DNA of 64,000 bases from Desulfurobacteriaceae bacterium (lineage in GTDB: Bacteria > Aquificota > Aquificia > Desulfurobacteriales > Desulfurobacteriaceae). Position numbers and translations under genes: made by a program. The DNA lies in assembly GCA_027063785.1 (NCBI GenBank), contig JAMORC010000039.1, positions 1 through 64,000 on the forward strand, read 5' to 3'. Below are positions 1 through 64,000 of the stretch, in pieces. The notes under the pieces were generated by a model. That model did no database searches, was not told the origin of the DNA, and saw only the letters and a list, made by a program, of their open reading frames with translations. How positions within the stretch are numbered: position 1 is the stretch's first letter; the number at the start of each line of letters is the position of its first letter.

Positions 1-1031
1 ACAACATCCTCGTTTATCTTTTTAGGCTTTAGCTGGACAATGGAAGGGGAAACAGCCCTTCTTGCCGTCCAAATTGCTTCCCTTTCTTCCTCGGTTGAAG
101 CTCTCCTTACCTCCACCGCTCCCGCTTCCCTGCAAACTTCAATAACCCTGTTTATCAGTTCGTCAACAACTGTCTCGTATCCGTCAACTTCAATTACCAG
201 CAGCCCCTCTGCATAAGTCGGCAGACCTATTTTTGCGTAATTTTCAACAGCCACTATCGAGTTCTTATCCAGGAATTCACAGGCCGTGGGTATTACCTTG
301 GCCTTAAACATGTCAGCAACGGCCTGGGCGGCCTGCTCCACCTTCGGAAAAACGGCCATTGCAGTCCTGACAGCCTCCGGCAGCGGGATGAGCTTTAAGT
401 AAGCCTTTGTAATGAAAGCGAGAGTCCCCTCAGAGCCTACGATTAAATCTTTCAGGTTGTAACCCGCCACAGATTTTACCGCCTTTGAACCAAGCTTAGC
501 TATCGTGCCGTCGGCAAAGACTACTTCGAGCTGCATAACATAATCTTTGGTAACCCCGTACTTAACGCACCTCGGCCCGCCGGCATTCTCAGCTATATTC
601 CCCCCGATCGTCGAATACTTATAGCTTGAAGGGTCCGGCGGGTAAAAAAGCCCCTTTTTCTCCACTTCCTTCTGCAAGTCATAAGTAACTACCCCCGGTT
701 CTGTCAAAACCGCCAGGTTATCCTCGTCTATCTCCAGTATTCTGTTCATCTTTTCGGCAGAAATTACTATTCCCCCTTTAAGAGGAGCCGCTCCTCCCGT
801 AAGTCCGGAACCCGCTCCCCTCGGATAAACAGGGATTTTTTCTTCATTTGCAAAGGAAAGCACCTTTGCAACGTCCTCCGGACTTTCTGGAAAGACAACA
901 ACATCCGGCACTCCTTTGTACCCCGTCGGCGTTCCGTCATAAGCGTAAGCAAACCTCCAGGATGCAGAATCTTTTACCTTTTCTTTCCCTATTAGTTTTT
1001 TCAGCTTGTCTGCAAAGTTTCCCTTCGCCAC
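1..1031 (-). CDS. glcD: FAD-linked oxidase, glycolate oxidase GlcD type (3' end outside window)
   Basis: The minus-strand frame runs open from 1031 to the window edge, about 343 codons. It starts at GTG 1031-1029, with GGAGG (complement at 1038-1042) seven bases upstream. The translation has the FAD-binding type 4 (PCMH) fold signatures: VYPRGAGSGLTGGA near the N-terminus, then PPDPSS, a GGNIAENAGGPRCVKYG loop and an IVGSEGTLAFIT segment. Family members oxidise 2-hydroxy acids such as glycolate or D-lactate, usually with a partner Fe-S subunit. The C-terminal part and any partner lie outside the window, so the substrate cannot be told. It is divergent from the NusG-like gene at 1140. Confidence 0.85.
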   Translation of the reverse strand, partial: MAKGNFADKLKKLIGKEKVKDSASWRFAYAYDGTPTGYKGVPDVVVFPESPEDVAKVLSFANEEKIPVYPRGAGSGLTGGAAPLKGGIVISAEKMNRILEIDEDNLAVLTEPGVVTYDLQKEVEKKGLFYPPDPSSYKYSTIGGNIAENAGGPRCVKYGVTKDYVMQLEVVFADGTIAKLGSKAVKSVAGYNLKDLIVGSEGTLAFITKAYLKLIPLPEAVRTAMAVFPKVEQAAQAVADMFKAKVIPTACEFLDKNSIVAVENYAKIGLPTYAEGLLVIEVDGYETVVDELINRVIEVCREAGAVEVRRASTEEEREAIWTARRAVSPSIVQLKPKKINEDV

Positions 1032-1075
1032 CTTTTTCCTCCGATTTTCCTCGGGAGATTATATACATTAATATC

Positions 1076-1090
1076 TTGTGAAGTTCACAA
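1076..1090. promoter_or_regulatory. 15-bp perfect palindrome in the glcD/rfaH-like divergent region
   Basis: TTGTGAAGTTCACAA is a seven-base inverted repeat with one central base, placed between two divergent start codons (1031 minus, 1140 plus). Its arms resemble Crp-type half sites (TGTGA/TCACA), but the spacing is three bases instead of the usual six. It is therefore only a candidate operator for an unidentified dimeric regulator. Confidence 0.35.
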
Positions 1091-1139
1091 CCAGAACTAT
1101 CTTTTTACTGACCGGAAATTCCCGAAACGCGGAGGAAAC

Positions 1140-1637
1140 TTGAACGGAGAAAAACACTGGTACGTCCTTTACATAAAACCGAGGAAAGACGAAGTCGTAA
1201 AAGCTCTCCTGGGCAGAATAAACATAGAAACCTTTTATCCCAAGGTAAAGGTAAAAAAAGGAAAAGACATAAAAATAGAACCCCTTTTTCCCCTCTACAT
1301 GTTTGCCAAATTCTCCATTCCCGACGACTACATAAATGTCAAGTTCTGCAGAGGCGTGAGGAAAATAGTAATGTTCGGCCAGAACATCCCGTACCTACCA
1401 GATGAATTTATAGAGAACTTAAAAACCATCTCAGAAAACGTCATTATTGATGACAAACCCGATTTCAAACCGGGCGACATCGTTAAAATCAAAGAAGGTC
1501 CCTTCAGAGGACTAATAGGGGAAATAGTAAAAACCACCGACAAAAACAAAAGAGTAACACTCCTTCTAAAAGCCACCTCCTTCAGCCCGAAGGTCGTAGT
1601 TCCCGCCGAACACCTCGAACGCATCACTCAGCCTTGA
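1140..1637 (+). CDS. RfaH-like NusG paralogue (transcription antiterminator)
   Basis: A 165-residue protein with an N-terminal NGN domain (WYVLYIKPRKDE near residue 7, EPLFPLYMFAKF near 47, a CRGVRKIVMFGQNIP segment near 70) and a C-terminal KOW domain (FKPGDIVKIKEGPFRGLIGE near 110). Size and motifs match RfaH and other specialised NusG paralogues, not NusG itself. Such proteins bind paused RNA polymerase at an ops element and suppress termination across long glycan operons. The start is TTG 1140 behind GGAGG. It is the first gene of the glycan island, and an ops-like element lies 63 bases after its stop. UpxY or LoaP type is an alternative subfamily; regulation of this operon is inference. 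Confidence 0.85.
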   Translation: MNGEKHWYVLYIKPRKDEVVKALLGRINIETFYPKVKVKKGKDIKIEPLFPLYMFAKFSIPDDYINVKFCRGVRKIVMFGQNIPYLPDEFIENLKTISENVIIDDKPDFKPGDIVKIKEGPFRGLIGEIVKTTDKNKRVTLLLKATSFSPKVVVPAEHLERITQP

Positions 1638-1700
1638 TTTCCTTTCACCGAAGAATAAATTTATATCTTGGTCAATGTAATAGGATCTTGACAAATTAAC

Positions 1701-1711
1701 GGCGGTAGCTT
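1701..1711 (+). promoter_or_regulatory. ops-like element (RfaH recruitment site)
   Basis: GGCGGTAGCTT matches the E. coli ops core GGCGGTAGNNT at every fixed position. It sits in the 164-base untranslated gap between the RfaH-like gene and the first sugar gene, on the transcribed strand, where ops elements are expected in operon leaders. Two chance matches to the eight-base core lie inside coding regions (25431 and 35313), so the strength of this call comes from position, not from the match alone. Confidence 0.6.
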
Positions 1712-1747
1712 TGTTTAAATTGAGACTTTCAAAAACACAACTTTTAA

Positions 1748-3371
<1,624 letters not shown>

Positions 3372-3406
3372 GCTGGCTGAAGAAATATTTCCAAGAGGAG
3401 TGTGTT

Positions 3407-3664
3407 ATGAGCTATAAAATTGTGTTAAATATTCACAATAAGGATATTATGGATAAGTTGTTGTGGATATTAAGGCATTTTGAAAACGAAGGAATAGAGA
3501 TCATAGATTATAAAAAAAATCTTGAGCAGGCTAAATGGGATGAAGAGTATGTAGAAAAACACTGGAGAGAGATAGCTTTAAGCACTGATTCTGCAGATTT
3601 AGACGATGATGAAAGATTATACGAGGCTTATGAAGAGTTTTATCATGAAAAACATTCTGATTGA
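3407..3664 (+). CDS. Putative antitoxin partner of the PIN domain
   Basis: An acidic 85-residue protein with a helical N-terminal half (KDIMDKLLWILRHFENEG) and a very acidic tail (DSADLDDDERLYEAYEEF). It starts at ATG 3407 behind GAGGAGTG, and its last 20 bases overlap the PIN start in another frame. Small size, acidity and overlap with a PIN gene are typical of PIN-associated antitoxins. I do not recognise a named DNA-binding family, so the role is inferred from position. Confidence 0.6.
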   Translation: MSYKIVLNIHNKDIMDKLLWILRHFENEGIEIIDYKKNLEQAKWDEEYVEKHWREIALSTDSADLDDDERLYEAYEEFYHEKHSD

Positions 3665-5240
3665 TTTAAATGTATTACTCGATTACTACGAAGAAAATAG
3701 GAGAAAGAAGTATCCTGATTCAATAAAAGCTTTTGATTTTCTAAAGCACAAAGATTTTGCTTTTGTATCAAGCTCCTCTATTGATAATCTCGAATTTCTA
3801 AAATATAGTGATTTATCTAGGGCTTATCCTACTAAAACACGAAAGGAAAAGCTAAAAATTGTTCATAAAATTATCAGAGAAATCCTATCTTACTTTAAGA
3901 TTGCAAAAACACCATCCTATATAGAAATCGATTATGAGGATATTGAGGACAGTTTAATAGTTGCTTCTGCTAAAGCTATTGATGGATTAATATTGACAAG
4001 AGATGAAAAGTTGCTTTCGAAGTGTCCGGATATAACAATATCTCCTAAGGAATTTTTGGGAAAGTATGTATATTATAATGATAAATCTCGCGAAATTAAG
4101 ATGTTAGATTTGTCAAGGGAAATTTTTAATATTTATCCTGAGATAGAAAAAGGATTGGATAAAGTTATAGCAAAATCCAATTTTATTCTCGGTGAAGAGG
4201 TAAGACAGTTAGAAGAAAAGATTGCTAATTATGTAGGAACAAAATATGCTGTGGGAGTTTCCTCCGGAACAGATGCTCTTGTCCTTTCTCTAAGGGCATT
4301 GGCAATTCAGAGGAAAAAGAAGGAATTTTTCGATAAAGAAGATTTGATAATTACCACACCGTTTACTTTCACTGCAACAGGAGAAGCCATCTTAAGAGCT
4401 GGAGCGACTCCCCTTTTTGTTGACATAGATATTGACACTTATAACATTGATCCTGAACAAGTAGAAAAAGCTGTAAAGAAGTACGGAAAAAAAGTAAAGG
4501 GAATAATTCCTGTTCATCTCTACGGTCAGCCGTGCAATATAGATGAGATTATGAGAATAGCCAAGGAAAATGATTTATTTGTTGTTGAGGATTGTGCGCA
4601 GAGTTTAGGCGCCAGATGGGATGGGAAGCAGACAGGATCCTTTGGTGATACAGGATGTTTCAGTTTCTTCCCGACAAAACCGCTGGGTGGTTTTGGTGAT
4701 GGAGGAATGATTACAACAAATGATGAAGAACTTTATGAGCTTCTTCTTATGCTGAGAAAACACGGCGGAAAAGACAAGTATAACGTTGAATATATTGGCT
4801 ACAATGCCCGTCTTGATACTATTCAAGCTGCTATATTGATTGAGAAGTTTAAACATTTGGATGATTTTAATGAACGTCGCAGGGAAATCGCAAAGAATTA
4901 TAATGAGCAGTTGAAAGATGTAGATTGGATAAAAACACCTTATGAACATCCGAAAGCTTATCACGTTTATCATCAGTATACTATCAGAGTTCTAAATGGC
5001 AGGAGAGATGAGCTTCAAAAGCTTCTAAGGAAAAAAGGGATTCAGACTATGATTTATTATCCTGTGCCATTGCATGAAATGAAAGTCTTTGTTGAAAACG
5101 GTATGAGGGTAGTTGGGGATTTAAAAGAAGTGCAAAAAGCTGTAAAAGAAGTTTTGAGTTTACCAGTAGAACCATTGTTAAAAAAGGGAGAAATAGTATC
5201 TGTTTTAAATAGTATCTGTTTTAGTATATTAATATATTAA
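3645..5240 (+). CDS. In-frame fusion of a PIN-domain toxin and a WlbC/WbpE-type aminotransferase
   Basis: One uninterrupted 531-codon frame. Residues 1-140 are a PIN ribonuclease domain: ILIDLNVLLD, a mid-domain Glu in NLEFLKY, then EDSLIVASAKAIDGLILTRD, ending ISPKEFLGKY. After about a dozen residues a full DegT/DnrJ/EryC1 aminotransferase begins (LDLSREIFNIYPEI, FILGEEV, GVSSGTDAL). Its PLP lysine is Lys345 in FFPTKPLGGFGDGG. WlbC/WbpE transaminates the 3-keto-UDP-sugar made by WlbA. ATG 3645 overlaps the antitoxin by 20 bases; an in-frame ATG at 3606 is also possible. An internal ATG at 4101 could start a separate enzyme but has no clear ribosome site. The C-terminus is altered by a 16-bp duplication. 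Confidence 0.8.
   Translation: MKNILIDLNVLLDYYEENRRKKYPDSIKAFDFLKHKDFAFVSSSSIDNLEFLKYSDLSRAYPTKTRKEKLKIVHKIIREILSYFKIAKTPSYIEIDYEDIEDSLIVASAKAIDGLILTRDEKLLSKCPDITISPKEFLGKYVYYNDKSREIKMLDLSREIFNIYPEIEKGLDKVIAKSNFILGEEVRQLEEKIANYVGTKYAVGVSSGTDALVLSLRALAIQRKKKEFFDKEDLIITTPFTFTATGEAILRAGATPLFVDIDIDTYNIDPEQVEKAVKKYGKKVKGIIPVHLYGQPCNIDEIMRIAKENDLFVVEDCAQSLGARWDGKQTGSFGDTGCFSFFPTKPLGGFGDGGMITTNDEELYELLLMLRKHGGKDKYNVEYIGYNARLDTIQAAILIEKFKHLDDFNERRREIAKNYNEQLKDVDWIKTPYEHPKAYHVYHQYTIRVLNGRRDELQKLLRKKGIQTMIYYPVPLHEMKVFVENGMRVVGDLKEVQKAVKEVLSLPVEPLLKKGEIVSVLNSICFSILIY
5191..5222 (+). repeat. 16-bp perfect tandem duplication in the aminotransferase 3' end
   Basis: The unit AAATAGTATCTGTTTT occurs twice back to back. 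Because 16 is not a multiple of three, the second copy shifts the frame, so the protein ends VSVLNSICFSILIY. With one copy it would end VSVLVY, at a length closer to relatives. Confidence 0.9.
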
Positions 5241-5258
5241 ACAAAGAAAAACTTTAAA

Positions 5259-6527
5259 ATGGAAAAGAGACCAATAATTAAATGGCTTTTGAATCACTTA
5301 CCATATTTTAAAGTAAAAAGTACTTTTGTAAAAGGATCAGTTCTCTTATTTTTTGCTAATGTAGTTTCTCAACTATTAAATACATTAAGTTTTTTGGTAT
5401 TAACTCACATTTATGGAGTTGGAGATTTTGGTAACTTTGCATTGTTCTCGAGTTATACAGTTGTTTTATCTATTTTGTTTTCTTTAAAATATGATTCCGC
5501 TATAATAAGTATGAAGTTTGAGGAAAGAAAAAGAGTTGTTAAATTTTATATTCTTCTATATGGTTTATTGATATTGATTTTATTTCCGGAATTGTTTTTT
5601 ATACAGAATATTATTTATCATGCCATTTTTACTGCGATTTTAATTTCTATTTTTAAAGTTGTATTTAATTTCTTTCTTTCAACTAAAAATTTTGCGATTC
5701 TGCTTCTTTCTAAAATATTGAATAGCTTATTATTTTTAGCAATTTCTATTTTTGTATCAATTTTTATAAACGATAAAAGTCTTGGCATGATTAACTCTTA
5801 CATGATCTCTTATATAATTGTATTATTGTTATTAGTTATAATATTCAAAAAGCAGATAGGTAAACCTTCTATAGAAGATTTTGCAAAGTTTATTGAAACA
5901 CTTAAAAGATACAGAAATTTCCCTGTATATTATTTGCCTCAACAAATGCTAAATGAATTATCTAACCAAATGCCATTTTTTTTTATATCTTTCTTTTTTG
6001 GTAGTTATTATACTGGAATTTTTATGATGATAGTTAAACTTTTGTCAGCATTACCTTCAATGGTAGCATCATCTATATCTCAGATTTTCTATCAGCAATT
6101 TGCAGAACTACATCACAAAGATGAACAACCATATATGTTTTTCTACAAAGTTTATAAAAGGTTAATGATAGTTGCTCCCTTACTGACCTTATTTATTTTG
6201 CTTGTTATTTTTCTTATCGAAGATCATTTTTTACCGAAATCATGGAATGGCGTTTTTTACTATTCAATATTGATGGCTCCAATGGTGGCAATACGATTTG
6301 TAGGTTCTATAATTTCAGCTGTTGTTTTAGTGCTAGGGTATCAAAAAAAATCTCTTTATATAGAAATAATTCATATTGTAAGTAGGTTTATTTCTTTAAT
6401 AATAAGTGGAGTCATTCATAGTTTTTCCTTACTTTTGCTTATGTTAACTTTATCAAGTTTGCTAATTACCGGCTACAGGCTGCAATGGTATAGGAAAATA
6501 GTAGATGAATCTAAAAAAGGAGAATAG
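5259..6527 (+). CDS. Wzx-type lipid-linked oligosaccharide flippase
   Basis: A 422-residue, very hydrophobic protein with about twelve predicted membrane segments and the polysaccharide-biosynthesis (MATE-like) layout. Near the N-terminus are FVKGSVLLFFANVVSQLLN and THIYGVGDFGNFALFSSY, similar to Wzx/RfbX proteins. It would move undecaprenyl-linked glycan from the cytoplasmic to the periplasmic face. The nearby Wzy-like polymerase and glycosyltransferases support this. The ribosome site is weak, and the stop overlaps the region around the next start. Confidence 0.75.
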   Translation: MEKRPIIKWLLNHLPYFKVKSTFVKGSVLLFFANVVSQLLNTLSFLVLTHIYGVGDFGNFALFSSYTVVLSILFSLKYDSAIISMKFEERKRVVKFYILLYGLLILILFPELFFIQNIIYHAIFTAILISIFKVVFNFFLSTKNFAILLLSKILNSLLFLAISIFVSIFINDKSLGMINSYMISYIIVLLLLVIIFKKQIGKPSIEDFAKFIETLKRYRNFPVYYLPQQMLNELSNQMPFFFISFFFGSYYTGIFMMIVKLLSALPSMVASSISQIFYQQFAELHHKDEQPYMFFYKVYKRLMIVAPLLTLFILLVIFLIEDHFLPKSWNGVFYYSILMAPMVAIRFVGSIISAVVLVLGYQKKSLYIEIIHIVSRFISLIISGVIHSFSLLLLMLTLSSLLITGYRLQWYRKIVDESKKGE

Positions 6528-6531
6528 AAAA

Positions 6532-7644
6532 ATGATGAGCGTGGAAATTTTTGGAAAGAAATTTGCTATTTATTTTGACGGAATAGATAGTAAAGAGTTT
6601 ATGGAAGAAATATCTATCTATGAAAGCTCAAGTAATAAATTCAATATTTATGACTACGAAGTGGTTTTCTTAAGAAACAACAACTGTACTTTTAGTGAGG
6701 AAATTATATCTATTAATCCTTCTTCTTTCTTTTTTTTGAAAGATGGGAGTTTTGCTGTAGATTATGGACATTCCATAATTCATTATCAACTGACAAAAAT
6801 ACCTAAAAAAGTCACTGTTAAAGTTAAACAACAGAGTTTTCTAAGGAAATTTCTATCTATGGAATATAGAAGTAATTTAGAAAATTTGGGTCAGATCTTT
6901 CACGAACTTATTGCGGTTCCATTAATGTTTTTTGATAAAAAAAAATTTCTCATTCATGCTTCTGCTGTTTATGACAGAGACTCAAATCAAGTCATTATGT
7001 TTGGCGGAACTGGAGGTGTAGGAAAAACTTCTTTAGAACTATTTCTTTCTAAGAAGGAAAAATATTCTTTTTTTGCAGATGATATTTGTGTAATAGATAA
7101 TGATGGCTTTGTTTATCCTAATCTGTCATATCCTAAGATATATGGTTATAATGTTATGAATAATAAGTTTTTAACAACGAAGGATCTATTGAAAAACGAT
7201 ACCCTTTTATCTAAAATACATTGGTTTTTACATTATTACCTAAGAGGTCCAAACAAGGTAAGGAGAAAACTTCGTCCTGATTATTTGTTTAAAGGAGGTA
7301 TACGAAGACAGAAGTCCAAAATAGGAAAGTACTACATTCTCTTCAGAACTGCTACAGTTAAAGATATATGCTTGACTGATGTTCCAGTGACAAAGGTAGT
7401 AGAACCGACGATACAAATAATCAAGAACGAATATTATGCATTTTTAAGAAATATTCGATGGTTTGTTGTTAATTCTGAATTGGCTAACAAAAAAATAGAT
7501 CTACAAGAATTTAATGTAGCTTTTTCTAAAGAAATTTTGGAAAATGCATTAAAAGGAGCAGAGATTTATGTTTTAAAAATTCCGTTAACTTTAAGTCATA
7601 ATGAGTTTCTCGAGAAAGTTGGAAAAATTATAGGAGTAGAGTAA
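6532..7644 (+). CDS. HPr-kinase-like P-loop protein of the glycan cluster
   Basis: About 370 residues with a Walker A loop in the middle (MFGGTGGVGKTSLE), preceded by LIHASAVY and followed by FFADDICVIDNDG, the order seen in HprK C-terminal domains. No HPr or PTS gene is visible here. HprK-like proteins occur in many polysaccharide clusters with unknown targets. ATG 6532 is chosen because AAAGGAG lies about ten bases upstream; ATG 6505 would overlap the flippase and ATG 6535 is also possible. The stop overlaps the next start (TAATG). Confidence 0.6.
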   Translation: MMSVEIFGKKFAIYFDGIDSKEFMEEISIYESSSNKFNIYDYEVVFLRNNNCTFSEEIISINPSSFFFLKDGSFAVDYGHSIIHYQLTKIPKKVTVKVKQQSFLRKFLSMEYRSNLENLGQIFHELIAVPLMFFDKKKFLIHASAVYDRDSNQVIMFGGTGGVGKTSLELFLSKKEKYSFFADDICVIDNDGFVYPNLSYPKIYGYNVMNNKFLTTKDLLKNDTLLSKIHWFLHYYLRGPNKVRRKLRPDYLFKGGIRRQKSKIGKYYILFRTATVKDICLTDVPVTKVVEPTIQIIKNEYYAFLRNIRWFVVNSELANKKIDLQEFNVAFSKEILENALKGAEIYVLKIPLTLSHNEFLEKVGKIIGVE

Positions 7645-8822
7645 TGCAGAGTCTTCTTTTATTTACTTCTTCTTTTCCATATGGTAAGGGTGAACAGTTT
7701 TTAGAAGATGAAGTTGAGTTTTTAAGTGAGATTTTCAGGGTTAAGATAATTCCTTTTAGCTATGGGGGGAGGACTATACCAAGGAAATTGCCTAAAAATA
7801 TAAAAGTGGATAAACCTTTATGCCTAGAAAGAATACAAATATCAAAATTGATAAAGACTCTAATTGCTTCTTTTCCTGAGATGAAAAAGGTAAACCTTAA
7901 TTTTCGACGTTTAAGATTGTATTTAGCTGCTTTAAGATCTGCAGGCTTTTTACTTTCTAATAAATCTATTTTAGAGGAACTGAAAGCTTTAACAGACTCA
8001 GATATAATCTACTTTTATTGGGGACATATCTCGGCTTTTGCTATACCATTTCTTCCAAACTTAAAAGCTAAAGTTGTTATGAGGTTACATAGAGGCGACT
8101 TATATGAATATTTGCACGATGATTATTTTCCACTTAGAGAGTGGCAGTTAAGAAAGGTAGATGCAATAGTTCCTATTTCATTTGATGGAAGGAAATTTCT
8201 TTTGAAGAAATATCCTTTTACTAGAAACAAAATATTTGTGCATAGATTGGGGGTTAAAAATGATTCATTTATAACTCAACCGAGTAAGGATGGTATTTTT
8301 AGAATAGTTTCAGTCTCATCTATTACTGATGTAAAAAGAGTAGATTTAATATGCGAAATTTTAAAGTGTATAAAATCATATAGAATCTTATGGACTCATT
8401 TCGGTGATGGTCCTTTAAGAAAGAGATTAGAAGAGAAGATAAAGAAATTACCTCCAAATATAGTAGTTGATTTAAAGGGATTTGTTGATAGAAATGATAT
8501 TTTCCGATTTTACCGAGAAAATCCGGTAGACTTATTTATTAACGTTAGTTCAAATGAGGGAATCCCTGTTTCGATAATGGAAGCTATTTCATACGGAATT
8601 CCTGTAATTGCAACAGCAGTTGGAGGAACACCGGAGATTGTTAGTGAAGGAGTAGGTATACTTATTGAAAAAGAGTTTGACCCTAAGGAAGTAGCCAACA
8701 TAATTCAAAATGTTTTAGGTAGCTCTATATTTGATAGAAATATTATTAAAAACTATTGGAGCACTTACTATAATGCTGAGAAAAACTATAAAAGATTCGC
8801 AGAATTCCTTAAGAATCTCTAA
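7644..8822 (+). CDS. GT4-family glycosyltransferase
   Basis: A 392-residue GT-B protein. The C-terminal half has the nucleotide-sugar site of glycosyltransferase family 4: the segment SSNEGIPVSIMEAISYGIPV, then ATAVGGTPEIV (E-x7-E type). The N-terminal half opens SLLLFTSSFPYGKGEQFLEDE, typical of these enzymes. It would add one sugar to the lipid-linked glycan at the cytoplasmic face. The sugar cannot be read from sequence. The start shares one base with the previous stop. Confidence 0.75.
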   Translation: MQSLLLFTSSFPYGKGEQFLEDEVEFLSEIFRVKIIPFSYGGRTIPRKLPKNIKVDKPLCLERIQISKLIKTLIASFPEMKKVNLNFRRLRLYLAALRSAGFLLSNKSILEELKALTDSDIIYFYWGHISAFAIPFLPNLKAKVVMRLHRGDLYEYLHDDYFPLREWQLRKVDAIVPISFDGRKFLLKKYPFTRNKIFVHRLGVKNDSFITQPSKDGIFRIVSVSSITDVKRVDLICEILKCIKSYRILWTHFGDGPLRKRLEEKIKKLPPNIVVDLKGFVDRNDIFRFYRENPVDLFINVSSNEGIPVSIMEAISYGIPVIATAVGGTPEIVSEGVGILIEKEFDPKEVANIIQNVLGSSIFDRNIIKNYWSTYYNAEKNYKRFAEFLKNL

Positions 8823-10233
8823 CTTATTCATTAAAATTGGTATTTTGGTAACTATTGCTTTGTTAGTACTTGTTTATCTTTTAAGCTATCAAGCTTATTT
8901 AAGTTTAACTTTATTTGCTTTTTTATTTTTTTTATCTTTAATTCCAGTAGCTATAGTTATAACCTCTGAAGCACATTTGTTAAATCCTTTACTTGTTTTT
9001 TCTATTTATTATTATATCCTAATAGTAAGTATATTAACTTCAGTTGGTAGAATTAAGATTGAAAAGCTTGTAGAAGGTTCTATTGTCGTATTGTTGTCTT
9101 ATATTTTTTTTGTTTTAGGGTTTCTTATGTTTATTAACAAACGGTTACTCTCAAAATCAGTTTTAGGGGAAATGAATTATATAGATATGCCTATAGCTGT
9201 TTCAAAAGTGGTAATGTTTGTTTTCTTTTTAATAGGGCTCTCTAATTATATTTTTGTTTTATATAAAACAGTGAATTTGAGATTCTGGGAATACTATTTA
9301 AATTTAGGATTTTATGGTAGAAATTTAAAAGAAATTTTTGGATTATCAACGTTAGGATATTTATTTTTACATCCAGCTATATATATAGCCATTTATGCTT
9401 ATGTTAAGCAAAAATTGAACAGATATATTTTCTATATGTTGTTTTTTGTATATGCCATAATTATCTTATCCTTAGCAAAGATTACATATTTTGCTTTGCA
9501 AATCATTATATTTATAACTTTGTTGTTTGCTCTTAAGAATGACCTTGCCATAACATTCAAGCGTATTTTTCTTCTGTTGCTTTTCGTGATACTTGTTTTA
9601 TCACTTTTTCTTTATAGAATGGTTGCGGATATAGCAAGAGTTAAAAGACTTGATGTGGGAGAAATTTTTCTTTCTGTATTAGATATAGATAGTTTATATT
9701 TCCTTTTTTTTGAAAAATCTAACTTACCAAATATAAATATTATAGTTTTTATAATGGATCATTGGGGTAAAGAGATAGATTATTTAAAAGGAATGAGCTT
9801 GGTAAATATTATATCTGGATTTATGCCTGCAGATATTAGAACCTTCCTAGTGCATAATTTTTCAGTGAGCTGGATTATTAAGAATCAGTGGTTTACTCAT
9901 CAATCTGGTGGTGCTATTCCGCCAACGATAATAGGAGAATTATTTGCAAACTTTGGATATTTTGGGGTATTTGTTATGTTCTTTTTAGGAATAATAACAG
10001 CTAATATTTTTAATTGGGTTTTTAAAAATCTTTCTTACCCTAAACTCATTTTCTATACTTACTTTTTATGGAAATTTGTTTTCTTGATGGCAAAAGGAGA
10101 GTTTTCTAGAATTAGTGATATAAATATGCTTATTTCTATCGTAGCTGTAGCTACTTTAAAGTCCCTGAATCAGCTAAGGTTTTGTCGTAATAATAGGGAA
10201 AAAAACTTCCAAAGCAATTTAAAGGAGGCATAA
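8773..10233 (+). CDS. Wzy-like O-antigen/oligosaccharide polymerase
   Basis: A polytopic protein of about 486 residues with 10-12 hydrophobic segments and a long periplasmic loop late in the chain (FSVSWIIKNQWFTHQSGGAI), resembling O-antigen polymerases. Wzy proteins are weakly conserved, so the call rests on topology, size and its place among Wzx and transferase genes. The frame is open from an ATG at 8731. ATG 8773 is preferred, with a 50-base overlap with the previous gene, because most of the extra N-terminus would lie in that gene. Confidence 0.55.
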   Translation: MLRKTIKDSQNSLRISNLFIKIGILVTIALLVLVYLLSYQAYLSLTLFAFLFFLSLIPVAIVITSEAHLLNPLLVFSIYYYILIVSILTSVGRIKIEKLVEGSIVVLLSYIFFVLGFLMFINKRLLSKSVLGEMNYIDMPIAVSKVVMFVFFLIGLSNYIFVLYKTVNLRFWEYYLNLGFYGRNLKEIFGLSTLGYLFLHPAIYIAIYAYVKQKLNRYIFYMLFFVYAIIILSLAKITYFALQIIIFITLLFALKNDLAITFKRIFLLLLFVILVLSLFLYRMVADIARVKRLDVGEIFLSVLDIDSLYFLFFEKSNLPNINIIVFIMDHWGKEIDYLKGMSLVNIISGFMPADIRTFLVHNFSVSWIIKNQWFTHQSGGAIPPTIIGELFANFGYFGVFVMFFLGIITANIFNWVFKNLSYPKLIFYTYFLWKFVFLMAKGEFSRISDINMLISIVAVATLKSLNQLRFCRNNREKNFQSNLKEA

Positions 10234-10235
10234 AA

Positions 10236-11345
10236 TTGCACTGCAGAATTTGTCATTTAACATCTGTTCATTCAAGATATGATGAGCGCATATTCTTAAA
10301 AGAATTAAAAAGTTTAAAAAAGACAGATTTTGATACTTATCTGATAGTAGCTGACGGGAAAGGAAACGAAATTACTGAAGAAGGCATTAAAATACTGGAT
10401 GTAGGGAAGCCTAGAAATAGAAAAGAAAGAGTATTAGATATAACAAATAGAATCTACAAAAAAGCTTTAGGAGTCAATGCAGATATTTATCATTTTCATG
10501 ACCCGGAACTTATTCCTGTGGGGCTGAAGTTTAAAAAACTTGGCAAGAAAGTTATTTATGATGTACATGAGGATGTGCCAAGGCAAATATTGACCAAACC
10601 TTACTTAAATAGGATCTCTAAAAAGTTCCTGTCCTTCCTCTTCGAAAAATATGAAAATTGGGCTGTTAGGAAATTTGATTTTGTAATAACTGCCACGCCT
10701 TATATAAGGGACAGATTCTTAAAATTAGTTTCTAAGGTTGTTGATATTAATAACTATCCTCTTTTAGAGGAGTTTCCTGAAGTATCTCCTTGGAATAAAA
10801 GAGAACCAGAAATATGTTATATAGGAGGCATCGCCAAGGTAAGGGGTATAGTAGAGCTGGTAAAGTCTTTGGAAAATGTAGATACAATCTTACATTTGGC
10901 AGGTAGTTTTGAAAGTAAGTCTCTGGAAGAAGAAGTTAGGAAATTACTCGGTTGGAGAAAAGTGAAATATTATGGTTTCGTTGGAAGAACTGATGTTCAA
11001 AAAATTTTAAAAAGTGTTATGGTGGGTATAGTAACCTTACATCCGACTCTAAATTATTATGTTAGTTTACCAGTCAAACTTTTTGAATATATGGCTGCAG
11101 GCTTACCGGTAGTTACCTCTAATTTTCCCTTATGGAAAGAGATAGTTGAAGAAAATAGATGTGGAATATGCGTAGATCCTTTGAATCCAGAAGAAATTGC
11201 GGAAGCTATAAAATATTTATTAACACATCCTAAAGAGGCTAAGGTAATGGGAAAAAAAGGAAGAAAAGCAGTTTTAGAGAAATACAACTGGGATTTAGAA
11301 GAAAAAAAACTAATAAAAGTTTATAGGGAGCTTTTAAATGATTAA
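10236..11345 (+). CDS. GT4-family glycosyltransferase
   Basis: A 369-residue GT-B enzyme beginning at TTG 10236 behind a strong AAAGGAGG. N-terminal part: LTSVHSRYDERIFLKE and YHFHDPELIPVGLK. C-terminal part: LFEYMAAGLPVVTSNFPLW. These signatures are typical of family 4 transferases of surface polysaccharide clusters. The stop overlaps the next start by eight bases, showing tight coupling. Donor sugar unknown. Confidence 0.78.
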   Translation: MHCRICHLTSVHSRYDERIFLKELKSLKKTDFDTYLIVADGKGNEITEEGIKILDVGKPRNRKERVLDITNRIYKKALGVNADIYHFHDPELIPVGLKFKKLGKKVIYDVHEDVPRQILTKPYLNRISKKFLSFLFEKYENWAVRKFDFVITATPYIRDRFLKLVSKVVDINNYPLLEEFPEVSPWNKREPEICYIGGIAKVRGIVELVKSLENVDTILHLAGSFESKSLEEEVRKLLGWRKVKYYGFVGRTDVQKILKSVMVGIVTLHPTLNYYVSLPVKLFEYMAAGLPVVTSNFPLWKEIVEENRCGICVDPLNPEEIAEAIKYLLTHPKEAKVMGKKGRKAVLEKYNWDLEEKKLIKVYRELLND

Positions 11346-12312
11346 ACCACTAGAAGCAAAAGATCTTGAAATCTATGAAGTTTTAAATAGGCAATATGGA
11401 ACTATTTTTACATCTCTTGAATGGCTGAAATTGTTTACTCCGAGAATAAAGTTATATGGGCTTTATAATAAAAATAGGGAACTAATTGGAGGGATAGCTA
11501 TTTATCTGGAAAAAAAGTATGGTTTGAAAATTGTTAAAAATCCACCTGTTACACCTTGCAGCTTGTGGATAACACCTTCTTCGTCTTCAAAAATTTTTTC
11601 AATTCAGTCTTATTATAAAAGTACTTTAAAAGAGCTGGCATATTTCTTAAAAGAAAAATTCTCTCAAAAAATTTTATATTTGAGTTTTCCCTATTCCATT
11701 ACTGATTTTCAACCTTTCATTTGGGAGGGATTTAAAGTTTCTCCAAGATATACTTATTTGTTAAACTTAAATGTTTGCATAGACGATATAAAAGAGCAAA
11801 TGTCTCCAGCAAGAAGGAATGATATTAGAAAAGCTCTAAGAGATGGACTAGAGATTCGAGAAATCAAAACAATAGAAGATAAGAAAACTGCTTTAGATTT
11901 AGTAGCACATACATTCAAACGGCAAAATAAGCAAATTGATTTGGATATTATCAAAAAAATTCTTTTTAAATTTTTAAAACCGCAGAATGGATTTGGCTAT
12001 ATAACATATAGAGAGGAAATTCCTCTTGCTACTTCTATATGTATTTATGATAAAAGGACAGCTTATTACATTTTGGGAGGATACAATTCAAAAGAAAAAC
12101 ATCATGGAGCAGGTGCATTAAGTTTATGGAATTGCATATTAAAAGCTAAAGAGAAGAATTTACGAACATTTGATTTTGAAGGCTCTATGATACCTAACAT
12201 AGAAAGGTATTTTAGAGGATTTGGGGGTAAGATAACGCCTTATTTTGCTATTGCAAGGGCTCCTTTTGTGATTGAGTGTTTTTTTAAAATTTTTAAAAGG
12301 AGTATTTTTTGA
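11338..12312 (+). CDS. FemAB/GNAT-fold acyltransferase-like protein
   Basis: A 324-residue protein resembling the BioF2-like/FemAB acetyltransferases found in polysaccharide and exosortase clusters. The segment MSPARRNDIRKALRDGLEI corresponds to the basic helix of that family, and a GNAT-like stretch follows (ATSICIYDKRTAYYILGGYN, DFEGSMIPNIERYFRGFGG). It may attach an amino acid or acyl group to a sugar. The substrate is unknown. It overlaps its upstream neighbour. Confidence 0.6.
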   Translation: MIKPLEAKDLEIYEVLNRQYGTIFTSLEWLKLFTPRIKLYGLYNKNRELIGGIAIYLEKKYGLKIVKNPPVTPCSLWITPSSSSKIFSIQSYYKSTLKELAYFLKEKFSQKILYLSFPYSITDFQPFIWEGFKVSPRYTYLLNLNVCIDDIKEQMSPARRNDIRKALRDGLEIREIKTIEDKKTALDLVAHTFKRQNKQIDLDIIKKILFKFLKPQNGFGYITYREEIPLATSICIYDKRTAYYILGGYNSKEKHHGAGALSLWNCILKAKEKNLRTFDFEGSMIPNIERYFRGFGGKITPYFAIARAPFVIECFFKIFKRSIF

Positions 12313-12313
12313 A

Positions 12314-13129
12314 ATGAAAATTATAATATCTCACGATGTTGACCACTTAACTGTCTGGGAACATAAAGGAGATTTGATAATTCCTAAATTTTGGGTTCGT
12401 AGTTTGATAGAAGTAGGTTTAGGTGCTATTTCTTTAAGGGAGTTCTTGTTAAGATTTAAAGATTTTATCTTCAATAAGTGGAATAACATAGAGGAATTAT
12501 TAGAATTTAACAAAGCTAATAACATACCTGCAACATTCTTTTTTGGAATGAATCAGAGTTTAGGATTATCATATTATCCCGAAAGTGCTCAAGAATATAT
12601 CAAGCTGGTTTTAAGTAAAGGATTTGATGTGGGAGTTCATGGAATTGAGCATAAAGATTTTGAGGGAATTAAAAAAGAATTTGATACATTTAAAGAGATA
12701 TCTAAATTGAATAAATTTGGTATTAGAATGCATTACTTAAGGATGGATAGCGAAACCTTAGAAAAATTGGAAAGAGCAGGTTATATTTTTGATTCAACCC
12801 TCTATGAGGAAAAAAATCCATTTAAAATAAATAATATGTGGGAATTTCCTCTGCATATGATGGATGGATATATACTTCAAGGTAAAAAGAGATGGCAAAG
12901 CTTGAAATTTCAGGAGATAATGGATCTTACAAAGAAGAGAATAGAGGCTTTATTTAATAAAGGTATTAGATATCTCACAATTTTGTTCCATGATAGGTAT
13001 TTCTCAGAAGGTTTTAGAACATGGAAGGAATGGTATATACACACAGTGAACTTTTTAAAGTCCAATGGTTTCACTTTCGTTAGCTATAGAGAAGCTATAG
13101 ATGAGTTAGAGAATACAAAGCTGAGATAA
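12314..13129 (+). CDS. Polysaccharide-deacetylase-like protein
   Basis: A protein of about 271 residues with the NodB-fold metal-site pattern: an N-terminal Asp pair (SHDVDH) and a later His pair (VGVHGIEHKDF). ATG 12314 follows AAAGGAG; an ATG at 12272 would put 14 extra residues inside the previous gene. Members remove N- or O-acetyl groups from glycans. The last codons (NTKLR) are contributed by the start of the duplicated glycosyltransferase block at 13122, so the native C-terminus may have been slightly changed. Confidence 0.65.
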   Translation: MKIIISHDVDHLTVWEHKGDLIIPKFWVRSLIEVGLGAISLREFLLRFKDFIFNKWNNIEELLEFNKANNIPATFFFGMNQSLGLSYYPESAQEYIKLVLSKGFDVGVHGIEHKDFEGIKKEFDTFKEISKLNKFGIRMHYLRMDSETLEKLERAGYIFDSTLYEEKNPFKINNMWEFPLHMMDGYILQGKKRWQSLKFQEIMDLTKKRIEALFNKGIRYLTILFHDRYFSEGFRTWKEWYIHTVNFLKSNGFTFVSYREAIDELENTKLR

Positions 13130-13830
13130 GAGACATTTGGCCTTTAACTCTTGTAGAACTTGGAGGTTATTCTTGGGAACATCCTTTTATTAGACTTCTA
13201 AGATATATTGAAATGTTTGCCTTAGAGAAAGCGGATAAAATAGTATCTGTGTTGTTTAACTTTGGTAAGTACCTGCAAGATATAGGTATAGATAGAAATT
13301 GGTACTATATTCCTAATGCTATAAGTTTAGAAAATGTTGAAGAACAAGAGTTATCAAGTTCTTTTATTCAAAAAATTCCTAAAGATAAGTTTATAGTTGC
13401 TTATACAGGAACTATTGGCTGGGCAAATTCGTTAGACACATTACTTGGAGCTGCGGAAATCCTAAAAGATAAGAAAAATATAGCTTTTGTAATAGTTGGA
13501 AGAGGAAAAGAGAAACAAAAGCTGATTTCTATAAAAAAAGAAAAGAAACTTAAAAATGTTATATTCCTTGAACCTATCACAAAAAATCAAGTTTTAACTT
13601 TCCTAAGTAAATTTGCTCATGTAGCCTATATAGGATGGAGGAGAAAAAGAATGTATGAATACGGTGTATCTCCTAATAAAATTTTTGATTATATGTTGGC
13701 AAAGAAGCCAATTCTCCATTCAATAAATACTCCTAATGATTTAGTATCTCAAGCTAAATGCGGAATTACTGTTGAGGCTGAAAATCCAAAAGCCGTAGCA
13801 GATGCTATCTTAGAATTTTATAAAATGTCA
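13122..13830 (+). repeat. 709-bp direct repeat, copy A
   Basis: By eye, identical to 16866-17574 except one base (13143 T versus 16887 C). The copies are offset by 3744 bases, and the intervening DNA carries galE, an IS256 remnant and two broken genes. The near-identity implies recent duplication or gene conversion. Confidence 0.92.
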
Positions 13831-13941
13831 AGGGAAGACAGGAGAAAAATGGAGAAAAGGTTTTCTATTCTTATTGAAGAATCATACTTACGAAAAGTTG
13901 GCAAAGAAGTTAAAGAAGTTGATGATAGAAGTCTTAGATAA
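13122..13941 (+). pseudogene. Truncated second copy of the GT4 glycosyltransferase
   Basis: From 13122 to 13830 this is a near-identical copy of 16866-17574 inside the intact glycosyltransferase at 16471. It lacks the first ~130 codons of that gene, so the N-terminal acceptor domain is missing. The readable frame 13213-13941 gives 242 residues and ends in a different tail (SREDRRKMEKRFSILIEES) that still looks transferase-like. It has no ribosome site of its own. It is probably the product of recombination and non-functional. Confidence 0.8.
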
Positions 13942-14013
13942 TCTTTAAATTTATTTTTAAATTTCGTTCATATTGTGAGAGGACTAAGAATCTTCATCCA
14001 ACAGCAAGTTTGA

Positions 14014-14573
14014 TTTTGAAGCCTATGCAAAGACTACATTTTTGACGGAAAGAAAAGCTTCCCTACTTTGAAAGTGATCAGTCAAACCCCATAAACATGT
14101 ACGGCCTATTAAAGTACGTAGGAGAGATAGCTATCAAAACTTATACCGATAACTACTTAATCGTATGCATTTCAAGTGTCTTTGGTCTAGCCGGAGCAAG
14201 TGGAAAAGGGAAGAACTCTGCTTATATGATTATAAGATTGGCGAAAGAGAGAAAGAAGCCGAAAGTGGTAGATGATATATACATGAGCCCGACCTATACG
14301 GAAGATGCAGCGGAAATAATCTGGAAACTTTTATTAGAGGAAAGGCCATCGGGGATTTAACATTCAGCTAATGACGGGATATGTTTTTGATATGAATTTG
14401 CGAGAGAAATAGTGAATTTATTAAAGCTTGACGTAGAGATTGAGCCTGTTGACCATACGTTTTACTCAACGAAGGCAAAGAAACCTCTTTGGAGCTCTAT
14501 AGCATCAGAGAGAGGAACAAAACTCAGGCACTGGAAAGAGGCACTTAAGGATTTTCTTAAAAAATTGAGCTAA
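14014..14573 (+). pseudogene. Decayed dTDP-4-dehydrorhamnose reductase (rmlD-like)
   Basis: Fragments in several frames read as the C-terminal ~180 residues of RmlD: DYIFDG, then SDQSNPINMYGLLKYVGE, then YMSPTYTEDAAEIIWKLL, and finally a KLRHWKEALKDFLKKLS end at 14573. At least three frame changes separate them, and no start remains. RmlD makes dTDP-L-rhamnose; none of rmlA, rmlB or rmlC is in this window, so the pathway seems lost from the locus. Confidence 0.65.
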
Positions 14574-15566
<993 letters not shown>

Positions 15567-15660
15567 AGTTTTAGGAGAAACAGTTGCTAGTTTTCTGTTT
15601 GTTTATGTCTTTTATTATGCCTATGTTAATCACCCATTCAGTTTTAAATGTAAAGATTAA

Positions 15661-16100
15661 GTGGCGAAAGACTTAAAGAAGATATATCAGGCCTCTACTG
15701 AGGAAGAGGCTCTTAAAGGTTTTAAGAAATTCAAGGAGAAATGGGGAACAAAGTATCCGAGAGTTGTAAAGTTTTGGAAGCAGGAGCTTTACAAGCTCCT
15801 TACTTTTCTCAAGTATCCTGAGTCTATCCAGAGGGTGATATATACAACGAACTTGATAGAGAGGACGATAAAGGAGATACGGAAGAGGGTTAAGGTTATA
15901 GGGGCATTACCGTCGGTAGATGCTGTCGGTAGATGCTGTTAAAAAGTTTAAAAGTTTGTTTACCTTAGGGTGGCAATGCTTAATGACAGACGGTCTAACA
16001 GGGTAGTAAACGGTTTTTTAGAAGCCAGAGAAGAAATTCAGGAGATATTCCTCAGGAGGTACTCCTAAATGGCTTACACAAAATTCTTGACACAACCCAA
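15661..16100 (+). mobile_element. IS256-family transposase remnant and right end
   Basis: Only the C-terminal ~100 residues of an IS256-type transposase remain (QRVIYTTNLIERTIKEIRKR is diagnostic). A 13-bp tandem duplication at 15913-15938 shifts the frame just after this motif. The remaining tail (NDRRSNRVVNGFLEARE, ending at 16069) continues in another frame. The sequence TTACACAAAATTCTTGACA at 16073 onward looks like the terminal inverted repeat, placing the right end near 16100. The N-terminal half and left end are absent. Confidence 0.8.
15913..15938 (+). repeat. 13-bp tandem duplication in the transposase remnant
   Basis: TCGGTAGATGCTG is repeated twice without a gap. Removing one copy restores the reading from LPSVDAV to KKFKSLF, so the duplication is an inactivating event. 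Confidence 0.85.
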
Positions 16101-16478
16101 ACTAAAAATATTATAGGGAAGCTGGAGCTAATTCCAGAATCCAAGAATCTCGTTTTGTCGGAATCGGTGTCTTATTTTGAAATGGTTGCTCTGGAGAAAA
16201 ATGCAAAGGTCATTATTACTGATTCAGGAGGAGTTCAGAAAGAAGGCTTTTTCTTTGGAACTCCCTGTGTTATTCCCAGAGAAGAAACAGAGTGGGTTGA
16301 GCTTGTAGATAGCGGATTTAATAAACTTGCTGGAATTAATGCAGAGAAAATTTTTAAATTGTGTAAAGAGCTTTTCTTTAGTAGGATAGAAACGCAGAAA
16401 AATTTACCCGAGTTCTATGGGAATGGTTCAGCCTCAGATAAAATTGTTTCTATTATAAGTGGGGACAACATTGAATAA
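16101..16478 (+). pseudogene. C-terminal fragment of UDP-sugar 2-epimerase (WecB/WbpI type)
   Basis: An open frame starting at the IS256 end encodes the last ~120 residues of a non-hydrolysing UDP-HexNAc 2-epimerase (VSYFEMVALEKNAKVIITDS, then GGVQKEGFFFGTPCV and REETEWVELVDSG). The missing N-terminal two thirds contain the other nucleotide-sugar domain, so this cannot be active alone. WbpI/WlbD is the last step of the pathway to UDP-ManNAc(3NAc)A served by the wlbA/wlbB/wlbC-like genes upstream. The stop overlaps the next gene's start. Confidence 0.82.
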
Positions 16479-17682
16479 AAAAGTGGTATGGTTCATAAAT
16501 GAGTATGCTGGTAGTCCAAGATATGGAATGGAATTTAGGCACTACTATTTAGGAAGAGAATTAATTAAGCATGATTATGATGTATGGATAGTAAGTGCTA
16601 ATTACTCTCATTTATTTTATAAGTATCCGCCCTATATTGGTAAAGAAGTTGTCGACGGTATTAATTATTATTGGGTAAAAGTTATAAAGTATTCTCATGC
16701 TCATAGTAAGAAAAGAGTTTTAAAATGGTTTCAGTTTTCTGCTAAGTTATTCAAACATTTAAAGTTCTTACCTAAACCTGATTATATATATGTATCCTCT
16801 CCTTTTCTTCTTCCTATAGTTCCTGCTTATTTCTACAGTAAAAAACACAAAGCTAAGCTTATTTTTGAGATAAGAGACATTTGGCCCTTAACTCTTGTAG
16901 AACTTGGAGGTTATTCTTGGGAACATCCTTTTATTAGACTTCTAAGATATATTGAAATGTTTGCCTTAGAGAAAGCGGATAAAATAGTATCTGTGTTGTT
17001 TAACTTTGGTAAGTACCTGCAAGATATAGGTATAGATAGAAATTGGTACTATATTCCTAATGCTATAAGTTTAGAAAATGTTGAAGAACAAGAGTTATCA
17101 AGTTCTTTTATTCAAAAAATTCCTAAAGATAAGTTTATAGTTGCTTATACAGGAACTATTGGCTGGGCAAATTCGTTAGACACATTACTTGGAGCTGCGG
17201 AAATCCTAAAAGATAAGAAAAATATAGCTTTTGTAATAGTTGGAAGAGGAAAAGAGAAACAAAAGCTGATTTCTATAAAAAAAGAAAAGAAACTTAAAAA
17301 TGTTATATTCCTTGAACCTATCACAAAAAATCAAGTTTTAACTTTCCTAAGTAAATTTGCTCATGTAGCCTATATAGGATGGAGGAGAAAAAGAATGTAT
17401 GAATACGGTGTATCTCCTAATAAAATTTTTGATTATATGTTGGCAAAGAAGCCAATTCTCCATTCAATAAATACTCCTAATGATTTAGTATCTCAAGCTA
17501 AATGCGGAATTACTGTTGAGGCTGAAAATCCAAAAGCCGTAGCAGATGCTATCTTAGAATTTTATAAAATGTCAGAAAGAGAAAGGAGAGAGTTGGGAGA
17601 AAATGGATACAATTTTCTTTTAAAAGAATGTACTTACGACAGACTAGCAAAAAGATTAATAAAAGACATTCTGAGCATATAA
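16471..17682 (+). CDS. GT4-family glycosyltransferase (WcaI/WbuB-like)
   Basis: About 403 residues. N-terminal acceptor domain: YGMEFRHYYLGRELIKHDYD and IFEIRDIWPLTLVELG, typical of WbuB/WcaI-like transferases. C-terminal donor domain: IGWRRKRMYEYGVSPNKIFD and EAENPKAVADAIL. TTG 16471 after GTGGGGA is the likely start; GTG 16459 is an alternative. Residues from about 133 on are duplicated in the truncated copy at 13122. This copy has both domains and is presumably the functional one. Sugar specificity unknown. Confidence 0.8.
   Translation: MNKKVVWFINEYAGSPRYGMEFRHYYLGRELIKHDYDVWIVSANYSHLFYKYPPYIGKEVVDGINYYWVKVIKYSHAHSKKRVLKWFQFSAKLFKHLKFLPKPDYIYVSSPFLLPIVPAYFYSKKHKAKLIFEIRDIWPLTLVELGGYSWEHPFIRLLRYIEMFALEKADKIVSVLFNFGKYLQDIGIDRNWYYIPNAISLENVEEQELSSSFIQKIPKDKFIVAYTGTIGWANSLDTLLGAAEILKDKKNIAFVIVGRGKEKQKLISIKKEKKLKNVIFLEPITKNQVLTFLSKFAHVAYIGWRRKRMYEYGVSPNKIFDYMLAKKPILHSINTPNDLVSQAKCGITVEAENPKAVADAILEFYKMSERERRELGENGYNFLLKECTYDRLAKRLIKDILSI
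16866..17574 (+). repeat. 709-bp direct repeat, copy B
   Basis: The copy inside the intact glycosyltransferase. See copy A at 13122-13830; one mismatch was found by eye. Confidence 0.92.
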
Positions 17683-17705
17683 AATTAGGAGGTTATTAGG
17701 CATCT

Positions 17706-18590
17706 ATGAATAGTTGGAAGCTTTACCAAAAAGTTCTCGTCTCAGATCTTCCTCCGCATGTTAATATAAATCCTACAGAGAGCGAATTGAAATTTCTTAT
17801 GAACAGTTACAAACCTTACTTTATTCGTTGGACAAATGATTTTGATTCTACCAGAAATTATCCTTTTTGGTATGTAATTAAAGATGAGAAAGAAGATACA
17901 ACACTTAAGAGTTATCCAACTAAAATTAGGTCAGAAATTAGAAGGGGACTTAGAAATAACAAAGTTTACAAAATAGATTCTGAGTATGAAGCAATGGAAA
18001 TTTTACCAGATCTATATGATGTGTATATAAAGGCATTTGATAGATATAAAAACATATATATAACTCCTTGTAGTCTAAACAACTTCAGAAACTTACTGAA
18101 ACAGAGCTTCCAAAGCGGAAATGAACTATGGATCGTTAAGAACAAAGAAGATAATAAAATATGTGCATACTGTATTTCAAATGTCCAAGCTTATGAAGGT
18201 TCTGTAGTTGTAAATTACAATACAATTAAACTTCATCCTAGTTACCTTAAATACTATCCAGCCTATGCGTTAGTATTTGAAATGAATAGGTATTATTTAA
18301 ACGAAAGAAATGTCCTTTACCTTCATGACGGAAGTAGAAGCTTGGGACACGAAACCAACATCCATGAGTGGCTAGTAAAAAAATTTAAGTTTAGGAAAGC
18401 AAGGTGTAAACTTAACATTTTTTATAGAAAAGATATAAAACTTTTAGTTAATAAAATTTATCCACTAAAGAAAGTTATTTACTATCTTGAATCAAGATCA
18501 ATTTTTACCAAAAAGTTAGCCATATTACTTAAGCATGAAGAAATTAGGAGAAAATGTGAGGAAATCCATATCAAAAACCACCAAATTTAA
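17706..18590 (+). CDS. Unrecognised protein with FemAB/GNAT-like features
   Basis: A 294-residue protein I cannot place in a named family. The stretch SYPTKIRSEIRRGLRNNKVY resembles the basic helix of FemAB-type transferases, and SGNELWIVKNKEDNKICAYC followed by VVVNYNTIKLHPSYL resembles a GNAT beta-strand core. Acylation or aminoacylation of a sugar is a guess. Its 3' end overlaps the next gene by 56 bases, so the two are co-expressed. Confidence 0.5.
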   Translation: MNSWKLYQKVLVSDLPPHVNINPTESELKFLMNSYKPYFIRWTNDFDSTRNYPFWYVIKDEKEDTTLKSYPTKIRSEIRRGLRNNKVYKIDSEYEAMEILPDLYDVYIKAFDRYKNIYITPCSLNNFRNLLKQSFQSGNELWIVKNKEDNKICAYCISNVQAYEGSVVVNYNTIKLHPSYLKYYPAYALVFEMNRYYLNERNVLYLHDGSRSLGHETNIHEWLVKKFKFRKARCKLNIFYRKDIKLLVNKIYPLKKVIYYLESRSIFTKKLAILLKHEEIRRKCEEIHIKNHQI

Positions 18591-19773
18591 ATTCTTAATT
18601 TCGTCTTATTTGGAAAAAGACTTCCATTCTTCTTTATTTTGGAAAGGACGAGTAGCTTTATATTCAATTTTAAAAGCCATAGGCATAAAGCAGGATGATG
18701 AGGTTATCCTACCTGCCTTTACTTGCGTTGTGGTAGTTAATCCTATTGTTTATCTTGGTGCAAAGCCTGTATATGTAGATATTGATCCAGAAACGTTTAA
18801 TATAGATGTTGGAAAAATTGAGGAAAAAATAACTTCAAAAACTAAGATTATTCTTGCTCAGAATACGTTTGGTCTTTCCTCTAATCTTGAACCGATTATG
18901 GAAATCGCAAGGAAACACAATCTCTGGGTTATTGAAGACTGCGCTCATGGTTTTGGAGGAACTTATAAAGGGAGAAAAAATGGGACGATTACAGATGCTG
19001 CTTTTTTCTCTACTCAGTGGAATAAACCATTTTCGACAGGAATTGGAGGAATAGCAGTTACAAGGAATGAGGAACTGGCTGAAAAGCTAAGAAGGTTGGA
19101 AAAAGAAGCTATAAAACCTTCTGTAAAAGAAGAGTTGACCTTAAAGATGCTCCTATTCGTTAGGAGAAGATTGTTAAGACCTTCGGTGTACTGGAGTGCT
19201 TTAAAAGTTTATAGACAGCTCAGCAAGTGGAATCTGATACTTGGTTCTTCTCAAGGATATGAACTTGAGAAACCGGTTGAACCAAAAGACTTTTTGAAAG
19301 GTTTCTCTGAAACTCAGGCAAAAGAAGGGTTAAAGTATTTCGAGAAAGTAAATGGAAAATATAGAATAGATTTAATAATTAAACATAGAAAAAAGATAGC
19401 GGGACTTTATAAGGAGATTCTTGTTGACATGGGATTTGAACCTCCTTATGAGCCGGAATATGCAGAGCATACTTATTTAAAATTTCCTCTTCTTGTGAAA
19501 GACAGGAAAAAATTCTTTCAGCTTGCTCAGGAAGAGAAAATAGAGCTCGGTGATTGGTTTTTATCTCCAATTCATCCGATTATAAGTAACTTCGATCTCT
19601 GGAACTACCGATGGGGAGAAAATCCCGTTGCAGAGTTTGCAAGCTGTCATATTGTTAATCTTCCGACCCATGATGGTATAGATGAAAATTATGTTAATAG
19701 AGTTTACGAGTTTTTGAAAAAAAACAGGGATGAAATTCTGGGATGTAGGGTTGGAGTGACGAGTAATAAGTGA
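18535..19773 (+). CDS. DegT/DnrJ/EryC1 family sugar aminotransferase
   Basis: A 412-residue PLP-dependent enzyme: LPAFTCVVVVNPIVYLGAKP, VIEDCAHGFGG, and the lysine motif STQWNKPFSTGIGG. The lysine is kept, but the residues before it differ from the usual SFxxTK, marking a divergent subgroup. It probably transfers an amino group to a keto-sugar nucleotide or has a related role in this glycan. It is the second of three DegT enzymes in the island. ATG 18535 overlaps the previous gene by 56 bases; a later ATG would remove sequence resembling the family. Confidence 0.7.
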   Translation: MKKLGENVRKSISKTTKFKFLISSYLEKDFHSSLFWKGRVALYSILKAIGIKQDDEVILPAFTCVVVVNPIVYLGAKPVYVDIDPETFNIDVGKIEEKITSKTKIILAQNTFGLSSNLEPIMEIARKHNLWVIEDCAHGFGGTYKGRKNGTITDAAFFSTQWNKPFSTGIGGIAVTRNEELAEKLRRLEKEAIKPSVKEELTLKMLLFVRRRLLRPSVYWSALKVYRQLSKWNLILGSSQGYELEKPVEPKDFLKGFSETQAKEGLKYFEKVNGKYRIDLIIKHRKKIAGLYKEILVDMGFEPPYEPEYAEHTYLKFPLLVKDRKKFFQLAQEEKIELGDWFLSPIHPIISNFDLWNYRWGENPVAEFASCHIVNLPTHDGIDENYVNRVYEFLKKNRDEILGCRVGVTSNK

Positions 19774-19805
19774 CCAGTAATAAGTGATGAGTAAGGGGTG
19801 ATGGG
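19752..19805 (+). repeat. Degenerate short repeat (AGTAATAAGTGA-type)
   Basis: The words GAGTAATAAGTGA, CAGTAATAAGTGATGAG and TAAGGGGTGATGGG follow each other around the stop of the aminotransferase. They form an imperfect tandem array of seven- to sixteen-base words. Such arrays are common non-coding repeats in many bacterial genomes and create false ORFs on the other strand. Confidence 0.6.
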
Positions 19806-19905
19806 TAGAATTAGGATTCATAAAGATTTAGGAGAAAATAAAAAAGTGACTGAAATGCTTACAAATGCTGAGAACGAGTTTAGGAAATTAGGAGGTGATG
19901 GATAA
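19801..19905 (+). CDS. Possible 34-residue ORF
   Basis: ATG 19801 to TAA 19905 encodes a charged 34-residue peptide. Its stop overlaps the next ATG by one base (TAATG). The start has only GGGG/GGTGA-like sequence upstream, inside the degenerate repeat. It could be a chance ORF or a coupling leader for the membrane peptide that follows. Confidence 0.3.
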   Translation: MGRIRIHKDLGENKKVTEMLTNAENEFRKLGGDG

Positions 19906-20009
19906 TGGAAACAATTGTTTATCTAATAGTCATTTTGGCAATCGTTATAACTCTTTATGCTTTAGCTACGCCACTCTTTGAGTATGGTATTAAAAAGAGG
20001 TCTGAATAA
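19905..20009 (+). CDS. Small single-span membrane peptide (34 residues)
   Basis: ATG 19905 follows GGAGGTGATGG, an excellent ribosome site. The peptide has a short N-terminus, about 20 hydrophobic residues (VYLIVILAIVITLYALA) and a basic end (GIKKRSE), fitting a one-pass inner-membrane protein. It lies between two sugar aminotransferase genes. I know no family for it. Confidence 0.5.
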   Translation: METIVYLIVILAIVITLYALATPLFEYGIKKRSE

Positions 20010-20024
20010 AAGGAGTGGAATAAA

Positions 20025-21173
20025 ATGGAAATACCGTTTCATAAACCTTATATAAATGGAGAAGAAGAAAAAGAAGTTATTGACAGTCTTAGAAAAGGCT
20101 GGCTTACTATGGGAAAAAAAACGGTTGAATTTGAAAAGGAATTCGGAAATTACATTGGAGCTAAAAACGCTGTTGCTGTTAATTCATGCACAGCTGCTCT
20201 ACATTTAGCTTTACGATGTATAGGTTTAAAAGAAGGAGATGAAGTTTTAGTTCCGTCTGTCACTTTCGTCGCTACGGCTGAAGTGGTTGGTTACTTTGGA
20301 GCAAGACCAGTGCTTGTAGATGTGGAGCGGGACACCCATCTCATTGACCTGCGCGATTTGGAGAAGAAGATTACAGAAAGAACCAAAGCAATAATACCGG
20401 TTCACTACTCTGGTCAACCTGCTGATATGGATGAAATTATAGAGATAGCGAGAAACCATAACCTCTATGTTGTAGAAGATGCAGCCCACGCTTTGCCTTC
20501 AAGCTACAGAGGAAGAAGAATTGGAACCATTGGAGATTTAACGGCTTTTAGCTTCTATGCTACGAAAACCTTGACGACCGGTGAAGGTGGAATGATAACG
20601 ACAGATAACGATAAATGGGCGGAGAAGATAAGAGTTCTTAGACTTCACGGGATCAGCAAGGATGCATGGAAAAGGTACACTAAGGAAGGAAGTTGGGAAT
20701 ATGACGTTCTTGAAAATGGTTATAAATATAATATGACAGATATAAACGCAGCTCTTGGATTGGCTCAGCTAAAAAAAGTAGAGTGGATGTGGAGGGAAAG
20801 GGAAAAAATTGCAAATATGTACAACGAAACTTTTAAAGATTATGACGAATTGATTCTTTATAAAATTAAACCAGATAGGATTACCTCGTGGCATCTTTAT
20901 CCTTTAAAGTTGAACCTTGAATCTCTTAAGATTAATAGGAATCAGTTTATTGAGGAGTTAAAGAGAAGAGGAATTGGGACAAGTGTTCATTTTATACCTC
21001 TTTACAGGTTCTCTTATTACAAGAAACTAGGATATAGAGCAGAGGATTTCCCTAACAGTGAGTGGATTTTTGAAAGGGTTGTTTCTTTACCGATCTTTCC
21101 AGGTATAAAAAAAGAGGAAGTTGAATACGTTATTGAAAACGTTATCGATATTGTTAAGAAAAACAGAAGGTGA
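20025..21173 (+). CDS. DegT/DnrJ/EryC1 aminotransferase (ArnB/PglE/PseC-like)
   Basis: A 382-residue PLP enzyme with a canonical layout: IPFHKPYINGEEEKEVIDSL at the start, AVNSCTAALHLAL, VEDAAHALPSSYRG and the lysine motif FYATKTLTTGEGG. ATG 20025 follows AAAGGAG. Next to PglC-like and PglF-like genes it probably aminates the 4-keto-6-deoxy product of PglF, as PglE does on the way to diacetamido-bacillosamine. No PglD-type acetyltransferase follows; the only hexapeptide acetyltransferase here is WlbB. Confidence 0.78.
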   Translation: MEIPFHKPYINGEEEKEVIDSLRKGWLTMGKKTVEFEKEFGNYIGAKNAVAVNSCTAALHLALRCIGLKEGDEVLVPSVTFVATAEVVGYFGARPVLVDVERDTHLIDLRDLEKKITERTKAIIPVHYSGQPADMDEIIEIARNHNLYVVEDAAHALPSSYRGRRIGTIGDLTAFSFYATKTLTTGEGGMITTDNDKWAEKIRVLRLHGISKDAWKRYTKEGSWEYDVLENGYKYNMTDINAALGLAQLKKVEWMWREREKIANMYNETFKDYDELILYKIKPDRITSWHLYPLKLNLESLKINRNQFIEELKRRGIGTSVHFIPLYRFSYYKKLGYRAEDFPNSEWIFERVVSLPIFPGIKKEEVEYVIENVIDIVKKNRR

Positions 21174-21178
21174 AAGAA

Positions 21179-21784
21179 ATGCTTTATGAAAAATACTTTA
21201 AAAGAATTTTTGATTTTATAGTTTCCTTATGTGGTCTTATAGTTCTTTCTCCGATATTTACCATAGTTGCTATTTTAATTAAAATCGAAGATGGTGGAAG
21301 TATATTTTTCAAACAAACAAGAGTAGGACAAAACGGAAGGCTGTTTAAAATTTATAAATTCCGAACAATGATTGAAAAGGCAGAGAAAATAGGACCTCAA
21401 GTGACGAAAGAGGACGACCCAAGAATTACAAAAATAGGTAGATTATTAAGGAAGTATAAATTAGACGAGCTTCCTCAACTTATAAATGTTTTAAAGGGAG
21501 AAATGAGTTTAGTTGGTCCCCGACCAGAAGTACCTAAATATACAAGGTTTTTTGAGAAAGACTACAAGGAAATTTTAAAAGTAAGACCGGGAATAACTGA
21601 TTATGCCTCTTTAGAATATAAAGAAGAAAACAAACTTCTTAAAGGAACCGACAATCCTGAAAAGATGTATTTAGAGAAAATACTCCCCAAGAAAATCAAG
21701 TACTACAAAAAATACTTAAATGAGATGGGACTTTTGACTGACTTAAAACTTATTTTAAAAACATTAATAAGGGTTTTAAAATGA
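21179..21784 (+). CDS. pglC: Undecaprenyl-phosphate sugar-1-phosphate transferase (PglC type)
   Basis: A small monotopic phosphoglycosyl transferase of 201 residues. It has one N-terminal re-entrant hydrophobic stretch (RIFDFIVSLCGLIVLSP), the basic segment FKQTRVGQNGRLFKIYKFRT, the catalytic Asp-Glu pair in KYKLDELPQLINVLKGEM and SLVGPRPEVPKY. It starts glycan assembly by placing the first sugar phosphate on undecaprenyl phosphate at the cytoplasmic membrane face. The size matches the PglC core without the extra domains of WbaP. GTG 21170 is an alternative start. It overlaps the pglF-like gene by four bases. Confidence 0.85.
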   Translation: MLYEKYFKRIFDFIVSLCGLIVLSPIFTIVAILIKIEDGGSIFFKQTRVGQNGRLFKIYKFRTMIEKAEKIGPQVTKEDDPRITKIGRLLRKYKLDELPQLINVLKGEMSLVGPRPEVPKYTRFFEKDYKEILKVRPGITDYASLEYKEENKLLKGTDNPEKMYLEKILPKKIKYYKKYLNEMGLLTDLKLILKTLIRVLK

Positions 21785-23640
21785 AAGAAATTTTTAAACC
21801 AACTAAGATTAAACGAACACTATTCTTTCTAACCAGCGACATAATTTTGTTTTTACTCAGTTTCTATCTGTCTTTTCTATTAAGATTTAACTTTACAATC
21901 CCTGATAGTTATATAAAAATCTTCTCATACTGGGCCCCTTCTATTGTTTTTCTAAAAATTCTTACATTTTGGGTCCTAGGCATATACAAGGTTAACTGGA
22001 GATTTATTGGATTAAATGAATTTATCAAGATAGCTACTGGATTAGGAATAGACACAATTATTCTATTTTTCCTCATCCTTTTATCTCGAAACAAAATTCC
22101 ATATTTTTTTCCTCCCTTGAGTATTATCCTTATAGATTTTTTTATTTCCCTTTCCCTTATATCCTTAGTAAGGATTGCAAAAAGGATTTATTTAGAAATA
22201 ATTAAAAAAAAAGAAAGTCTCAAAAGAACTGTTATTATAGGGGCTGGAAATACAGGAGAAAGAATTGTCAGAGAGCTTAAAAGAAATGGCAAATTTAACC
22301 CTGTATTTTTTGTAGATGATGATCCTAACAAAATCGGAACTTGCATTCATAATGTACCAGTTCTCGGAAAAATTAAAGACTTACCCAAACTACTAAAAGA
22401 CAATCATGTTGAAATGGCAATTATCGCTATTCCGTCTCTTTCGCATAAAAAAATAAGAGAGATATTTAACCTTCTTGTAAATACAGGAATAAAAGACATA
22501 AAAATTGTTCCAAGTATATCAAAATTGCCCTCACAAGTTTCCAATATAAAGGATATTAAGGATATATCAATAGAAGATCTTCTATATAGAGATCCTGTCA
22601 ACATTAACTATGAAGATATACAAAATTTCTTACAAAATAAAAAAATTCTCGTTACTGGTGCGGGGGGTTCAATAGGTTCTGAAATAGTCAGGCAACTTAT
22701 AAACTTTCAACCTCGGGAACTCATAGCTTTAGAAATTGATGAAACAGAATTACATAATCTATCTCTAGAACTGGCAGACAAAATAAAGAAAAAAGGAATT
22801 ACCTTCAAACCTATTGTCGCTGATATACGAGACAGCGGGAAAATTAGAAAAATCTTTTCAGAAGAAAAGCCTGAAATAATTTTTCATGCAGCTGCCTACA
22901 AACATGTTCCTTTAATGGAATATTTCCCCGAAGAGGCAATTAAAACAAACATTATAGGTACCTACATTGTTGCCAATGCAGCACTTAAAAGCGGAGTTGA
23001 GAAGTTCATAAACATATCCACGGATAAGGCCGTAAATCCAACAAGCATAATGGGAGCTACAAAAAGGCTGGCAGAAATAATATGTAGATCTCTAAATGAA
23101 TTAGGAAAAACTAAATTCATATCTGTAAGATTCGGAAATGTTTTAGGTAGTAGAGGAAGTGTTATTCCTATTTTCCTAGAACAGATAAAGAAGGGAGGCC
23201 CTGTTACAGTAACCCATCCCGAAATGAAAAGGTATTTTATGACCATCCCAGAAGCTGTACTTTTAGTATTTCAAGCTGCAGCTATGGGTAAGGGAGGTGA
23301 AGTTTTTGTCCTTGATATGGGGGAGCCAATAAAGATAGTTAATCTCGCTGAAGATTTGATAAGATTACAAGGACTTGAACCTTATAAAGATATTGATATC
23401 ATCTTTACTGGTTTAAGACCAGGGGAAAAACTTTTTGAAGAGCTTTTGACAGCCGAAGAAGGAACAGATCAGACTTATCATGAGAAAATATATATTGCTA
23501 GAATAAAAACGCTTTACTCACCTGATAAGATAAAGCAAATAATCCAGGAGTTACAGGAGGCCTTAAAGGATATTGATAGAAACAAATTGATTTTCATTCT
23601 CAAAAAATATGTACCTTTTTATAACAGAGACAACAAATAG
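21781..23640 (+). CDS. pglF: UDP-sugar 4,6-dehydratase, membrane-bound (PglF/WbpM/CapD type)
   Basis: A 619-residue protein. Four N-terminal membrane segments (to about residue 140) precede a first Rossmann domain (VIIGAGNTGERIVREL). The catalytic SDR domain follows (VTGAGGSIGSEIVRQL near residue 292, then HAAAYKHVPLMEYFPEEAIK). PglF/WbpM converts UDP-GlcNAc to the 4-keto-6-deoxy sugar. As in WbpM, Met replaces the usual Tyr of the SDR triad (NPTSIMGATKRLAE). It forms one transcription unit with pglC and the aminotransferase. The next DNA is an IS remnant. Confidence 0.88.
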   Translation: MKEIFKPTKIKRTLFFLTSDIILFLLSFYLSFLLRFNFTIPDSYIKIFSYWAPSIVFLKILTFWVLGIYKVNWRFIGLNEFIKIATGLGIDTIILFFLILLSRNKIPYFFPPLSIILIDFFISLSLISLVRIAKRIYLEIIKKKESLKRTVIIGAGNTGERIVRELKRNGKFNPVFFVDDDPNKIGTCIHNVPVLGKIKDLPKLLKDNHVEMAIIAIPSLSHKKIREIFNLLVNTGIKDIKIVPSISKLPSQVSNIKDIKDISIEDLLYRDPVNINYEDIQNFLQNKKILVTGAGGSIGSEIVRQLINFQPRELIALEIDETELHNLSLELADKIKKKGITFKPIVADIRDSGKIRKIFSEEKPEIIFHAAAYKHVPLMEYFPEEAIKTNIIGTYIVANAALKSGVEKFINISTDKAVNPTSIMGATKRLAEIICRSLNELGKTKFISVRFGNVLGSRGSVIPIFLEQIKKGGPVTVTHPEMKRYFMTIPEAVLLVFQAAAMGKGGEVFVLDMGEPIKIVNLAEDLIRLQGLEPYKDIDIIFTGLRPGEKLFEELLTAEEGTDQTYHEKIYIARIKTLYSPDKIKQIIQELQEALKDIDRNKLIFILKKYVPFYNRDNK

Positions 23641-23728
23641 AATATAATTATAGTTTATGCAGGGAGGAAAATCTTGGGAAGAAGAAGATTGGAATTCAGT
23701 GCTCAAGATGCTAAAATAATTATGCCAT

Positions 23729-24490
23729 GAGAGGAAAAGAGGAAGACCAAGAAAATACCGACACGATATAAAGTGCCCTAACTGCGGTTCTAATTGGTGC
23801 AAGAAGAATGGACATCAAAACGGAAAGCAGCGTTTTAGATGCAACGAATGCGGAAGAGTATTTACTCCGGAAGCCGTTAGAAAGAAACATTCACTGGAGA
23901 TAGAAGCTCTTTGCACTTAAAATGCTTGCCGAAGGAATGGGCATAAGTGCAGTTACAAGGGCGCTGGGAATTCCCGAAGGAACAGTCTCCTGTTGGCTCC
24001 ACAGAGAAGGAGAAAGACTAAAGAGGATTAACAAAGAAAAGGTTCAGAAGATTAAAGATTAAGAAAGAAACAGGATTAAAAGGAGTAGACAGCATCTCAC
24101 TTGACGAAATGTGAACGTAGGTAGATGCCCGTAGAGGGGAGAAAAGAAATTTCAAGTTCATCTGGACAGCAATAATAGAGGATAAAGGCGAAAAGGTAGT
24201 TACTTTTGAGGTGGGTGATCGAGACGAGGAAACTTTTTTAAAAGATGTGGGAGAAGATTCCGATAGCTAAGAAGTATTACTCTGACAGGTATGAAGTGTA
24301 TACCGAGAACTTGCCGTTATCCAAGCTGGAGGTGGGGAAAAGGGGGATTAACAGGAATGAAAGCTTACATGCTGTTTTGAGGGATAGGATGAGCAGGTTG
24401 AAAAGGAGAACGAGAAGTTACAGTAAGAGTGAAAAGGCTTTAAGCTGTCATATAGCAATAACTCTTACTTATGGAGGAAGAAGTCGTGTT
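23729..24490 (+). pseudogene. Decayed IS1-family transposase
   Basis: Readable pieces follow the IS1 order: an InsA-type zinc finger (IKCPNCGSNWCKKNGH, RFRCNECGRVFTPEA), a helix-turn-helix (GMGISAVTRALGIPEGTV), a DDE-region piece in which a Trp codon reads TGA and a Tyr codon reads TAG (around 24111-24120), and a C-terminal piece (NESLHAVLRDRMSRLKRRT) in another frame. At least one frameshift and three stops make it inactive. No clear terminal repeats were identified. It separates pglF from pglB. Confidence 0.72.
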
Positions 24491-24603
24491 AACTATAACA
24501 TTTTTTTGAAAGGAATTCTACTGGTTGAGTTCTTTGTATTCTATATGCTATATTGGTATATCTATAGAACATTAACGGCATCTACAAGGTTGGGGAGAAG
24601 ATA

Positions 24604-26634
24604 ATGCTTAACTGGAGAAGAATATCCCTGTTGTTATTCATTACTGCACTTCCAGTATTCATAGGACTAGAAGCAAGGTTTAACGACTTGGAAATTTGGC
24701 AAAAAAGGGCGCATTCCTGTTTCTACGAAAAAAAACCTCTATTTACAAGTTATGATGCATTCCTTTTCGCAAGGTATGCAAAAGAAGAGGCCTGCGGGAA
24801 GTATAAAGCCGAAGCTCGGGACAACATTCGTTTTGTTCCTGATAACTTATTGACAAATAACGTTACTTATCCATCTCCAATTCCATTAGAGAGCTGGATA
24901 ACTGCAAAACTTATGAACCTCACAAATACCTCTATAGAGTGGATTGCTCTTTACCTTACACCCATTTTTGCCGTTTTCTTTGTAATACCTTTTTCCCTGT
25001 ACTTTTACAGAATAGGACTTCCGCTAACCGGTCTGGCCGGATCTATCGTCGGAGTGATCTCCCTGATTTATGTTATTAGAACAAGCATTGTCCGTTTTGA
25101 TACAGATTCACTCAACCTGTTTTTTCCGTTTTTAATTGCCTTCCTCCTCCATACTGCCATTGATTTTAAAAGTAAAAAAAGGTATTTGACTCTGGCTACT
25201 ACCGGTATTGTGTCGTACTTATACTATTGGTGGTATGGCCATCCCGGAATTATCTTGGTTATATTTGCCTTTTTTACCTTTTTGGAACTTTTCCTTTACA
25301 AAATTGAACTAAATCAAGTTTTAAAAGATATTGGACTGCTTTCCCTTTTTTCTAATCCACTGGTTTTGGTTAACGGTATTTTTAATTTGATAGCTTCTAC
25401 TAAAACTTATCTGATAAACTACTTTAAACCGGCGGTAGAAGGTGGTTTTCCAAATGTTTTAATGTCCATTAGCGAGGCTAAACATTTTGACTTGGACAAG
25501 CTTTCGGTTCTGACGGCAGGTAATAAGTGGGTTTTCTTCGTAGGAATTGCCGGGATAATTGTTTTGGTATTAAGAAAGTGGAAAGACGCTTTTTTACTTT
25601 TGCCTGTTCTGCTGATAGGTCTTATGGCTTTGAAGGGAGGAAACAGGTTTGCTATGTACTTGGCTCCCTTTGTGGGGGCCGGTTTCGGATATCTGTTTGA
25701 AGCCGGTTTGGAATCTCTAAAAGAAAATAAGAAACGGCTACTGTTGTATGCTTTTTCATTCTTAATAGTTCCGGCTATCCTAATCTACTCCAACAGAAAT
25801 TCAATCAAGTTTTCCATAACTCCCAAGATAACACCAGCTCTTGCAGGGGATTTTGAAAAGCTTACAAGACTAACTCCAAGCAACAGCTGGATATGGACCT
25901 GGTGGGATTACGGCTATGCCATTCAGTATTATGCAGGCAGGGGCGTTTACCACGACGGCGGCAGCCAGGGATCTCCCAAAACCTACTTCGTTGCAACTTC
26001 CTTTTCTACCGATAAACCGGAGGTGGCTCGTAACGTTATTCTGGGGATATCGAACATAGGGGCAACCGGTATAAAAAAACTGCTTAAGGAAGGAAAAAGA
26101 CCTGAAGAAATCAGGAGTCTGATTTTCTCCGGAGCTTATTCTAAGCCTGTCAGAAACCCGGTTTACTGGGCTTTCACGGGTGATGAGGTTGGAAAATTTG
26201 CTTGGATTAACTACTTCGGAACCTGGGATTTTAAGAGGAAGAAGGGCAAGTGGTCTCCGATTTTCGAGCTGGGAAACTGCAGAGTGGTTTCCAAAAATGT
26301 TATTGCCTGCGGCGTTAAGGTGTTAGACCTAAACAAAGGAGTACTAATACTTCCCAACAGGGAGATACCCTTAAAAGCCCTTATCCTTAAAGACAGAGAC
26401 AAGGAGAAAAAAGCAGAGAAGTCCTATCATGACAAAGGACTTTACTTAGAAATTATAAGAAAAGGAACAAGAGACTACCTTTATTTAGTTCCACCACAGG
26501 CTTTCCCGTCCATGTTCAATCAAATGTACTTACTGAAAAACTTTGATAACAGATATTTCGAGCTTATATACGACGATTTTCCGACAATGGTTCTATACAA
26601 AGTTAAGGAAACCGGAATTAAGGAAAAGGGATGA
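24604..26634 (+). CDS. pglB: PglB/STT3-type oligosaccharyltransferase
   Basis: A 676-residue protein: about 13 membrane segments, then a periplasmic C-terminal domain. Signatures: an early Asp loop (SYDAFLFARYAKE), a DTD-type loop (RFDTDSLNLFFP) and the STT3 WWDYG motif at residues 433-437, followed by YHDGG as in Campylobacter PglB. It transfers lipid-linked glycan to Asn in D/E-x-N-x-S/T sequons in the periplasm. At 676 residues it is near the C. jejuni length of 713. It starts at ATG 24604 after GGGGAGAAG. It is less A+T-rich than the genes before it. It overlaps the next gene by four bases. Confidence 0.88.
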   Translation: MLNWRRISLLLFITALPVFIGLEARFNDLEIWQKRAHSCFYEKKPLFTSYDAFLFARYAKEEACGKYKAEARDNIRFVPDNLLTNNVTYPSPIPLESWITAKLMNLTNTSIEWIALYLTPIFAVFFVIPFSLYFYRIGLPLTGLAGSIVGVISLIYVIRTSIVRFDTDSLNLFFPFLIAFLLHTAIDFKSKKRYLTLATTGIVSYLYYWWYGHPGIILVIFAFFTFLELFLYKIELNQVLKDIGLLSLFSNPLVLVNGIFNLIASTKTYLINYFKPAVEGGFPNVLMSISEAKHFDLDKLSVLTAGNKWVFFVGIAGIIVLVLRKWKDAFLLLPVLLIGLMALKGGNRFAMYLAPFVGAGFGYLFEAGLESLKENKKRLLLYAFSFLIVPAILIYSNRNSIKFSITPKITPALAGDFEKLTRLTPSNSWIWTWWDYGYAIQYYAGRGVYHDGGSQGSPKTYFVATSFSTDKPEVARNVILGISNIGATGIKKLLKEGKRPEEIRSLIFSGAYSKPVRNPVYWAFTGDEVGKFAWINYFGTWDFKRKKGKWSPIFELGNCRVVSKNVIACGVKVLDLNKGVLILPNREIPLKALILKDRDKEKKAEKSYHDKGLYLEIIRKGTRDYLYLVPPQAFPSMFNQMYLLKNFDNRYFELIYDDFPTMVLYKVKETGIKEKG

Positions 26635-26981
26635 GAAGGCTGATTCTTACTTTAGTTGTGTCCGCCCTCTCAGTTACCGGTGCGCTGGCCGATACGGGTT
26701 GGTTTAAAGTTTTTAAAAAGCACAAGGTCTACTACAAGCCCTTTGTTGACGTTAAAACCTCTGAAAACATTCTTGTCCTTTTTATAACGGAAGAAGGCAG
26801 GGTTTACAAGGGAAGGTGCAAAAGCAAACTAAAGTTAGAAACCTGCGCCGTTACTCCAGGCAAGATTTTCCCAACCAGCACGGTTGAAATAAGGTACATT
26901 GTACTGAAGTTAAACAGGTTCCGTGCTGCGGAAGTGATCAAAACCGGAGTTATCAATGGCCTAAATGTAATAGAAAAGTAA
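26631..26981 (+). CDS. Small secreted protein of unknown function
   Basis: A 116-residue protein with a clear Sec signal peptide (RRLILTLVVSALSVTGALA, cleavage after about residue 20). The mature part of ~95 basic residues has two Cys (GRCKSKLKLETCA), probably a disulfide in the periplasm. ATG 26631 overlaps the pglB stop. No family recognised; its position suggests a helper or target of the glycosylation system, which is inference. Confidence 0.6.
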   Translation: MRRLILTLVVSALSVTGALADTGWFKVFKKHKVYYKPFVDVKTSENILVLFITEEGRVYKGRCKSKLKLETCAVTPGKIFPTSTVEIRYIVLKLNRFRAAEVIKTGVINGLNVIEK

Positions 26982-26985
26982 AGCA

Positions 26986-28434
26986 CTACTCCTTCCAGAA
27001 AGAGGGAAGTAACAGGGTAAGGACGGACAGGACTTCCAACCTACCGAGTATCATTTCCGTCGAAAGTATCAGTTTATCAAAATCAGAGAAGAAAGAAAAA
27101 TTTCCGGCAGGGCCAACCTTTGAAAGCCCGGGGCCCAAGCTGGTTATGCAGGCTATTGACGCAGAGAAAGCGGTTATGAGATCGTATCCGGAGAGGGTAA
27201 TTATCAGTCCTACAAGTACTGCTGTCAGGAAGTAGAGTGATATAAAAGCCCAAACAGCGTTTAGAGTTGAGATATCAAGCGTTTTATCTCCCAGTGAAAC
27301 TCTGTAAACAAGCCGGGGATGAACAGTTTTCTTAAGTTCTCCCGCCATCGTTTTAAGCATTATGAGAAGTCTGAACTGTTTTATTCCCCCTGCTGTTGAT
27401 CCCGAAGAAGCCCCAATGAGGGAAAGGAGCATAATAAGGGCAAGAACAAAGGGAGGCCAGTGAGTGTAGTCGGTTGACGCATACCCCGTTGTCGAAACGG
27501 CCGTTGCTATCTGGAAAAAAGCATATCTGAATGCCGTTATTGGATCGTGATAAATTCCATCTTTGAGGAGAACTACCGTTGAAAGCAGTGTCGCTAAAAC
27601 GGTTATTATCAGGAGGCTTCTAACTTCATAGTAGGAAAAGAAATACCTAAAACTTCTTTTCTGGAAAGCTTTATAGTAAAGCGATAAGTTTGAAGCACCG
27701 AGTAACATAAACACTGCAACTATCATCTCTACGGAAAACGAGCGAAAAGCTCCTATACTGGCGTTCTTCGTTGAGAATCCTCCCGTTGCTACGGTTCCGA
27801 AAGTGTGTGTAACCGCTTCGTAAAGATCAAGTCCCGCCAGAAGGAGAAGGAAAATTTCTGCTGCTGTCAGTAAAAGGTAAACTACTAATATTGCCTTTGC
27901 TATTTCCTTTACTTTCGGAAGGATTTTTTCCTCTACTGCTTTTGAGGCTTCAAAGCGCATAAGCTGAGTGCCACCAACACCAAGGGCCGGAAGAATTGAG
28001 AGAGAAAACACAACAAATCCTATCCCTCCTATCCAGTGGGTCGTTGATCTCCAAAGAAGGACGCTTTTCGGCAGGCTTTCAATGTTTTTCAAGATTGAAG
28101 CTCCCGTGGTCGTAAATCCGGAAACCGATTCAAAAAACGCATCTACAAAGCGAGGAATTGCTCCGGTTTCCATATAACACAAAGCCGATAAAACAGGGAA
28201 GAGAAACCAGACCGAAACTACAATTAAGATCGCTTCTTTTACATTTAAGTCCAACTCTTTCCCTCCAACCTGAATCCCGACGAGAAACAGTGAAGCAGAA
28301 AGAATAAGGGGGAAAAGGAAATCTTCCGTCAATCCATCACCGACAAAGAAGGAGTAAACGGCGGGGATCAGAAAGGAAAGCGAAAGAATAAAGAGAAGCG
28401 TCGAAACGTACTTAAATATAAGCAGAGGCCTCAT
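26986..28434 (-). CDS. trkH: Trk potassium uptake membrane subunit
   Basis: A 482-residue polytopic protein with TrkH/KtrB pore features: ESVSGFTTTGASIL (selectivity loop 1), HTFGTVATGGFSTKN (loop 2), AVSTTGYASTDY (loop 3) and CITSLGPGLSKVGPAGN (loop 4), each with the expected Gly. It imports K+ together with TrkA. ATG 28434 overlaps the trkA stop by four bases. It converges with the small secreted gene, leaving only four bases between stops. Confidence 0.92.
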   Translation of the reverse strand: MRPLLIFKYVSTLLFILSLSFLIPAVYSFFVGDGLTEDFLFPLILSASLFLVGIQVGGKELDLNVKEAILIVVSVWFLFPVLSALCYMETGAIPRFVDAFFESVSGFTTTGASILKNIESLPKSVLLWRSTTHWIGGIGFVVFSLSILPALGVGGTQLMRFEASKAVEEKILPKVKEIAKAILVVYLLLTAAEIFLLLLAGLDLYEAVTHTFGTVATGGFSTKNASIGAFRSFSVEMIVAVFMLLGASNLSLYYKAFQKRSFRYFFSYYEVRSLLIITVLATLLSTVVLLKDGIYHDPITAFRYAFFQIATAVSTTGYASTDYTHWPPFVLALIMLLSLIGASSGSTAGGIKQFRLLIMLKTMAGELKKTVHPRLVYRVSLGDKTLDISTLNAVWAFISLYFLTAVLVGLIITLSGYDLITAFSASIACITSLGPGLSKVGPAGNFSFFSDFDKLILSTEMILGRLEVLSVLTLLLPSFWKE

Positions 28435-29723
28435 TGCCTCCTCGTTATGCAGATAAGCTTATCTCCTTTCTCAAGCCTTGTTTCCCCTTTTGCGATCTCC
28501 ACCCCATCCTTCCTCTTTATGGCAACCACGAGGCCGCAGAGTTCATTTCCCACCTCTTTTATTTTCTTACCCGCCCTACTTTCAGGCACTTCGGTTTCGA
28601 CAACGTCTATCTCTTCCGAAAGCTCAACGATCTCCAAGTATTTCCTGCGGCTTAGCTGTCTATAAACTTTAGAAGCCAGGAGCTTCCTCGGCACAAGAGG
28701 AACATCAATCCCCACAGAGGGAACTATCTTTTCATACTCAGGATGAGTTATCAAAGCAGAAGCTTTCCCGGCTCCGAGTTTCTTGGAAAGAATACCAGTC
28801 AGCACGTTAAGCTCTTCGTCCTCGGAAAGGGCAACTACTAAATCTGTCTTTTCTATACCTTCAGACTTCAAAAGTTCAACGTCGGTAAGTTCTCCGTGAA
28901 AGACCTCAATACCCGGGAACTCTCCGGCAACCTTTTCACAATTATCTTTCACCGAATCCACAAACTTTACCTTAAGATCTTTAAAATCCGACAGCCTGGC
29001 AAGCAGTTCCTCCGTAAAGCGAGAAAACCCCAAAACTACCACGGAAGTAACAGGCCTGTATTTTATTTCAAAAGCCTCCACAAGAAGCTGAACATCTTTT
29101 TCTTTTACCGCCACGTATATGACGTCTCCGGGATATATAAATGCTTCTCCTTTGGGTATTATGACCCTATCTTCCCTTTCAACTGCCACAATAGTAAAGT
29201 CAACTATTTCTCTCACAGGGTAAAGTTCTTTTACCTGCTTCCCGGCGAAAGGGTCTTCTACAGTCACTCTGTACTTAATTATCAGGAGTCCTTCATTCTC
29301 TATCCTTATTACCTCCTGGGCAAATGGATACTTCACCTGCGAAATGACCGTAGAAACAGTTTCAACAAGTATGTTTACCGTTTCCAAGCCGAGAAATTCC
29401 TTCACCGGAGGCGAAGACAGGGCTTTATTTTGAACTCTGACAATTACTTTTTCCTTTTTGAGAAGTGCCTTGAGAAGGGTTGCAATTGTCAGGTTTTTCT
29501 CTTCGCTTTCCGTCACTATGACAAACAGGTCAAAACTTGAAACTTTCTTAAGGCAGTTTATCTCTAAAGCATTACAATTCACCGCCAGAATATCGTAGCT
29601 ATACGAGAGATGCTCGAGCTTACTCGAATCGACATCAACAACTGCTATTTCATAGCCTTCCCTGCTCAACTTCCTCGTCAGGTAACTTCCGACAACACCT
29701 GCTCCAACGATGCAGACTTTCAT
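28431..29723 (-). CDS. trkA: Trk potassium uptake regulatory subunit
   Basis: A 430-residue protein with two RCK repeats, each a Rossmann NAD-binding domain plus a TrkA_C domain. The first opens VCIVGAGVVGSYLTRKL, the second VVVLGFSRFTEELLARL. The double-RCK length fits proteobacterial-type TrkA. It gates TrkH by nucleotide binding on the cytoplasmic face. Its start is only 12 bases from the divergent murJ start, so the promoters of both genes must lie inside each other's coding region. Confidence 0.92.
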   Translation of the reverse strand: MKVCIVGAGVVGSYLTRKLSREGYEIAVVDVDSSKLEHLSYSYDILAVNCNALEINCLKKVSSFDLFVIVTESEEKNLTIATLLKALLKKEKVIVRVQNKALSSPPVKEFLGLETVNILVETVSTVISQVKYPFAQEVIRIENEGLLIIKYRVTVEDPFAGKQVKELYPVREIVDFTIVAVEREDRVIIPKGEAFIYPGDVIYVAVKEKDVQLLVEAFEIKYRPVTSVVVLGFSRFTEELLARLSDFKDLKVKFVDSVKDNCEKVAGEFPGIEVFHGELTDVELLKSEGIEKTDLVVALSEDEELNVLTGILSKKLGAGKASALITHPEYEKIVPSVGIDVPLVPRKLLASKVYRQLSRRKYLEIVELSEEIDVVETEVPESRAGKKIKEVGNELCGLVVAIKRKDGVEIAKGETRLEKGDKLICITRRQ

Positions 29724-29735
29724 ATAATTCCCGCC

Positions 29736-31265
29736 ATGAAAGGTTCTTTCTTTCGGTCTGCGGCAATTGTATCACTTTCAATTTTCTCCAGCAGGGTTTT
29801 AGGCCTTGTAAGGGATGTCGTTATAGCCTCTTCCTTCGGTGCCGGCCCCCTCACGGATGCTTTCTTCGTTGCCTTCAGAATTCCGAATATGCTCAGGAGG
29901 ATATTTGCAGAAGGAGCCTTCAGCTCCGCCTTCACACCCGCTTTTTCAAAAAAACTAAAAGAATCAAAGGATAAAGCTTGGAAACTTGCGTCAGAAGCTT
30001 TTACAGTTTTAGTAATCTTCCTTACAGTAACTGTCATTCTGGGCGAGATTTTCGCTCCGGTTGTAATAAATCTTGTGGCTCCGGGATTTCCCCCGGACTT
30101 AACGGATCTGTCCGTTAAACTACTCAGGGAGATGTTTCCATACATATTCCTGGTCAGCCTTGTTGCCTTTTCCGGAGGAATACTCAACAGCTTTTACCGC
30201 TTTTTTGCACCCGCCTTCTCCACCGTTCTTTTCAACGCAGCCATAATTGTTTCTGCACTCCTGCTTTCCAGAAAGCTTTCTGTTGAATCCCTTGCCTTGG
30301 GAGTGATAGTCGGCGGAATTCTCCAACTTTTACTTCAAGTTCCTTTTTTAAGGGATGTCGGCTTTTCCCTCCACTTTGCCCGGCGAATTTCAAGGGAAAC
30401 CCTCCAGGTATTGAGAAACGTAATTCCCGGAATATTCAGCTTTGCCGTCAGGCAGTTTTCAATGCTGATAGATACGGTTATTGCTTCATTTCTTTCAGGA
30501 GGTGCCATTTCTTATCTCTACTACGCCAACAGGCTCGTTCAGCTTCCGCTGGGAATATTTGCCGTAGGGATTTCTCAGGTTCTGCTTCCAAGACTGTCAC
30601 AGCAGAGTAACGGAAAGGATTTCTTAAAGGACTTGAAGCTCGGAATTACCCTCTGCTCTGCCGTTGTAGTTCCATCTGCCGTTGGGCTTATCCTGTTCGG
30701 GCTTCCTATTGTTGATCTCATTTTCAACCACGGCAGGTTTAGCAGTGAAGATTTAAAGCTCACGGCTCAGGTCCTCTGCGGTTACTCGATGGGGATCTTT
30801 TTCTTTTCCGCAGAAAAAATCGTTACAAATGCCTACTATTCACTCAACAACTACAACCTACCGGTTAAAGTAGCCGGAGGAACTCTGGTGCTGAATCTGA
30901 TTGCAGACTTAATTTTCTGCTTTCCGCTGGGGCTCGGAGTTGCAGGACTTGCCCTCGGCACAAGCTTAACCTCACTTGCCAACCTTTTTCTGATTTCCTT
31001 CTTTCTTAAGAAACGCTACCAGATCGACTTAATCGGAACCTTGAAGGAGAGCTTTTTCAGGTATCTCCTCTATTCCCTTTCGATTTTCCCGATTGTGATT
31101 CTCTCTAAAAGCTCTTACTCCCCGTCCCTTCCTTTAACTCAGAAAGCCCTAATAGTCCTTTTTACCGTCTCGATTTCTGCCCTTGTCTACCTCGGGACTC
31201 TTTATATTTTCAAAGATCCCCTTCTAAGGGAACTCAGGAGGAAAGATGCATCCAATTCTGTTTAA
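29736..31265 (+). CDS. murJ: Lipid II flippase MurJ (MviN)
   Basis: About 509 residues and 14 hydrophobic segments. The N-terminal signature SSRVLGLVRDVVIASSFG and AEGAFSSAFTPAF are diagnostic of MurJ. It moves lipid II to the periplasmic face for peptidoglycan synthesis. ATG 29736 is chosen over an upstream in-frame start at 29610, which would lie inside the divergent trkA. It overlaps lgt by 20 bases. Confidence 0.92.
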   Translation: MKGSFFRSAAIVSLSIFSSRVLGLVRDVVIASSFGAGPLTDAFFVAFRIPNMLRRIFAEGAFSSAFTPAFSKKLKESKDKAWKLASEAFTVLVIFLTVTVILGEIFAPVVINLVAPGFPPDLTDLSVKLLREMFPYIFLVSLVAFSGGILNSFYRFFAPAFSTVLFNAAIIVSALLLSRKLSVESLALGVIVGGILQLLLQVPFLRDVGFSLHFARRISRETLQVLRNVIPGIFSFAVRQFSMLIDTVIASFLSGGAISYLYYANRLVQLPLGIFAVGISQVLLPRLSQQSNGKDFLKDLKLGITLCSAVVVPSAVGLILFGLPIVDLIFNHGRFSSEDLKLTAQVLCGYSMGIFFFSAEKIVTNAYYSLNNYNLPVKVAGGTLVLNLIADLIFCFPLGLGVAGLALGTSLTSLANLFLISFFLKKRYQIDLIGTLKESFFRYLLYSLSIFPIVILSKSSYSPSLPLTQKALIVLFTVSISALVYLGTLYIFKDPLLRELRRKDASNSV

Positions 31266-32010
31266 AATCGGCCCCATTACTATCTACACCTACGGGGTAA
31301 TGGTTGCCCTCGGCATCTTTTTCGGATCCCTCATTCTCGTCAGGCTTTCAGAGAAGGAGGGGATAAAAAGGGAAGACGTTATCGACACGGCATTCTGGAG
31401 CGTTATTGCCGGAGTTATCGGCGCAAGGCTGTTTTTCTTCCTCTACAATCCCGAATATCTCAATCCCTGGTACAGGGTTTTATTTATCTGGCAGGGAGGA
31501 CTTGTCTGGTACGGCGGAGTTTTATTCGGAGCCTTGACTGCCATCTACTTTATCAGGAAAAGGAAAATACCGATCTGGAAATTTGCCGATATCGTTTCTA
31601 TTGCCCTCTCGGTAGGCCTCGGATTCGGGAGAATAGGCTGCACCATGGCAGGATGCTGTTACGGAAAGGAATGTCACGCCCCATTTGCCCTTGTCTTTAA
31701 AGACCCCCATTCTGCAGCCCCTCTCGGCATTCCCCTCTGTCCCACCCAGCCCATCTCATCAGCCGCCAACTTCCTAATAGCCCTCATCCTTTACCTGATC
31801 TACAGAAGGAGGAAAGTCCCGGGAGAAGTCTTCGGGTTCTACCTCATTTTCTACGGTATTTTTCGCTTCTTCATAGAGTTCCTTAGAGCCACACCCAAGG
31901 AAGTGCTGGGAATGCTGAGCAACAACCAGGTCATAAGTATTATAATGGTCGTTGCAGGAACGGCAGTTATTCTTTACAGAAAGAAGTTTATAAAAACTTC
32001 GGAGGAGTAA
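31246..32010 (+). CDS. lgt: Prolipoprotein diacylglyceryl transferase
   Basis: A 254-residue membrane enzyme. Signatures: IGPITIYTYGVMVALG at the N-terminus, IWQGGLVWYGGVLFG, and the Lgt box GRIGCTMAGCCYGKEC. It attaches diacylglycerol from phosphatidylglycerol to the lipobox Cys of pre-lipoproteins. It is translationally coupled to murJ, and the ilvE start follows directly after its stop. Confidence 0.93.
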   Translation: MHPILFKIGPITIYTYGVMVALGIFFGSLILVRLSEKEGIKREDVIDTAFWSVIAGVIGARLFFFLYNPEYLNPWYRVLFIWQGGLVWYGGVLFGALTAIYFIRKRKIPIWKFADIVSIALSVGLGFGRIGCTMAGCCYGKECHAPFALVFKDPHSAAPLGIPLCPTQPISSAANFLIALILYLIYRRRKVPGEVFGFYLIFYGIFRFFIEFLRATPKEVLGMLSNNQVISIIMVVAGTAVILYRKKFIKTSEE

Positions 32011-32928
32011 ATGGAGAAGAGATACGCCTACTTCGAAGGCAAGTTCGTACCGATTGAAGAGGCAAATATAAACATTCAAACAAATTCTTTCCACTACGGA
32101 ACGGCCGTTTTTGAAGGGATAAGGGCTTACTGGAGCGAAGAAAAGGAACAGCTTTACGGACTTTTCGTTAAAGAACACTACGAGAGAATGCTTGCAAACT
32201 GCAAGATCCTCAACCTGAAAGTCGATAAGAGTGCAGAGGAGCTTACGGAGATCACGGTTGAACTCTTGAGAAAGTGCGGCCACAGGGAAGATACCTACAT
32301 AAGGCCGATAGCCTACTTTGCAGACCTGAAAATTTCCCCAAAACTTATAGGTTACAGGACTGAAATTGCCATATATACCCTGCCCCTCGGCGATTACCTG
32401 GACCTGTCAAAGGGGCTGAAGGCAAAAACCTCTTCCTGGCACAGGATAAACGACACGATGATCCCGGCAAGGTGTAAAGTTGCAGGAGCTTACGTCAACA
32501 GTGCCTTCGCCAAAACTGAAGCCCTCCTTAACGGCTACGATGAAGCAATAATGCTCAACCCCGACGGAACCGTAGCAGAAGGAAGCGGGGAGAATGTATT
32601 TATTGTAAGGAACGGAAGGCTGATCACGACACCTTCTGCCTCAAACATACTGGAAGGAATAACGAGAAATGCCGTTATAACACTTGCAAGGGAAGAACTC
32701 GGCATAGAAGTTGAAGAAAGGCCCATACTGAGAAGCGAGCTTTACGTAGCCGACGAAGTTTTCTACACCGGAACGGCAGCCCAGGTTGCTCCCGTTGTTC
32801 AGGTAGACCACGTAGTAATAGGGGACGGAAAAATAGGTAGAATTACCAAAGCCCTTCAAGAAATTTACTTTTCAATAGTTAAAGGAAAGAACGACAAATA
32901 CTCTCACTGGCTGACTCCGATTTACTGA
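32011..32928 (+). CDS. ilvE: Branched-chain amino acid aminotransferase
   Basis: A 305-residue fold-type IV PLP enzyme. It has the FHYGTAVFEGIRAYW segment, the GEITR-like end (SNILEGITRNAVITLARE) and VFYTGTAAQVAPVVQVD. It interconverts Val/Leu/Ile and their 2-oxo acids. ATG 32011 follows GGAGGAG at the lgt stop. The MntA-like gene begins one base after its stop, so the toxin-antitoxin pair is within this operon. Confidence 0.92.
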   Translation: MEKRYAYFEGKFVPIEEANINIQTNSFHYGTAVFEGIRAYWSEEKEQLYGLFVKEHYERMLANCKILNLKVDKSAEELTEITVELLRKCGHREDTYIRPIAYFADLKISPKLIGYRTEIAIYTLPLGDYLDLSKGLKAKTSSWHRINDTMIPARCKVAGAYVNSAFAKTEALLNGYDEAIMLNPDGTVAEGSGENVFIVRNGRLITTPSASNILEGITRNAVITLAREELGIEVEERPILRSELYVADEVFYTGTAAQVAPVVQVDHVVIGDGKIGRITKALQEIYFSIVKGKNDKYSHWLTPIY

Positions 32929-32929
32929 T

Positions 32930-33238
32930 ATGGGAATAAGGCTTTCAAAAAGGGAAGTTGAGGCGATAAAAAGCGTTACCCGGGAAGTTTTCGGGGATGG
33001 AGCAGTTATTTACCTCTTCGGTTCTCGGGTTGACCCGGAGAAAAGGGGAGGAGATATAGACCTGTTCGTAGAACTTCCGGAAAACTTCCCCAAGGAAGAG
33101 ATTATTGACAGGAAGATTAAGTTCCTCGTCAGGTTAAAGGACCAAATAGGTGAACAGAGGATAGACCTCGTGGTGAGGAGAAAGGGAGAGGAGGATTTTA
33201 TCTCCAAAGTAGCCAAGGAAGAGGGAGTAAGGCTTTGA
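32930..33238 (+). CDS. mntA: MNT-type nucleotidyltransferase antitoxin (MntA-like)
   Basis: A 102-residue minimal nucleotidyltransferase with the GSR...DID motif (LFGSRVDPEKRGGDIDLFVE). In characterised MntA-HepT systems this enzyme AMPylates the HEPN toxin and so neutralises it. The stop overlaps the TTG start of the HepT-like gene. The pair sits between ilvE and the RACo-like gene without its own obvious promoter. Confidence 0.85.
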   Translation: MGIRLSKREVEAIKSVTREVFGDGAVIYLFGSRVDPEKRGGDIDLFVELPENFPKEEIIDRKIKFLVRLKDQIGEQRIDLVVRRKGEEDFISKVAKEEGVRL

Positions 33239-33687
33239 AGGATTTAAAGTTAATACTCGAAGAGTGTGACAGGCATCTGGAGCGTTTACTATACTCCAAA
33301 AGGAAAATAGAGTCTTGGGGTAATATTGAAAGTGATCTCTTTGAGGATCCTGACAAAGTAGAAACCCTAGACTCTTTTATATTTCGTTTTTCCAAGCTTC
33401 AAGACTCTATGGGAGAGAAACTGTTCCCTTCCCTTTTAGAATTTCTCGGAGAAGAGGTCAGGAACAAGCCCTTTATCGATATTTTGAACCGATTAGAAAA
33501 GTTGGAACTTATTCCCTCAGCAGAGAAGTGGAAGGAGCTAAGGGAGTTAAGAAACCTTCTGACTCATACCTACCCTTGGCAAAGGAAAGAGCTTATTGAA
33601 TTGATTAAGAGGGCCCTATCCCTTTCCGAAGATCTTACAAACATATACATGAACTTGAAAGAGTTTTTAAAGAATAGGTTGGGTTAA
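33235..33687 (+). CDS. hepT: HEPN-domain toxin (HepT-like)
   Basis: A 150-residue helical protein. The RNase motif is R106-x4-H111-x-Y113 (RNLLTHTY), the full RX4HXY form in which the Tyr is the AMPylation target in characterised HepT proteins. HepT cleaves RNA when not modified. It starts at TTG 33235, overlapping the mntA stop. All key residues are present, so the module looks active. Confidence 0.85.
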   Translation: MKDLKLILEECDRHLERLLYSKRKIESWGNIESDLFEDPDKVETLDSFIFRFSKLQDSMGEKLFPSLLEFLGEEVRNKPFIDILNRLEKLELIPSAEKWKELRELRNLLTHTYPWQRKELIELIKRALSLSEDLTNIYMNLKEFLKNRLG

Positions 33688-33706
33688 AGGAGATTTATAG
33701 TTCAAA

Positions 33707-35140
33707 GTGAAAATTTCCGTTAAGGTACCGGAAGGAAAAACTCTTTACCAAGTTTTAAGAGAAGAAGGTTTCATGAAGTCCGCTTACTGCGGCGGACGGG
33801 GCATTTGCGGAAAGTGCAGGGTAAAAGTTGAAGGTAAGGAGGAACTCGCCTGCCTGCTTTTCGGCCCATTTGAGGGAGAGGTCGAGATCCCCGAAGAGGA
33901 GTTTTTAACGAAGGGAGAAGAGCTTCCCCCCATACCGGTCGATACCGGACTTAAAGGTTTCGGAGTCGCAATAGACCTCGGCACAACGGGCGTCGAGGCC
34001 GCCCTCTTCGACCTTTCAACGGGGAAGTTCATAGACAGCCTTAAAACAGTTAACTTCCAGTCGGCGTTCGGAGCAGACGTCGTCACAAGGGTTGAGCTTG
34101 CCCGGGAGAACTACGAGAAGGAAAGGGAATTACTCCTTGAAACAGTCACTTTTCTCCTCTCGCACTTTCCCGGAAAGACCGACACGGCCGTAGTCGTTTC
34201 AAATCCGGTCATGCACCACTTTTTCCTGGGATTACCCGTTAAAGGCTTTGAAAAGTACCCCTTCAAGCTGTTAAGGGAAGAAGAAACTTTTATCACAGGC
34301 AAAGAACTGGGAATCGATGACTTCCCCGACACGCTTTTTTACTTACCTCCGCCTGTTAAGGGATTTGTCGGGTCGGACTTTCTTGCCAACGTGATTACCC
34401 TCGAGGAAAGCAGTTTTAAAAACTTTGCCGTTGCAGACCTCGGAACAAACGCAGAAATCGGCTTCTGCACCGACCGTCAGCTCGCCACTTCCGTTCCGGC
34501 AGGACCTGCCTTTGAGGGAGTGGGGCTTTTTTCCGGCATGAGGGCCGTTGAGGGAGCAATCCACAAAGTCTTCTTTGACGGCAGGGACTTCAAGTTCCTT
34601 ACGATAGGCGGTAAAAAACCTTCCGGTATATGCGCAAGCGGTTACTTTGACCTGATCTACCTTCTCAAGAGCTTCAAAGTCCTCAACAGAGAAGGAACTT
34701 TCCTGTCACAGCTTCCACCGCTGATTGAAGCAAAAATCAAAGATATTAACGGCGAAAAGGCGTTTGTCCTTTACGATGACGGCGAAATCCTGATTGCTCT
34801 TACCCAGAGCGACATCAGGAAATTCCTCCTGGCAAAGGCAGCTGTTTACGGCGCCTTGTCGGTTTTACTCGAAAAGGCGGGAAAACCGGAAAGGCTTTTC
34901 TTTTCGGGAGCCTTCGGCACCCACCTTGATAGGAGAAGTATAGAAGGAGTAAAGCTGATTCCGGACGACCTCCCGAATCCCGAACCTGCCGGAAACCTTG
35001 CCGTAAGGGGAGCTTCCCTTCTACTCGGCAGTAAAAAACTCAAAGAAAAGGTTAAACTGATAAAAGAAAGCTTCGACGTAGAAGAACTGGCCTTGAGTAA
35101 ACTATTTGAGGAAAAGTACCTGGAGGGAATGGAACTTTGA
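33707..35140 (+). CDS. RACo-like corrinoid protein reductive activator (2Fe-2S/ASKHA)
   Basis: A 477-residue protein. It begins with a 2Fe-2S ferredoxin domain (YCGGRGICGKC: C-x5-C-x2-C, and a fourth Cys in ELACLLF). A linker follows, then an actin-fold ATPase region (VAIDLGTTGVEAALFDLSTG, VADLGTNAEIGF, GNLAVRGASLLLG). RACo proteins use ATP to reduce Co(II) corrinoid proteins, for example in the acetyl-CoA pathway. No corrinoid protein or methyltransferase gene is near; cooS is 20 kb away. GTG 33707 has AAAGGAG somewhat far upstream. The stop overlaps the next start. Confidence 0.82.
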   Translation: MKISVKVPEGKTLYQVLREEGFMKSAYCGGRGICGKCRVKVEGKEELACLLFGPFEGEVEIPEEEFLTKGEELPPIPVDTGLKGFGVAIDLGTTGVEAALFDLSTGKFIDSLKTVNFQSAFGADVVTRVELARENYEKERELLLETVTFLLSHFPGKTDTAVVVSNPVMHHFFLGLPVKGFEKYPFKLLREEETFITGKELGIDDFPDTLFYLPPPVKGFVGSDFLANVITLEESSFKNFAVADLGTNAEIGFCTDRQLATSVPAGPAFEGVGLFSGMRAVEGAIHKVFFDGRDFKFLTIGGKKPSGICASGYFDLIYLLKSFKVLNREGTFLSQLPPLIEAKIKDINGEKAFVLYDDGEILIALTQSDIRKFLLAKAAVYGALSVLLEKAGKPERLFFSGAFGTHLDRRSIEGVKLIPDDLPNPEPAGNLAVRGASLLLGSKKLKEKVKLIKESFDVEELALSKLFEEKYLEGMEL

Positions 35141-35397
35141 AAAAATTGATAAAAGGCAGAAACCTCCTCTACAGGGTAAACCCCAAGGATATAGCCTTCA
35201 TTAATGCTATCTTTGAGTGGTACCACGAAGTCGGAACCGTCAGGACAAGAAATCCAAAAGAAGGGTTAATCGAAATCTGGGTAGCTCCGGATTTCTACGA
35301 AGATGCCCTAAAGGCGGTAGACTACCTGGTCAGCGGCGGTTTTGTTGAGAGGATGGAGTTCGTAAAGGAGGTTGGCGACGACTGGTGGAGGGAATAA
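35137..35397 (+). CDS. DUF4911-type conserved small protein
   Basis: An 86-residue protein similar to DUF4911, a short ferredoxin-like (ACT-like) fold of unknown role: LLYRVNPKDIAFINAIFEWY, then LIEIWVAPDFYEDALKAVDY. TTG 35137 overlaps the RACo stop. Coupled expression with the RACo-like gene is visible; a functional link is inference. Confidence 0.6.
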   Translation: MKKLIKGRNLLYRVNPKDIAFINAIFEWYHEVGTVRTRNPKEGLIEIWVAPDFYEDALKAVDYLVSGGFVERMEFVKEVGDDWWRE

Positions 35398-35429
35398 GCT
35401 TTTACTAGGAAAGTTCGGGAGGTTACGCC

Positions 35430-35831
35430 TTGAGGAGGAGAAGAGGTTTTACACTGATTGAGCTGATGGTCGTAATAGTTATACTGGGGCTTCTTGCAGC
35501 CCTCGTCGCCCCGAAGTTCTTGAAGAGAGGAGAAGAAGCCAAAGTTACGACTACTCAGGTTCAGATGAAAAACATCGAGCAGGCTTTAAAGCTTTACAAG
35601 CTCCACAACTCGTTCTTTCCAACGACAGACCAGGGACTTAAGGCTCTCGTCGAAAAGCCGGAGACAGAACCAGTCCCGAAGAACTGGAAGGGGCCTTACA
35701 TGGATAAGGTGCCGAAGGATGCATGGGGCAACGAGTTCATCTACATATCCGACGGCAAGCACTTTACCCTCATATCCCCGGGCCCCGACGGTGAGGAAGG
35801 AACCGAAGACGACCTGAAGGTGAATCAGTAA
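35430..35831 (+). CDS. gspG: Type II secretion major pseudopilin
   Basis: A 133-residue protein with a short basic leader and type IV pilin-like peptidase site (RRRRGFTLIELMVVIVILGL; cleavage before Phe, Glu at +5). The C-terminal domain has the GspG calcium-site pattern (FPTTDQGLKALVEKP, WGNEFIYISDGKHF, SPGPDGEEGTEDD). It forms the periplasmic pseudopilus. It starts at TTG 35430 after GGGAGG. No other gsp gene is in the window. The stop overlaps the rlmB start (TAATG). Confidence 0.88.
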   Translation: MRRRRGFTLIELMVVIVILGLLAALVAPKFLKRGEEAKVTTTQVQMKNIEQALKLYKLHNSFFPTTDQGLKALVEKPETEPVPKNWKGPYMDKVPKDAWGNEFIYISDGKHFTLISPGPDGEEGTEDDLKVNQ

Positions 35832-36541
35832 TGGTAGTTTACGGCGTTAATCCCGTAGCCGAAGCTGTCAGGGCGGGATATCCCATCCTGAAGGTTTACG
35901 TTGACGAGAGATTCAGGGATCGGGAAAAGATACTTCCTCTCCTGAGGAAAAGGGGCATAAAAGTCGTCAGGGCAGGGAAGAGGAAGCTTACCGAAGTTGC
36001 CGGAACCGAGAAACACCAGGGAATAGTTGCAGTAGTATCTCCGGTCGAACCGAAGCCTTTTGAGGAACTCGTCGAATCCACAATATCAACCGGCGGTTGC
36101 CTGCTGTTCCTCGACAGGATTGAAGATCCCCACAACCTCGGTGCCATATTCCGCTCCGCCGACGCCTTCGGTGCTTCCGGGATTGTCATTCCCAGGGACA
36201 GGAGCGTGACAGTTACCGATACTGTCGTAAAGGCTTCAACAGGTGCAGTATTTTACGTGCCCTTTTCCATAGTTAACAGCTTTTCGAACGCCTTGAGACA
36301 GTTTAAAGAAGCCGGAGGGTGGCTGATCGGACTCGAAAGTGGCGGAAAATCGATCGGCAGTTACTCCTTTCCCTTTCCCCTCGGTCTCGTTGCAGGTTCG
36401 GAAGGAAGGGGTATATCAAGGAGCACTTTAAAGCAGCTTGACGACACAGTTACGATTGAAATGAAAGGGCACGTAAACTCCCTCAACGTTTCCAACGCCG
36501 TTGCAGTTGCCCTTTACCTGGTTTCGAGACAGAAAACTTGA
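35831..36541 (+). CDS. rlmB: 23S rRNA (guanosine-2'-O)-methyltransferase RlmB/TrmH family
   Basis: A 236-residue SPOUT methyltransferase. It has an N-terminal L30e-like substrate domain (VVYGVNPVAEAVRAGYPI), then motif 1 (FLDRIEDPHNLGAIFRSADA), motif 2 (GLVAGSEGRGISRS) and motif 3 (MKGHVNSLNVSNAVAVALY), with a SAM-binding trefoil knot. It methylates a 23S rRNA guanosine in RlmB; other TrmH-family targets are possible. Confidence 0.85.
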   Translation: MVVYGVNPVAEAVRAGYPILKVYVDERFRDREKILPLLRKRGIKVVRAGKRKLTEVAGTEKHQGIVAVVSPVEPKPFEELVESTISTGGCLLFLDRIEDPHNLGAIFRSADAFGASGIVIPRDRSVTVTDTVVKASTGAVFYVPFSIVNSFSNALRQFKEAGGWLIGLESGGKSIGSYSFPFPLGLVAGSEGRGISRSTLKQLDDTVTIEMKGHVNSLNVSNAVAVALYLVSRQKT

Positions 36542-36590
36542 CATCGATGCATTATTAACTATTCATAATCTTGATTAAATATTGGAGAGT

Positions 36591-36845
36591 ATGATGAAAA
36601 AAGTAAGGAAAACCATAACTTTATCTCCAAAGGTTGTTAAGACGTTGGAGCTACTCTCAAGAACTTATGGTAAGTCACAAAGTCTTGTTATTGAAGAGCT
36701 GATAGAGAAGGAGTTTGAGGAGTTGAGATTTAAGAAGAGGAAAGAAGCTGTTCAGTGGATAAAGACAAACAGGGAGTCGTTCAGGGGGCTTTTCGGAGAC
36801 AGGACTTTTCAGAACCTGAAGGCAGAGAGGGGAAGTGAACTTTAA
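36591..36845 (+). CDS. Ribbon-helix-helix antitoxin
   Basis: About 84 residues: an N-terminal RHH motif (VRKTITLSPKVVKTLELLSR, then KSQSLVIEELIEKEF) and a charged tail that would wrap the toxin. ATG 36591 has GGAG closely upstream; TTG 36582 and ATG 36594 are alternatives. RHH antitoxins bind their own promoter, which would lie in the 36542-36590 gap. The stop overlaps the PIN gene by 11 bases. Confidence 0.75.
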   Translation: MMKKVRKTITLSPKVVKTLELLSRTYGKSQSLVIEELIEKEFEELRFKKRKEAVQWIKTNRESFRGLFGDRTFQNLKAERGSEL

Positions 36846-37284
36846 CAAAGTTTTTGTCGATGCCAATGTTATCTTAGACCTCTTTGTGCCGGATAGACCT
36901 TTCGCTGACCAATCTATTACTGCAATAGAACAACTACTTGATAGGAATGTTCAGCTTTTTACAAGCTGTGATTTGATAACCACCGTTTATTATTTCCTTG
37001 CTAAGTTGGATAGACAAAAGGCTTTTAAATCAATAGAAGCGGTTACCGAAATCTTTGATCTGGTTCCGTTTTCCAACATAGAGTTGATAGAGGCCTTGAG
37101 TCTTATGAGAAAAGATAGAAACTTTATAGATTTAGAGGATACTATTCAGTATGTTCTTGCCAGAAAAGCGGGATGTGACCTTATTATTACAAACGATAAA
37201 GCATTTTTCTCTCCGGACGTTGCGGTTTTAACATCGGAAAAACTACTAGAGGTTTTAAAAGGAGGAAAAGAATGGAAGCACTGA
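36835..37284 (+). CDS. PIN-domain toxin (VapC-like)
   Basis: A 149-residue PIN ribonuclease with its acidic residues present: FVDANVILDLF at the start, DLEDTIQYVLARKAGCDLII with TNDKAFF near the end. GTG 36835 overlaps the antitoxin. Its 3' end overlaps the next ATG by 13 bases, and the AAAGGAGG ribosome site of that gene lies inside its coding sequence. Toxin translation is therefore physically tied to the downstream chromosomal gene. Confidence 0.8.
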   Translation: MNFNKVFVDANVILDLFVPDRPFADQSITAIEQLLDRNVQLFTSCDLITTVYYFLAKLDRQKAFKSIEAVTEIFDLVPFSNIELIEALSLMRKDRNFIDLEDTIQYVLARKAGCDLIITNDKAFFSPDVAVLTSEKLLEVLKGGKEWKH

Positions 37285-37673
37285 AAGGCAAGCTCGTCTT
37301 TATCCAGACGGCAGGAGGCGAAGGAGTAGTTCCAACTTCCGGAATTATCGGCGTCGTTGAAGAGGTTACGCCCGACTACGTAAAGGTAAAAGACGCCGGT
37401 GTTTTTGCTCTACTTCCGACAACAAAAGGCGCTCAGGCGACTATTATGCCCCTTGATCCTACGGCCAACGAACCCGTCGAGGCCCTGATTATGAAAGGAC
37501 AGATTGTCTCTATAGTCCCGGTTACGGATAAGTCAAAGCTGAAGGAATTTCACCAGCAGTTTAAGGCAGCCGCCGCCGGGATAGAACTTCCATCCACCGG
37601 CGCAATTGACCTGTCCAAGATTAAGGAGTTTCCGAAGGGCGGTAAAGGAACGGGAGGTCTCTCAATAACTTGA
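37272..37673 (+). CDS. Conserved hypothetical protein upstream of the two-component genes
   Basis: A 133-residue soluble protein not recognised. The N-terminal 70 residues look like a small beta-barrel (KLVFIQTAGGEGVVPTSGII, EEVTPDYVKVKDAGVFALLP) and the C-terminus is Gly/Lys-rich. ATG 37272 has a strong AAAGGAGG. The stop overlaps the TTG start of the sensor kinase, so it is probably expressed with the kinase and regulator. Confidence 0.55.
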   Translation: MEALKGKLVFIQTAGGEGVVPTSGIIGVVEEVTPDYVKVKDAGVFALLPTTKGAQATIMPLDPTANEPVEALIMKGQIVSIVPVTDKSKLKEFHQQFKAAAAGIELPSTGAIDLSKIKEFPKGGKGTGGLSIT

Positions 37674-38674
37674 AAGCGGAAGACCTGCTCTTTTCCCACC
37701 CCTTCCCCGTTGTCGTTACCGACGGGGAGGGGAAGATAAAACTGGTAAACCAGAAGTTTGAAGCTCTGGTCAACAGGTCGCAGAAGTATCTGAAGGGGAA
37801 ATACCTGTTTTCCCTGCTTGAGGGCGGGGAAAAGCTGAAAAAACACCTGCTTGAAGCCTACAATAAGTCGATAGACGTTTTGGGAGTAAGGTTGGGGGAT
37901 CGCTACTTTTCCTTCTCCCCCCTTTACGTCTCGAATAACCTCAAAGGTGTTGTCGTAGTTGTCGAACCTGCAGGAGAACTTTCTTTCGGTGAAGACATAC
38001 TTCTCCTGCTTAAGGGACTTTCTCACGAAATCAGAAACCCCTTGGGAGGGATAAAGGGAGCTGCGAAGCTCTTTAAAGAACTCAGTTCTTACGATGAAGA
38101 ACTTGTTAACGTTATGATTGAAGAAATCGAAAGGATAGAGAGACTTCTAAACGACGTTGTAAGGAGCTTCGACTTCTCCTCCCTCTCTTTCAAAAAAGAA
38201 AACATCCACAGACTTATCCAGCAGGCAGTAGAGCTTTTCAGTTCAAGAATTTCGGAAATGGACATTGAGATTCTCTACCGGTTCGATCCCTCCCTCCCGG
38301 AAATCCCGGTTGATGCCGACAGGCTCCTTCAGGCGCTGATAAACCTCATTAAGAACGCCATCGAAGCAATGGAGGAATGCCCGAGGAGGATTCTGAAATT
38401 AGAAACCGGTTATGCCATTCACCCGTCCGGCTTTATATTTATCAAGGTCTCTGATACCGGGAAAGGCATGGACAGCGAGGAACTTAAGAATTTCTCCCTC
38501 CCTTTCTTCACAACAAAGGAAAAAGGACTGGGACTCGGATCCTTCATAGTGAGGGAAGTAGTAAAGGGACACGGCGGAGAACTTAAAGTCGAAAGCAGAA
38601 AAGGAGAAGGAACTTCCGTTACACTCCTGCTTCCTATGAAGAGGGAAGATGGCAAGGATTCTTGTGGCAGATGA
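37670..38674 (+). CDS. Sensor histidine kinase, NtrB-like
   Basis: A cytoplasmic 334-residue kinase without membrane segments. Order: a PAS domain (about 1-100), HisKA with the phospho-His (LSHEIRNPLGGIKGAAKL, near 120), then HATPase_c with the N box (NLIKNAIEAMEE), G1 (DTGKGM) and G2 (GLGLGSFIV). It would sense an unknown signal, perhaps nitrogen as in NtrB, and phosphorylate the NtrC-like regulator it overlaps by 26 bases. No glnB/glnA neighbour supports a nitrogen role here. Confidence 0.85.
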   Translation: MKAEDLLFSHPFPVVVTDGEGKIKLVNQKFEALVNRSQKYLKGKYLFSLLEGGEKLKKHLLEAYNKSIDVLGVRLGDRYFSFSPLYVSNNLKGVVVVVEPAGELSFGEDILLLLKGLSHEIRNPLGGIKGAAKLFKELSSYDEELVNVMIEEIERIERLLNDVVRSFDFSSLSFKKENIHRLIQQAVELFSSRISEMDIEILYRFDPSLPEIPVDADRLLQALINLIKNAIEAMEECPRRILKLETGYAIHPSGFIFIKVSDTGKGMDSEELKNFSLPFFTTKEKGLGLGSFIVREVVKGHGGELKVESRKGEGTSVTLLLPMKREDGKDSCGR

Positions 38675-40019
38675 CGAAAAGAGCATAAGGGTTGTCCTGA
38701 AGCGATACCTCGAATCAAGGGGACATGAGGTAGTCGAGGCTTCTGACGGCATTGAGGCCTTAAGAATCCTGAAGGAAGAAGAAATTGATGTAGCCTTCGT
38801 AGACATAAGAATGCCGGGGAAAAGCGGACTTGACGTCCTTAAAGAGATCAGAGACGTCCCGATAGTCATACTTACGGCCTACGGGACTATGGACTACACG
38901 GTCAAGGCAATGGAACTCGGAGCGGTTGAATACATAACCAAGCCTTTCTTATTTGAAGAGGTAAGCGCAATCCTTGAGAAGCTCCTTTCGGAGAGAAAAA
39001 AGGACGGAAGCGGGAATGAGGTCGAGGACGGACTTGAGATAGTAGGTTCGAGCCGAAAGATGCAGGAAGTATTTAAGGTAGTGGGAAGGGTTGCGAGAAG
39101 CTCTATAACTGTTCTAATCACGGGAGAAAGCGGAACAGGTAAGGAAGTCATTGCAAGAGCCATTCACAGGTATTCTAACCGGAAAAACGCACCGTTCGTT
39201 GCCGTTAACTGCGCAGCACTCCCTCCGAATCTCCTTGAAGCAGAACTTTTCGGCTATGAGAAAGGAGCTTTCACGGGAGCAATCTCAAGGAAAACCGGGC
39301 TCTTCGAACAGGCCAGCGGCGGCACGCTTTTCCTCGATGAAATCGGAGAACTTCCGCCGGAGCTTCAAGCAAAGCTCCTGAGAGTCCTCCAGGAAAAGGA
39401 AATCAGGAGAATAGGCGGAACACGCCCCGTTAAGGTCGACTTCAGGCTAATAGCGGCAACAAACAGGGACCTTGAAACAGAAGTCAAAAAGGGAAGGTTC
39501 AGGGAGGATCTTTACTTCAGGCTCAACGTTGTCAGGATCGAACTTCCTCCCCTCAGGGAAAGAAAGGAAGACATTATCCCCCTTGCTCACCACTTTATAA
39601 GAAAGTTCTCAAAGGAGTTTAAGCTCCCGCCAAAAGAACTGACCAATAGGGCCGTTGAATTCCTGCTCCACTACCACTTCCCGGGAAACGTCAGGGAGCT
39701 TGAAAACATGATACTCCGCGCTATGATCCTATCCAGGGTTAATTTTATCGACGCAGAAGACCTAAAGCCGGACTGCAAACAGACGGCACCCTCCTTTGAG
39801 GAAGCCATAAAAAACTTCGTTGTTGAAATATTCTCCGTAGAACAGAAGGAGAAGAACAACCTTTACGATCTGATAATTAAAAGTGCGGAAAAGATCCTCA
39901 TATCGGAAGTCCTCAAGTTTTGCAACTTCAATCAAGTTAAGGCTGCCAGAGTCCTAGGAATCCACAGGAACACACTGAGAAAAAAAATAAAAGAACTGGG
40001 GATAGAGCTAAACTGTTGA
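38649..40019 (+). CDS. Sigma-54-dependent response regulator, NtrC-like
   Basis: A 456-residue regulator: receiver domain (RILVADDEKSIR, phospho-acceptor Asp in FVDIRMPGKSG), AAA+ domain with Walker A (GESGTGKEV), the sigma-54 contact loop GAFTGA, Walker B (FLDEIGELP), and a C-terminal Fis-type HTH (NFNQVKAARVLGIHRNTLRK). All activator residues are present. It activates promoters read by RNA polymerase with sigma-54. Its targets are not evident in this window. Confidence 0.9.
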   Translation: MARILVADDEKSIRVVLKRYLESRGHEVVEASDGIEALRILKEEEIDVAFVDIRMPGKSGLDVLKEIRDVPIVILTAYGTMDYTVKAMELGAVEYITKPFLFEEVSAILEKLLSERKKDGSGNEVEDGLEIVGSSRKMQEVFKVVGRVARSSITVLITGESGTGKEVIARAIHRYSNRKNAPFVAVNCAALPPNLLEAELFGYEKGAFTGAISRKTGLFEQASGGTLFLDEIGELPPELQAKLLRVLQEKEIRRIGGTRPVKVDFRLIAATNRDLETEVKKGRFREDLYFRLNVVRIELPPLRERKEDIIPLAHHFIRKFSKEFKLPPKELTNRAVEFLLHYHFPGNVRELENMILRAMILSRVNFIDAEDLKPDCKQTAPSFEEAIKNFVVEIFSVEQKEKNNLYDLIIKSAEKILISEVLKFCNFNQVKAARVLGIHRNTLRKKIKELGIELNC

Positions 40020-40072
40020 CGCAGGTCAATTCATTTGATTATCGATATAGGTTAAAGTTTACTATAATATAA

Positions 40073-40099
40073 CAACTACAAGATGCTAAAGGATTCATT
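40073..40099 (+). promoter_or_regulatory. Possible -10 and ribosome site of the ferredoxin gene
   Basis: A TATAAT-like word (TATAATATAA region) lies near 40073, about 27 bases before the ATG, and AAAGGA precedes ATG 40100. A matching -35 at normal spacing is not clear (TTGATT is too far upstream). Confidence 0.35.
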
Positions 40100-40711
40100 A
40101 TGAAACCTAACTTAAGGAAGGTTAAACGACAAGTAATCCTTCACCAGGACGGAACACCTTACGTTCCCCAGTATCCCGGTGGCATAAATACCCTGAAATG
40201 CACAGGATGCGGCGAGTGTGCTGAGATCTGTCCTCAAGGGTGTATAGAAATCCAAGAAGTTGACGGTCGGAATGTTGCCGTCCTCACAAAGCTTGAACTC
40301 TGTATAGGCGACGGATTCTGCAAAATAGTTTGTCCCGAAGACGCTTTCCTCTGAGGTATTAACTGTTCCTCCGGTCCGGAGGAAATCGAAGTAAACGAAG
40401 ACGAACTCCTCTCCGACAATGAGGGAAACTACGCATACCTAACGCTGGGAGGATTCCTCTACACCCCCAGTTACCTTGAAAAAATTGATCATAACAAGTG
40501 CAAAAACTGCGAAAGGTGTCTGGAGCTTTGCGAAACGAGGGGAATAGACAAAGATGGAAAAGTAATCCCGGAATTTCCCGAAATATGCAACGGTTGCGGT
40601 CACTGCGTAAACATCTGTCCTGCAAAGAGCATTAACGCAAAGCCGATACCTCTGGAAGAGATGAAAAGAAGGGTTAGAAAAAAAAAGAAAACCTCTAACT
40701 ACAACTTTTAA
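40100..40711 (+). CDS. Candidate selenoprotein: four-cluster ferredoxin with in-frame TGA (Sec85)
   Basis: ATG 40100 begins a ferredoxin that meets TGA at 40352 and continues in the same frame to TAA 40709-40711, giving 203 residues. Both sides are clearly coding: C34/C37/C40/C44 form a full cluster motif; C68-x2-D71-x2-C74-x3-C78 is a CxxDxxC-type cluster; after the TGA, C134/C137/C140/C144 and C163/C166/C169/C173 form two more. The two halves look like an internal duplication of a ferredoxin-III-like module (YVPQYPGG versus YTPSYLEK). The hairpin after the TGA fits a bacterial SECIS. The alternative is a nonsense mutation making an 84-residue ferredoxin. The 3' end overlaps the convergent gene by 17 bases. 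Confidence 0.7.
40352..40384 (+). promoter_or_regulatory. Putative bacterial SECIS element (UGA plus hairpin)
   Basis: TGA 40352-40354 is followed by the inverted repeat TTCCTCCG/CGGAGGAA (40366-40373 with 40377-40384; 8 bp). The apex reads GGTC at 40373-40376. Eighteen bases separate UGA from GGUC, the same number as in E. coli fdhF as I recall it, where GGUC is in the SelB-binding loop. No downstream SelB gene is in the window, so function is inferred. Confidence 0.65.
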
Positions 40712-41570
40712 GCCTCAGATTGAGGAACTTAATTACCTCTTCAACATTCAGTCGCCTTTTCAGCAGTCCCTTTAACCTCAGAAGGTTAACCGGCTCTTCC
40801 GGTTTTATCGTTAACCTCACACACTTAGGAGTTTTGAGAAAGTCAACTAAACCTCTACCGACCCTTTCAAGCAAAACAGGTTTTTCCCTCATACCGCTCT
40901 CAACAAGCCTGATAAGTTCTTCCTTTACTTTTTTAACATCAGCTTTTTCCTGCCTGGCCGTGTAGCTTATAAATCCTTCCACCAAACCTTTGTCTTTATA
41001 AAGCACTACGCACTCTTTCAGGTGAAGTTTTTTAAGAAGACCGTCCAGCGTTATCCTGCCTTCCATAAACCTTTTAAGGGATGCCTTATCCCCCAACAGC
41101 TCAAAGGAACCGGCCAGTTTTCCCATTTTATAGACGCTGAGCCCGAAAACGCCAGAGATACGATTTTCTCCTATCGTATACTCAGCCTTCAGAGAAAAAG
41201 GAAGACCTGAAAGGTCAATGCCGAGATTTGAAAGCAACGGCTTGAGGGCCGGAACTTTAAGGATAGCTCCCTCAATCTCTAACCGAAGGAAAGAAGGTAG
41301 CTCCTTTTTCCTCAAGGTAAAAGGCAGTTTCAGAGAAACCCTCTGAGCTTCGAAGCGAAAATCTTCAGAAAAGAGCGTCAAATCGGAAAACGTTACCTCA
41401 TTCTTATAAAGATTGTAATCGGGGCCTCTGTAAATAACGGATACGGGCAGTTTACTGACACGCTTCCTTACCTTTTCCCTTATAACGTTAGTTGCATAAG
41501 CTTCCACTGCCAGGTAGCTGAAAACTACAGCAGTTATGAAGAGAAAGAGAGCAAGGAGCGCCCTCTTCAC
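40695..41570 (-). CDS. Membrane-anchored protein of unknown function (AsmA/YdgA-like repeat fold suspected)
   Basis: A 291-residue protein with one N-terminal membrane anchor (LLALFLFITAVVFSYLAVEAY) and a long periplasmic part rich in alternating beta-strand pattern (YKNEVTFSDLTLFSEDFRFE, SFLRLEIEGAILKVP). This resembles AsmA-type lipid-related proteins, but similarity is weak. GTG 41570 begins two bases after the hemE stop, so the two are co-transcribed. Confidence 0.55.
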   Translation of the reverse strand: MKRALLALFLFITAVVFSYLAVEAYATNVIREKVRKRVSKLPVSVIYRGPDYNLYKNEVTFSDLTLFSEDFRFEAQRVSLKLPFTLRKKELPSFLRLEIEGAILKVPALKPLLSNLGIDLSGLPFSLKAEYTIGENRISGVFGLSVYKMGKLAGSFELLGDKASLKRFMEGRITLDGLLKKLHLKECVVLYKDKGLVEGFISYTARQEKADVKKVKEELIRLVESGMREKPVLLERVGRGLVDFLKTPKCVRLTIKPEEPVNLLRLKGLLKRRLNVEEVIKFLNLRLKSCS

Positions 41571-41572
41571 CG

Positions 41573-42619
41573 TTAGCCCCTAAGCTCCCTGCTTATTCTG
41601 TGAACTGTTTCAACGAGAAACCTTGCCTTTTTCGGATCGGTTTGCGGCAATATCCCGTGGCCGAGGTTGAAGATGTGTCCCCTTGCCTTTAAGCCCTCTT
41701 TAAGAATCTTCCTGACCTTTTCTTCTATCGTCCTCTCATCGGCAAAGAGGGCTACAGGGTCGAGGTTACCCTGAATGGACTTGTCTATCCTCTCCAGGGC
41801 AAACGGGATTTCAGTCTTCCAATCAAGCCCTATAACGTCAACCCTCAGCCTGTTGTTCACCTCCAGGAGGTGTTGGGCATTGACGCCGAAGTGAATTATC
41901 GGCGTCTCGGGATGCCTCTTCTTCAGCTCATTAACAATTCTTTTCGTATAGGGAAAGGCATACTTTTCATAGTCTTCCCTCGACAGAACTCCCATCCAGG
42001 AGTCGAATATCTGAACGAGATCGGCTCCCGCCTCAATCTGTGCCGAGAGATACTCTGTAACCGTTTCGGAGAGTTTCGTCATCAGTGAATCCCAAAGCTC
42101 CTTATCGTTCCACATTACCGACTTCGCAGCTATGTAGTTTTTAGAACTCCCCCCCTCAAGTATGTAGCTTGCAAGGGTAAAGGGAGCGCCGGAAAAGCCG
42201 ATTAAAGGTCTGTCTACCAGTCTCTCCTTTATTATCCTTATCGTTTCAAGGACGTAAGAAAGGTCCTCCTTCGGGTCTGGAACTTTCAGCACTTCGACAT
42301 CCCTGAAATTTCTTACAGGAGGAGTCAGAACCGGACCTTTCCCCTCCACAAATTCCACCTTTATTCCCATCTTCTCAACGGGAACGAGTATATCGGAAAA
42401 GAGTATGGCCGCATCGACCCCTATTTCCTCAATCGGTATGAGGGTTACCTCCGCCGCAAGCTCCGGATTCCTGCAAAGGTTCATAAAACTCCCGGCCTTT
42501 TCTCTAATTTTCCTGTACCTTTCCGAATACCTGCCGGCCTGCCTCATTATCCAGACAGGCGTGTAGTCGGTTTCTTCCCCTCTGGCAGCTTTCAGTATGG
42601 GATGATTCTTTAGTTCCAT
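41573..42619 (-). CDS. hemE: Uroporphyrinogen decarboxylase
   Basis: A 348-residue TIM-barrel enzyme with both HemE signatures: PVWIMRQAGRYSERYR at the N-terminus and IGFSGAPFTLASYILEGG in the middle. It decarboxylates uroporphyrinogen III to coproporphyrinogen III for heme, which the triheme cytochrome at 48126 would need. ATG 42619 follows GGAGGAG. Confidence 0.95.
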   Translation of the reverse strand: MELKNHPILKAARGEETDYTPVWIMRQAGRYSERYRKIREKAGSFMNLCRNPELAAEVTLIPIEEIGVDAAILFSDILVPVEKMGIKVEFVEGKGPVLTPPVRNFRDVEVLKVPDPKEDLSYVLETIRIIKERLVDRPLIGFSGAPFTLASYILEGGSSKNYIAAKSVMWNDKELWDSLMTKLSETVTEYLSAQIEAGADLVQIFDSWMGVLSREDYEKYAFPYTKRIVNELKKRHPETPIIHFGVNAQHLLEVNNRLRVDVIGLDWKTEIPFALERIDKSIQGNLDPVALFADERTIEEKVRKILKEGLKARGHIFNLGHGILPQTDPKKARFLVETVHRISRELRG

Positions 42620-42715
42620 TCTCTCCTCCGGTTAGAAGCTGTGGAGCCATTATACTATCCGGAATCGGAAAGTTCCCTTCGAATAAGCAAACGGACACGC
42701 CACGTGTGACTTCCT

Positions 42716-42850
42716 CCCCCGACTAAAGTCGGGGGCTTCCCGCTTCATCGTGGGATAAACCCCACTCCACGGGCGTTACTTTCCCGCAGTCCACGGGTAG
42801 GGTTTTTAGGAGTTTTCCTTCTCCTTTAAGCTTCTCTATCGCTATCCTCA
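42716..42850 (-). ncRNA. Putative omega RNA at the tnpB 3' end
   Basis: In characterised TnpB elements the guide RNA scaffold overlaps the tnpB 3' end and runs to the right end. Here the GC-rich hairpin 42716-42735 and the preceding structured 3' coding region fit that position, with the guide starting near 42700. The 5' limit given is arbitrary. Confidence 0.4.
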
Positions 42851-43988
42851 GTATGTTCCTCGCTGAATTAACGTCTCTGTCTATCTCTTTACCGCAACTC
42901 TGACACTTAAAGGTTCTCTCTGATAGAAAAACTTTCTGTCTATGCCCACAAAAGGAGCAAGTTTGGGTAGTAGGTTCGTATCTATCTACAAAGACCACAG
43001 GAATAAGGGTCGCAAGGGTTCTCAGCCTTGCAGTTATTCCCCCTATTCCCGTGTTTTGTATCTGTTTACCGAAATATCCCTCTTTCCAGCTCTTGATGTT
43101 GTCGTTCTGAACTACTATGAGAGAGAATCTTTTGAGGTAGCTTACTGCTTTATTGAGGGTGTCTTTTCGCTTGTTGTTGATGTATTCCCACTCTCTCCTA
43201 ATTAGCTGTTTTATCTTCCAGTAGTTCTTACTCCCCTTCTGTTTTCTGGAAAGGGATTTTTGCAGTCTCTTTAGTCTTTTAGTCTCAGGTATATACCAGC
43301 TGAATTTCTCTCCGCTTGACAGAGTTAGCTGGTGCTTTATCCCTAAGTCTATACCTATCGGTTCTTTTAATCGCCTTTCTCTAATTTCCTTTAAAACTTC
43401 TTCTTTTGGAAGGTAGCAGACTACGTGCAGGTAGTATCCGGAGGGTTTCTTAATAAGCTGTGCTTCTGCAAGTTCTGCGTTTTTCGGTATTTGGTGGAGA
43501 CCTAAGACTCTAAATCTCTTCTTTATCCCCTGTATCTTTACTTTATTCTTGTCTCCTAAAATCTTGTAGGTTATTCCGTATTGTTTTAACGGTATGCTTC
43601 TAACTTCGCTCTTAAATGAGAGCTTCCCTACCTTGATTCCTTTTTCCTTTGCTCTTTTGAGGGAGAGAAGATTTCCCTTTATCCTTTCTACTATTCCTTG
43701 CCTCATCTGGGAGGAGAGTTGTTTTATTTCTCTCCTTTTAAACCCCTCTGGTGTTTTGATTTCTACTTCTTTGAGTTTCCAAGTATCTCTGTTCAACCTG
43801 TTTTCTACATCTGCAATTATGTAGTTGTATAGCCACTTTGCCTCAAGGAATAATCTGCCTAATACTTCTCTGTCTTTTTCTGATAGATTCTGGAGCTTGA
43901 GCTGATAGACTCGGGGAACCTGAATTTTTCTTTTTTCCCTCGTCTGCTTTAAGGTGTTTCTTATCTTTTCAGCTTTAACCCGTCCCAT
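42723..43988 (-). CDS. tnpB: TnpB with RuvC-II Glu replaced by Gln
   Basis: A 421-residue TnpB with N-terminal helix-turn-helix/WED-like region and RuvC core. RuvC-I Asp is D214 (GIDLGIKHQ), the zinc finger uses C344/C347/C362/C365, and RuvC-III Asp is D372 (IDRDVNSARNI). The RuvC-II motif reads IVVQNDNIKSW: Q294 (codon CAG) stands where nuclease-active TnpB has Glu in IxxEDLN. TnpB is an RNA-guided DNA nuclease; loss of this Glu would be expected to stop cleavage but not guide-directed binding. Some TnpB lineages relocate this Glu, so inactivity is not certain. The rest of the protein looks intact. Confidence 0.85.
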   Translation of the reverse strand: MGRVKAEKIRNTLKQTREKRKIQVPRVYQLKLQNLSEKDREVLGRLFLEAKWLYNYIIADVENRLNRDTWKLKEVEIKTPEGFKRREIKQLSSQMRQGIVERIKGNLLSLKRAKEKGIKVGKLSFKSEVRSIPLKQYGITYKILGDKNKVKIQGIKKRFRVLGLHQIPKNAELAEAQLIKKPSGYYLHVVCYLPKEEVLKEIRERRLKEPIGIDLGIKHQLTLSSGEKFSWYIPETKRLKRLQKSLSRKQKGSKNYWKIKQLIRREWEYINNKRKDTLNKAVSYLKRFSLIVVQNDNIKSWKEGYFGKQIQNTGIGGITARLRTLATLIPVVFVDRYEPTTQTCSFCGHRQKVFLSERTFKCQSCGKEIDRDVNSARNILRIAIEKLKGEGKLLKTLPVDCGKVTPVEWGLSHDEAGSPRL

Positions 43989-44097
43989 AGCTTACAATCT
44001 ATCACGACAGTTGTTGAGTGCAACGGCTTACGCCGTGTGCTGAATCTCTCCTTTGAAAAGGAGAGCGTTAGCACGCAAATTTTCGTAAAAACCTGCC

Positions 44098-45138
44098 CTA
44101 CGCGGAAAGCTTTTCCTTCGTCCTCAGCATACCGCAGGCGGCAGAAATGTCCTGTCCCCTCGACTCTCTTATGAAGGCGGCAATGTTGTGATCCCAGAGA
44201 ACTTTCTGAAATGCCTCTATCTTTTCCCTTGGAGTCGGTTCAAAGGAAGAACCGGGATAAGGGTTGAAGGGAATCAAGTTCACTTTTACGGGAATTCCCC
44301 TTACAAGCCCAACGAGCCTGCGGGCGTCCTCCAGGGAATCGTTAACGTCCTTGAGCATAACGTATTCAATCATTATTCTCCTTACGTTATCGGCCGGGTA
44401 CCTCCTCAAAGCCCTAAATATCTCGCCTATCGGGTACTTCCTGTTTAATGGAACAATTTTCTCCCTGACCTCATCGGTCGTGGCGTGGAGCGACACGGCA
44501 AGCTTAACCCGGTTCAGCTCTCTGGCCATCCTCTCTATTCCGGGAACTATTCCGACGGTAGAGATGGTTATTTTCCTCTTTGAAAGGTCTAGCATGTCCC
44601 TATGGGTCATTATCTCAACGGCTTTCTTGACGTTATCGAAGTTAAGAAGCGGCTCCCCCATACCCATAAAGACAACGTTAGAAATCCTCCTTTCCTCTCC
44701 AACGTCCCTCTGAACTTGAATATACTGGTCTACGATCTCAGCAGGCGTCAGGCTCCTGGTGAAGCCGTCCTTTGCCGTAAGGCAAAACTTACAGCCCGCC
44801 GGGCAGCCCACTTGTGTCGACACGCAAAGGGTATTCCATCCCTTTTCCGGTATAAAGACGGACTCTATCCTGTTGCCGTCGGGAAGTTCAAAGAGGTACT
44901 TCCTTGTTCCGTCGGCAGACTCTTCGACCTTTACCGTTTTTAAAACATCTATGGCAGCTTTCTCGGAAAGCAGCTTCCTTGTCGCCTTTGATATGTTCGT
45001 CATCGAGTCAAAATCTGAAACGCGCTTCTTATAAATCCACTGGGCAATCTGCTTAGCCCTATAGGGTTCAAGTCCAATTGAAGTAACAAAATCCTTAAGC
45101 TCCTCAAGGTTAAGGTCTTTCAGAACAACTCTATCCAT
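44098..45138 (-). CDS. rlmN: 23S rRNA adenine-C2 methyltransferase RlmN
   Basis: A 346-residue radical-SAM enzyme. The iron-sulfur motif is C-x3-C-x2-C (CPAGCKFCLTA); STQVGC precedes it and the GMGEPLLN SAM motif follows. The C-terminal conserved Cys is in SAACGML. It methylates A2503 of 23S rRNA and A37 of some tRNAs. The length is standard. Its start overlaps the 35-codon ORF upstream. Confidence 0.93.
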   Translation of the reverse strand: MDRVVLKDLNLEELKDFVTSIGLEPYRAKQIAQWIYKKRVSDFDSMTNISKATRKLLSEKAAIDVLKTVKVEESADGTRKYLFELPDGNRIESVFIPEKGWNTLCVSTQVGCPAGCKFCLTAKDGFTRSLTPAEIVDQYIQVQRDVGEERRISNVVFMGMGEPLLNFDNVKKAVEIMTHRDMLDLSKRKITISTVGIVPGIERMARELNRVKLAVSLHATTDEVREKIVPLNRKYPIGEIFRALRRYPADNVRRIMIEYVMLKDVNDSLEDARRLVGLVRGIPVKVNLIPFNPYPGSSFEPTPREKIEAFQKVLWDHNIAAFIRESRGQDISAACGMLRTKEKLSA

Positions 45139-45238
45139 GGCGCTTCCTCTTTATCGTCTTAAAGATGCCGTAAGCCGTAGAACCGACAAAAACAACGGTA
45201 ATGAAAAGGGCAAGGAGAAAGCTAATCGTTCCCGTCAA
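45131..45238 (-). CDS. Possible 35-residue membrane peptide
   Basis: TTG 45238 to TAG 45131 encodes one hydrophobic span ([20 protein letters not shown]) followed by a basic tail (KTIKRKRHG). GAGGAGG lies about nine bases upstream, inside the Trm112 gene, and the end overlaps the rlmN start. The arrangement suggests translation between the two genes, but the family is unknown. Confidence 0.45.
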
Positions 45239-45398
45239 GCTCTTCAGCCTCCTCCACAAGCATAACCGGTATATCTTCAACTATCGGATAGGCAAGCCTG
45301 CACTTGTGGCAGATAAGCTTCTGTTCCTTTTCCCTGTATTCGAGATCCCCTTTACACTTGGGACAGACCAAAAGCTTTAAAAGCTCCTCGTTGATCAT
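45222..45398 (-). CDS. Trm112-family zinc-binding protein
   Basis: A 58-residue protein with two Cys pairs ([11 protein letters not shown] and [11 protein letters not shown]), then [13 protein letters not shown], the typical Trm112/YcaR ending. ATG 45398 follows GGAGG. Bacterial members are small, often solo, and thought to bind partner methyltransferases; RlmN is the nearest methyltransferase, but no link is known. Confidence 0.85.
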
Positions 45399-45420
45399 CC
45401 CGACCTCCGCAGGGTTCGCC

Positions 45421-45447
45421 TTGACACCTTAAAACATAAGGTATATT
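45421..45447 (+). promoter_or_regulatory. Promoter of the Ser-Lys-Ser tRNA cluster
   Basis: TTGACA (45421-45426) and TATATT (45442-45447) are 15 bases apart, slightly short, and end 17 bases before the first tRNA. Confidence 0.55.
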
Positions 45448-45464
45448 TTTCCTTTACGCAACGC

Positions 45465-45559
45465 GGAGGGGTGGCCGAGTCTGGCTGAAGGCGGGTGACT
45501 TGAAATCACCTGAGGGCCTAACCAGCCCTCCGGGGGTTCAAATCCCTCCCCCTCCGCCA
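45465..45559 (+). tRNA. tRNA-Ser(TGA)
   Basis: Acceptor stem GGAGGGG pairs with CCCCTCC, discriminator G, encoded CCA. It has a long variable arm as in class II tRNAs, and the anticodon loop CTTGAAA gives TGA. Confidence 0.95.
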
Positions 45560-45564
45560 TAAGT

Positions 45565-45640
<76 letters not shown>

Positions 45641-45647
45641 CTTTTAA

Positions 45648-45743
<96 letters not shown>

Positions 45744-45850
45744 CTCCGTTCAAATCTTCCTCAGCACCTTTCCTTCCGCTCCCACCGGCAAAGTGCACTT
45801 TCATATAATTGCTTTTGAGCTTTCAAGAAATTCCGCATAAGGAGTGGAAA

Positions 45851-47176
45851 ATGAAAATTGTTAACCTGCGGAAAGAGAACTGGGAAAAGGATCCGGAACT
45901 ATTAAGAATAAAAAACAGGGGGCAGGGACTTGAGAGCAAGTATGCTTCGGCGGTTCTTGAAATCCTCGAAAACGTAAAGAACTACGGAGACAATGCCGTC
46001 TTTTCTTACGCCAGAAAATTTGACAGAGTGGAGCTTAATCCCCAAAACGTGAAAGTTTCAGAAGAGGAGATAGAAGAAGCTTTCCGAAAAGCCGACCAAG
46101 ATGTCGTTGAAGCAATCAAAACCGCAGTAGAGAGAGTCAAGAAGTTCCACGAGCACCAGAAGGAAAACTCATTTTTCGTTACAGAACCGGGGATCATCCT
46201 GGGGCAGAAGGTTGTTCCCCTTGAAAGCGTGGCAATCTACGTTCCGGGAGGAAAGGCCTCCTACCCTTCTTCCGTTGTCATGAATGCCGTTCCGGCTAAG
46301 GTTGCAGGGGTCGAAAAGGTTGTAATGATAACACCGGCCATCGGTTCCCTTGAAGTAAACCCCTATTCACTGATAGCGGCGAAGCTCTCGGGAGTTGACG
46401 AGATATACAGGGTCGGAGGCGCTCACGGAGTAGCCGCCGTAGCTTACGGAACCGAAACCTTCCCGAAGGTGGACAAAATAGTCGGCCCTGGAAACATCTA
46501 CGTCGCACTGGCAAAGAAGTTCCTCTTCGGAACTGTTGACATCGACATGGTCGCAGGACCCAGTGAAATCCTCGTCATTGCCGATGAAACTGCCAATCCC
46601 GACTGGGTTGCCACCGACCTCCTTTCCCAGGCCGAACACGACGAGCTGGCCGGAGCATTCCTGGTTACCCACAGGGAGGAAATCGCAGAAGCCGTTGTCA
46701 AGGCAGTCAAGAACAAGCTCAAGAACTTAAAAAGAAAGGAAATTGCCGAAAAATCGATAGAAAACTTCGGAACGGTTTTCCTAACGAGGGACGTTTACCA
46801 CTCCTGCGAGGTGGCAAACGCCGTAGCACCGGAACACTTGGAGGTTGCAACAAAGGAACCTTTCGCCCTTCTTGATCTCATAAAGCACGCAGGGGCTATA
46901 TTCCTCGGCCACCACACCTGCGAGTCTCTCGGAGACTACGTTCTCGGCCCCAACCACGTCCTCCCGACCGGGGGAAGCGCCAGGTTTTTCTCTCCCTTAG
47001 GGGTCTACGACTTCGTGAAGCGTTCCTCGGTGCTTTACGTTAACCAAGAAGGTTTTAAGAGAGTCGGAAAGGCCGCAAGGAAGCTTGCCGAGTGCGAAGG
47101 ACTCGAAGCCCACGGGCTTGCAGTAGAAGTAAGGGAGAGAATTCCGATATCCGTCAAAGTAGAGGAGAAAGCTTAA
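45851..47176 (+). CDS. hisD: Histidinol dehydrogenase
   Basis: About 441 residues. Signatures: VAIYVPGGKASYPSSVVMNA, IVGPGNIYVALAKKFLFG, AGPSEILVIADE, QAEHDELAGAFLVT and GPNHVLPTGGSARF. It performs the last two NAD-dependent oxidations of histidine synthesis, with zinc. ATG 45851 follows AAGGAGTGG; the upstream ATG 45809 would add 14 unconserved residues. No other his gene adjoins, so the pathway is scattered. Confidence 0.95.
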   Translation: MKIVNLRKENWEKDPELLRIKNRGQGLESKYASAVLEILENVKNYGDNAVFSYARKFDRVELNPQNVKVSEEEIEEAFRKADQDVVEAIKTAVERVKKFHEHQKENSFFVTEPGIILGQKVVPLESVAIYVPGGKASYPSSVVMNAVPAKVAGVEKVVMITPAIGSLEVNPYSLIAAKLSGVDEIYRVGGAHGVAAVAYGTETFPKVDKIVGPGNIYVALAKKFLFGTVDIDMVAGPSEILVIADETANPDWVATDLLSQAEHDELAGAFLVTHREEIAEAVVKAVKNKLKNLKRKEIAEKSIENFGTVFLTRDVYHSCEVANAVAPEHLEVATKEPFALLDLIKHAGAIFLGHHTCESLGDYVLGPNHVLPTGGSARFFSPLGVYDFVKRSSVLYVNQEGFKRVGKAARKLAECEGLEAHGLAVEVRERIPISVKVEEKA

Positions 47177-47193
47177 TCGAAGAAGGGGTAGGA

Positions 47194-48129
47194 ATGGAAC
47201 ACCTTATCTCTGCAGAGGAGATATCGAGGGAAAGGTTTTACGAGATATACAGGCTTTCCCGAAAGGTAAAAAAGGCCCTTAAGGAAGACAGAAAGAAGTT
47301 TTCCGTCCTCAGGGGCAAGTGCGTCGTTAATCTTTTCTTTGAACCTTCCACGAGAACCCGCTCTTCCTTTGAGAAAGCCGGAAAGTTCCTCTCGGCAGAT
47401 GTAATAAACATAACGGCTTCGGCAAGCAGCCTGAAGAAAGGGGAAAGCCTCATAGACACGCTCAAGAACCTCGACATGATGCACCCCGACGTTATCGTTC
47501 TGAGACACCCCTGCGAAGGAGCATGTTATACGGTAAAGAGATTCATAAATGCCTCAATAGTAAACGCAGGGGACGGAAGGCACCAGCACCCCACTCAGGC
47601 CCTCCTCGATGCCGTTACCCTTACAGAATACTTCGAAAATTTAGAAGGAAAGAAAATTGCAATAATCGGTGATATTGTAAACAGCCGGGTTGCAAGGTCT
47701 GACGCCATACTCTTTAAAACCTTGGGTGCAGAAGTTTTCGTTTACGGACCTTCTCCCTACATGCCCCGCTTCCCCGAAGCTATCGGGGTTAAAAAACTTT
47801 CTTCCTTTGAGGAAGTTGCCGAAATATCCGACGCCGTCGTACTGCTGAGAATCCAGCTCGAGAGACAAAACGCAAGGAAAACATTCCCTTCACTGAGGGA
47901 ATACGCAGAGCTTTACGGGATGAACAAGAAAAGGCTCTCGATGCTGAAAAAGGATGCAGTCGTTCTCCACCCTGGTCCGTTCAACAGGGGAGTGGAGCTG
48001 AACAATGATGTTGTTATGTCCGAAAAGTCACTGATTTTCAACCAGGTAGAGACAGGCCTTGCCGTGAGGATGGTAGTCCTTTCACTCCTCTGCAGGAGGA
48101 AAGAAAGGTTAGAGGAGGAAGTTCAATGA
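47194..48129 (+). CDS. pyrB: Aspartate carbamoyltransferase catalytic chain
   Basis: About 311 residues. Carbamoyl-phosphate site FFEPSTRTRSSFE, SSLKKGESLIDT, HPTQALLDAVTLTE, and HPGPFNRGVEL at the end are PyrB signatures. It commits aspartate to pyrimidine synthesis. ATG 47194 is chosen; the open frame extends upstream into hisD. No pyrI follows. It overlaps the cytochrome gene by four bases and is two genes from pyrC. Confidence 0.94.
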   Translation: MEHLISAEEISRERFYEIYRLSRKVKKALKEDRKKFSVLRGKCVVNLFFEPSTRTRSSFEKAGKFLSADVINITASASSLKKGESLIDTLKNLDMMHPDVIVLRHPCEGACYTVKRFINASIVNAGDGRHQHPTQALLDAVTLTEYFENLEGKKIAIIGDIVNSRVARSDAILFKTLGAEVFVYGPSPYMPRFPEAIGVKKLSSFEEVAEISDAVVLLRIQLERQNARKTFPSLREYAELYGMNKKRLSMLKKDAVVLHPGPFNRGVELNNDVVMSEKSLIFNQVETGLAVRMVVLSLLCRRKERLEEEVQ

Positions 48130-48464
48130 GAAAAACGTTTATCCTCTTAGTGCCGCTTATATCCGGACTTTTTATCTACAGCTGTTTCAAAGGAGGCGTC
48201 CTAAATAGGGATCTCGTTTTTAAAAACGACAACGGGAACGTTGTTTTCAGCCACGTTTACCACGTAAAAGTTAAGAAACAACACTGTTCTTACTGCCACC
48301 CGAAGATCTTTAAAAAGAAATTCGGTGCCGACAAGTTTACTATGAAGGATATCTGGAACGGCAAGTACTGCGGTGTATGCCACAACGGAAGCAGGGCTTT
48401 TGACGCGAAAAATCCGAGGAATTGCATCAAGTGCCACAAGCCAAAAAGCGGAGAGAAGCAATGA
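48126..48464 (+). CDS. Small triheme c-type cytochrome (cytochrome c7/c3-like)
   Basis: A 112-residue protein with an N-terminal hydrophobic signal (FILLVPLISGLFIYSC), possibly a lipoprotein because a Cys ends it, followed by three heme sites CSYCH, CGVCH and CIKCH. Extra His residues (FSHVYHVKVKKQH) can serve as axial ligands. It would carry electrons in the periplasm. It lies inside the pyrimidine operon (pyrB, this gene, pyrC), overlapping both, an odd location. Confidence 0.8.
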   Translation: MRKTFILLVPLISGLFIYSCFKGGVLNRDLVFKNDNGNVVFSHVYHVKVKKQHCSYCHPKIFKKKFGADKFTMKDIWNGKYCGVCHNGSRAFDAKNPRNCIKCHKPKSGEKQ

Positions 48465-49744
48465 GAAGACTTCTCATAAAGGGAGGCTTTGTCGTTGACC
48501 CATCCCAGGGGATTGAGAAAGTCTGCGACATCCTGATAGAAGGTGGAAAAGTAATAAAGGTAGAAGAGGGAATTCCTAATACGGAGGCTTCAGAAGTCAT
48601 CGACGCTTCCGGACTTATCGTCTCTCCCGGATTTATCGACCTTCACTCTCACCTGAGGGATCCCGGACAGGAATGGAAGGAGGATATCGAAAGCGGCTCT
48701 GCAGCGGCCGTTGCAGGAGGAATAACGTCCGTCTGCTGCATGGCAAACACCGACCCCGTTAACGACAACCCAACGGTAACCAGGTACATCATTGAAAAAG
48801 CGGAAAAGGTCGGACTCTGCGACGTCTTTCCGGTAGGTGCAATAACAAAAGGACTAAAGGGAGAGGAACTTGCCGAAATCGGTCTTATGGTAAAGGCGGG
48901 AATCGTTGCCATATCCGACGACGGAGAAACGCCGAGGGATTCAAAAATTTTGAGAAATGCTATGGACTACGCCAGAAGTCTTGGAATTCCCGTTTTCACC
49001 CACTCCGAGGACAAGAGCCTATCCGCCGGAGGACACGTAAACGAGGGAATCGTATCGACAAAATTGGGAATTCCCGGTATGCCGTCCGAAGCAGAAGATA
49101 TCGGAACGATGAGAGACATACTGATAGCAGGACTGACCGGAGCCCACATCCACGTCTGCCATGTATCAAGCAAAGGAGCTTTATCAATAATAGAGTGGGC
49201 AAAGAAAAAGGGCATAAACGTCACATGTGAGATAACTCCTCACCACTTCACGCTGACAGAAGAGGCAGTACTCGAGTTTGACACAAACGCGAAGATGTGT
49301 CCGCCTCTAAGGAGCAAGGAGGACGTTGAAGCCTGCAGGAAAGCGTTAGAATCCGGACTTGCAGATGTAATTGCAACCGACCACGCCCCCCACTCCGAAG
49401 ATGAAAAGCTCGTAGAGTTCTGTCGGGCACCTTTCGGGATAATAGGCTTTCAAACGCTTCTTCCCCTTTCGTTAGAACTGGTAAGGAAAGGATACTTAAC
49501 GCTTTCAGAACTCATAAAAAGACTCTCCACCACTCCGGCAAGGATAATAAGGAAAAAGGACTTAGGGACTCTGAAGCCCGGATCAAAGGCGAACATCACC
49601 ATTTTTGACCCGGAGGAAGAGTACACCCTGACAAGGAACGAGATACGTTCAAAGAGCTTCAACACCCCCTTCCTGGGCAGGAAGTTAAAGGGACGCGTGA
49701 AATTTACCATATACAGTGGTAAAATTGTTTACAAAAACGTTTAA
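48461..49744 (+). CDS. pyrC: Dihydroorotase
   Basis: About 427 residues of amidohydrolase fold (type I, PyrC of the ATC-associated class). Metal ligands: DLHSHLRDPGQEWKED at the N-terminus, His in FTHSEDKSL, HVCHVSSKGAL, and Asp in VIATDHAPHSEDEK. It closes carbamoyl-aspartate to dihydroorotate. ATG 48461 overlaps the cytochrome stop. This class often complexes with PyrB, which fits the shared operon. Confidence 0.94.
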   Translation: MRRLLIKGGFVVDPSQGIEKVCDILIEGGKVIKVEEGIPNTEASEVIDASGLIVSPGFIDLHSHLRDPGQEWKEDIESGSAAAVAGGITSVCCMANTDPVNDNPTVTRYIIEKAEKVGLCDVFPVGAITKGLKGEELAEIGLMVKAGIVAISDDGETPRDSKILRNAMDYARSLGIPVFTHSEDKSLSAGGHVNEGIVSTKLGIPGMPSEAEDIGTMRDILIAGLTGAHIHVCHVSSKGALSIIEWAKKKGINVTCEITPHHFTLTEEAVLEFDTNAKMCPPLRSKEDVEACRKALESGLADVIATDHAPHSEDEKLVEFCRAPFGIIGFQTLLPLSLELVRKGYLTLSELIKRLSTTPARIIRKKDLGTLKPGSKANITIFDPEEEYTLTRNEIRSKSFNTPFLGRKLKGRVKFTIYSGKIVYKNV

Positions 49745-49756
49745 ACAGGAGAAGTA

Positions 49757-50623
49757 ATGCACCAAGGGCCGACATTCTTCGATATTTTCTGGCTTCTCCT
49801 CATTCTTTTCTCCCTCTGGCCCATCTTCCAGCAGAAAAACCTCGAGTGGGCAAGGCTGAGGCTCATCAGAGAAATCGAAAAGAAGAGGAAATCCCGCGTA
49901 ATAACGATGATTCATCGTCAGGAAAGACTTGCCTTTATGGGATTTCCCCTCGTCAGGTTCATAACCATAGAGGACTCGGAAAGGATCCTAAGGGCCATAA
50001 GGATGACCCCTGACGATATGGCGATCGACCTGATAATACATACCCCCGGAGGCCTCGCCCTTGCAGCAACTCAAATAGCCTCCGCCCTGGCAAAAAGAAA
50101 AGCCCCCGTAAGGGTAATAGTTCCTCACTACGCAATGTCGGGAGGAACCCTCATAGCCCTTGCCGCCGACGAAATAATTATGGACTCCAACGCCGTCCTC
50201 GGTCCCCTCGATCCCCAGCTGGGACAGTTTCCGGCACCGTCAATAGTAAAGGCGGTTAAGGATAAAGTCGGAAAGGGAAGGGAAGTCAAAGATGAAACGC
50301 TGATACTCGCCGACGTTGCTGAGAAAGCCCTGACGCAGATGAAGAACACCATAATCAGAATACTTACTCTAAAAGGCCACGACAGGGAAAAGGCCGAAAG
50401 GATCGCCGACCTCCTTACCTCCGGTTACTGGACTCACGACTACCCGCTAACGGTTGAAGTCGTCGAAGAACTGGGACTTAAGGTTTCAACAGATGTCCCC
50501 AAGGAGGTTTACGACTTAATGGAGCTTTACTATCAACCCACGGGACAGACCTCGGTGCAGTACATCCCGGTTCCTTACGGGGAGCCTAAAAAGGGAGAAG
50601 TACCGGTTAGAAAACCTCATTAG
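49757..50623 (+). CDS. Membrane-anchored SDH-type serine protease (ClpP/crotonase fold)
   Basis: A 288-residue protein: an N-terminal membrane segment (IFWLLLILFSLWPIF), then a ClpP/SppA-like domain with HTPGGLALAATQIASAL and the nucleophile Ser in HYAMSGGTLIALAADEI, and DPQLGQFPAPSI. This is the serine dehydrogenase proteinase family (PF01972), likely membrane-protein quality control with its catalytic site in the cytoplasm. A homologous role in lipid-raft-type complexes is not shown. Confidence 0.82.
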   Translation: MHQGPTFFDIFWLLLILFSLWPIFQQKNLEWARLRLIREIEKKRKSRVITMIHRQERLAFMGFPLVRFITIEDSERILRAIRMTPDDMAIDLIIHTPGGLALAATQIASALAKRKAPVRVIVPHYAMSGGTLIALAADEIIMDSNAVLGPLDPQLGQFPAPSIVKAVKDKVGKGREVKDETLILADVAEKALTQMKNTIIRILTLKGHDREKAERIADLLTSGYWTHDYPLTVEVVEELGLKVSTDVPKEVYDLMELYYQPTGQTSVQYIPVPYGEPKKGEVPVRKPH

Positions 50624-50631
50624 GAGCTGAG

Positions 50632-51123
50632 ATGTTTGAAATAGGCGACAAAGTTGCTTACCCGCCCCACGGAGTGGGAGTTATAGAGGGAAAAGAGGAG
50701 CGGGTAATAGGGGGAAAAGTAATCGTCTACTACCGCATAAACCTCATCGGCAAGAACATGTCCATACTCGTTCCGGAACCCGGGATTGAAAGCTCCGGCA
50801 TAAGGCCTGTCCTTTCGGAAGAAGAAATTGAGGAGATTTTGGAGTATCTCGGAGAAATTCCCAAAAACATAAGCGAGAAGTGGACGGTCAGGCACAGGCT
50901 CAACGTAGACAGGCTGAAGACAGGAGAGATAAAAGAACTGGCAACCGTGGTGAGGAACCTGTCCTACAGGTCAAAGGAAAAGGAGCTTTCTTACTCGGAA
51001 AAGAGAATGTTTGAGGAAGCCTTTGCAAGGCTTGCCGAAGAAATAGCTCTATCCCTTGGAGAACCGGTAAAAAAAGTCAAACAAAGGATAAGGAAAATTC
51101 TGAAAGAGGTTAAGGAGAAGTGA
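50632..51123 (+). CDS. CarD-family transcriptional regulator
   Basis: A 163-residue protein. It starts with the RNA-polymerase-interacting Tudor-like domain (FEIGDKVAYPPHGVGVIEG) and has a helical C-terminal DNA-binding part (SYSEKRMFEEAFARLAEEIA). CarD proteins bind the beta subunit and stabilise open complexes. It starts at ATG 50632, nine bases after the previous stop, and overlaps the next gene by four bases. Confidence 0.88.
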   Translation: MFEIGDKVAYPPHGVGVIEGKEERVIGGKVIVYYRINLIGKNMSILVPEPGIESSGIRPVLSEEEIEEILEYLGEIPKNISEKWTVRHRLNVDRLKTGEIKELATVVRNLSYRSKEKELSYSEKRMFEEAFARLAEEIALSLGEPVKKVKQRIRKILKEVKEK

Positions 51124-52100
51124 TTTCTAAGCTTCTCGGCGGATTCTTCCTCTTCCTCATAGTAATCTCCCTTGTAATTTTCAAACACTACGGCTTCACG
51201 CTGACTCAATCCCTTATACTGGGAATTTTCATCACGGCCGCCTCTTTTCTGCTTTACCAGTTTGTTATGAGAAGAAAACTTTCAATCAAAGTCCTGCTTC
51301 TATTTTCGGCCGGCTTTTTCCTGGGACTGTACCTGGCAAAGGGAATTACGCTTTCCCTTTACTCGTTTTTCAGCCAGTTTCCTTATCTTCAGGAAATTCT
51401 CTTTATAACCCTACCTTACCTGTTTGCTTTCCTCGCAGTAGAAATCGGTAAGGACAAACCCCTATCTGACCTCCTAAAAGAGGAAAGTTCGCTGTACTGC
51501 ACAACAAAGGTCGTCGACACCAGCGCTCTTATAGACGGAAGAATCTATGAAATCGCCCGGCTGGGATTCATTGAGGGGAAGATCGTAATACCGAGGTTTG
51601 TTCTGGAAGAGCTTCAAACCCTCGCCGACTCTTCCGACCACATGACAAGGACAAAAGGAAAAAAAGGACTAGAAGTAGTATCGAAAATCAGAACCCTTGA
51701 AAAGCCGCCGGTTGAGATATACGAAAGGGATTTCCCCTGGATAAAGGACGTCGACTCAAAACTCATAGAGCTTTCAAGAAAGCTACGGGCAAAGCTCATA
51801 ACAACGGACTACAACCTCAACAAAGTGGCTTCCATAAAGGGAATTGAAATACTCAACATAAACGACCTGGCAAATGCCCTGAAGCCCGTCGTTGCCGTCG
51901 GAGAGGAACTCGTCATCTTCCTGGTAAAGGAAGGGAAGGAGAAGAACCAGGGCGTGGGCTACCTCGACGACGGGACGATGGTCGTCGTTGACAACGCCAA
52001 GCACCTTGTAGGCCATAAGGTTAAAGTTCTTGTAAACAACGTTCTCCAAACCTCAGCCGGGAAGATAATATTTGCAAGGCTTAAAGAGGTGGTGAAGTGA
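51120..52100 (+). CDS. PIN-TRAM membrane protein (YacL-like)
   Basis: A 326-residue protein: four N-terminal membrane segments (to ~110), a PIN nuclease-like domain (VVDTSALIDGRIYEIARLGF, TTDYNLNKVASIKGIEIL) and a C-terminal TRAM RNA-binding domain (GVGYLDDGTMVVVDNAKHLV). This order and the neighbours CarD and ispD are the usual bacterial YacL context. It is not a toxin-antitoxin member. The role may be RNA processing at the membrane. Confidence 0.85.
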   Translation: MISKLLGGFFLFLIVISLVIFKHYGFTLTQSLILGIFITAASFLLYQFVMRRKLSIKVLLLFSAGFFLGLYLAKGITLSLYSFFSQFPYLQEILFITLPYLFAFLAVEIGKDKPLSDLLKEESSLYCTTKVVDTSALIDGRIYEIARLGFIEGKIVIPRFVLEELQTLADSSDHMTRTKGKKGLEVVSKIRTLEKPPVEIYERDFPWIKDVDSKLIELSRKLRAKLITTDYNLNKVASIKGIEILNINDLANALKPVVAVGEELVIFLVKEGKEKNQGVGYLDDGTMVVVDNAKHLVGHKVKVLVNNVLQTSAGKIIFARLKEVVK

Positions 52101-52795
52101 GGGTCGCCGTTGTACCGGCCGCCGGGCTCGGAAGGCGGTTCGGGGGTAAAAAACAGTTTTTCAAGCTGAAGGGAAAACCCATAGTGGAATATCCTCTTTC
52201 ACTGTTTGAGAAAAGCGAACTTATATCGGCCGTGATCCTGGTCCTGCCAAAGGAAAACCTCGAGCTGGGAGAGGAGTTGAAGAGGAAGTTTTCAAAGCTC
52301 TATGCAGTAGTTCCCGGAGGAGAAGAGAGGCAGTCATCGGTCAAAAAGGGACTTGAAGCGGCGAAGGAACTTTCTCCCTCCGAGGTTGTTGTACACGACG
52401 GCGTCCGCCCCATAGTGCCTCCAACCCTGCTAAGGGAGCTGATAATAGCCCTTGCCGACTACGACGTTGACGGAGTAATTCCCGGGATAAAGCCAAAGGA
52501 AACCGTGAAAGAAATAGGCTCCCCCCTTGAGCCGGGAGACCACTTTGTAAAGAGAACACTAAACAGGGATAACCTGATACTTGTCCAAACTCCACAGGTT
52601 TTCAGCTTTCAAACCCTGCTCGAGTGCCACATTAAGGCAGAAAAGGAAGATTTTACGGCAACCGATGACTCGGCACTCCTCGAACATTACGGTTATTCCG
52701 TCGTTTCCATTCCGGGGGATTACAGGAATATAAAGATAACCACACCAGAAGACGTAAAAATTGCAGAAGTTTTCTTATTAAGCCCAATCCTGTAG
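52097..52795 (+). CDS. ispD: 2-C-methyl-D-erythritol 4-phosphate cytidylyltransferase
   Basis: A 232-residue enzyme with the nucleotidyl motif PAAGLGRRFGGKKQFFKLKG, then VVPGGEERQSSVKKGL, VVHDGVRPIVPP and ATDDSALLEHYGYSV. It makes CDP-ME in the MEP isoprenoid pathway, which also supplies the undecaprenyl carrier used by the glycan genes. GTG 52097 overlaps the previous stop. Confidence 0.93.
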   Translation: MRVAVVPAAGLGRRFGGKKQFFKLKGKPIVEYPLSLFEKSELISAVILVLPKENLELGEELKRKFSKLYAVVPGGEERQSSVKKGLEAAKELSPSEVVVHDGVRPIVPPTLLRELIIALADYDVDGVIPGIKPKETVKEIGSPLEPGDHFVKRTLNRDNLILVQTPQVFSFQTLLECHIKAEKEDFTATDDSALLEHYGYSVVSIPGDYRNIKITTPEDVKIAEVFLLSPIL

Positions 52796-52808
52796 TCCGG
52801 AGAAAGGA

Positions 52809-53453
52809 ATGGAAGACCTGAGGAAAATCCCTCTACTTTCGGAACTTTCGGAAGATCAACTAAAAAAAGTTCTCTCGATAGCAACGCTTAAGAAATACCC
52901 CAAGGGCAAAGTAATATTCACCCCCTCTCAAAAGGGAGAGTTTTTTTTCATTCTGAAGAAGGGTAAAGTAAAAGTATTCAAAACGGCAAAAGGCAAAGAG
53001 CAAATACTCAAAGTCTTCTCAAAGCCTGCCATTTTTGGAGAAGCCGCAAGCTTTACCGGGAGTTATTTCCCGGCCTGGGCAGAAAGCTTGGAAGAATCCG
53101 AAGTTTTGGTAATTCCCAGAAAAGAGTTTCTCAACCTGCTGAGGGAAGATCCGGAAATAGGAATGAAGCTTCTCGCCGTTATGGCTCAAAGGCTTATGCA
53201 CCTTACCGGCGTAATAGAGAACCTTTCTCTAAAAGATGCTCTCTCAAAGGTATCCTCCTACATACTGACGCTATACGGCGAAATGGGAGAGGAAATAACT
53301 TTCCGGACAAACATTGCAGCTATGGAACTCGGCCTCACAAAGGAAACAGTTTCCCGCATGCTGTCAAAGCTTAAAGAGATGGGAATAATAGAGAAGAATA
53401 GGAACTCCATAAAAATTAAAGACCTCAAAGCCCTCAAGGAACTTTCAATCTAA
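52809..53453 (+). CDS. Crp/Fnr-family transcriptional regulator
   Basis: A 214-residue protein: cyclic-nucleotide-type sensory domain (1-120), dimer helix, and C-terminal winged HTH. The recognition helix KETVSRMLSKL has the E-x2-S-R pattern that in FNR-type proteins reads TTGA half sites. No FNR-type N-terminal cysteine cluster is present and no CooA-like heme Cys/His pair was seen, so the signal is unknown. A matching TTGAC-N4-GTCAA box lies 2.4 kb away at cooS. It ends overlapping the convergent gene by nine bases. Confidence 0.85.
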   Translation: MEDLRKIPLLSELSEDQLKKVLSIATLKKYPKGKVIFTPSQKGEFFFILKKGKVKVFKTAKGKEQILKVFSKPAIFGEAASFTGSYFPAWAESLEESEVLVIPRKEFLNLLREDPEIGMKLLAVMAQRLMHLTGVIENLSLKDALSKVSSYILTLYGEMGEEITFRTNIAAMELGLTKETVSRMLSKLKEMGIIEKNRNSIKIKDLKALKELSI

Positions 53454-53756
53454 GAACTTTTCCCTAAGTTCGTGAACCAGCCAGCTCAAAGGGCTATAAA
53501 GAAAAAGTCTCGGCCCGCTGAAGCGCATCACCTCTTTAATCCTACTTCTCATCTCAGGAGTGTAGCAGTGAACAGGACACCTCTTACAGGTAGGCTTATC
53601 CTCGCCGAAAGGACAAACTTCAAGCCTTTCGTAAGCATACCTCAGAAGTTTTCGGCACTCGGGACAGAGTTCCCCCTTTTGCACGCCGTGCTTTTTCCAG
53701 CAGTAAATTTCAAGCATTTTCCTTATTGTTCTTTTTTCCCTTTCCAGCCTGCTCAA
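53445..53756 (-). CDS. Nitrous-oxide-stimulated promoter family protein
   Basis: A 103-residue cysteine-rich protein (ELCPECRKLLRYAYERLEVCPF, then KPTCKRCPVHCYTPEMR) matching the nitrous oxide-stimulated promoter family (PF11756). The Cys pattern suggests metal binding. Function is not established. It converges on the Crp/Fnr gene and precedes the cooS terminator-like hairpin. Confidence 0.75.
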   Translation of the reverse strand: MSRLEREKRTIRKMLEIYCWKKHGVQKGELCPECRKLLRYAYERLEVCPFGEDKPTCKRCPVHCYTPEMRSRIKEVMRFSGPRLFLYSPLSWLVHELREKFLD

Positions 53757-53777
53757 AAGACCTCCCCGAAATTAAGA

Positions 53778-53798
53778 AGTCCCCGCCGGGCGGGGACT
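53778..53798 (-). terminator. GC-rich hairpin after cooS
   Basis: A near-perfect inverted repeat (arms AGTCCCCGCC and GGCGGGGACT) lies 22 bases past the cooS stop. No T-tract follows on the minus strand, so it may be a weak terminator or an mRNA-end stabiliser. Confidence 0.5.
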
Positions 53799-53819
53799 AA
53801 GGAAGAGAGGAGTCAAGGA

Positions 53820-55784
53820 TTATATACCAAGAAGCTCTCTCTTCTTCACTATGTGTTCTTCAATACCGTCCGCAGCCTGAACGGGATCATCCCCGACGGC
53901 AATCTTTCCGCCGGTCAGGCCTTCAACCTCTTCGGTAAGTAACTTAACGACTTTATCAGAACCGGTTACCGGAGGAACGGGAGAAACGTGGGTGTAAAGT
54001 CCCATGGCAACGGCAGAAAAACCGTCAATAACGGCCTTCTGTTCCATATACTCTGGTGCAGTAACGGCCACAGGAAGCTGGGAGGGATCAACACCCAGAG
54101 CATTGGCAATCGCCACGACGGTCATGATAATTCTTCCCGTATCGGTGCAGGTTCCGAAGGAAAGGACAGGAGGAATTCCGAGAGCCTTACAAACCCCGGC
54201 AAGCTTCGGACCCGCGTACTTATCGACAGCCTCAAGAGTCTCAAGTCCGGCTTTCTGAAGACCCGCATTTCCGCAACCGGCACCGATTACAAGGATATCT
54301 CTCTTTATAAGCTCCTTCGCTATTTGAACTGTCATGCTGTCCTGGGGACCGTTCCCGAGGGAAGTACAGTTAACGAGAGCAACAACTCCCTTAATATCTC
54401 CGGATTTAATTACTTCAAGAAGCGGGTCAAGGCTTCCGCCGAGGGCGTTAACTATCGCCTCTGCGGAAAATCCGACAATAGCCTTCTGCTTAAACCTGGA
54501 AACGTCAGCCTTCGGAGCGCTCTTTCTCTCCTTAAAGTTTTCGATTGCAAGCTTTATTATCTCCTCGGCTACCTTTGACTCATTCCCCGGCTTGTACTCA
54601 AGCCTTATTGAACCGGGAACACCTATGATGTTTGAAACGGCTATAAGCTTAAACCTGTACTTATCTGCGTACTCCTTAAGGTTGGCAAGGGAACAGTTCA
54701 TATCCATAACAAAGGCATCGACTGCTCCGGTTGAGAGGAAGTACTCTATCGATATCCAGTTTGAAGTAAGACCGGCAAATACGTCGTCGCACTCAAGTCT
54801 TGCCATCATCTCCTGACCGGTTTCAATAGAACCAACGATTTTCACCCCTTTAGCACCGGCAGCCCTTGCCATCTCCTGAACTTTCGGGTCTTTAGCCAGC
54901 TTAACAAGGGCCATACCGACAAAAGGTTCGTGTCCGTTGGGCAGGATGTTAACGTAGTCGGGATCGAGAATACCGAAGTCAACCTCGCACTCGTGAGGAG
55001 TAGGCGTTCCGTAAAGGGCATCTTGAATAATCTCAAGGGGAACTAAAGCTCCGAAAGCAGAAGCAACGCCGTTTCTGAGAGCTGCCAGCGCCAGGGTAAT
55101 GTAGTCCCCATCGATGTTGGTCATTGAGCGAGTTACGGAATCGACAAGCTCATTCATAGGTCCTTTGGGCATTATGCCGAGCCTTCTGAAAACCTCCTTC
55201 CTGCTTTCAGGAGCCAGTTTCTCAACAAAGATTGACGTATCGTTTTGAGACAAGCTGCTGAGAACCCCCTCCGCTACCTGTTTGGCTTTCTCCTCCAGGG
55301 GAAGGGATTTATCTACACCGAGAACATCCGCCAGCAGGTCAATCTTCGAGGGATCTTTAATCTCATAAACCGTATTTCCCTTTGCCGTTTCAAGGAGCGT
55401 TAAGGCTGCTTCCCTGCAGTGGTAGGTATAAGCGGAAAGCCCCATATTGGCCTTTATGAGGAAATTCCTCATAACAATACCGTGAGCGTCGATACCGCAA
55501 ACTCCCCTGGGGGTTTTCGGAGTTATACGACAAGGGCCCATTGAACAAAGCTGACAGGAAACTCCCTCTTTACAGAACTTACACCTGACCTGTTCCATTG
55601 CCCCAAATCGATCAGCAACGTTTGAAAGCCCGGCTTCCTTTACCTGTTTGTACATGTAGTTAACGCTTTCGTGGAAACTGGGCATTTTAAGGCCGACGCC
55701 TGCCGAAAGATCCGACTCCGCGCGGAAATTCTGCTGTTCTTTCTTTTCGCTTCCGTTCCCGTCCTTTTTGAAGAATCCAAACAT
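53820..55784 (-). CDS. cooS: Anaerobic Ni-Fe carbon monoxide dehydrogenase catalytic subunit
   Basis: A 654-residue CooS. Near the N-terminus are the Cys clusters for the B and D [4Fe-4S] sites (CKFCKEGVSCQLCSMGPC, then GVCGIDA). C-cluster ligands appear as the HCREAAL region, the CSLA motif (MDMNCSLANLKEYADKY), VNCTSLGNGPQDS, GAGCGNAGLQKAGLE and FGTCTDTGRI. It interconverts CO and CO2. ATG 55784 follows GGAGGAG; the open frame upstream is non-coding. It has no cooF, cooC, hydrogenase or acetyl-CoA synthase next to it, so its electron partner is elsewhere; the ferredoxin at 40100 is a possible partner only by type. Confidence 0.93.
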   Translation of the reverse strand: MFGFFKKDGNGSEKKEQQNFRAESDLSAGVGLKMPSFHESVNYMYKQVKEAGLSNVADRFGAMEQVRCKFCKEGVSCQLCSMGPCRITPKTPRGVCGIDAHGIVMRNFLIKANMGLSAYTYHCREAALTLLETAKGNTVYEIKDPSKIDLLADVLGVDKSLPLEEKAKQVAEGVLSSLSQNDTSIFVEKLAPESRKEVFRRLGIMPKGPMNELVDSVTRSMTNIDGDYITLALAALRNGVASAFGALVPLEIIQDALYGTPTPHECEVDFGILDPDYVNILPNGHEPFVGMALVKLAKDPKVQEMARAAGAKGVKIVGSIETGQEMMARLECDDVFAGLTSNWISIEYFLSTGAVDAFVMDMNCSLANLKEYADKYRFKLIAVSNIIGVPGSIRLEYKPGNESKVAEEIIKLAIENFKERKSAPKADVSRFKQKAIVGFSAEAIVNALGGSLDPLLEVIKSGDIKGVVALVNCTSLGNGPQDSMTVQIAKELIKRDILVIGAGCGNAGLQKAGLETLEAVDKYAGPKLAGVCKALGIPPVLSFGTCTDTGRIIMTVVAIANALGVDPSQLPVAVTAPEYMEQKAVIDGFSAVAMGLYTHVSPVPPVTGSDKVVKLLTEEVEGLTGGKIAVGDDPVQAADGIEEHIVKKRELLGI

Positions 55785-55844
55785 TTTCTCCTCCTGCATC
55801 TTGGTTTCTGATATGAATCCTAACCGGTTTCTTCGGAGAAGGCC

Positions 55845-55858
55845 TTGACCTAAGTCAA
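55845..55858. promoter_or_regulatory. Crp/Fnr-type operator between cooS and the nifX-like gene
   Basis: TTGACCTAAGTCAA is a perfect TTGAC-N4-GTCAA palindrome. For the plus-strand gene, TACAAT (55880-55885) places the site centre about 40 bases upstream of the expected start. For cooS, a minus-strand TAGGAT (55822-55817) places it about 41 bases upstream. Both spacings are class II activator-like. The regulator encoded at 52809 is a candidate. Confidence 0.65.
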
Positions 55859-55921
55859 AAACAGGACAATATTTGAATGTACAATTTATTGGAGAATTAG
55901 AATTAAATACGGAGGTAAATG

Positions 55922-56296
55922 ATGAAGATCGTCGTTCCGGTGCTTGAAACGGAAGTAAAGGGAAAGAAGCTCGTAAACGCCCACTTCGGCAAATCAAAGC
56001 ACTTTGCCGTTGTAGATACGGAAACGGGAAACGTTGAGGTAATTGAAAATCCGGGAATTCACCTTCCAAGGAGAAGGGGAATCTACATCGCGGAGATGTT
56101 TAAAGAGAAAGGAGTTCAGGCCGTTCTGGTAAAAGAAATGGGAGCAGGCGCTTTTGATAAGATAAGGAATGTTATGGGAATCAAAGTTTACCTTATTCCC
56201 CCGGAAATTAAATTCCTGGATGAAGCAGTTGAGGCCTTTAAGGAAATGAAACTCAAAGAGCTTCCAGCCCCAAACGAAGAACCCCACGAGCATTAA
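55922..56296 (+). CDS. NifX/NifB-type iron-molybdenum cofactor-binding domain protein
   Basis: A 124-residue single-domain protein of the dinitrogenase Fe-Mo cofactor biosynthesis family (IVVPVLETEVKGKKLVNAHF, GKSKHFAVVDTETG, VQAVLVKEMGAGAFDKIRNV). Members carry metal clusters. Outside nitrogen fixers they are common orphan proteins. ATG 55922 follows GGAGG; ATG 55919 is adjacent. The C-terminus has a His-rich end (EEPHEH). It is divergent from cooS, so a role in Ni-Fe cluster handling is possible but unproven. Confidence 0.8.
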   Translation: MKIVVPVLETEVKGKKLVNAHFGKSKHFAVVDTETGNVEVIENPGIHLPRRRGIYIAEMFKEKGVQAVLVKEMGAGAFDKIRNVMGIKVYLIPPEIKFLDEAVEAFKEMKLKELPAPNEEPHEH

Positions 56297-56307
56297 GGGA
56301 GGGAACT

Positions 56308-56940
56308 GTGAAGTGCCACCTCTGCAGTTCTCCGGACTGCTACAGAAAGGAAAAGCGCTGCTACGGAGCGGAAAAGGAAATTGACTCCCTTACGGAATTT
56401 GAGCTGAAACTCCTGAAAGTCGCCTCCGACATAGAAAGGGAGTTCTACTGCAGGGCTACAAGAGTTCAGGAGCTTATAGAGTTCTGCAGGAGAATGAAGT
56501 TCAAGAAAATCGGAATTGCGTTCTGCATAGGACTTTTCGAAGAAGCAAGGATTCTGGCGGAGATTTTAGAATCCCACGGACTCAAAGTCTTCTCGGCCGC
56601 CTGTAAGGTCGGAGCGGTTGATAAGGAAGAACTCGGAATTGAGAAAATGAAACCCGAAAGCCCCGAATCCGTCTGCAACCCGATAGGTCAGGCAGAACTT
56701 CTCAACAGGGCGGGAACTGAACTCAACATAATAGTCGGCCTCTGCATAGGACACGATATCCTCTTTCAAATGCACTCGGAAGCTCCGGTAACGACTCTCA
56801 TAGTGAAGGACAGAGTCTTGGCCCACAACCCGGCAGGAGCAATCTACTCTAAATACCACAGGAACGCCTTAAAAAAGGCCCCCGAAGGGGGCAGCCTGAG
56901 CTGTGAGGAGGGAGAGATGGAGCATCTGGGAGGGAAATAA
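56308..56940 (+). CDS. DUF1847 metal-binding protein
   Basis: A 210-residue Cys-rich protein of the DUF1847 family. N-terminal Cys motif (CHLCSSPDCYRKEKRC), then FKKIGIAFCIGLFEEARILA, a GLKVFSAACKVGAVDKEELG stretch and SVCNPIGQAELLN, GLCIGHDILF. Function is unknown; the conserved Cys suggest iron-sulfur or other metal binding. GTG 56308 is the start. It follows the nifX-like gene after eleven bases. Confidence 0.72.
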   Translation: MKCHLCSSPDCYRKEKRCYGAEKEIDSLTEFELKLLKVASDIEREFYCRATRVQELIEFCRRMKFKKIGIAFCIGLFEEARILAEILESHGLKVFSAACKVGAVDKEELGIEKMKPESPESVCNPIGQAELLNRAGTELNIIVGLCIGHDILFQMHSEAPVTTLIVKDRVLAHNPAGAIYSKYHRNALKKAPEGGSLSCEEGEMEHLGGK

Positions 56941-56960
56941 TATTCATTTTTTCTCTGATA

Positions 56961-57674
56961 TCAAGGGCAAAGGCTTAAAGTTTTTTTAACCTCAATTTCA
57001 AGCTCCTGAGGATTGAAGCTTAATAAGAAGCCAAAGACACCAACCCCTGAGCGAACGGCCTCTTTAAGTGCTTCAGCAAAGTCCTTATCCCTCTTTTCAT
57101 TGGCTTTAATACAAAAGCAGCTTTTAAAAGCTAAAAAAAGAATAGCAGCGTCAAACCCTCTCTTCTTCGCCTTTACAAGCTCTTCCAGGTGTTTTCTGCC
57201 CCTTGCAGTCGGAGCATCGGGGAAAAGGCACACCCCGCCCTCCACCAGGTTGCAGCCCTTTACCTCCACAAAGAGTTTTCCGTCAACCAAAAAGTCAATC
57301 CTGCTACTTCCAAAAGTTACTTCTCCCTTCACTTCCTTCGGAACAAAACCGAGACAACCGGACTTTATAAGACATCGGGCTATTTTGGAATGGAGAGAGG
57401 GCATAAGGAAAACCCATTCACCGCCGCTCCTGACAGCCGTCAGCTTAAAGTCCAGTTTTCCCCTCGGATTCGGTGAAAGAAGGACAGAAGCTCCGGGGAC
57501 GAGAAGCTCCCGAAGCCTTCCGGTATCGGAAAGGTGGGCAGTTACTTCCCTTCCCTCAACTAAAGCCTTCACGGTAAATCTATTCAACCTTTCAACAAAA
57601 ATACCCTCAGTAAGGGAAGGGACATCTTCGGCAACCGAAATATTTAAACCCTCACAGGGACTTTTGAACTTCAA
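56961..57674 (-). CDS. sfsA: SfsA family DNA/RNA-binding nuclease
   Basis: A 237-residue protein: an OB-fold N-terminus (VERLNRFTVKALVEGREVTA, HLSDTGRLRELLVPGA) and a PD-(D/E)xK nuclease-like C-terminus (RIDFLVDGKLFVEVKGCNLV, FPDAPTARGRKHLEEL). This is standard for SfsA. It overlaps the phosphatase gene by 23 bases. Confidence 0.88.
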   Translation of the reverse strand: MKFKSPCEGLNISVAEDVPSLTEGIFVERLNRFTVKALVEGREVTAHLSDTGRLRELLVPGASVLLSPNPRGKLDFKLTAVRSGGEWVFLMPSLHSKIARCLIKSGCLGFVPKEVKGEVTFGSSRIDFLVDGKLFVEVKGCNLVEGGVCLFPDAPTARGRKHLEELVKAKKRGFDAAILFLAFKSCFCIKANEKRDKDFAEALKEAVRSGVGVFGFLLSFNPQELEIEVKKTLSLCP

Positions 57675-58299
57675 AGTCTATTTCCTTACCGAGGTGTCCG
57701 GTAGCATTGGCAACGTGAACGATTACCTTCTTTGTCTCGGGCTCATACTCAAGGACAGTTATCCCGCAGTTTGCCTGCTTAAAAGCCCAGAACTTATTAA
57801 GGTCTGTTTCGAGGAGGTGGCACATAATTACCTTATTGGTAGCGTCGTGACCAACAACAACGATCAAATCCTCACTTTCGTGCTTCCTGACAACCCTTTC
57901 AAACGCCTCTACTGCCCTTTCGTAAACGTCCCTGAGGCTCTCACCACCCGGCATTTTTACCTCAGCGGGCCTCTCTCTCCAGAGCTTCAGAAGCTCAGGG
58001 TACTTTTCCTCAACTTCGGAAGCCAGCATCCCTTCCCACTCTCCGTGATCAATCTCCTTAAAGCCCTCATCGGTTACAACAGTAAGCCCGTGGTGTCTGG
58101 CTATCTCCTCCGCAGTATCCCTGCACCTTTTTAAAGGGCTTGAGTAAACAGCCTTGATCGGAAAATCCTTAAGGGCATTACCTACTTTCTTTGCCTGCTC
58201 TTTCCCCTCCTCATTCAGCGGGATATCCATCTTCCCCTGATACCTGCCTTCAGCGTTCCAGACAGTTTTACCGTGCCTAACAAGTATTACCTTCGGCAT
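57652..58299 (-). CDS. Histidine phosphatase (phosphoglycerate mutase-like)
   Basis: A 215-residue protein with the phospho-His motif LVRHGKTVWNAEGRYQG, YSSPLKRCRDTAEEIA, FKEIDHGEWEGMLASEVEEK and VVGHDATNKVIMC. The substrate cannot be fixed: alpha-ribazole phosphate, phosphoserine or other phosphate esters are possible. ATG 58299 follows AAGGAGAAGGAG. Confidence 0.82.
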   Translation of the reverse strand: MPKVILVRHGKTVWNAEGRYQGKMDIPLNEEGKEQAKKVGNALKDFPIKAVYSSPLKRCRDTAEEIARHHGLTVVTDEGFKEIDHGEWEGMLASEVEEKYPELLKLWRERPAEVKMPGGESLRDVYERAVEAFERVVRKHESEDLIVVVGHDATNKVIMCHLLETDLNKFWAFKQANCGITVLEYEPETKKVIVHVANATGHLGKEIDFEVQKSL

Positions 58300-58417
58300 C
58301 TCCTTCTCCTTACTCGAATTTGAATTGGGAATTATAAACCGGTCAAATTTTTACATTTTTTTTACAAGTTAGTAAAATTCTTTTTTCAAGAAACGCCAGC
58401 AAATAGGAGGAACTCCA

Positions 58418-59851
58418 ATGAAAAGGAAGCTCGACAGGTGGATGGACAGAATGCCGATGCCGATACTTCCCGCCGAAGTCAGGAAAAGGGTGTTTAATGA
58501 GTACGTACTCGGCTACGGCCACACTGCCGCCAAAGACGAGTCCATAAGGTGTCTTCTATGTAAGACTCCCACCTGCATGGACTCCTGCCCCGTTAACAGC
58601 AGAATTCCCGAGTGGATTGAGTCAATCCAGAAGGAATCAGTAATTGAAGGCTACAAGGTACTGAGAGAGAGGAACCCCTTTAGCTCTGTCTGCGGTAGAG
58701 TATGCCCTCAGGAAAGGCTCTGCGAAAGCACCTGCATTCTCCTCAGGAAAAAGGATGGAGAATCCGTTGCTATCGGAGGATTGGAAAGGTTTATAGCCGA
58801 CAACATCAGGATGTCGGGCATTGACTGGAAGGACGAAAAGGAATTTGAGGATACCGGGAAAAAGGTTGCAGTCATCGGAGGAGGGCCGGCAGGTCTCGCG
58901 GCTGCTTACTTCTTAGCAAGAAAAGGGCATAAGGTTACGGTTTTTGAAGCTCTTCCCTACCTCGGCGGAGTTATGAGGTACGGCATTCCGGAGCCGAGGC
59001 TTCCCAGGGAAGCACTGGATTGGGATATAAACCTTATCGTTAACCTCGGCGTAGACGTAAAGACAAATACAGTTGTCGGAGAAGACATCTCAATAGAACA
59101 GATAATGAAAATGTACGATGCAGTATTCATCGCAGTCGGCTCCGGAAGAGGCAAGAAAATGAACATACCCGGAGCCGATCTGAAAGGCTGTTACACGGCA
59201 ATAGGCTTCCTCATGAAGATAAACACGGGGGAAGTCCACCCCCTCCTTGCCCCCGACAGGGACGTTGAGATGCCCCAGAACAAGAAAATCGTCGTAGTAG
59301 GCGGCGGTTTCACCGCCGTTGACTGTGCACTCGTTGCAGTAAGGCTTGGAAACGAGGTTGAGATTGTTTACAGAAGGACAAAGGACTCCTCCTCTGCAAG
59401 GGAGGATGAGTGGGAAATGCTCGAGGAGGAAGGTGTAAAGATAAACTGGCTCACACAGCCAGTAGAAGTGATAGGGGATGAGGAAGGAAAAGTCAAAGGA
59501 ATAAAGTGCGTGAAGATGAAATTGATACCGCAAGAAGGGAGAAGACCCAAGGTAGAGCCGATTTCCGATTCCGAGTTCGTTATACCCTGTGACATTGTGG
59601 TCTTTGCCGTAGGCCAGGGAGATAATCCCGTTGCTTACAAAGAACTTGAAGGCTTAAAGATTGACAAGTGGAATAATCTCTCAACCGTTGACGAGGAGTT
59701 CAGAACAAACATTGAAGGAGTTTGGGCCGGCGGTGACGTCGTAAACGGCGGCGACCTCGTAGTAACAGCAATAAGGCATGCCCAGATCGCCGCCCGATCA
59801 ATCCACAAATACCTGATGACCGGCAGGTGGGAGTACAAGGGGGAAAAGTAA
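58418..59851 (+). CDS. gltD: Glutamate synthase small chain-type NADPH oxidoreductase
   Basis: A 477-residue flavoprotein: N-terminal [4Fe-4S] region (CLLCKTPTCMDSCPVNSRIP, VCGRVCPQERLCESTC), FAD site (AVIGGGPAGLAAAYFLARKG) and NAD(P) site (VVVGGGFTAVDCALVAVRLG). This length and order match the homotetrameric GltA/SudA/NfnB group. It may act with a separate glutamate synthase or in ferredoxin-NADP transhydrogenation; no partner is adjacent. ATG 58418 follows AGGAGG. A terminator follows its stop. Confidence 0.85.
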   Translation: MKRKLDRWMDRMPMPILPAEVRKRVFNEYVLGYGHTAAKDESIRCLLCKTPTCMDSCPVNSRIPEWIESIQKESVIEGYKVLRERNPFSSVCGRVCPQERLCESTCILLRKKDGESVAIGGLERFIADNIRMSGIDWKDEKEFEDTGKKVAVIGGGPAGLAAAYFLARKGHKVTVFEALPYLGGVMRYGIPEPRLPREALDWDINLIVNLGVDVKTNTVVGEDISIEQIMKMYDAVFIAVGSGRGKKMNIPGADLKGCYTAIGFLMKINTGEVHPLLAPDRDVEMPQNKKIVVVGGGFTAVDCALVAVRLGNEVEIVYRRTKDSSSAREDEWEMLEEEGVKINWLTQPVEVIGDEEGKVKGIKCVKMKLIPQEGRRPKVEPISDSEFVIPCDIVVFAVGQGDNPVAYKELEGLKIDKWNNLSTVDEEFRTNIEGVWAGGDVVNGGDLVVTAIRHAQIAARSIHKYLMTGRWEYKGEK

Positions 59852-59855
59852 CCTC

Positions 59856-59875
59856 GGGGCCTGTGCCCCTTTTTT
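59856..59875 (+). terminator. Intrinsic terminator after gltD
   Basis: GGGGC-CTGT-GCCCC hairpin followed by six T residues, five bases after the gltD stop. Confidence 0.85.
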
Positions 59876-59982
59876 CTCATTTATTGTGCGCAAAAACTAA
59901 ATACAAAGTTTTCCCTTGAAAACTGCGGAACCGTATCAGGAGCTACTGAGGTGTCCACCATGTAGTGAACTCCAACAACCTA

Positions 59983-60011
59983 TTGACATACAGCAACCGA
60001 CTCCCTATATT
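59983..60011 (+). promoter_or_regulatory. Consensus sigma-70 promoter for tRNA-Phe/tRNA-Leu
   Basis: TTGACA (59983-59988), a 17-base spacer and TATATT (60006-60011) end 11 bases before tRNA-Phe. Confidence 0.8.
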
Positions 60012-60022
60012 TTTCCTTGCAT

Positions 60023-60098
<76 letters not shown>

Positions 60099-60134
60099 TT
60101 TTTTTATTCCCGCCAAAAAAAATCCAAATTAGAA

Positions 60135-60221
60135 GCCCGGGTGGCGGAATTGGCAGACGCACGGGACTTAAAATCCCGGGGCCGCAAGGCCGTGCGGGTT
60201 CGATTCCCGCCCCGGGCACCA
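60135..60221 (+). tRNA. tRNA-Leu(TAA)
   Basis: Acceptor GCCCGGG/CCCGGGC, anticodon loop CTTAAAA (TAA), variable arm (GGCCGCAAGGCC) and encoded CCA. Confidence 0.95.
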
Positions 60222-60400
60222 ATGGCATCCGAATTCTCCAAGCTTGACACAGCCATAAAAAGAAACATTCCCTCAATTACCAACCGCCCAAAAAGAAAAA
60301 ATAAAAGCCTTTCTTCACCTCAAAGATTGTTCCATTTTGCCACGCTTTAGGTCACTAATTAAATTATTAGAATCCCCAAACAGTACCGGGAGGATCAACC

Positions 60401-60652
60401 TTGGAAACTTTGGTAACCGTCATCATAGCAACTTTCTTTCTTAACCTTCCCTTCGGATGGCTTAGGGAAGGCGTAAGGAAATTCTCACCAATGTGGTTTC
60501 TCTACGTTCACTTCCCCATACCTTTCATAATCGCCATGAGGATAGGACTCGGGATTCCCTGGAAATTTGCACCGCTCCTCATCTTGGTAGCAGTCTTCGG
60601 ACAGTTCATCGGGGCAAGAATCAGGCGCAGACAGCTTCAGCTGGAGGGATAA
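60401..60652 (+). CDS. Small membrane protein upstream of hslV
   Basis: An 83-residue hydrophobic protein with two predicted spans ([18 protein letters not shown] and [17 protein letters not shown]) and a basic C-terminus ([11 protein letters not shown]). TTG 60401 follows GGGAGG. The stop overlaps the hslV start by one base. The family is not recognised, though such a protein next to other membrane and protease genes is common. Confidence 0.6.
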
Positions 60653-61185
60653 TGGAATTCCGCGGAACGACAATATGTGCCGTACTCAAGGACGGCAGGG
60701 TTGCTATGGCCGGAGACGGGCAGGTCACCCTCGGAAACACCGTTTTTAAAAACGGGGCAAGAAAAGTAAGGAAGATATACGGAGGCAGAGTTCTGGCAGG
60801 GTTCGCCGGCTCCGTTGCCGACGCTTTTGCCCTCCTCGAAAGGTTTGAAGACAAGCTTCAAAGCTTCAGCGGTAACTTACTAAAATCAGCAGTAGAACTT
60901 GCAAAGGACTGGAGAACCGACAGGGTGCTGAGAAGGCTTGAGGCCATGCTCTTAGTTGCAGATAAGTCAAAGATACTTCTCATTTCGGGTAACGGAGATG
61001 TAATAGAACCCGACATTCCGGTTATGGCAATAGGCTCCGGCGGAGCTTATGCCCAGGCAGCAGCAACGGCACTTTACCAGAACACCGACCTTCCGGCAGA
61101 GGAAATTGCCAGAAAATCGCTTGAAATAGCCGGAAACATATGTATCTACACAAATACCAACATCATTGTTGAAGTTCTCGATTAG
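60652..61185 (+). CDS. hslV: ATP-dependent protease subunit HslV
   Basis: A 177-residue N-terminal-nucleophile protease: a short propeptide (MEFRG) before the catalytic Thr (TTICAV), [33 protein letters not shown] and [16 protein letters not shown]. Forms two hexamer rings capped by HslU. ATG 60652 follows GGAGGG and overlaps the preceding stop. Confidence 0.95.
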
Positions 61186-61193
61186 GGGGCAGA

Positions 61194-62627
61194 ATGCTGA
61201 AGCGTTTTTTCGGCAGCAACGGGAAAAAGGAAAGGCCGGGAAGTGAGAAATTCCTTACCCCGAAAGAAATAGTAAAAGAGCTTGACAAGTACGTTGTTGG
61301 GCAGCATGAGGCAAAGAAAGCCGTCGCAATAGCCCTGAGGAACAGGTGGAGGAGGCAGAAACTTCCCCCCGAAATGAGGGACGAAGTTGCCCCCAAAAAC
61401 ATAATAATGATCGGACCGACCGGCGTGGGGAAAACAGAAATAGCAAGGAGACTGGCTAAGTTAGTCAAAGCCCCCTTCATAAAGGTAGAAGCAACGAAGT
61501 TTACAGAAGTCGGCTACGTCGGAAGGGATGTTGAATCAATAATACGGGATCTCGTCGAGTTTGCCGTTAACATGGTAAAGGAAGAAAAGATTGCGGAAGT
61601 TGAGGAGAGAGCCAGGGAGCTTGCCTACGAAAGGCTTGCGGAAATTATGGTTCCGGAGCCGGGGCCTCAACAGCAGTCCATCCAGAGCCTCTTTGACGTA
61701 TTCCTTCCATCCCCTAAAGCCCCGCAGCAAGAAGATCGGGAGAAGCTGAAAAGCAGGTTAAGGGACGAGAGAAACAGGATAAAGGAAAAGCTCAAAGCGG
61801 GGGAGCTTGACGAGGAGGTAGTTGAAATAGCCGTAACCGTGGAAACACCCGGCATCAACGTCGTCGGCATCGGTGCCGATATGTCAAACATACAGGATAT
61901 TCTCTCCTCCATCCTTCCCAAGCCCAGGAAGCTGAGGAAAATGAAGGTAAAGGAAGCCCTCAGGTACTTGACTCAAGAGGAAGCACAAAAGCTCATAGAC
62001 ATGGACGAAGTGATAAGGGAGGCCATTGACAGGGTTGAAAACCAGGGAATCGTATTTATTGATGAAATAGATAAAGTCGCTGCAAGGAGCGGCGGGAAAG
62101 GTCCGGACGTTTCAAGAGAAGGAGTTCAGAGAGATCTCCTTCCGATAGTCGAAGGAAGCAAGGTTTCAACGAAGTACGGCCTTGTCAGAACAGACCACAT
62201 ACTTTTCATAGCAGCCGGTGCCTTCCACATAGCAAAACCCTCCGATCTCCTTCCCGAGCTTCAAGGTCGCTTCCCAATAAGGGTTGAGCTTAAACCTCTC
62301 ACCAAAGAAGACTTCATCAGGATCCTGACGGAACCGAAAAACGCCCTTACAAAGCAGTACAAAGCCCTACTCGAAACGGAGGGAGTTGAAATCGAGTTTA
62401 CACCCGACGGGATAGAGGAAATCGCGAGGATAGCGGAAGAAGCAAACTCAAAAGCAGAAAACATAGGAGCAAGGCGCCTCCACACCGTAATGGAAAAACT
62501 GCTTGAGGAAATATCCTTCAATGCTCCCGAAATGAAAGGAGAGAGGGTAGTAATAGACAGGGAATACGTAAGGAGTAAACTGGAAGGCATAATAGAGGAT
62601 GAGGATCTCACGAGGTACATACTGTGA
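61194..62627 (+). CDS. hslU: ATP-dependent protease ATPase subunit HslU
   Basis: A 477-residue AAA+ unfoldase: [20 protein letters not shown], Walker A ([17 protein letters not shown]), an I domain rich in charged residues (about 140-230), Walker B ([14 protein letters not shown]) and the C-terminal [10 protein letters not shown]-like tail ([10 protein letters not shown]) that docks in HslV. It overlaps the peptidase start by four bases. Confidence 0.95.
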
Positions 62628-63658
62628 GAACCGAAAGGATAGCGAGCAAAATTAAGGCCTTTGGAGCAGACTGCTACATCACTTTAGACCAAAGTGAACG
62701 GCTCTACCTGACAAACTTCTCCTCCTCTTTCGGAATTGTTATCGTAACATCGAAGGGAGAAGGGATATTCATCACGGACGGCAGGTACATCGAGAGAGCA
62801 AAGGAAGAAGTTAAAGGTTTCAGGTTGGTACAGTGGAAAGGATGGGATAACCTGCTTTCTCTCTTGAAAGAGGAAAAGATCGAGTCGGCGGTAATCGACC
62901 CGGACAGAATCAAATTGTCAACCTACCAGAAACTAAAGGAAAGCATAGAGATCAAAAGCTATCAGGGATTTCTCTCTGAGTTCAGATCAGTCAAGGAAGA
63001 AGAAGAAATCGTTAGAATTGCCAGGGCAGTCCAAACGGCAGAACTTGCCCTGAAAAGCGTCCTTCACCTTTTAAAGCCCGGAATAACCGAACTGGAGTTC
63101 AGGAGGGAATTAATTTCAGCCTTTTTCAAGCTGGGCGGGGAAGGGGAAGCTTTCCCGACGATAGTTGCATCGGGCAAAGGATCTGCCGTTCCACACTGGG
63201 AAACTTCAAACAAAGAAATAAAGGACGGAGAAGTTGTAATCGTTGACTTCGGAACACGCTATAAAGGTTATGTGTCGGACATAACGAGAACGTTTCTCGT
63301 CGGAAAAGTACCGGAAAAAATCAGGGAGATTTACGAAGTTGTAAGGGAAGCTCAGGAACTCGGGGTAAAAGAATTAAAGGAAGGAAAGTCCTGCAGGGAA
63401 GTGGACTTGGCAGTACGGAAGTTTATAGAATCCAAGAACTTCGGGGAATTTTTCGTTCACTCTACCGGTCACGGAATAGGACTGGAAGTTCATGAAGCTC
63501 CTACCCTCTCTAAAAATTCCAATGAGATCCTGAGAAAAAACAACGTGGTAACGGTTGAACCCGGAATATATTTACCCGGCCTCGGAGGAGTCAGAATAGA
63601 AGATGACTGTTTAGTAACCGAAAGCGGCAGCTTCAGATTATCGGAACTTCCACGGTAG
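62624..63658 (+). CDS. Xaa-Pro aminopeptidase (M24 family)
   Basis: A 344-residue pita-bread-fold metallopeptidase. It has a creatinase-like N-terminal domain, then the metal ligands: Asp in [17 protein letters not shown], His in [15 protein letters not shown], and Glu in [19 protein letters not shown]. It releases N-terminal residues preceding Pro. GTG 62624 overlaps the hslU stop. Confidence 0.9.
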
Positions 63659-63681
63659 CATAAGGCATCGGAGAGGTAGCA

Positions 63682-64000
63682 GTGCTTAACTTCGAAATCT
63701 TAAAAACAGACGGCCTTGCCAGAAGGGGAAGGTTAAAGGGAACCCACGGAGAAACGGAAACGCCCTGCTTTATGCCGGTGGGGACGCTCGGGGCCGTAAA
63801 GGGAGTTACCTGGGATAAAGTAGAAGAAATGGGCTACAGCCTCGTTCTCTCTAACGTCTACCACCTGTACCTCCGGCCGGGGCTTGAAGTTTTAAAGGAA
63901 GCCGGAGGAATACATCGATTTACCGGATGGAAAAAGCTCATACTAACCGACAGCGGAGGATTTCAGGTTTTCAGCCTCGGAAAGCTTATGGAAATAAAGG
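63682..64000 (+). CDS. tgt: Queuine tRNA-ribosyltransferase, 5' part
   Basis: The first 106 codons of Tgt: [43 protein letters not shown] and [13 protein letters not shown], which contains the substrate-binding Asp. It exchanges G34 for a queuine precursor in tRNA Asp/Asn/His/Tyr. GTG 63682 follows GGAGAGG. The frame is open at the window end. Confidence 0.92.

Follow-up and report, generated by a model that had tools for sequence, protein, structure and literature searches.

An open reading frame for a ferredoxin that is interrupted by a single TGA raises two questions: whether the triplet ends the gene or is read as selenocysteine (Sec), and, if the latter, what the resulting protein may be for. 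Such a frame is present in the window analyzed here, a stretch of 64,000 nucleotides from a Desulfurobacteriaceae bacterium, in a gene we refer to as selenoferredoxin, whose frame is open on either side of its only TGA, codon 85 of 203. The features that bear on both questions are collected in Table 1.

Table 1. Position of selenoferredoxin, its predicted elements, and the loci discussed with it
Feature	Position	Strand	Remarks
Selenoferredoxin CDS	40100..40711	+	203 residues with predicted Sec85, stop TAA at 40709-40711; orthologs in 18 genomes
UGA codon, predicted to be read as selenocysteine 85	40352..40354	+	Invariant in 18/18 orthologs; purifying selection on both sides
Putative bacterial SECIS hairpin, 8-bp stem, GUC loop	40366..40384	+	Conservation, compensatory pairs; GGUC apex as in SelD
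Ferredoxin unit 1	40133..40351	+	Residues 12-84; C34/C37/C40/C44, C68/D71/C74/C78, extra invariant C48; homologous to unit 2
Ferredoxin unit 2	40436..40642	+	Residues 113-181; two CxxCxxCxxxC motifs
NtrB-type histidine kinase with PAS domain	37670..38674	+	Conserved context
NtrC-type sigma-54 response regulator	38649..40019	+	Conserved upstream neighbor; ends in a true TGA stop
Crp/Fnr-type palindrome TTGACGCAGGTCAA	40016..40029	+	70 bp before the ATG
Crp/Fnr-family regulator	52809..53453	+	PF00027 and PF13545; candidate to bind the palindrome; adjacent to cooS in the relatives read
YgbA_NO family protein	53445..53756	-	PF11756, 128 bits; downstream of cooS
Anaerobic Ni-CODH catalytic subunit (CooS)	53820..55784	-	TIGR01702, 789 bits (cut-off 478); proposed regulon partner
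Same palindrome TTGACCTAAGTCAA	55845..55858	.	Divergent promoter of cooS and the NifX-like gene
NifX-like (Nitro_FeMo-Co) protein	55919..56296	+	PF02579; divergent from cooS

An In-Frame UGA Conserved in the Desulfurobacteriaceae

A sequence-only reading of this DNA had held that the TGA at 40352 interrupts a frame that is coding on both sides, and both substitution patterns and orthologs agree with it. Median dN/dS is approximately 0.07 upstream and approximately 0.09 downstream of the UGA (unsaturated pairs; rough values, with synonymous sites near saturation), and the alternative frames of the gene are full of stops. A search of 61 relatives, followed by one of 136 Aquificota genomes, yielded 18 genomes with the gene, all belonging to one family, the Desulfurobacteriaceae, and to six genera of heat-loving anaerobes, Thermovibrio and Desulfurobacterium among them. 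The encoded proteins share 55-97% pairwise identity. When the residue aligned to position 85 was checked, as had been proposed, TGA was found in 18/18 orthologs, with no other residue in any of them, and never an unrelated residue or the end of a gene. A seventh genus, g7 (four genomes), keeps tRNA-Sec, SelB, and CooS, while selenoferredoxin is absent.

The plainest alternative is an ordinary stop codon, a decayed gene or a sequencing error. TGA is indeed a normal stop in this genome, as in the gene just upstream, but the sharing of the TGA by 18 independent genomes, the purifying selection downstream, the conservation of the SECIS, and the full Sec machinery leave this explanation with virtually no weight: stop codon and pseudogene are rejected by the 18-fold conservation along with dN/dS, and an error at 40352, which would have refuted the selenocysteine assignment, is ruled out by 18 independent assemblies. 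The use of TGA as a true stop just upstream also excludes a reassigned code.

A Cys homolog at the Sec position is a common support for a bacterial selenoprotein, even if not a defining criterion, and this support is missing. No Cys form of selenoferredoxin was found in the 136 Aquificota genomes, in a scan of GTDB contigs, in plasmids or in viral contigs, and thus the classical Cys/Sec pair is lacking. Viral contigs contained no selenoferredoxin homologs, and the plasmid search gave one match, at 27% identity. A match in Bdellovibrio (L077) was rejected as a homolog, its frame being antisense to a long unrelated ORF. As to variation among the carriers, two orthologs (L025 and L026) extend approximately 25 codons beyond the usual C-terminus and end at a TGA stop, and one MAG (G013) has, on contig C129 (L063:3702, L063:3813), a second copy of the gene in which a further TGA takes the place of the codon for Cys48, a residue that is invariant elsewhere. 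A clear hairpin is lacking after this further TGA, which is perhaps an assembly error or the mark of a decaying copy.

The SECIS Hairpin and the Selenocysteine Machinery

The UGA is followed by the hairpin TTCCTCCG-GTC-CGGAGGAA, and the earlier description of this element, 8 bp with a GGTC apex 18 nt after the TGA, is confirmed as it stood. Across orthologs, the apex lies 16-19 nt downstream of the UGA; in three genomes the hairpin has moved 3 nt closer to the UGA and has been rebuilt in register with the same apex, and the single exception to the (G/A)GU apex is found in G013, with AGGA. Published bSECIS limits call for a loop of 3-9 nt, a stem of 4-16 bp, a G in loop positions 1-2, a distance of 16-37 nt from the UGA, and an MFE of at most -7.5 kcal/mol. 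The hairpin of this gene is within them (loop GUC, 8 bp, 19 nt, about -10 kcal/mol), and in the recommended check by RNA folding, regional MFE values ranged from -8.6 to -15.6 in all 18 orthologs.

By itself, the hairpin is weak evidence for a SECIS. Its MFE is ordinary for its composition (z = -0.11 versus dinucleotide shuffles, not significant), SECIS-like hairpins of 8 bp accompany approximately 0.6% of all TGAs in the window, and in the single gene whose sliding energy comparison included the UGA, another spot was stronger than the hairpin. Measured against synonymous-codon shuffles, its folding energy has a mean z of -2.4. What carries the hairpin beyond chance is the presence of TGA in 18/18 orthologs, the compensatory pairs, and the frozen synonymous codons. 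Paired cells make up 88.9% in the hairpin versus 39-65% when the partner is slid one to three columns; the closing pair of the stem is A-U in eight genomes and G-C in six, and a C-G to G-C swap occurs in one. Codons frozen within the hairpin are those of Ser90 (TCC, 18/18), Ser91 (TCC, 15/16), and Glu94 (GAG, 16/16), and mean normalized codon entropy is 0.28 in the hairpin columns versus 0.83 in 113 others, none being as low. The possibility of two genes, or of re-initiation at the Shine-Dalgarno-like GGAGGA in the 3' arm of the hairpin, was rejected, as no conserved in-frame start follows the UGA in the orthologs compared.

A genome lacking selB or selC would have spoken against selenocysteine. 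A search for selA, selB, selC, and selD recovered all four, with 83.4 bits for tRNA-Sec, 430.6 for SelB, 638.6 for SelA, and 372 for SelD. The SelD of the same genome (L088, G000:C21:16404-17324) has an in-frame TGA of its own, at the known Sec site (SGUGAK), and AAGCCC-GGUC-GGGCUU lies 17 nt on, with the same GGUC apex as in selenoferredoxin, although the enzyme is unrelated and its Sec belongs to an SGUxxK site. Going by sequence, this predicted UGA and hairpin pair is an internal positive control for the hairpin of selenoferredoxin.

With strong coding constraint on both flanks, TGA in 18/18 orthologs, a conserved SECIS, and the Sec machinery in place, residue 85 is almost certainly selenocysteine, as the sequence-only reading had inferred; this remains an inference, the presence of selenium in the protein not having been shown physically. 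The SelA/SelB/SelC/SelD system would insert Sec at UGA codon 85, directed by the hairpin just downstream.

Architecture of the Protein and the Position of Sec85

The two halves of the protein are homologous (hhalign 96.6%, 66 columns, 33% identity), and the protein is thus a duplicated 2[4Fe-4S] ferredoxin unit. The cluster motifs recognized earlier can all be located: the two CxxCxxCxxxC motifs 3' of the TGA correspond to C134-C144 and C163-C173, and the CxxDxxC motif before it to C68-D71-C74, joined by C78. The U-x3-C motif (U85 and C89) is likewise present, both residues being invariant and situated at the junction between the two ferredoxin units, and near the site C68, D71, C74, C78, and S90 are invariant as well. 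The only structure model (AF2) has a mean pLDDT of 62, is reliable in part of unit 1, and is poor outside this unit; in it, residue 85 ends the last strand of unit 1. Given the weakness of the model, Sec85 cannot be placed relative to the clusters. Foldseek retrieved canonical ferredoxin domains, such as those of the HdrA type, over approximately 57 residues only, and an HdrA2-like similarity of residues 86-194 was dismissed as a ferredoxin cross-match (52 bits versus 1100). The Sec85-Cys89 pair would form a redox-active selenenylsulfide between both ferredoxin units, being less likely a cluster ligand. Whether the two form a redox pair, as opposed to ligating a cluster, we consider an even call; the chemistry is inferred, and a role beside the CxxDxxC cluster has not been shown.

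The location of the UGA, just past the last unit 1 ligand (C78) and ahead of the linker to unit 2, also invites the proposal that it additionally acts as a selenium-controlled switch, with unit 1 alone (84 residues), a complete 2[4Fe-4S] ferredoxin, being made without selenium and the double ferredoxin with it. UGA recoding competes with termination (PMC4513850), and this counts for such a switch. On the other side, no observation points to stability or use of the 84-residue product, and Cys89, past the UGA, shows the same invariance as the UGA itself, arguing that Sec itself matters. We see the switch as an improbable addition to the assignment of Sec85.

Genomic Context and an Operator Shared with cooS

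Wherever the contig is long enough, the order of an NtrB-type kinase, an NtrC-type regulator, and then selenoferredoxin is kept, and in all but one genome a convergent unknown gene faces selenoferredoxin, with hemE beyond. In most relatives, the kinase is itself preceded by a 133-aa protein without a Pfam match (37272-37673 in the window). Elsewhere in the window, 42723-43988 looks by eye like an IS200/IS605-type TnpB (zinc-ribbon CSFCGH...CQSCG), and at 45465-45804 there are tRNA-like matches with weak scores for tRNA-Sec, which overlap a minus-strand ORF of 88 aa; this ORF is probably spurious.

Of the 17 ortholog promoters, 10 contain an exact copy of the palindrome upstream of selenoferredoxin, TTGAY-N4-RTCAA (0.017 expected); two others deviate from it by one mismatch, and in five it is weak or missing. 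The first half coincides in part with the stop codon of the regulator gene in some genomes, which leaves the second half unexplained. Across the genome, the palindrome is rare and shows no enrichment (8 sites versus 7 for the reversed control), and in the five genomes in which its sites were followed, it recurs between genes at just one further place, the divergent promoter of cooS and the NifX-like gene. There it is exact in 17/17 selenoferredoxin carriers examined and in 2/4 genomes of genus g7, mostly approximately 60 bp before the CooS start. A common Crp/Fnr regulon with cooS would require the two promoters to have an operator in common in different species, as is the case here, and joint regulation of selenoferredoxin and cooS appears likely, even if it is inferred from this operator, with no binding data. 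The Crp/Fnr regulator encoded beside cooS would control the two together. The cooS locus (52809-56940), which is conserved and encodes the Crp/Fnr regulator, YgbA_NO, CooS, and, divergently, NifX-like and DUF1847 proteins, is a candidate CODH regulon in its own right.

Possible Roles of Selenoferredoxin

The reading that we favor, with some reservation, is that selenoferredoxin belongs to the CODH regulon and acts there, in a Sec-dependent manner, as a carrier of electrons or as a redox partner, a role that is inferred. The CooS of the window is 91% identical to the copy in relative G008, which we take to be Thermovibrio ammonificans. In T. ammonificans, the CODH has been described as a type V enzyme whose function is unknown (PMC5441870), and CODHs can have ferredoxin-like partners, CooF being one of them (PMC6344411). 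By analogy, selenoferredoxin would carry electrons to or from CooS, but this step is tentative and we would rather not count on it: it rests on the shared operator only, the genes are 13 kb apart and in separate operons, and the constant neighbor of selenoferredoxin is the NtrBC-like pair, not CODH. Furthermore, genus g7, with CooS and without selenoferredoxin, shows that the latter is not a general requirement of CooS. The most specific version, of a Sec-dependent carrier dedicated to type V CODH, whose UGA would also set the ratio of single to double ferredoxin by selenium supply, seems unlikely.

The same observations can be read differently, with selenoferredoxin being a selenoprotein but not a CODH carrier, Sec85 and Cys89 forming a catalytic or metal-binding site fed by the clusters, and the regulator being merely common with cooS. 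The chemistry could then be thiol/selenol redox, or a response to nitrosative or metal stress, under a shared redox or NO regulator. The invariant U-x3-C adjoining the clusters, the YgbA_NO family protein within the cooS cluster, and the occurrence of CooS alone in genus g7 fit this explanation, as do the FNR-like boxes, which are typical of anaerobic and NO regulators. The protein, however, has no similarity to known redox-enzyme selenoproteins, and all of its recognizable sequence is ferredoxin. We retain this explanation as less likely than the Sec-dependent role in the CODH regulon given above.

Implications

With no Cys version found, selenoferredoxin represents a selenoprotein family that would escape any method dependent on Cys/Sec pairs, and automatic annotation is likely to end the gene at codon 84 or to split it in two, hiding the second ferredoxin unit. 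The finding would give a deep-branching autotrophic lineage a ferredoxin that contains Sec. It also suggests a possible partner and a possible regulator, in cultivable organisms, for a CO dehydrogenase described as being of unknown function (PMC5441870).

Comparison with Known Systems

The sequence-only reading knew of no selenoprotein among ferredoxins of this type, and this claim has held up in the review table, the listed NCBIfam models, and the literature, supplementary tables and subscription papers being outside the scope. A 2026 catalog of 119 prokaryotic selenoprotein families and subfamilies (PMC13188914, Table 1) has no matching entry, the nearest being HgcB, NF005503, and GlpC-like; no NCBIfam cut-off is met among the 25 of 55 matches listed; and the main text of the deep-Sep paper names no ferredoxin. 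Within the scope searched, selenoferredoxin is a previously uncatalogued selenoprotein family.

CooF and the other ferredoxin-like partners of Ni-CODH resemble selenoferredoxin in the proposed role and in being multi-cluster ferredoxin-type proteins, and CooF is of comparable size, about 200 residues. Selenoferredoxin differs in being located outside the cooS locus; it was not found in the cooS flanks read. No CooF model is among the 25 of 55 NCBIfam matches listed for it, and a literature search found no report of Sec in CooF. The nif-specific ferredoxin III (TIGR02936) is the best family match of unit 1, but selenoferredoxin has CxxDxxC in cluster II, a tandem duplication, and Sec, and identity with this family was rejected (63.6 bits versus a cut-off of 80.55; NtrBC-hemE context, and no nifH, which is absent in the 16 family members searched). 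HgcB, the mercury-methylation ferredoxin, is likewise a 2[4Fe-4S] ferredoxin with Sec forms catalogued (motif GVGU; PMC13188914), but it has a single ferredoxin unit and another Sec motif, and its model (NF040864) was rejected at 39.4 bits versus a cut-off of 99. Finally, the Fe-S cluster domain selenoprotein NF005503 (UxxC) and the GlpC-like Fe-S oxidoreductase (UGH) share with selenoferredoxin the presence of Sec in an Fe-S protein, and differ from it in architecture and in the Sec motif, which in selenoferredoxin is U-x3-C.
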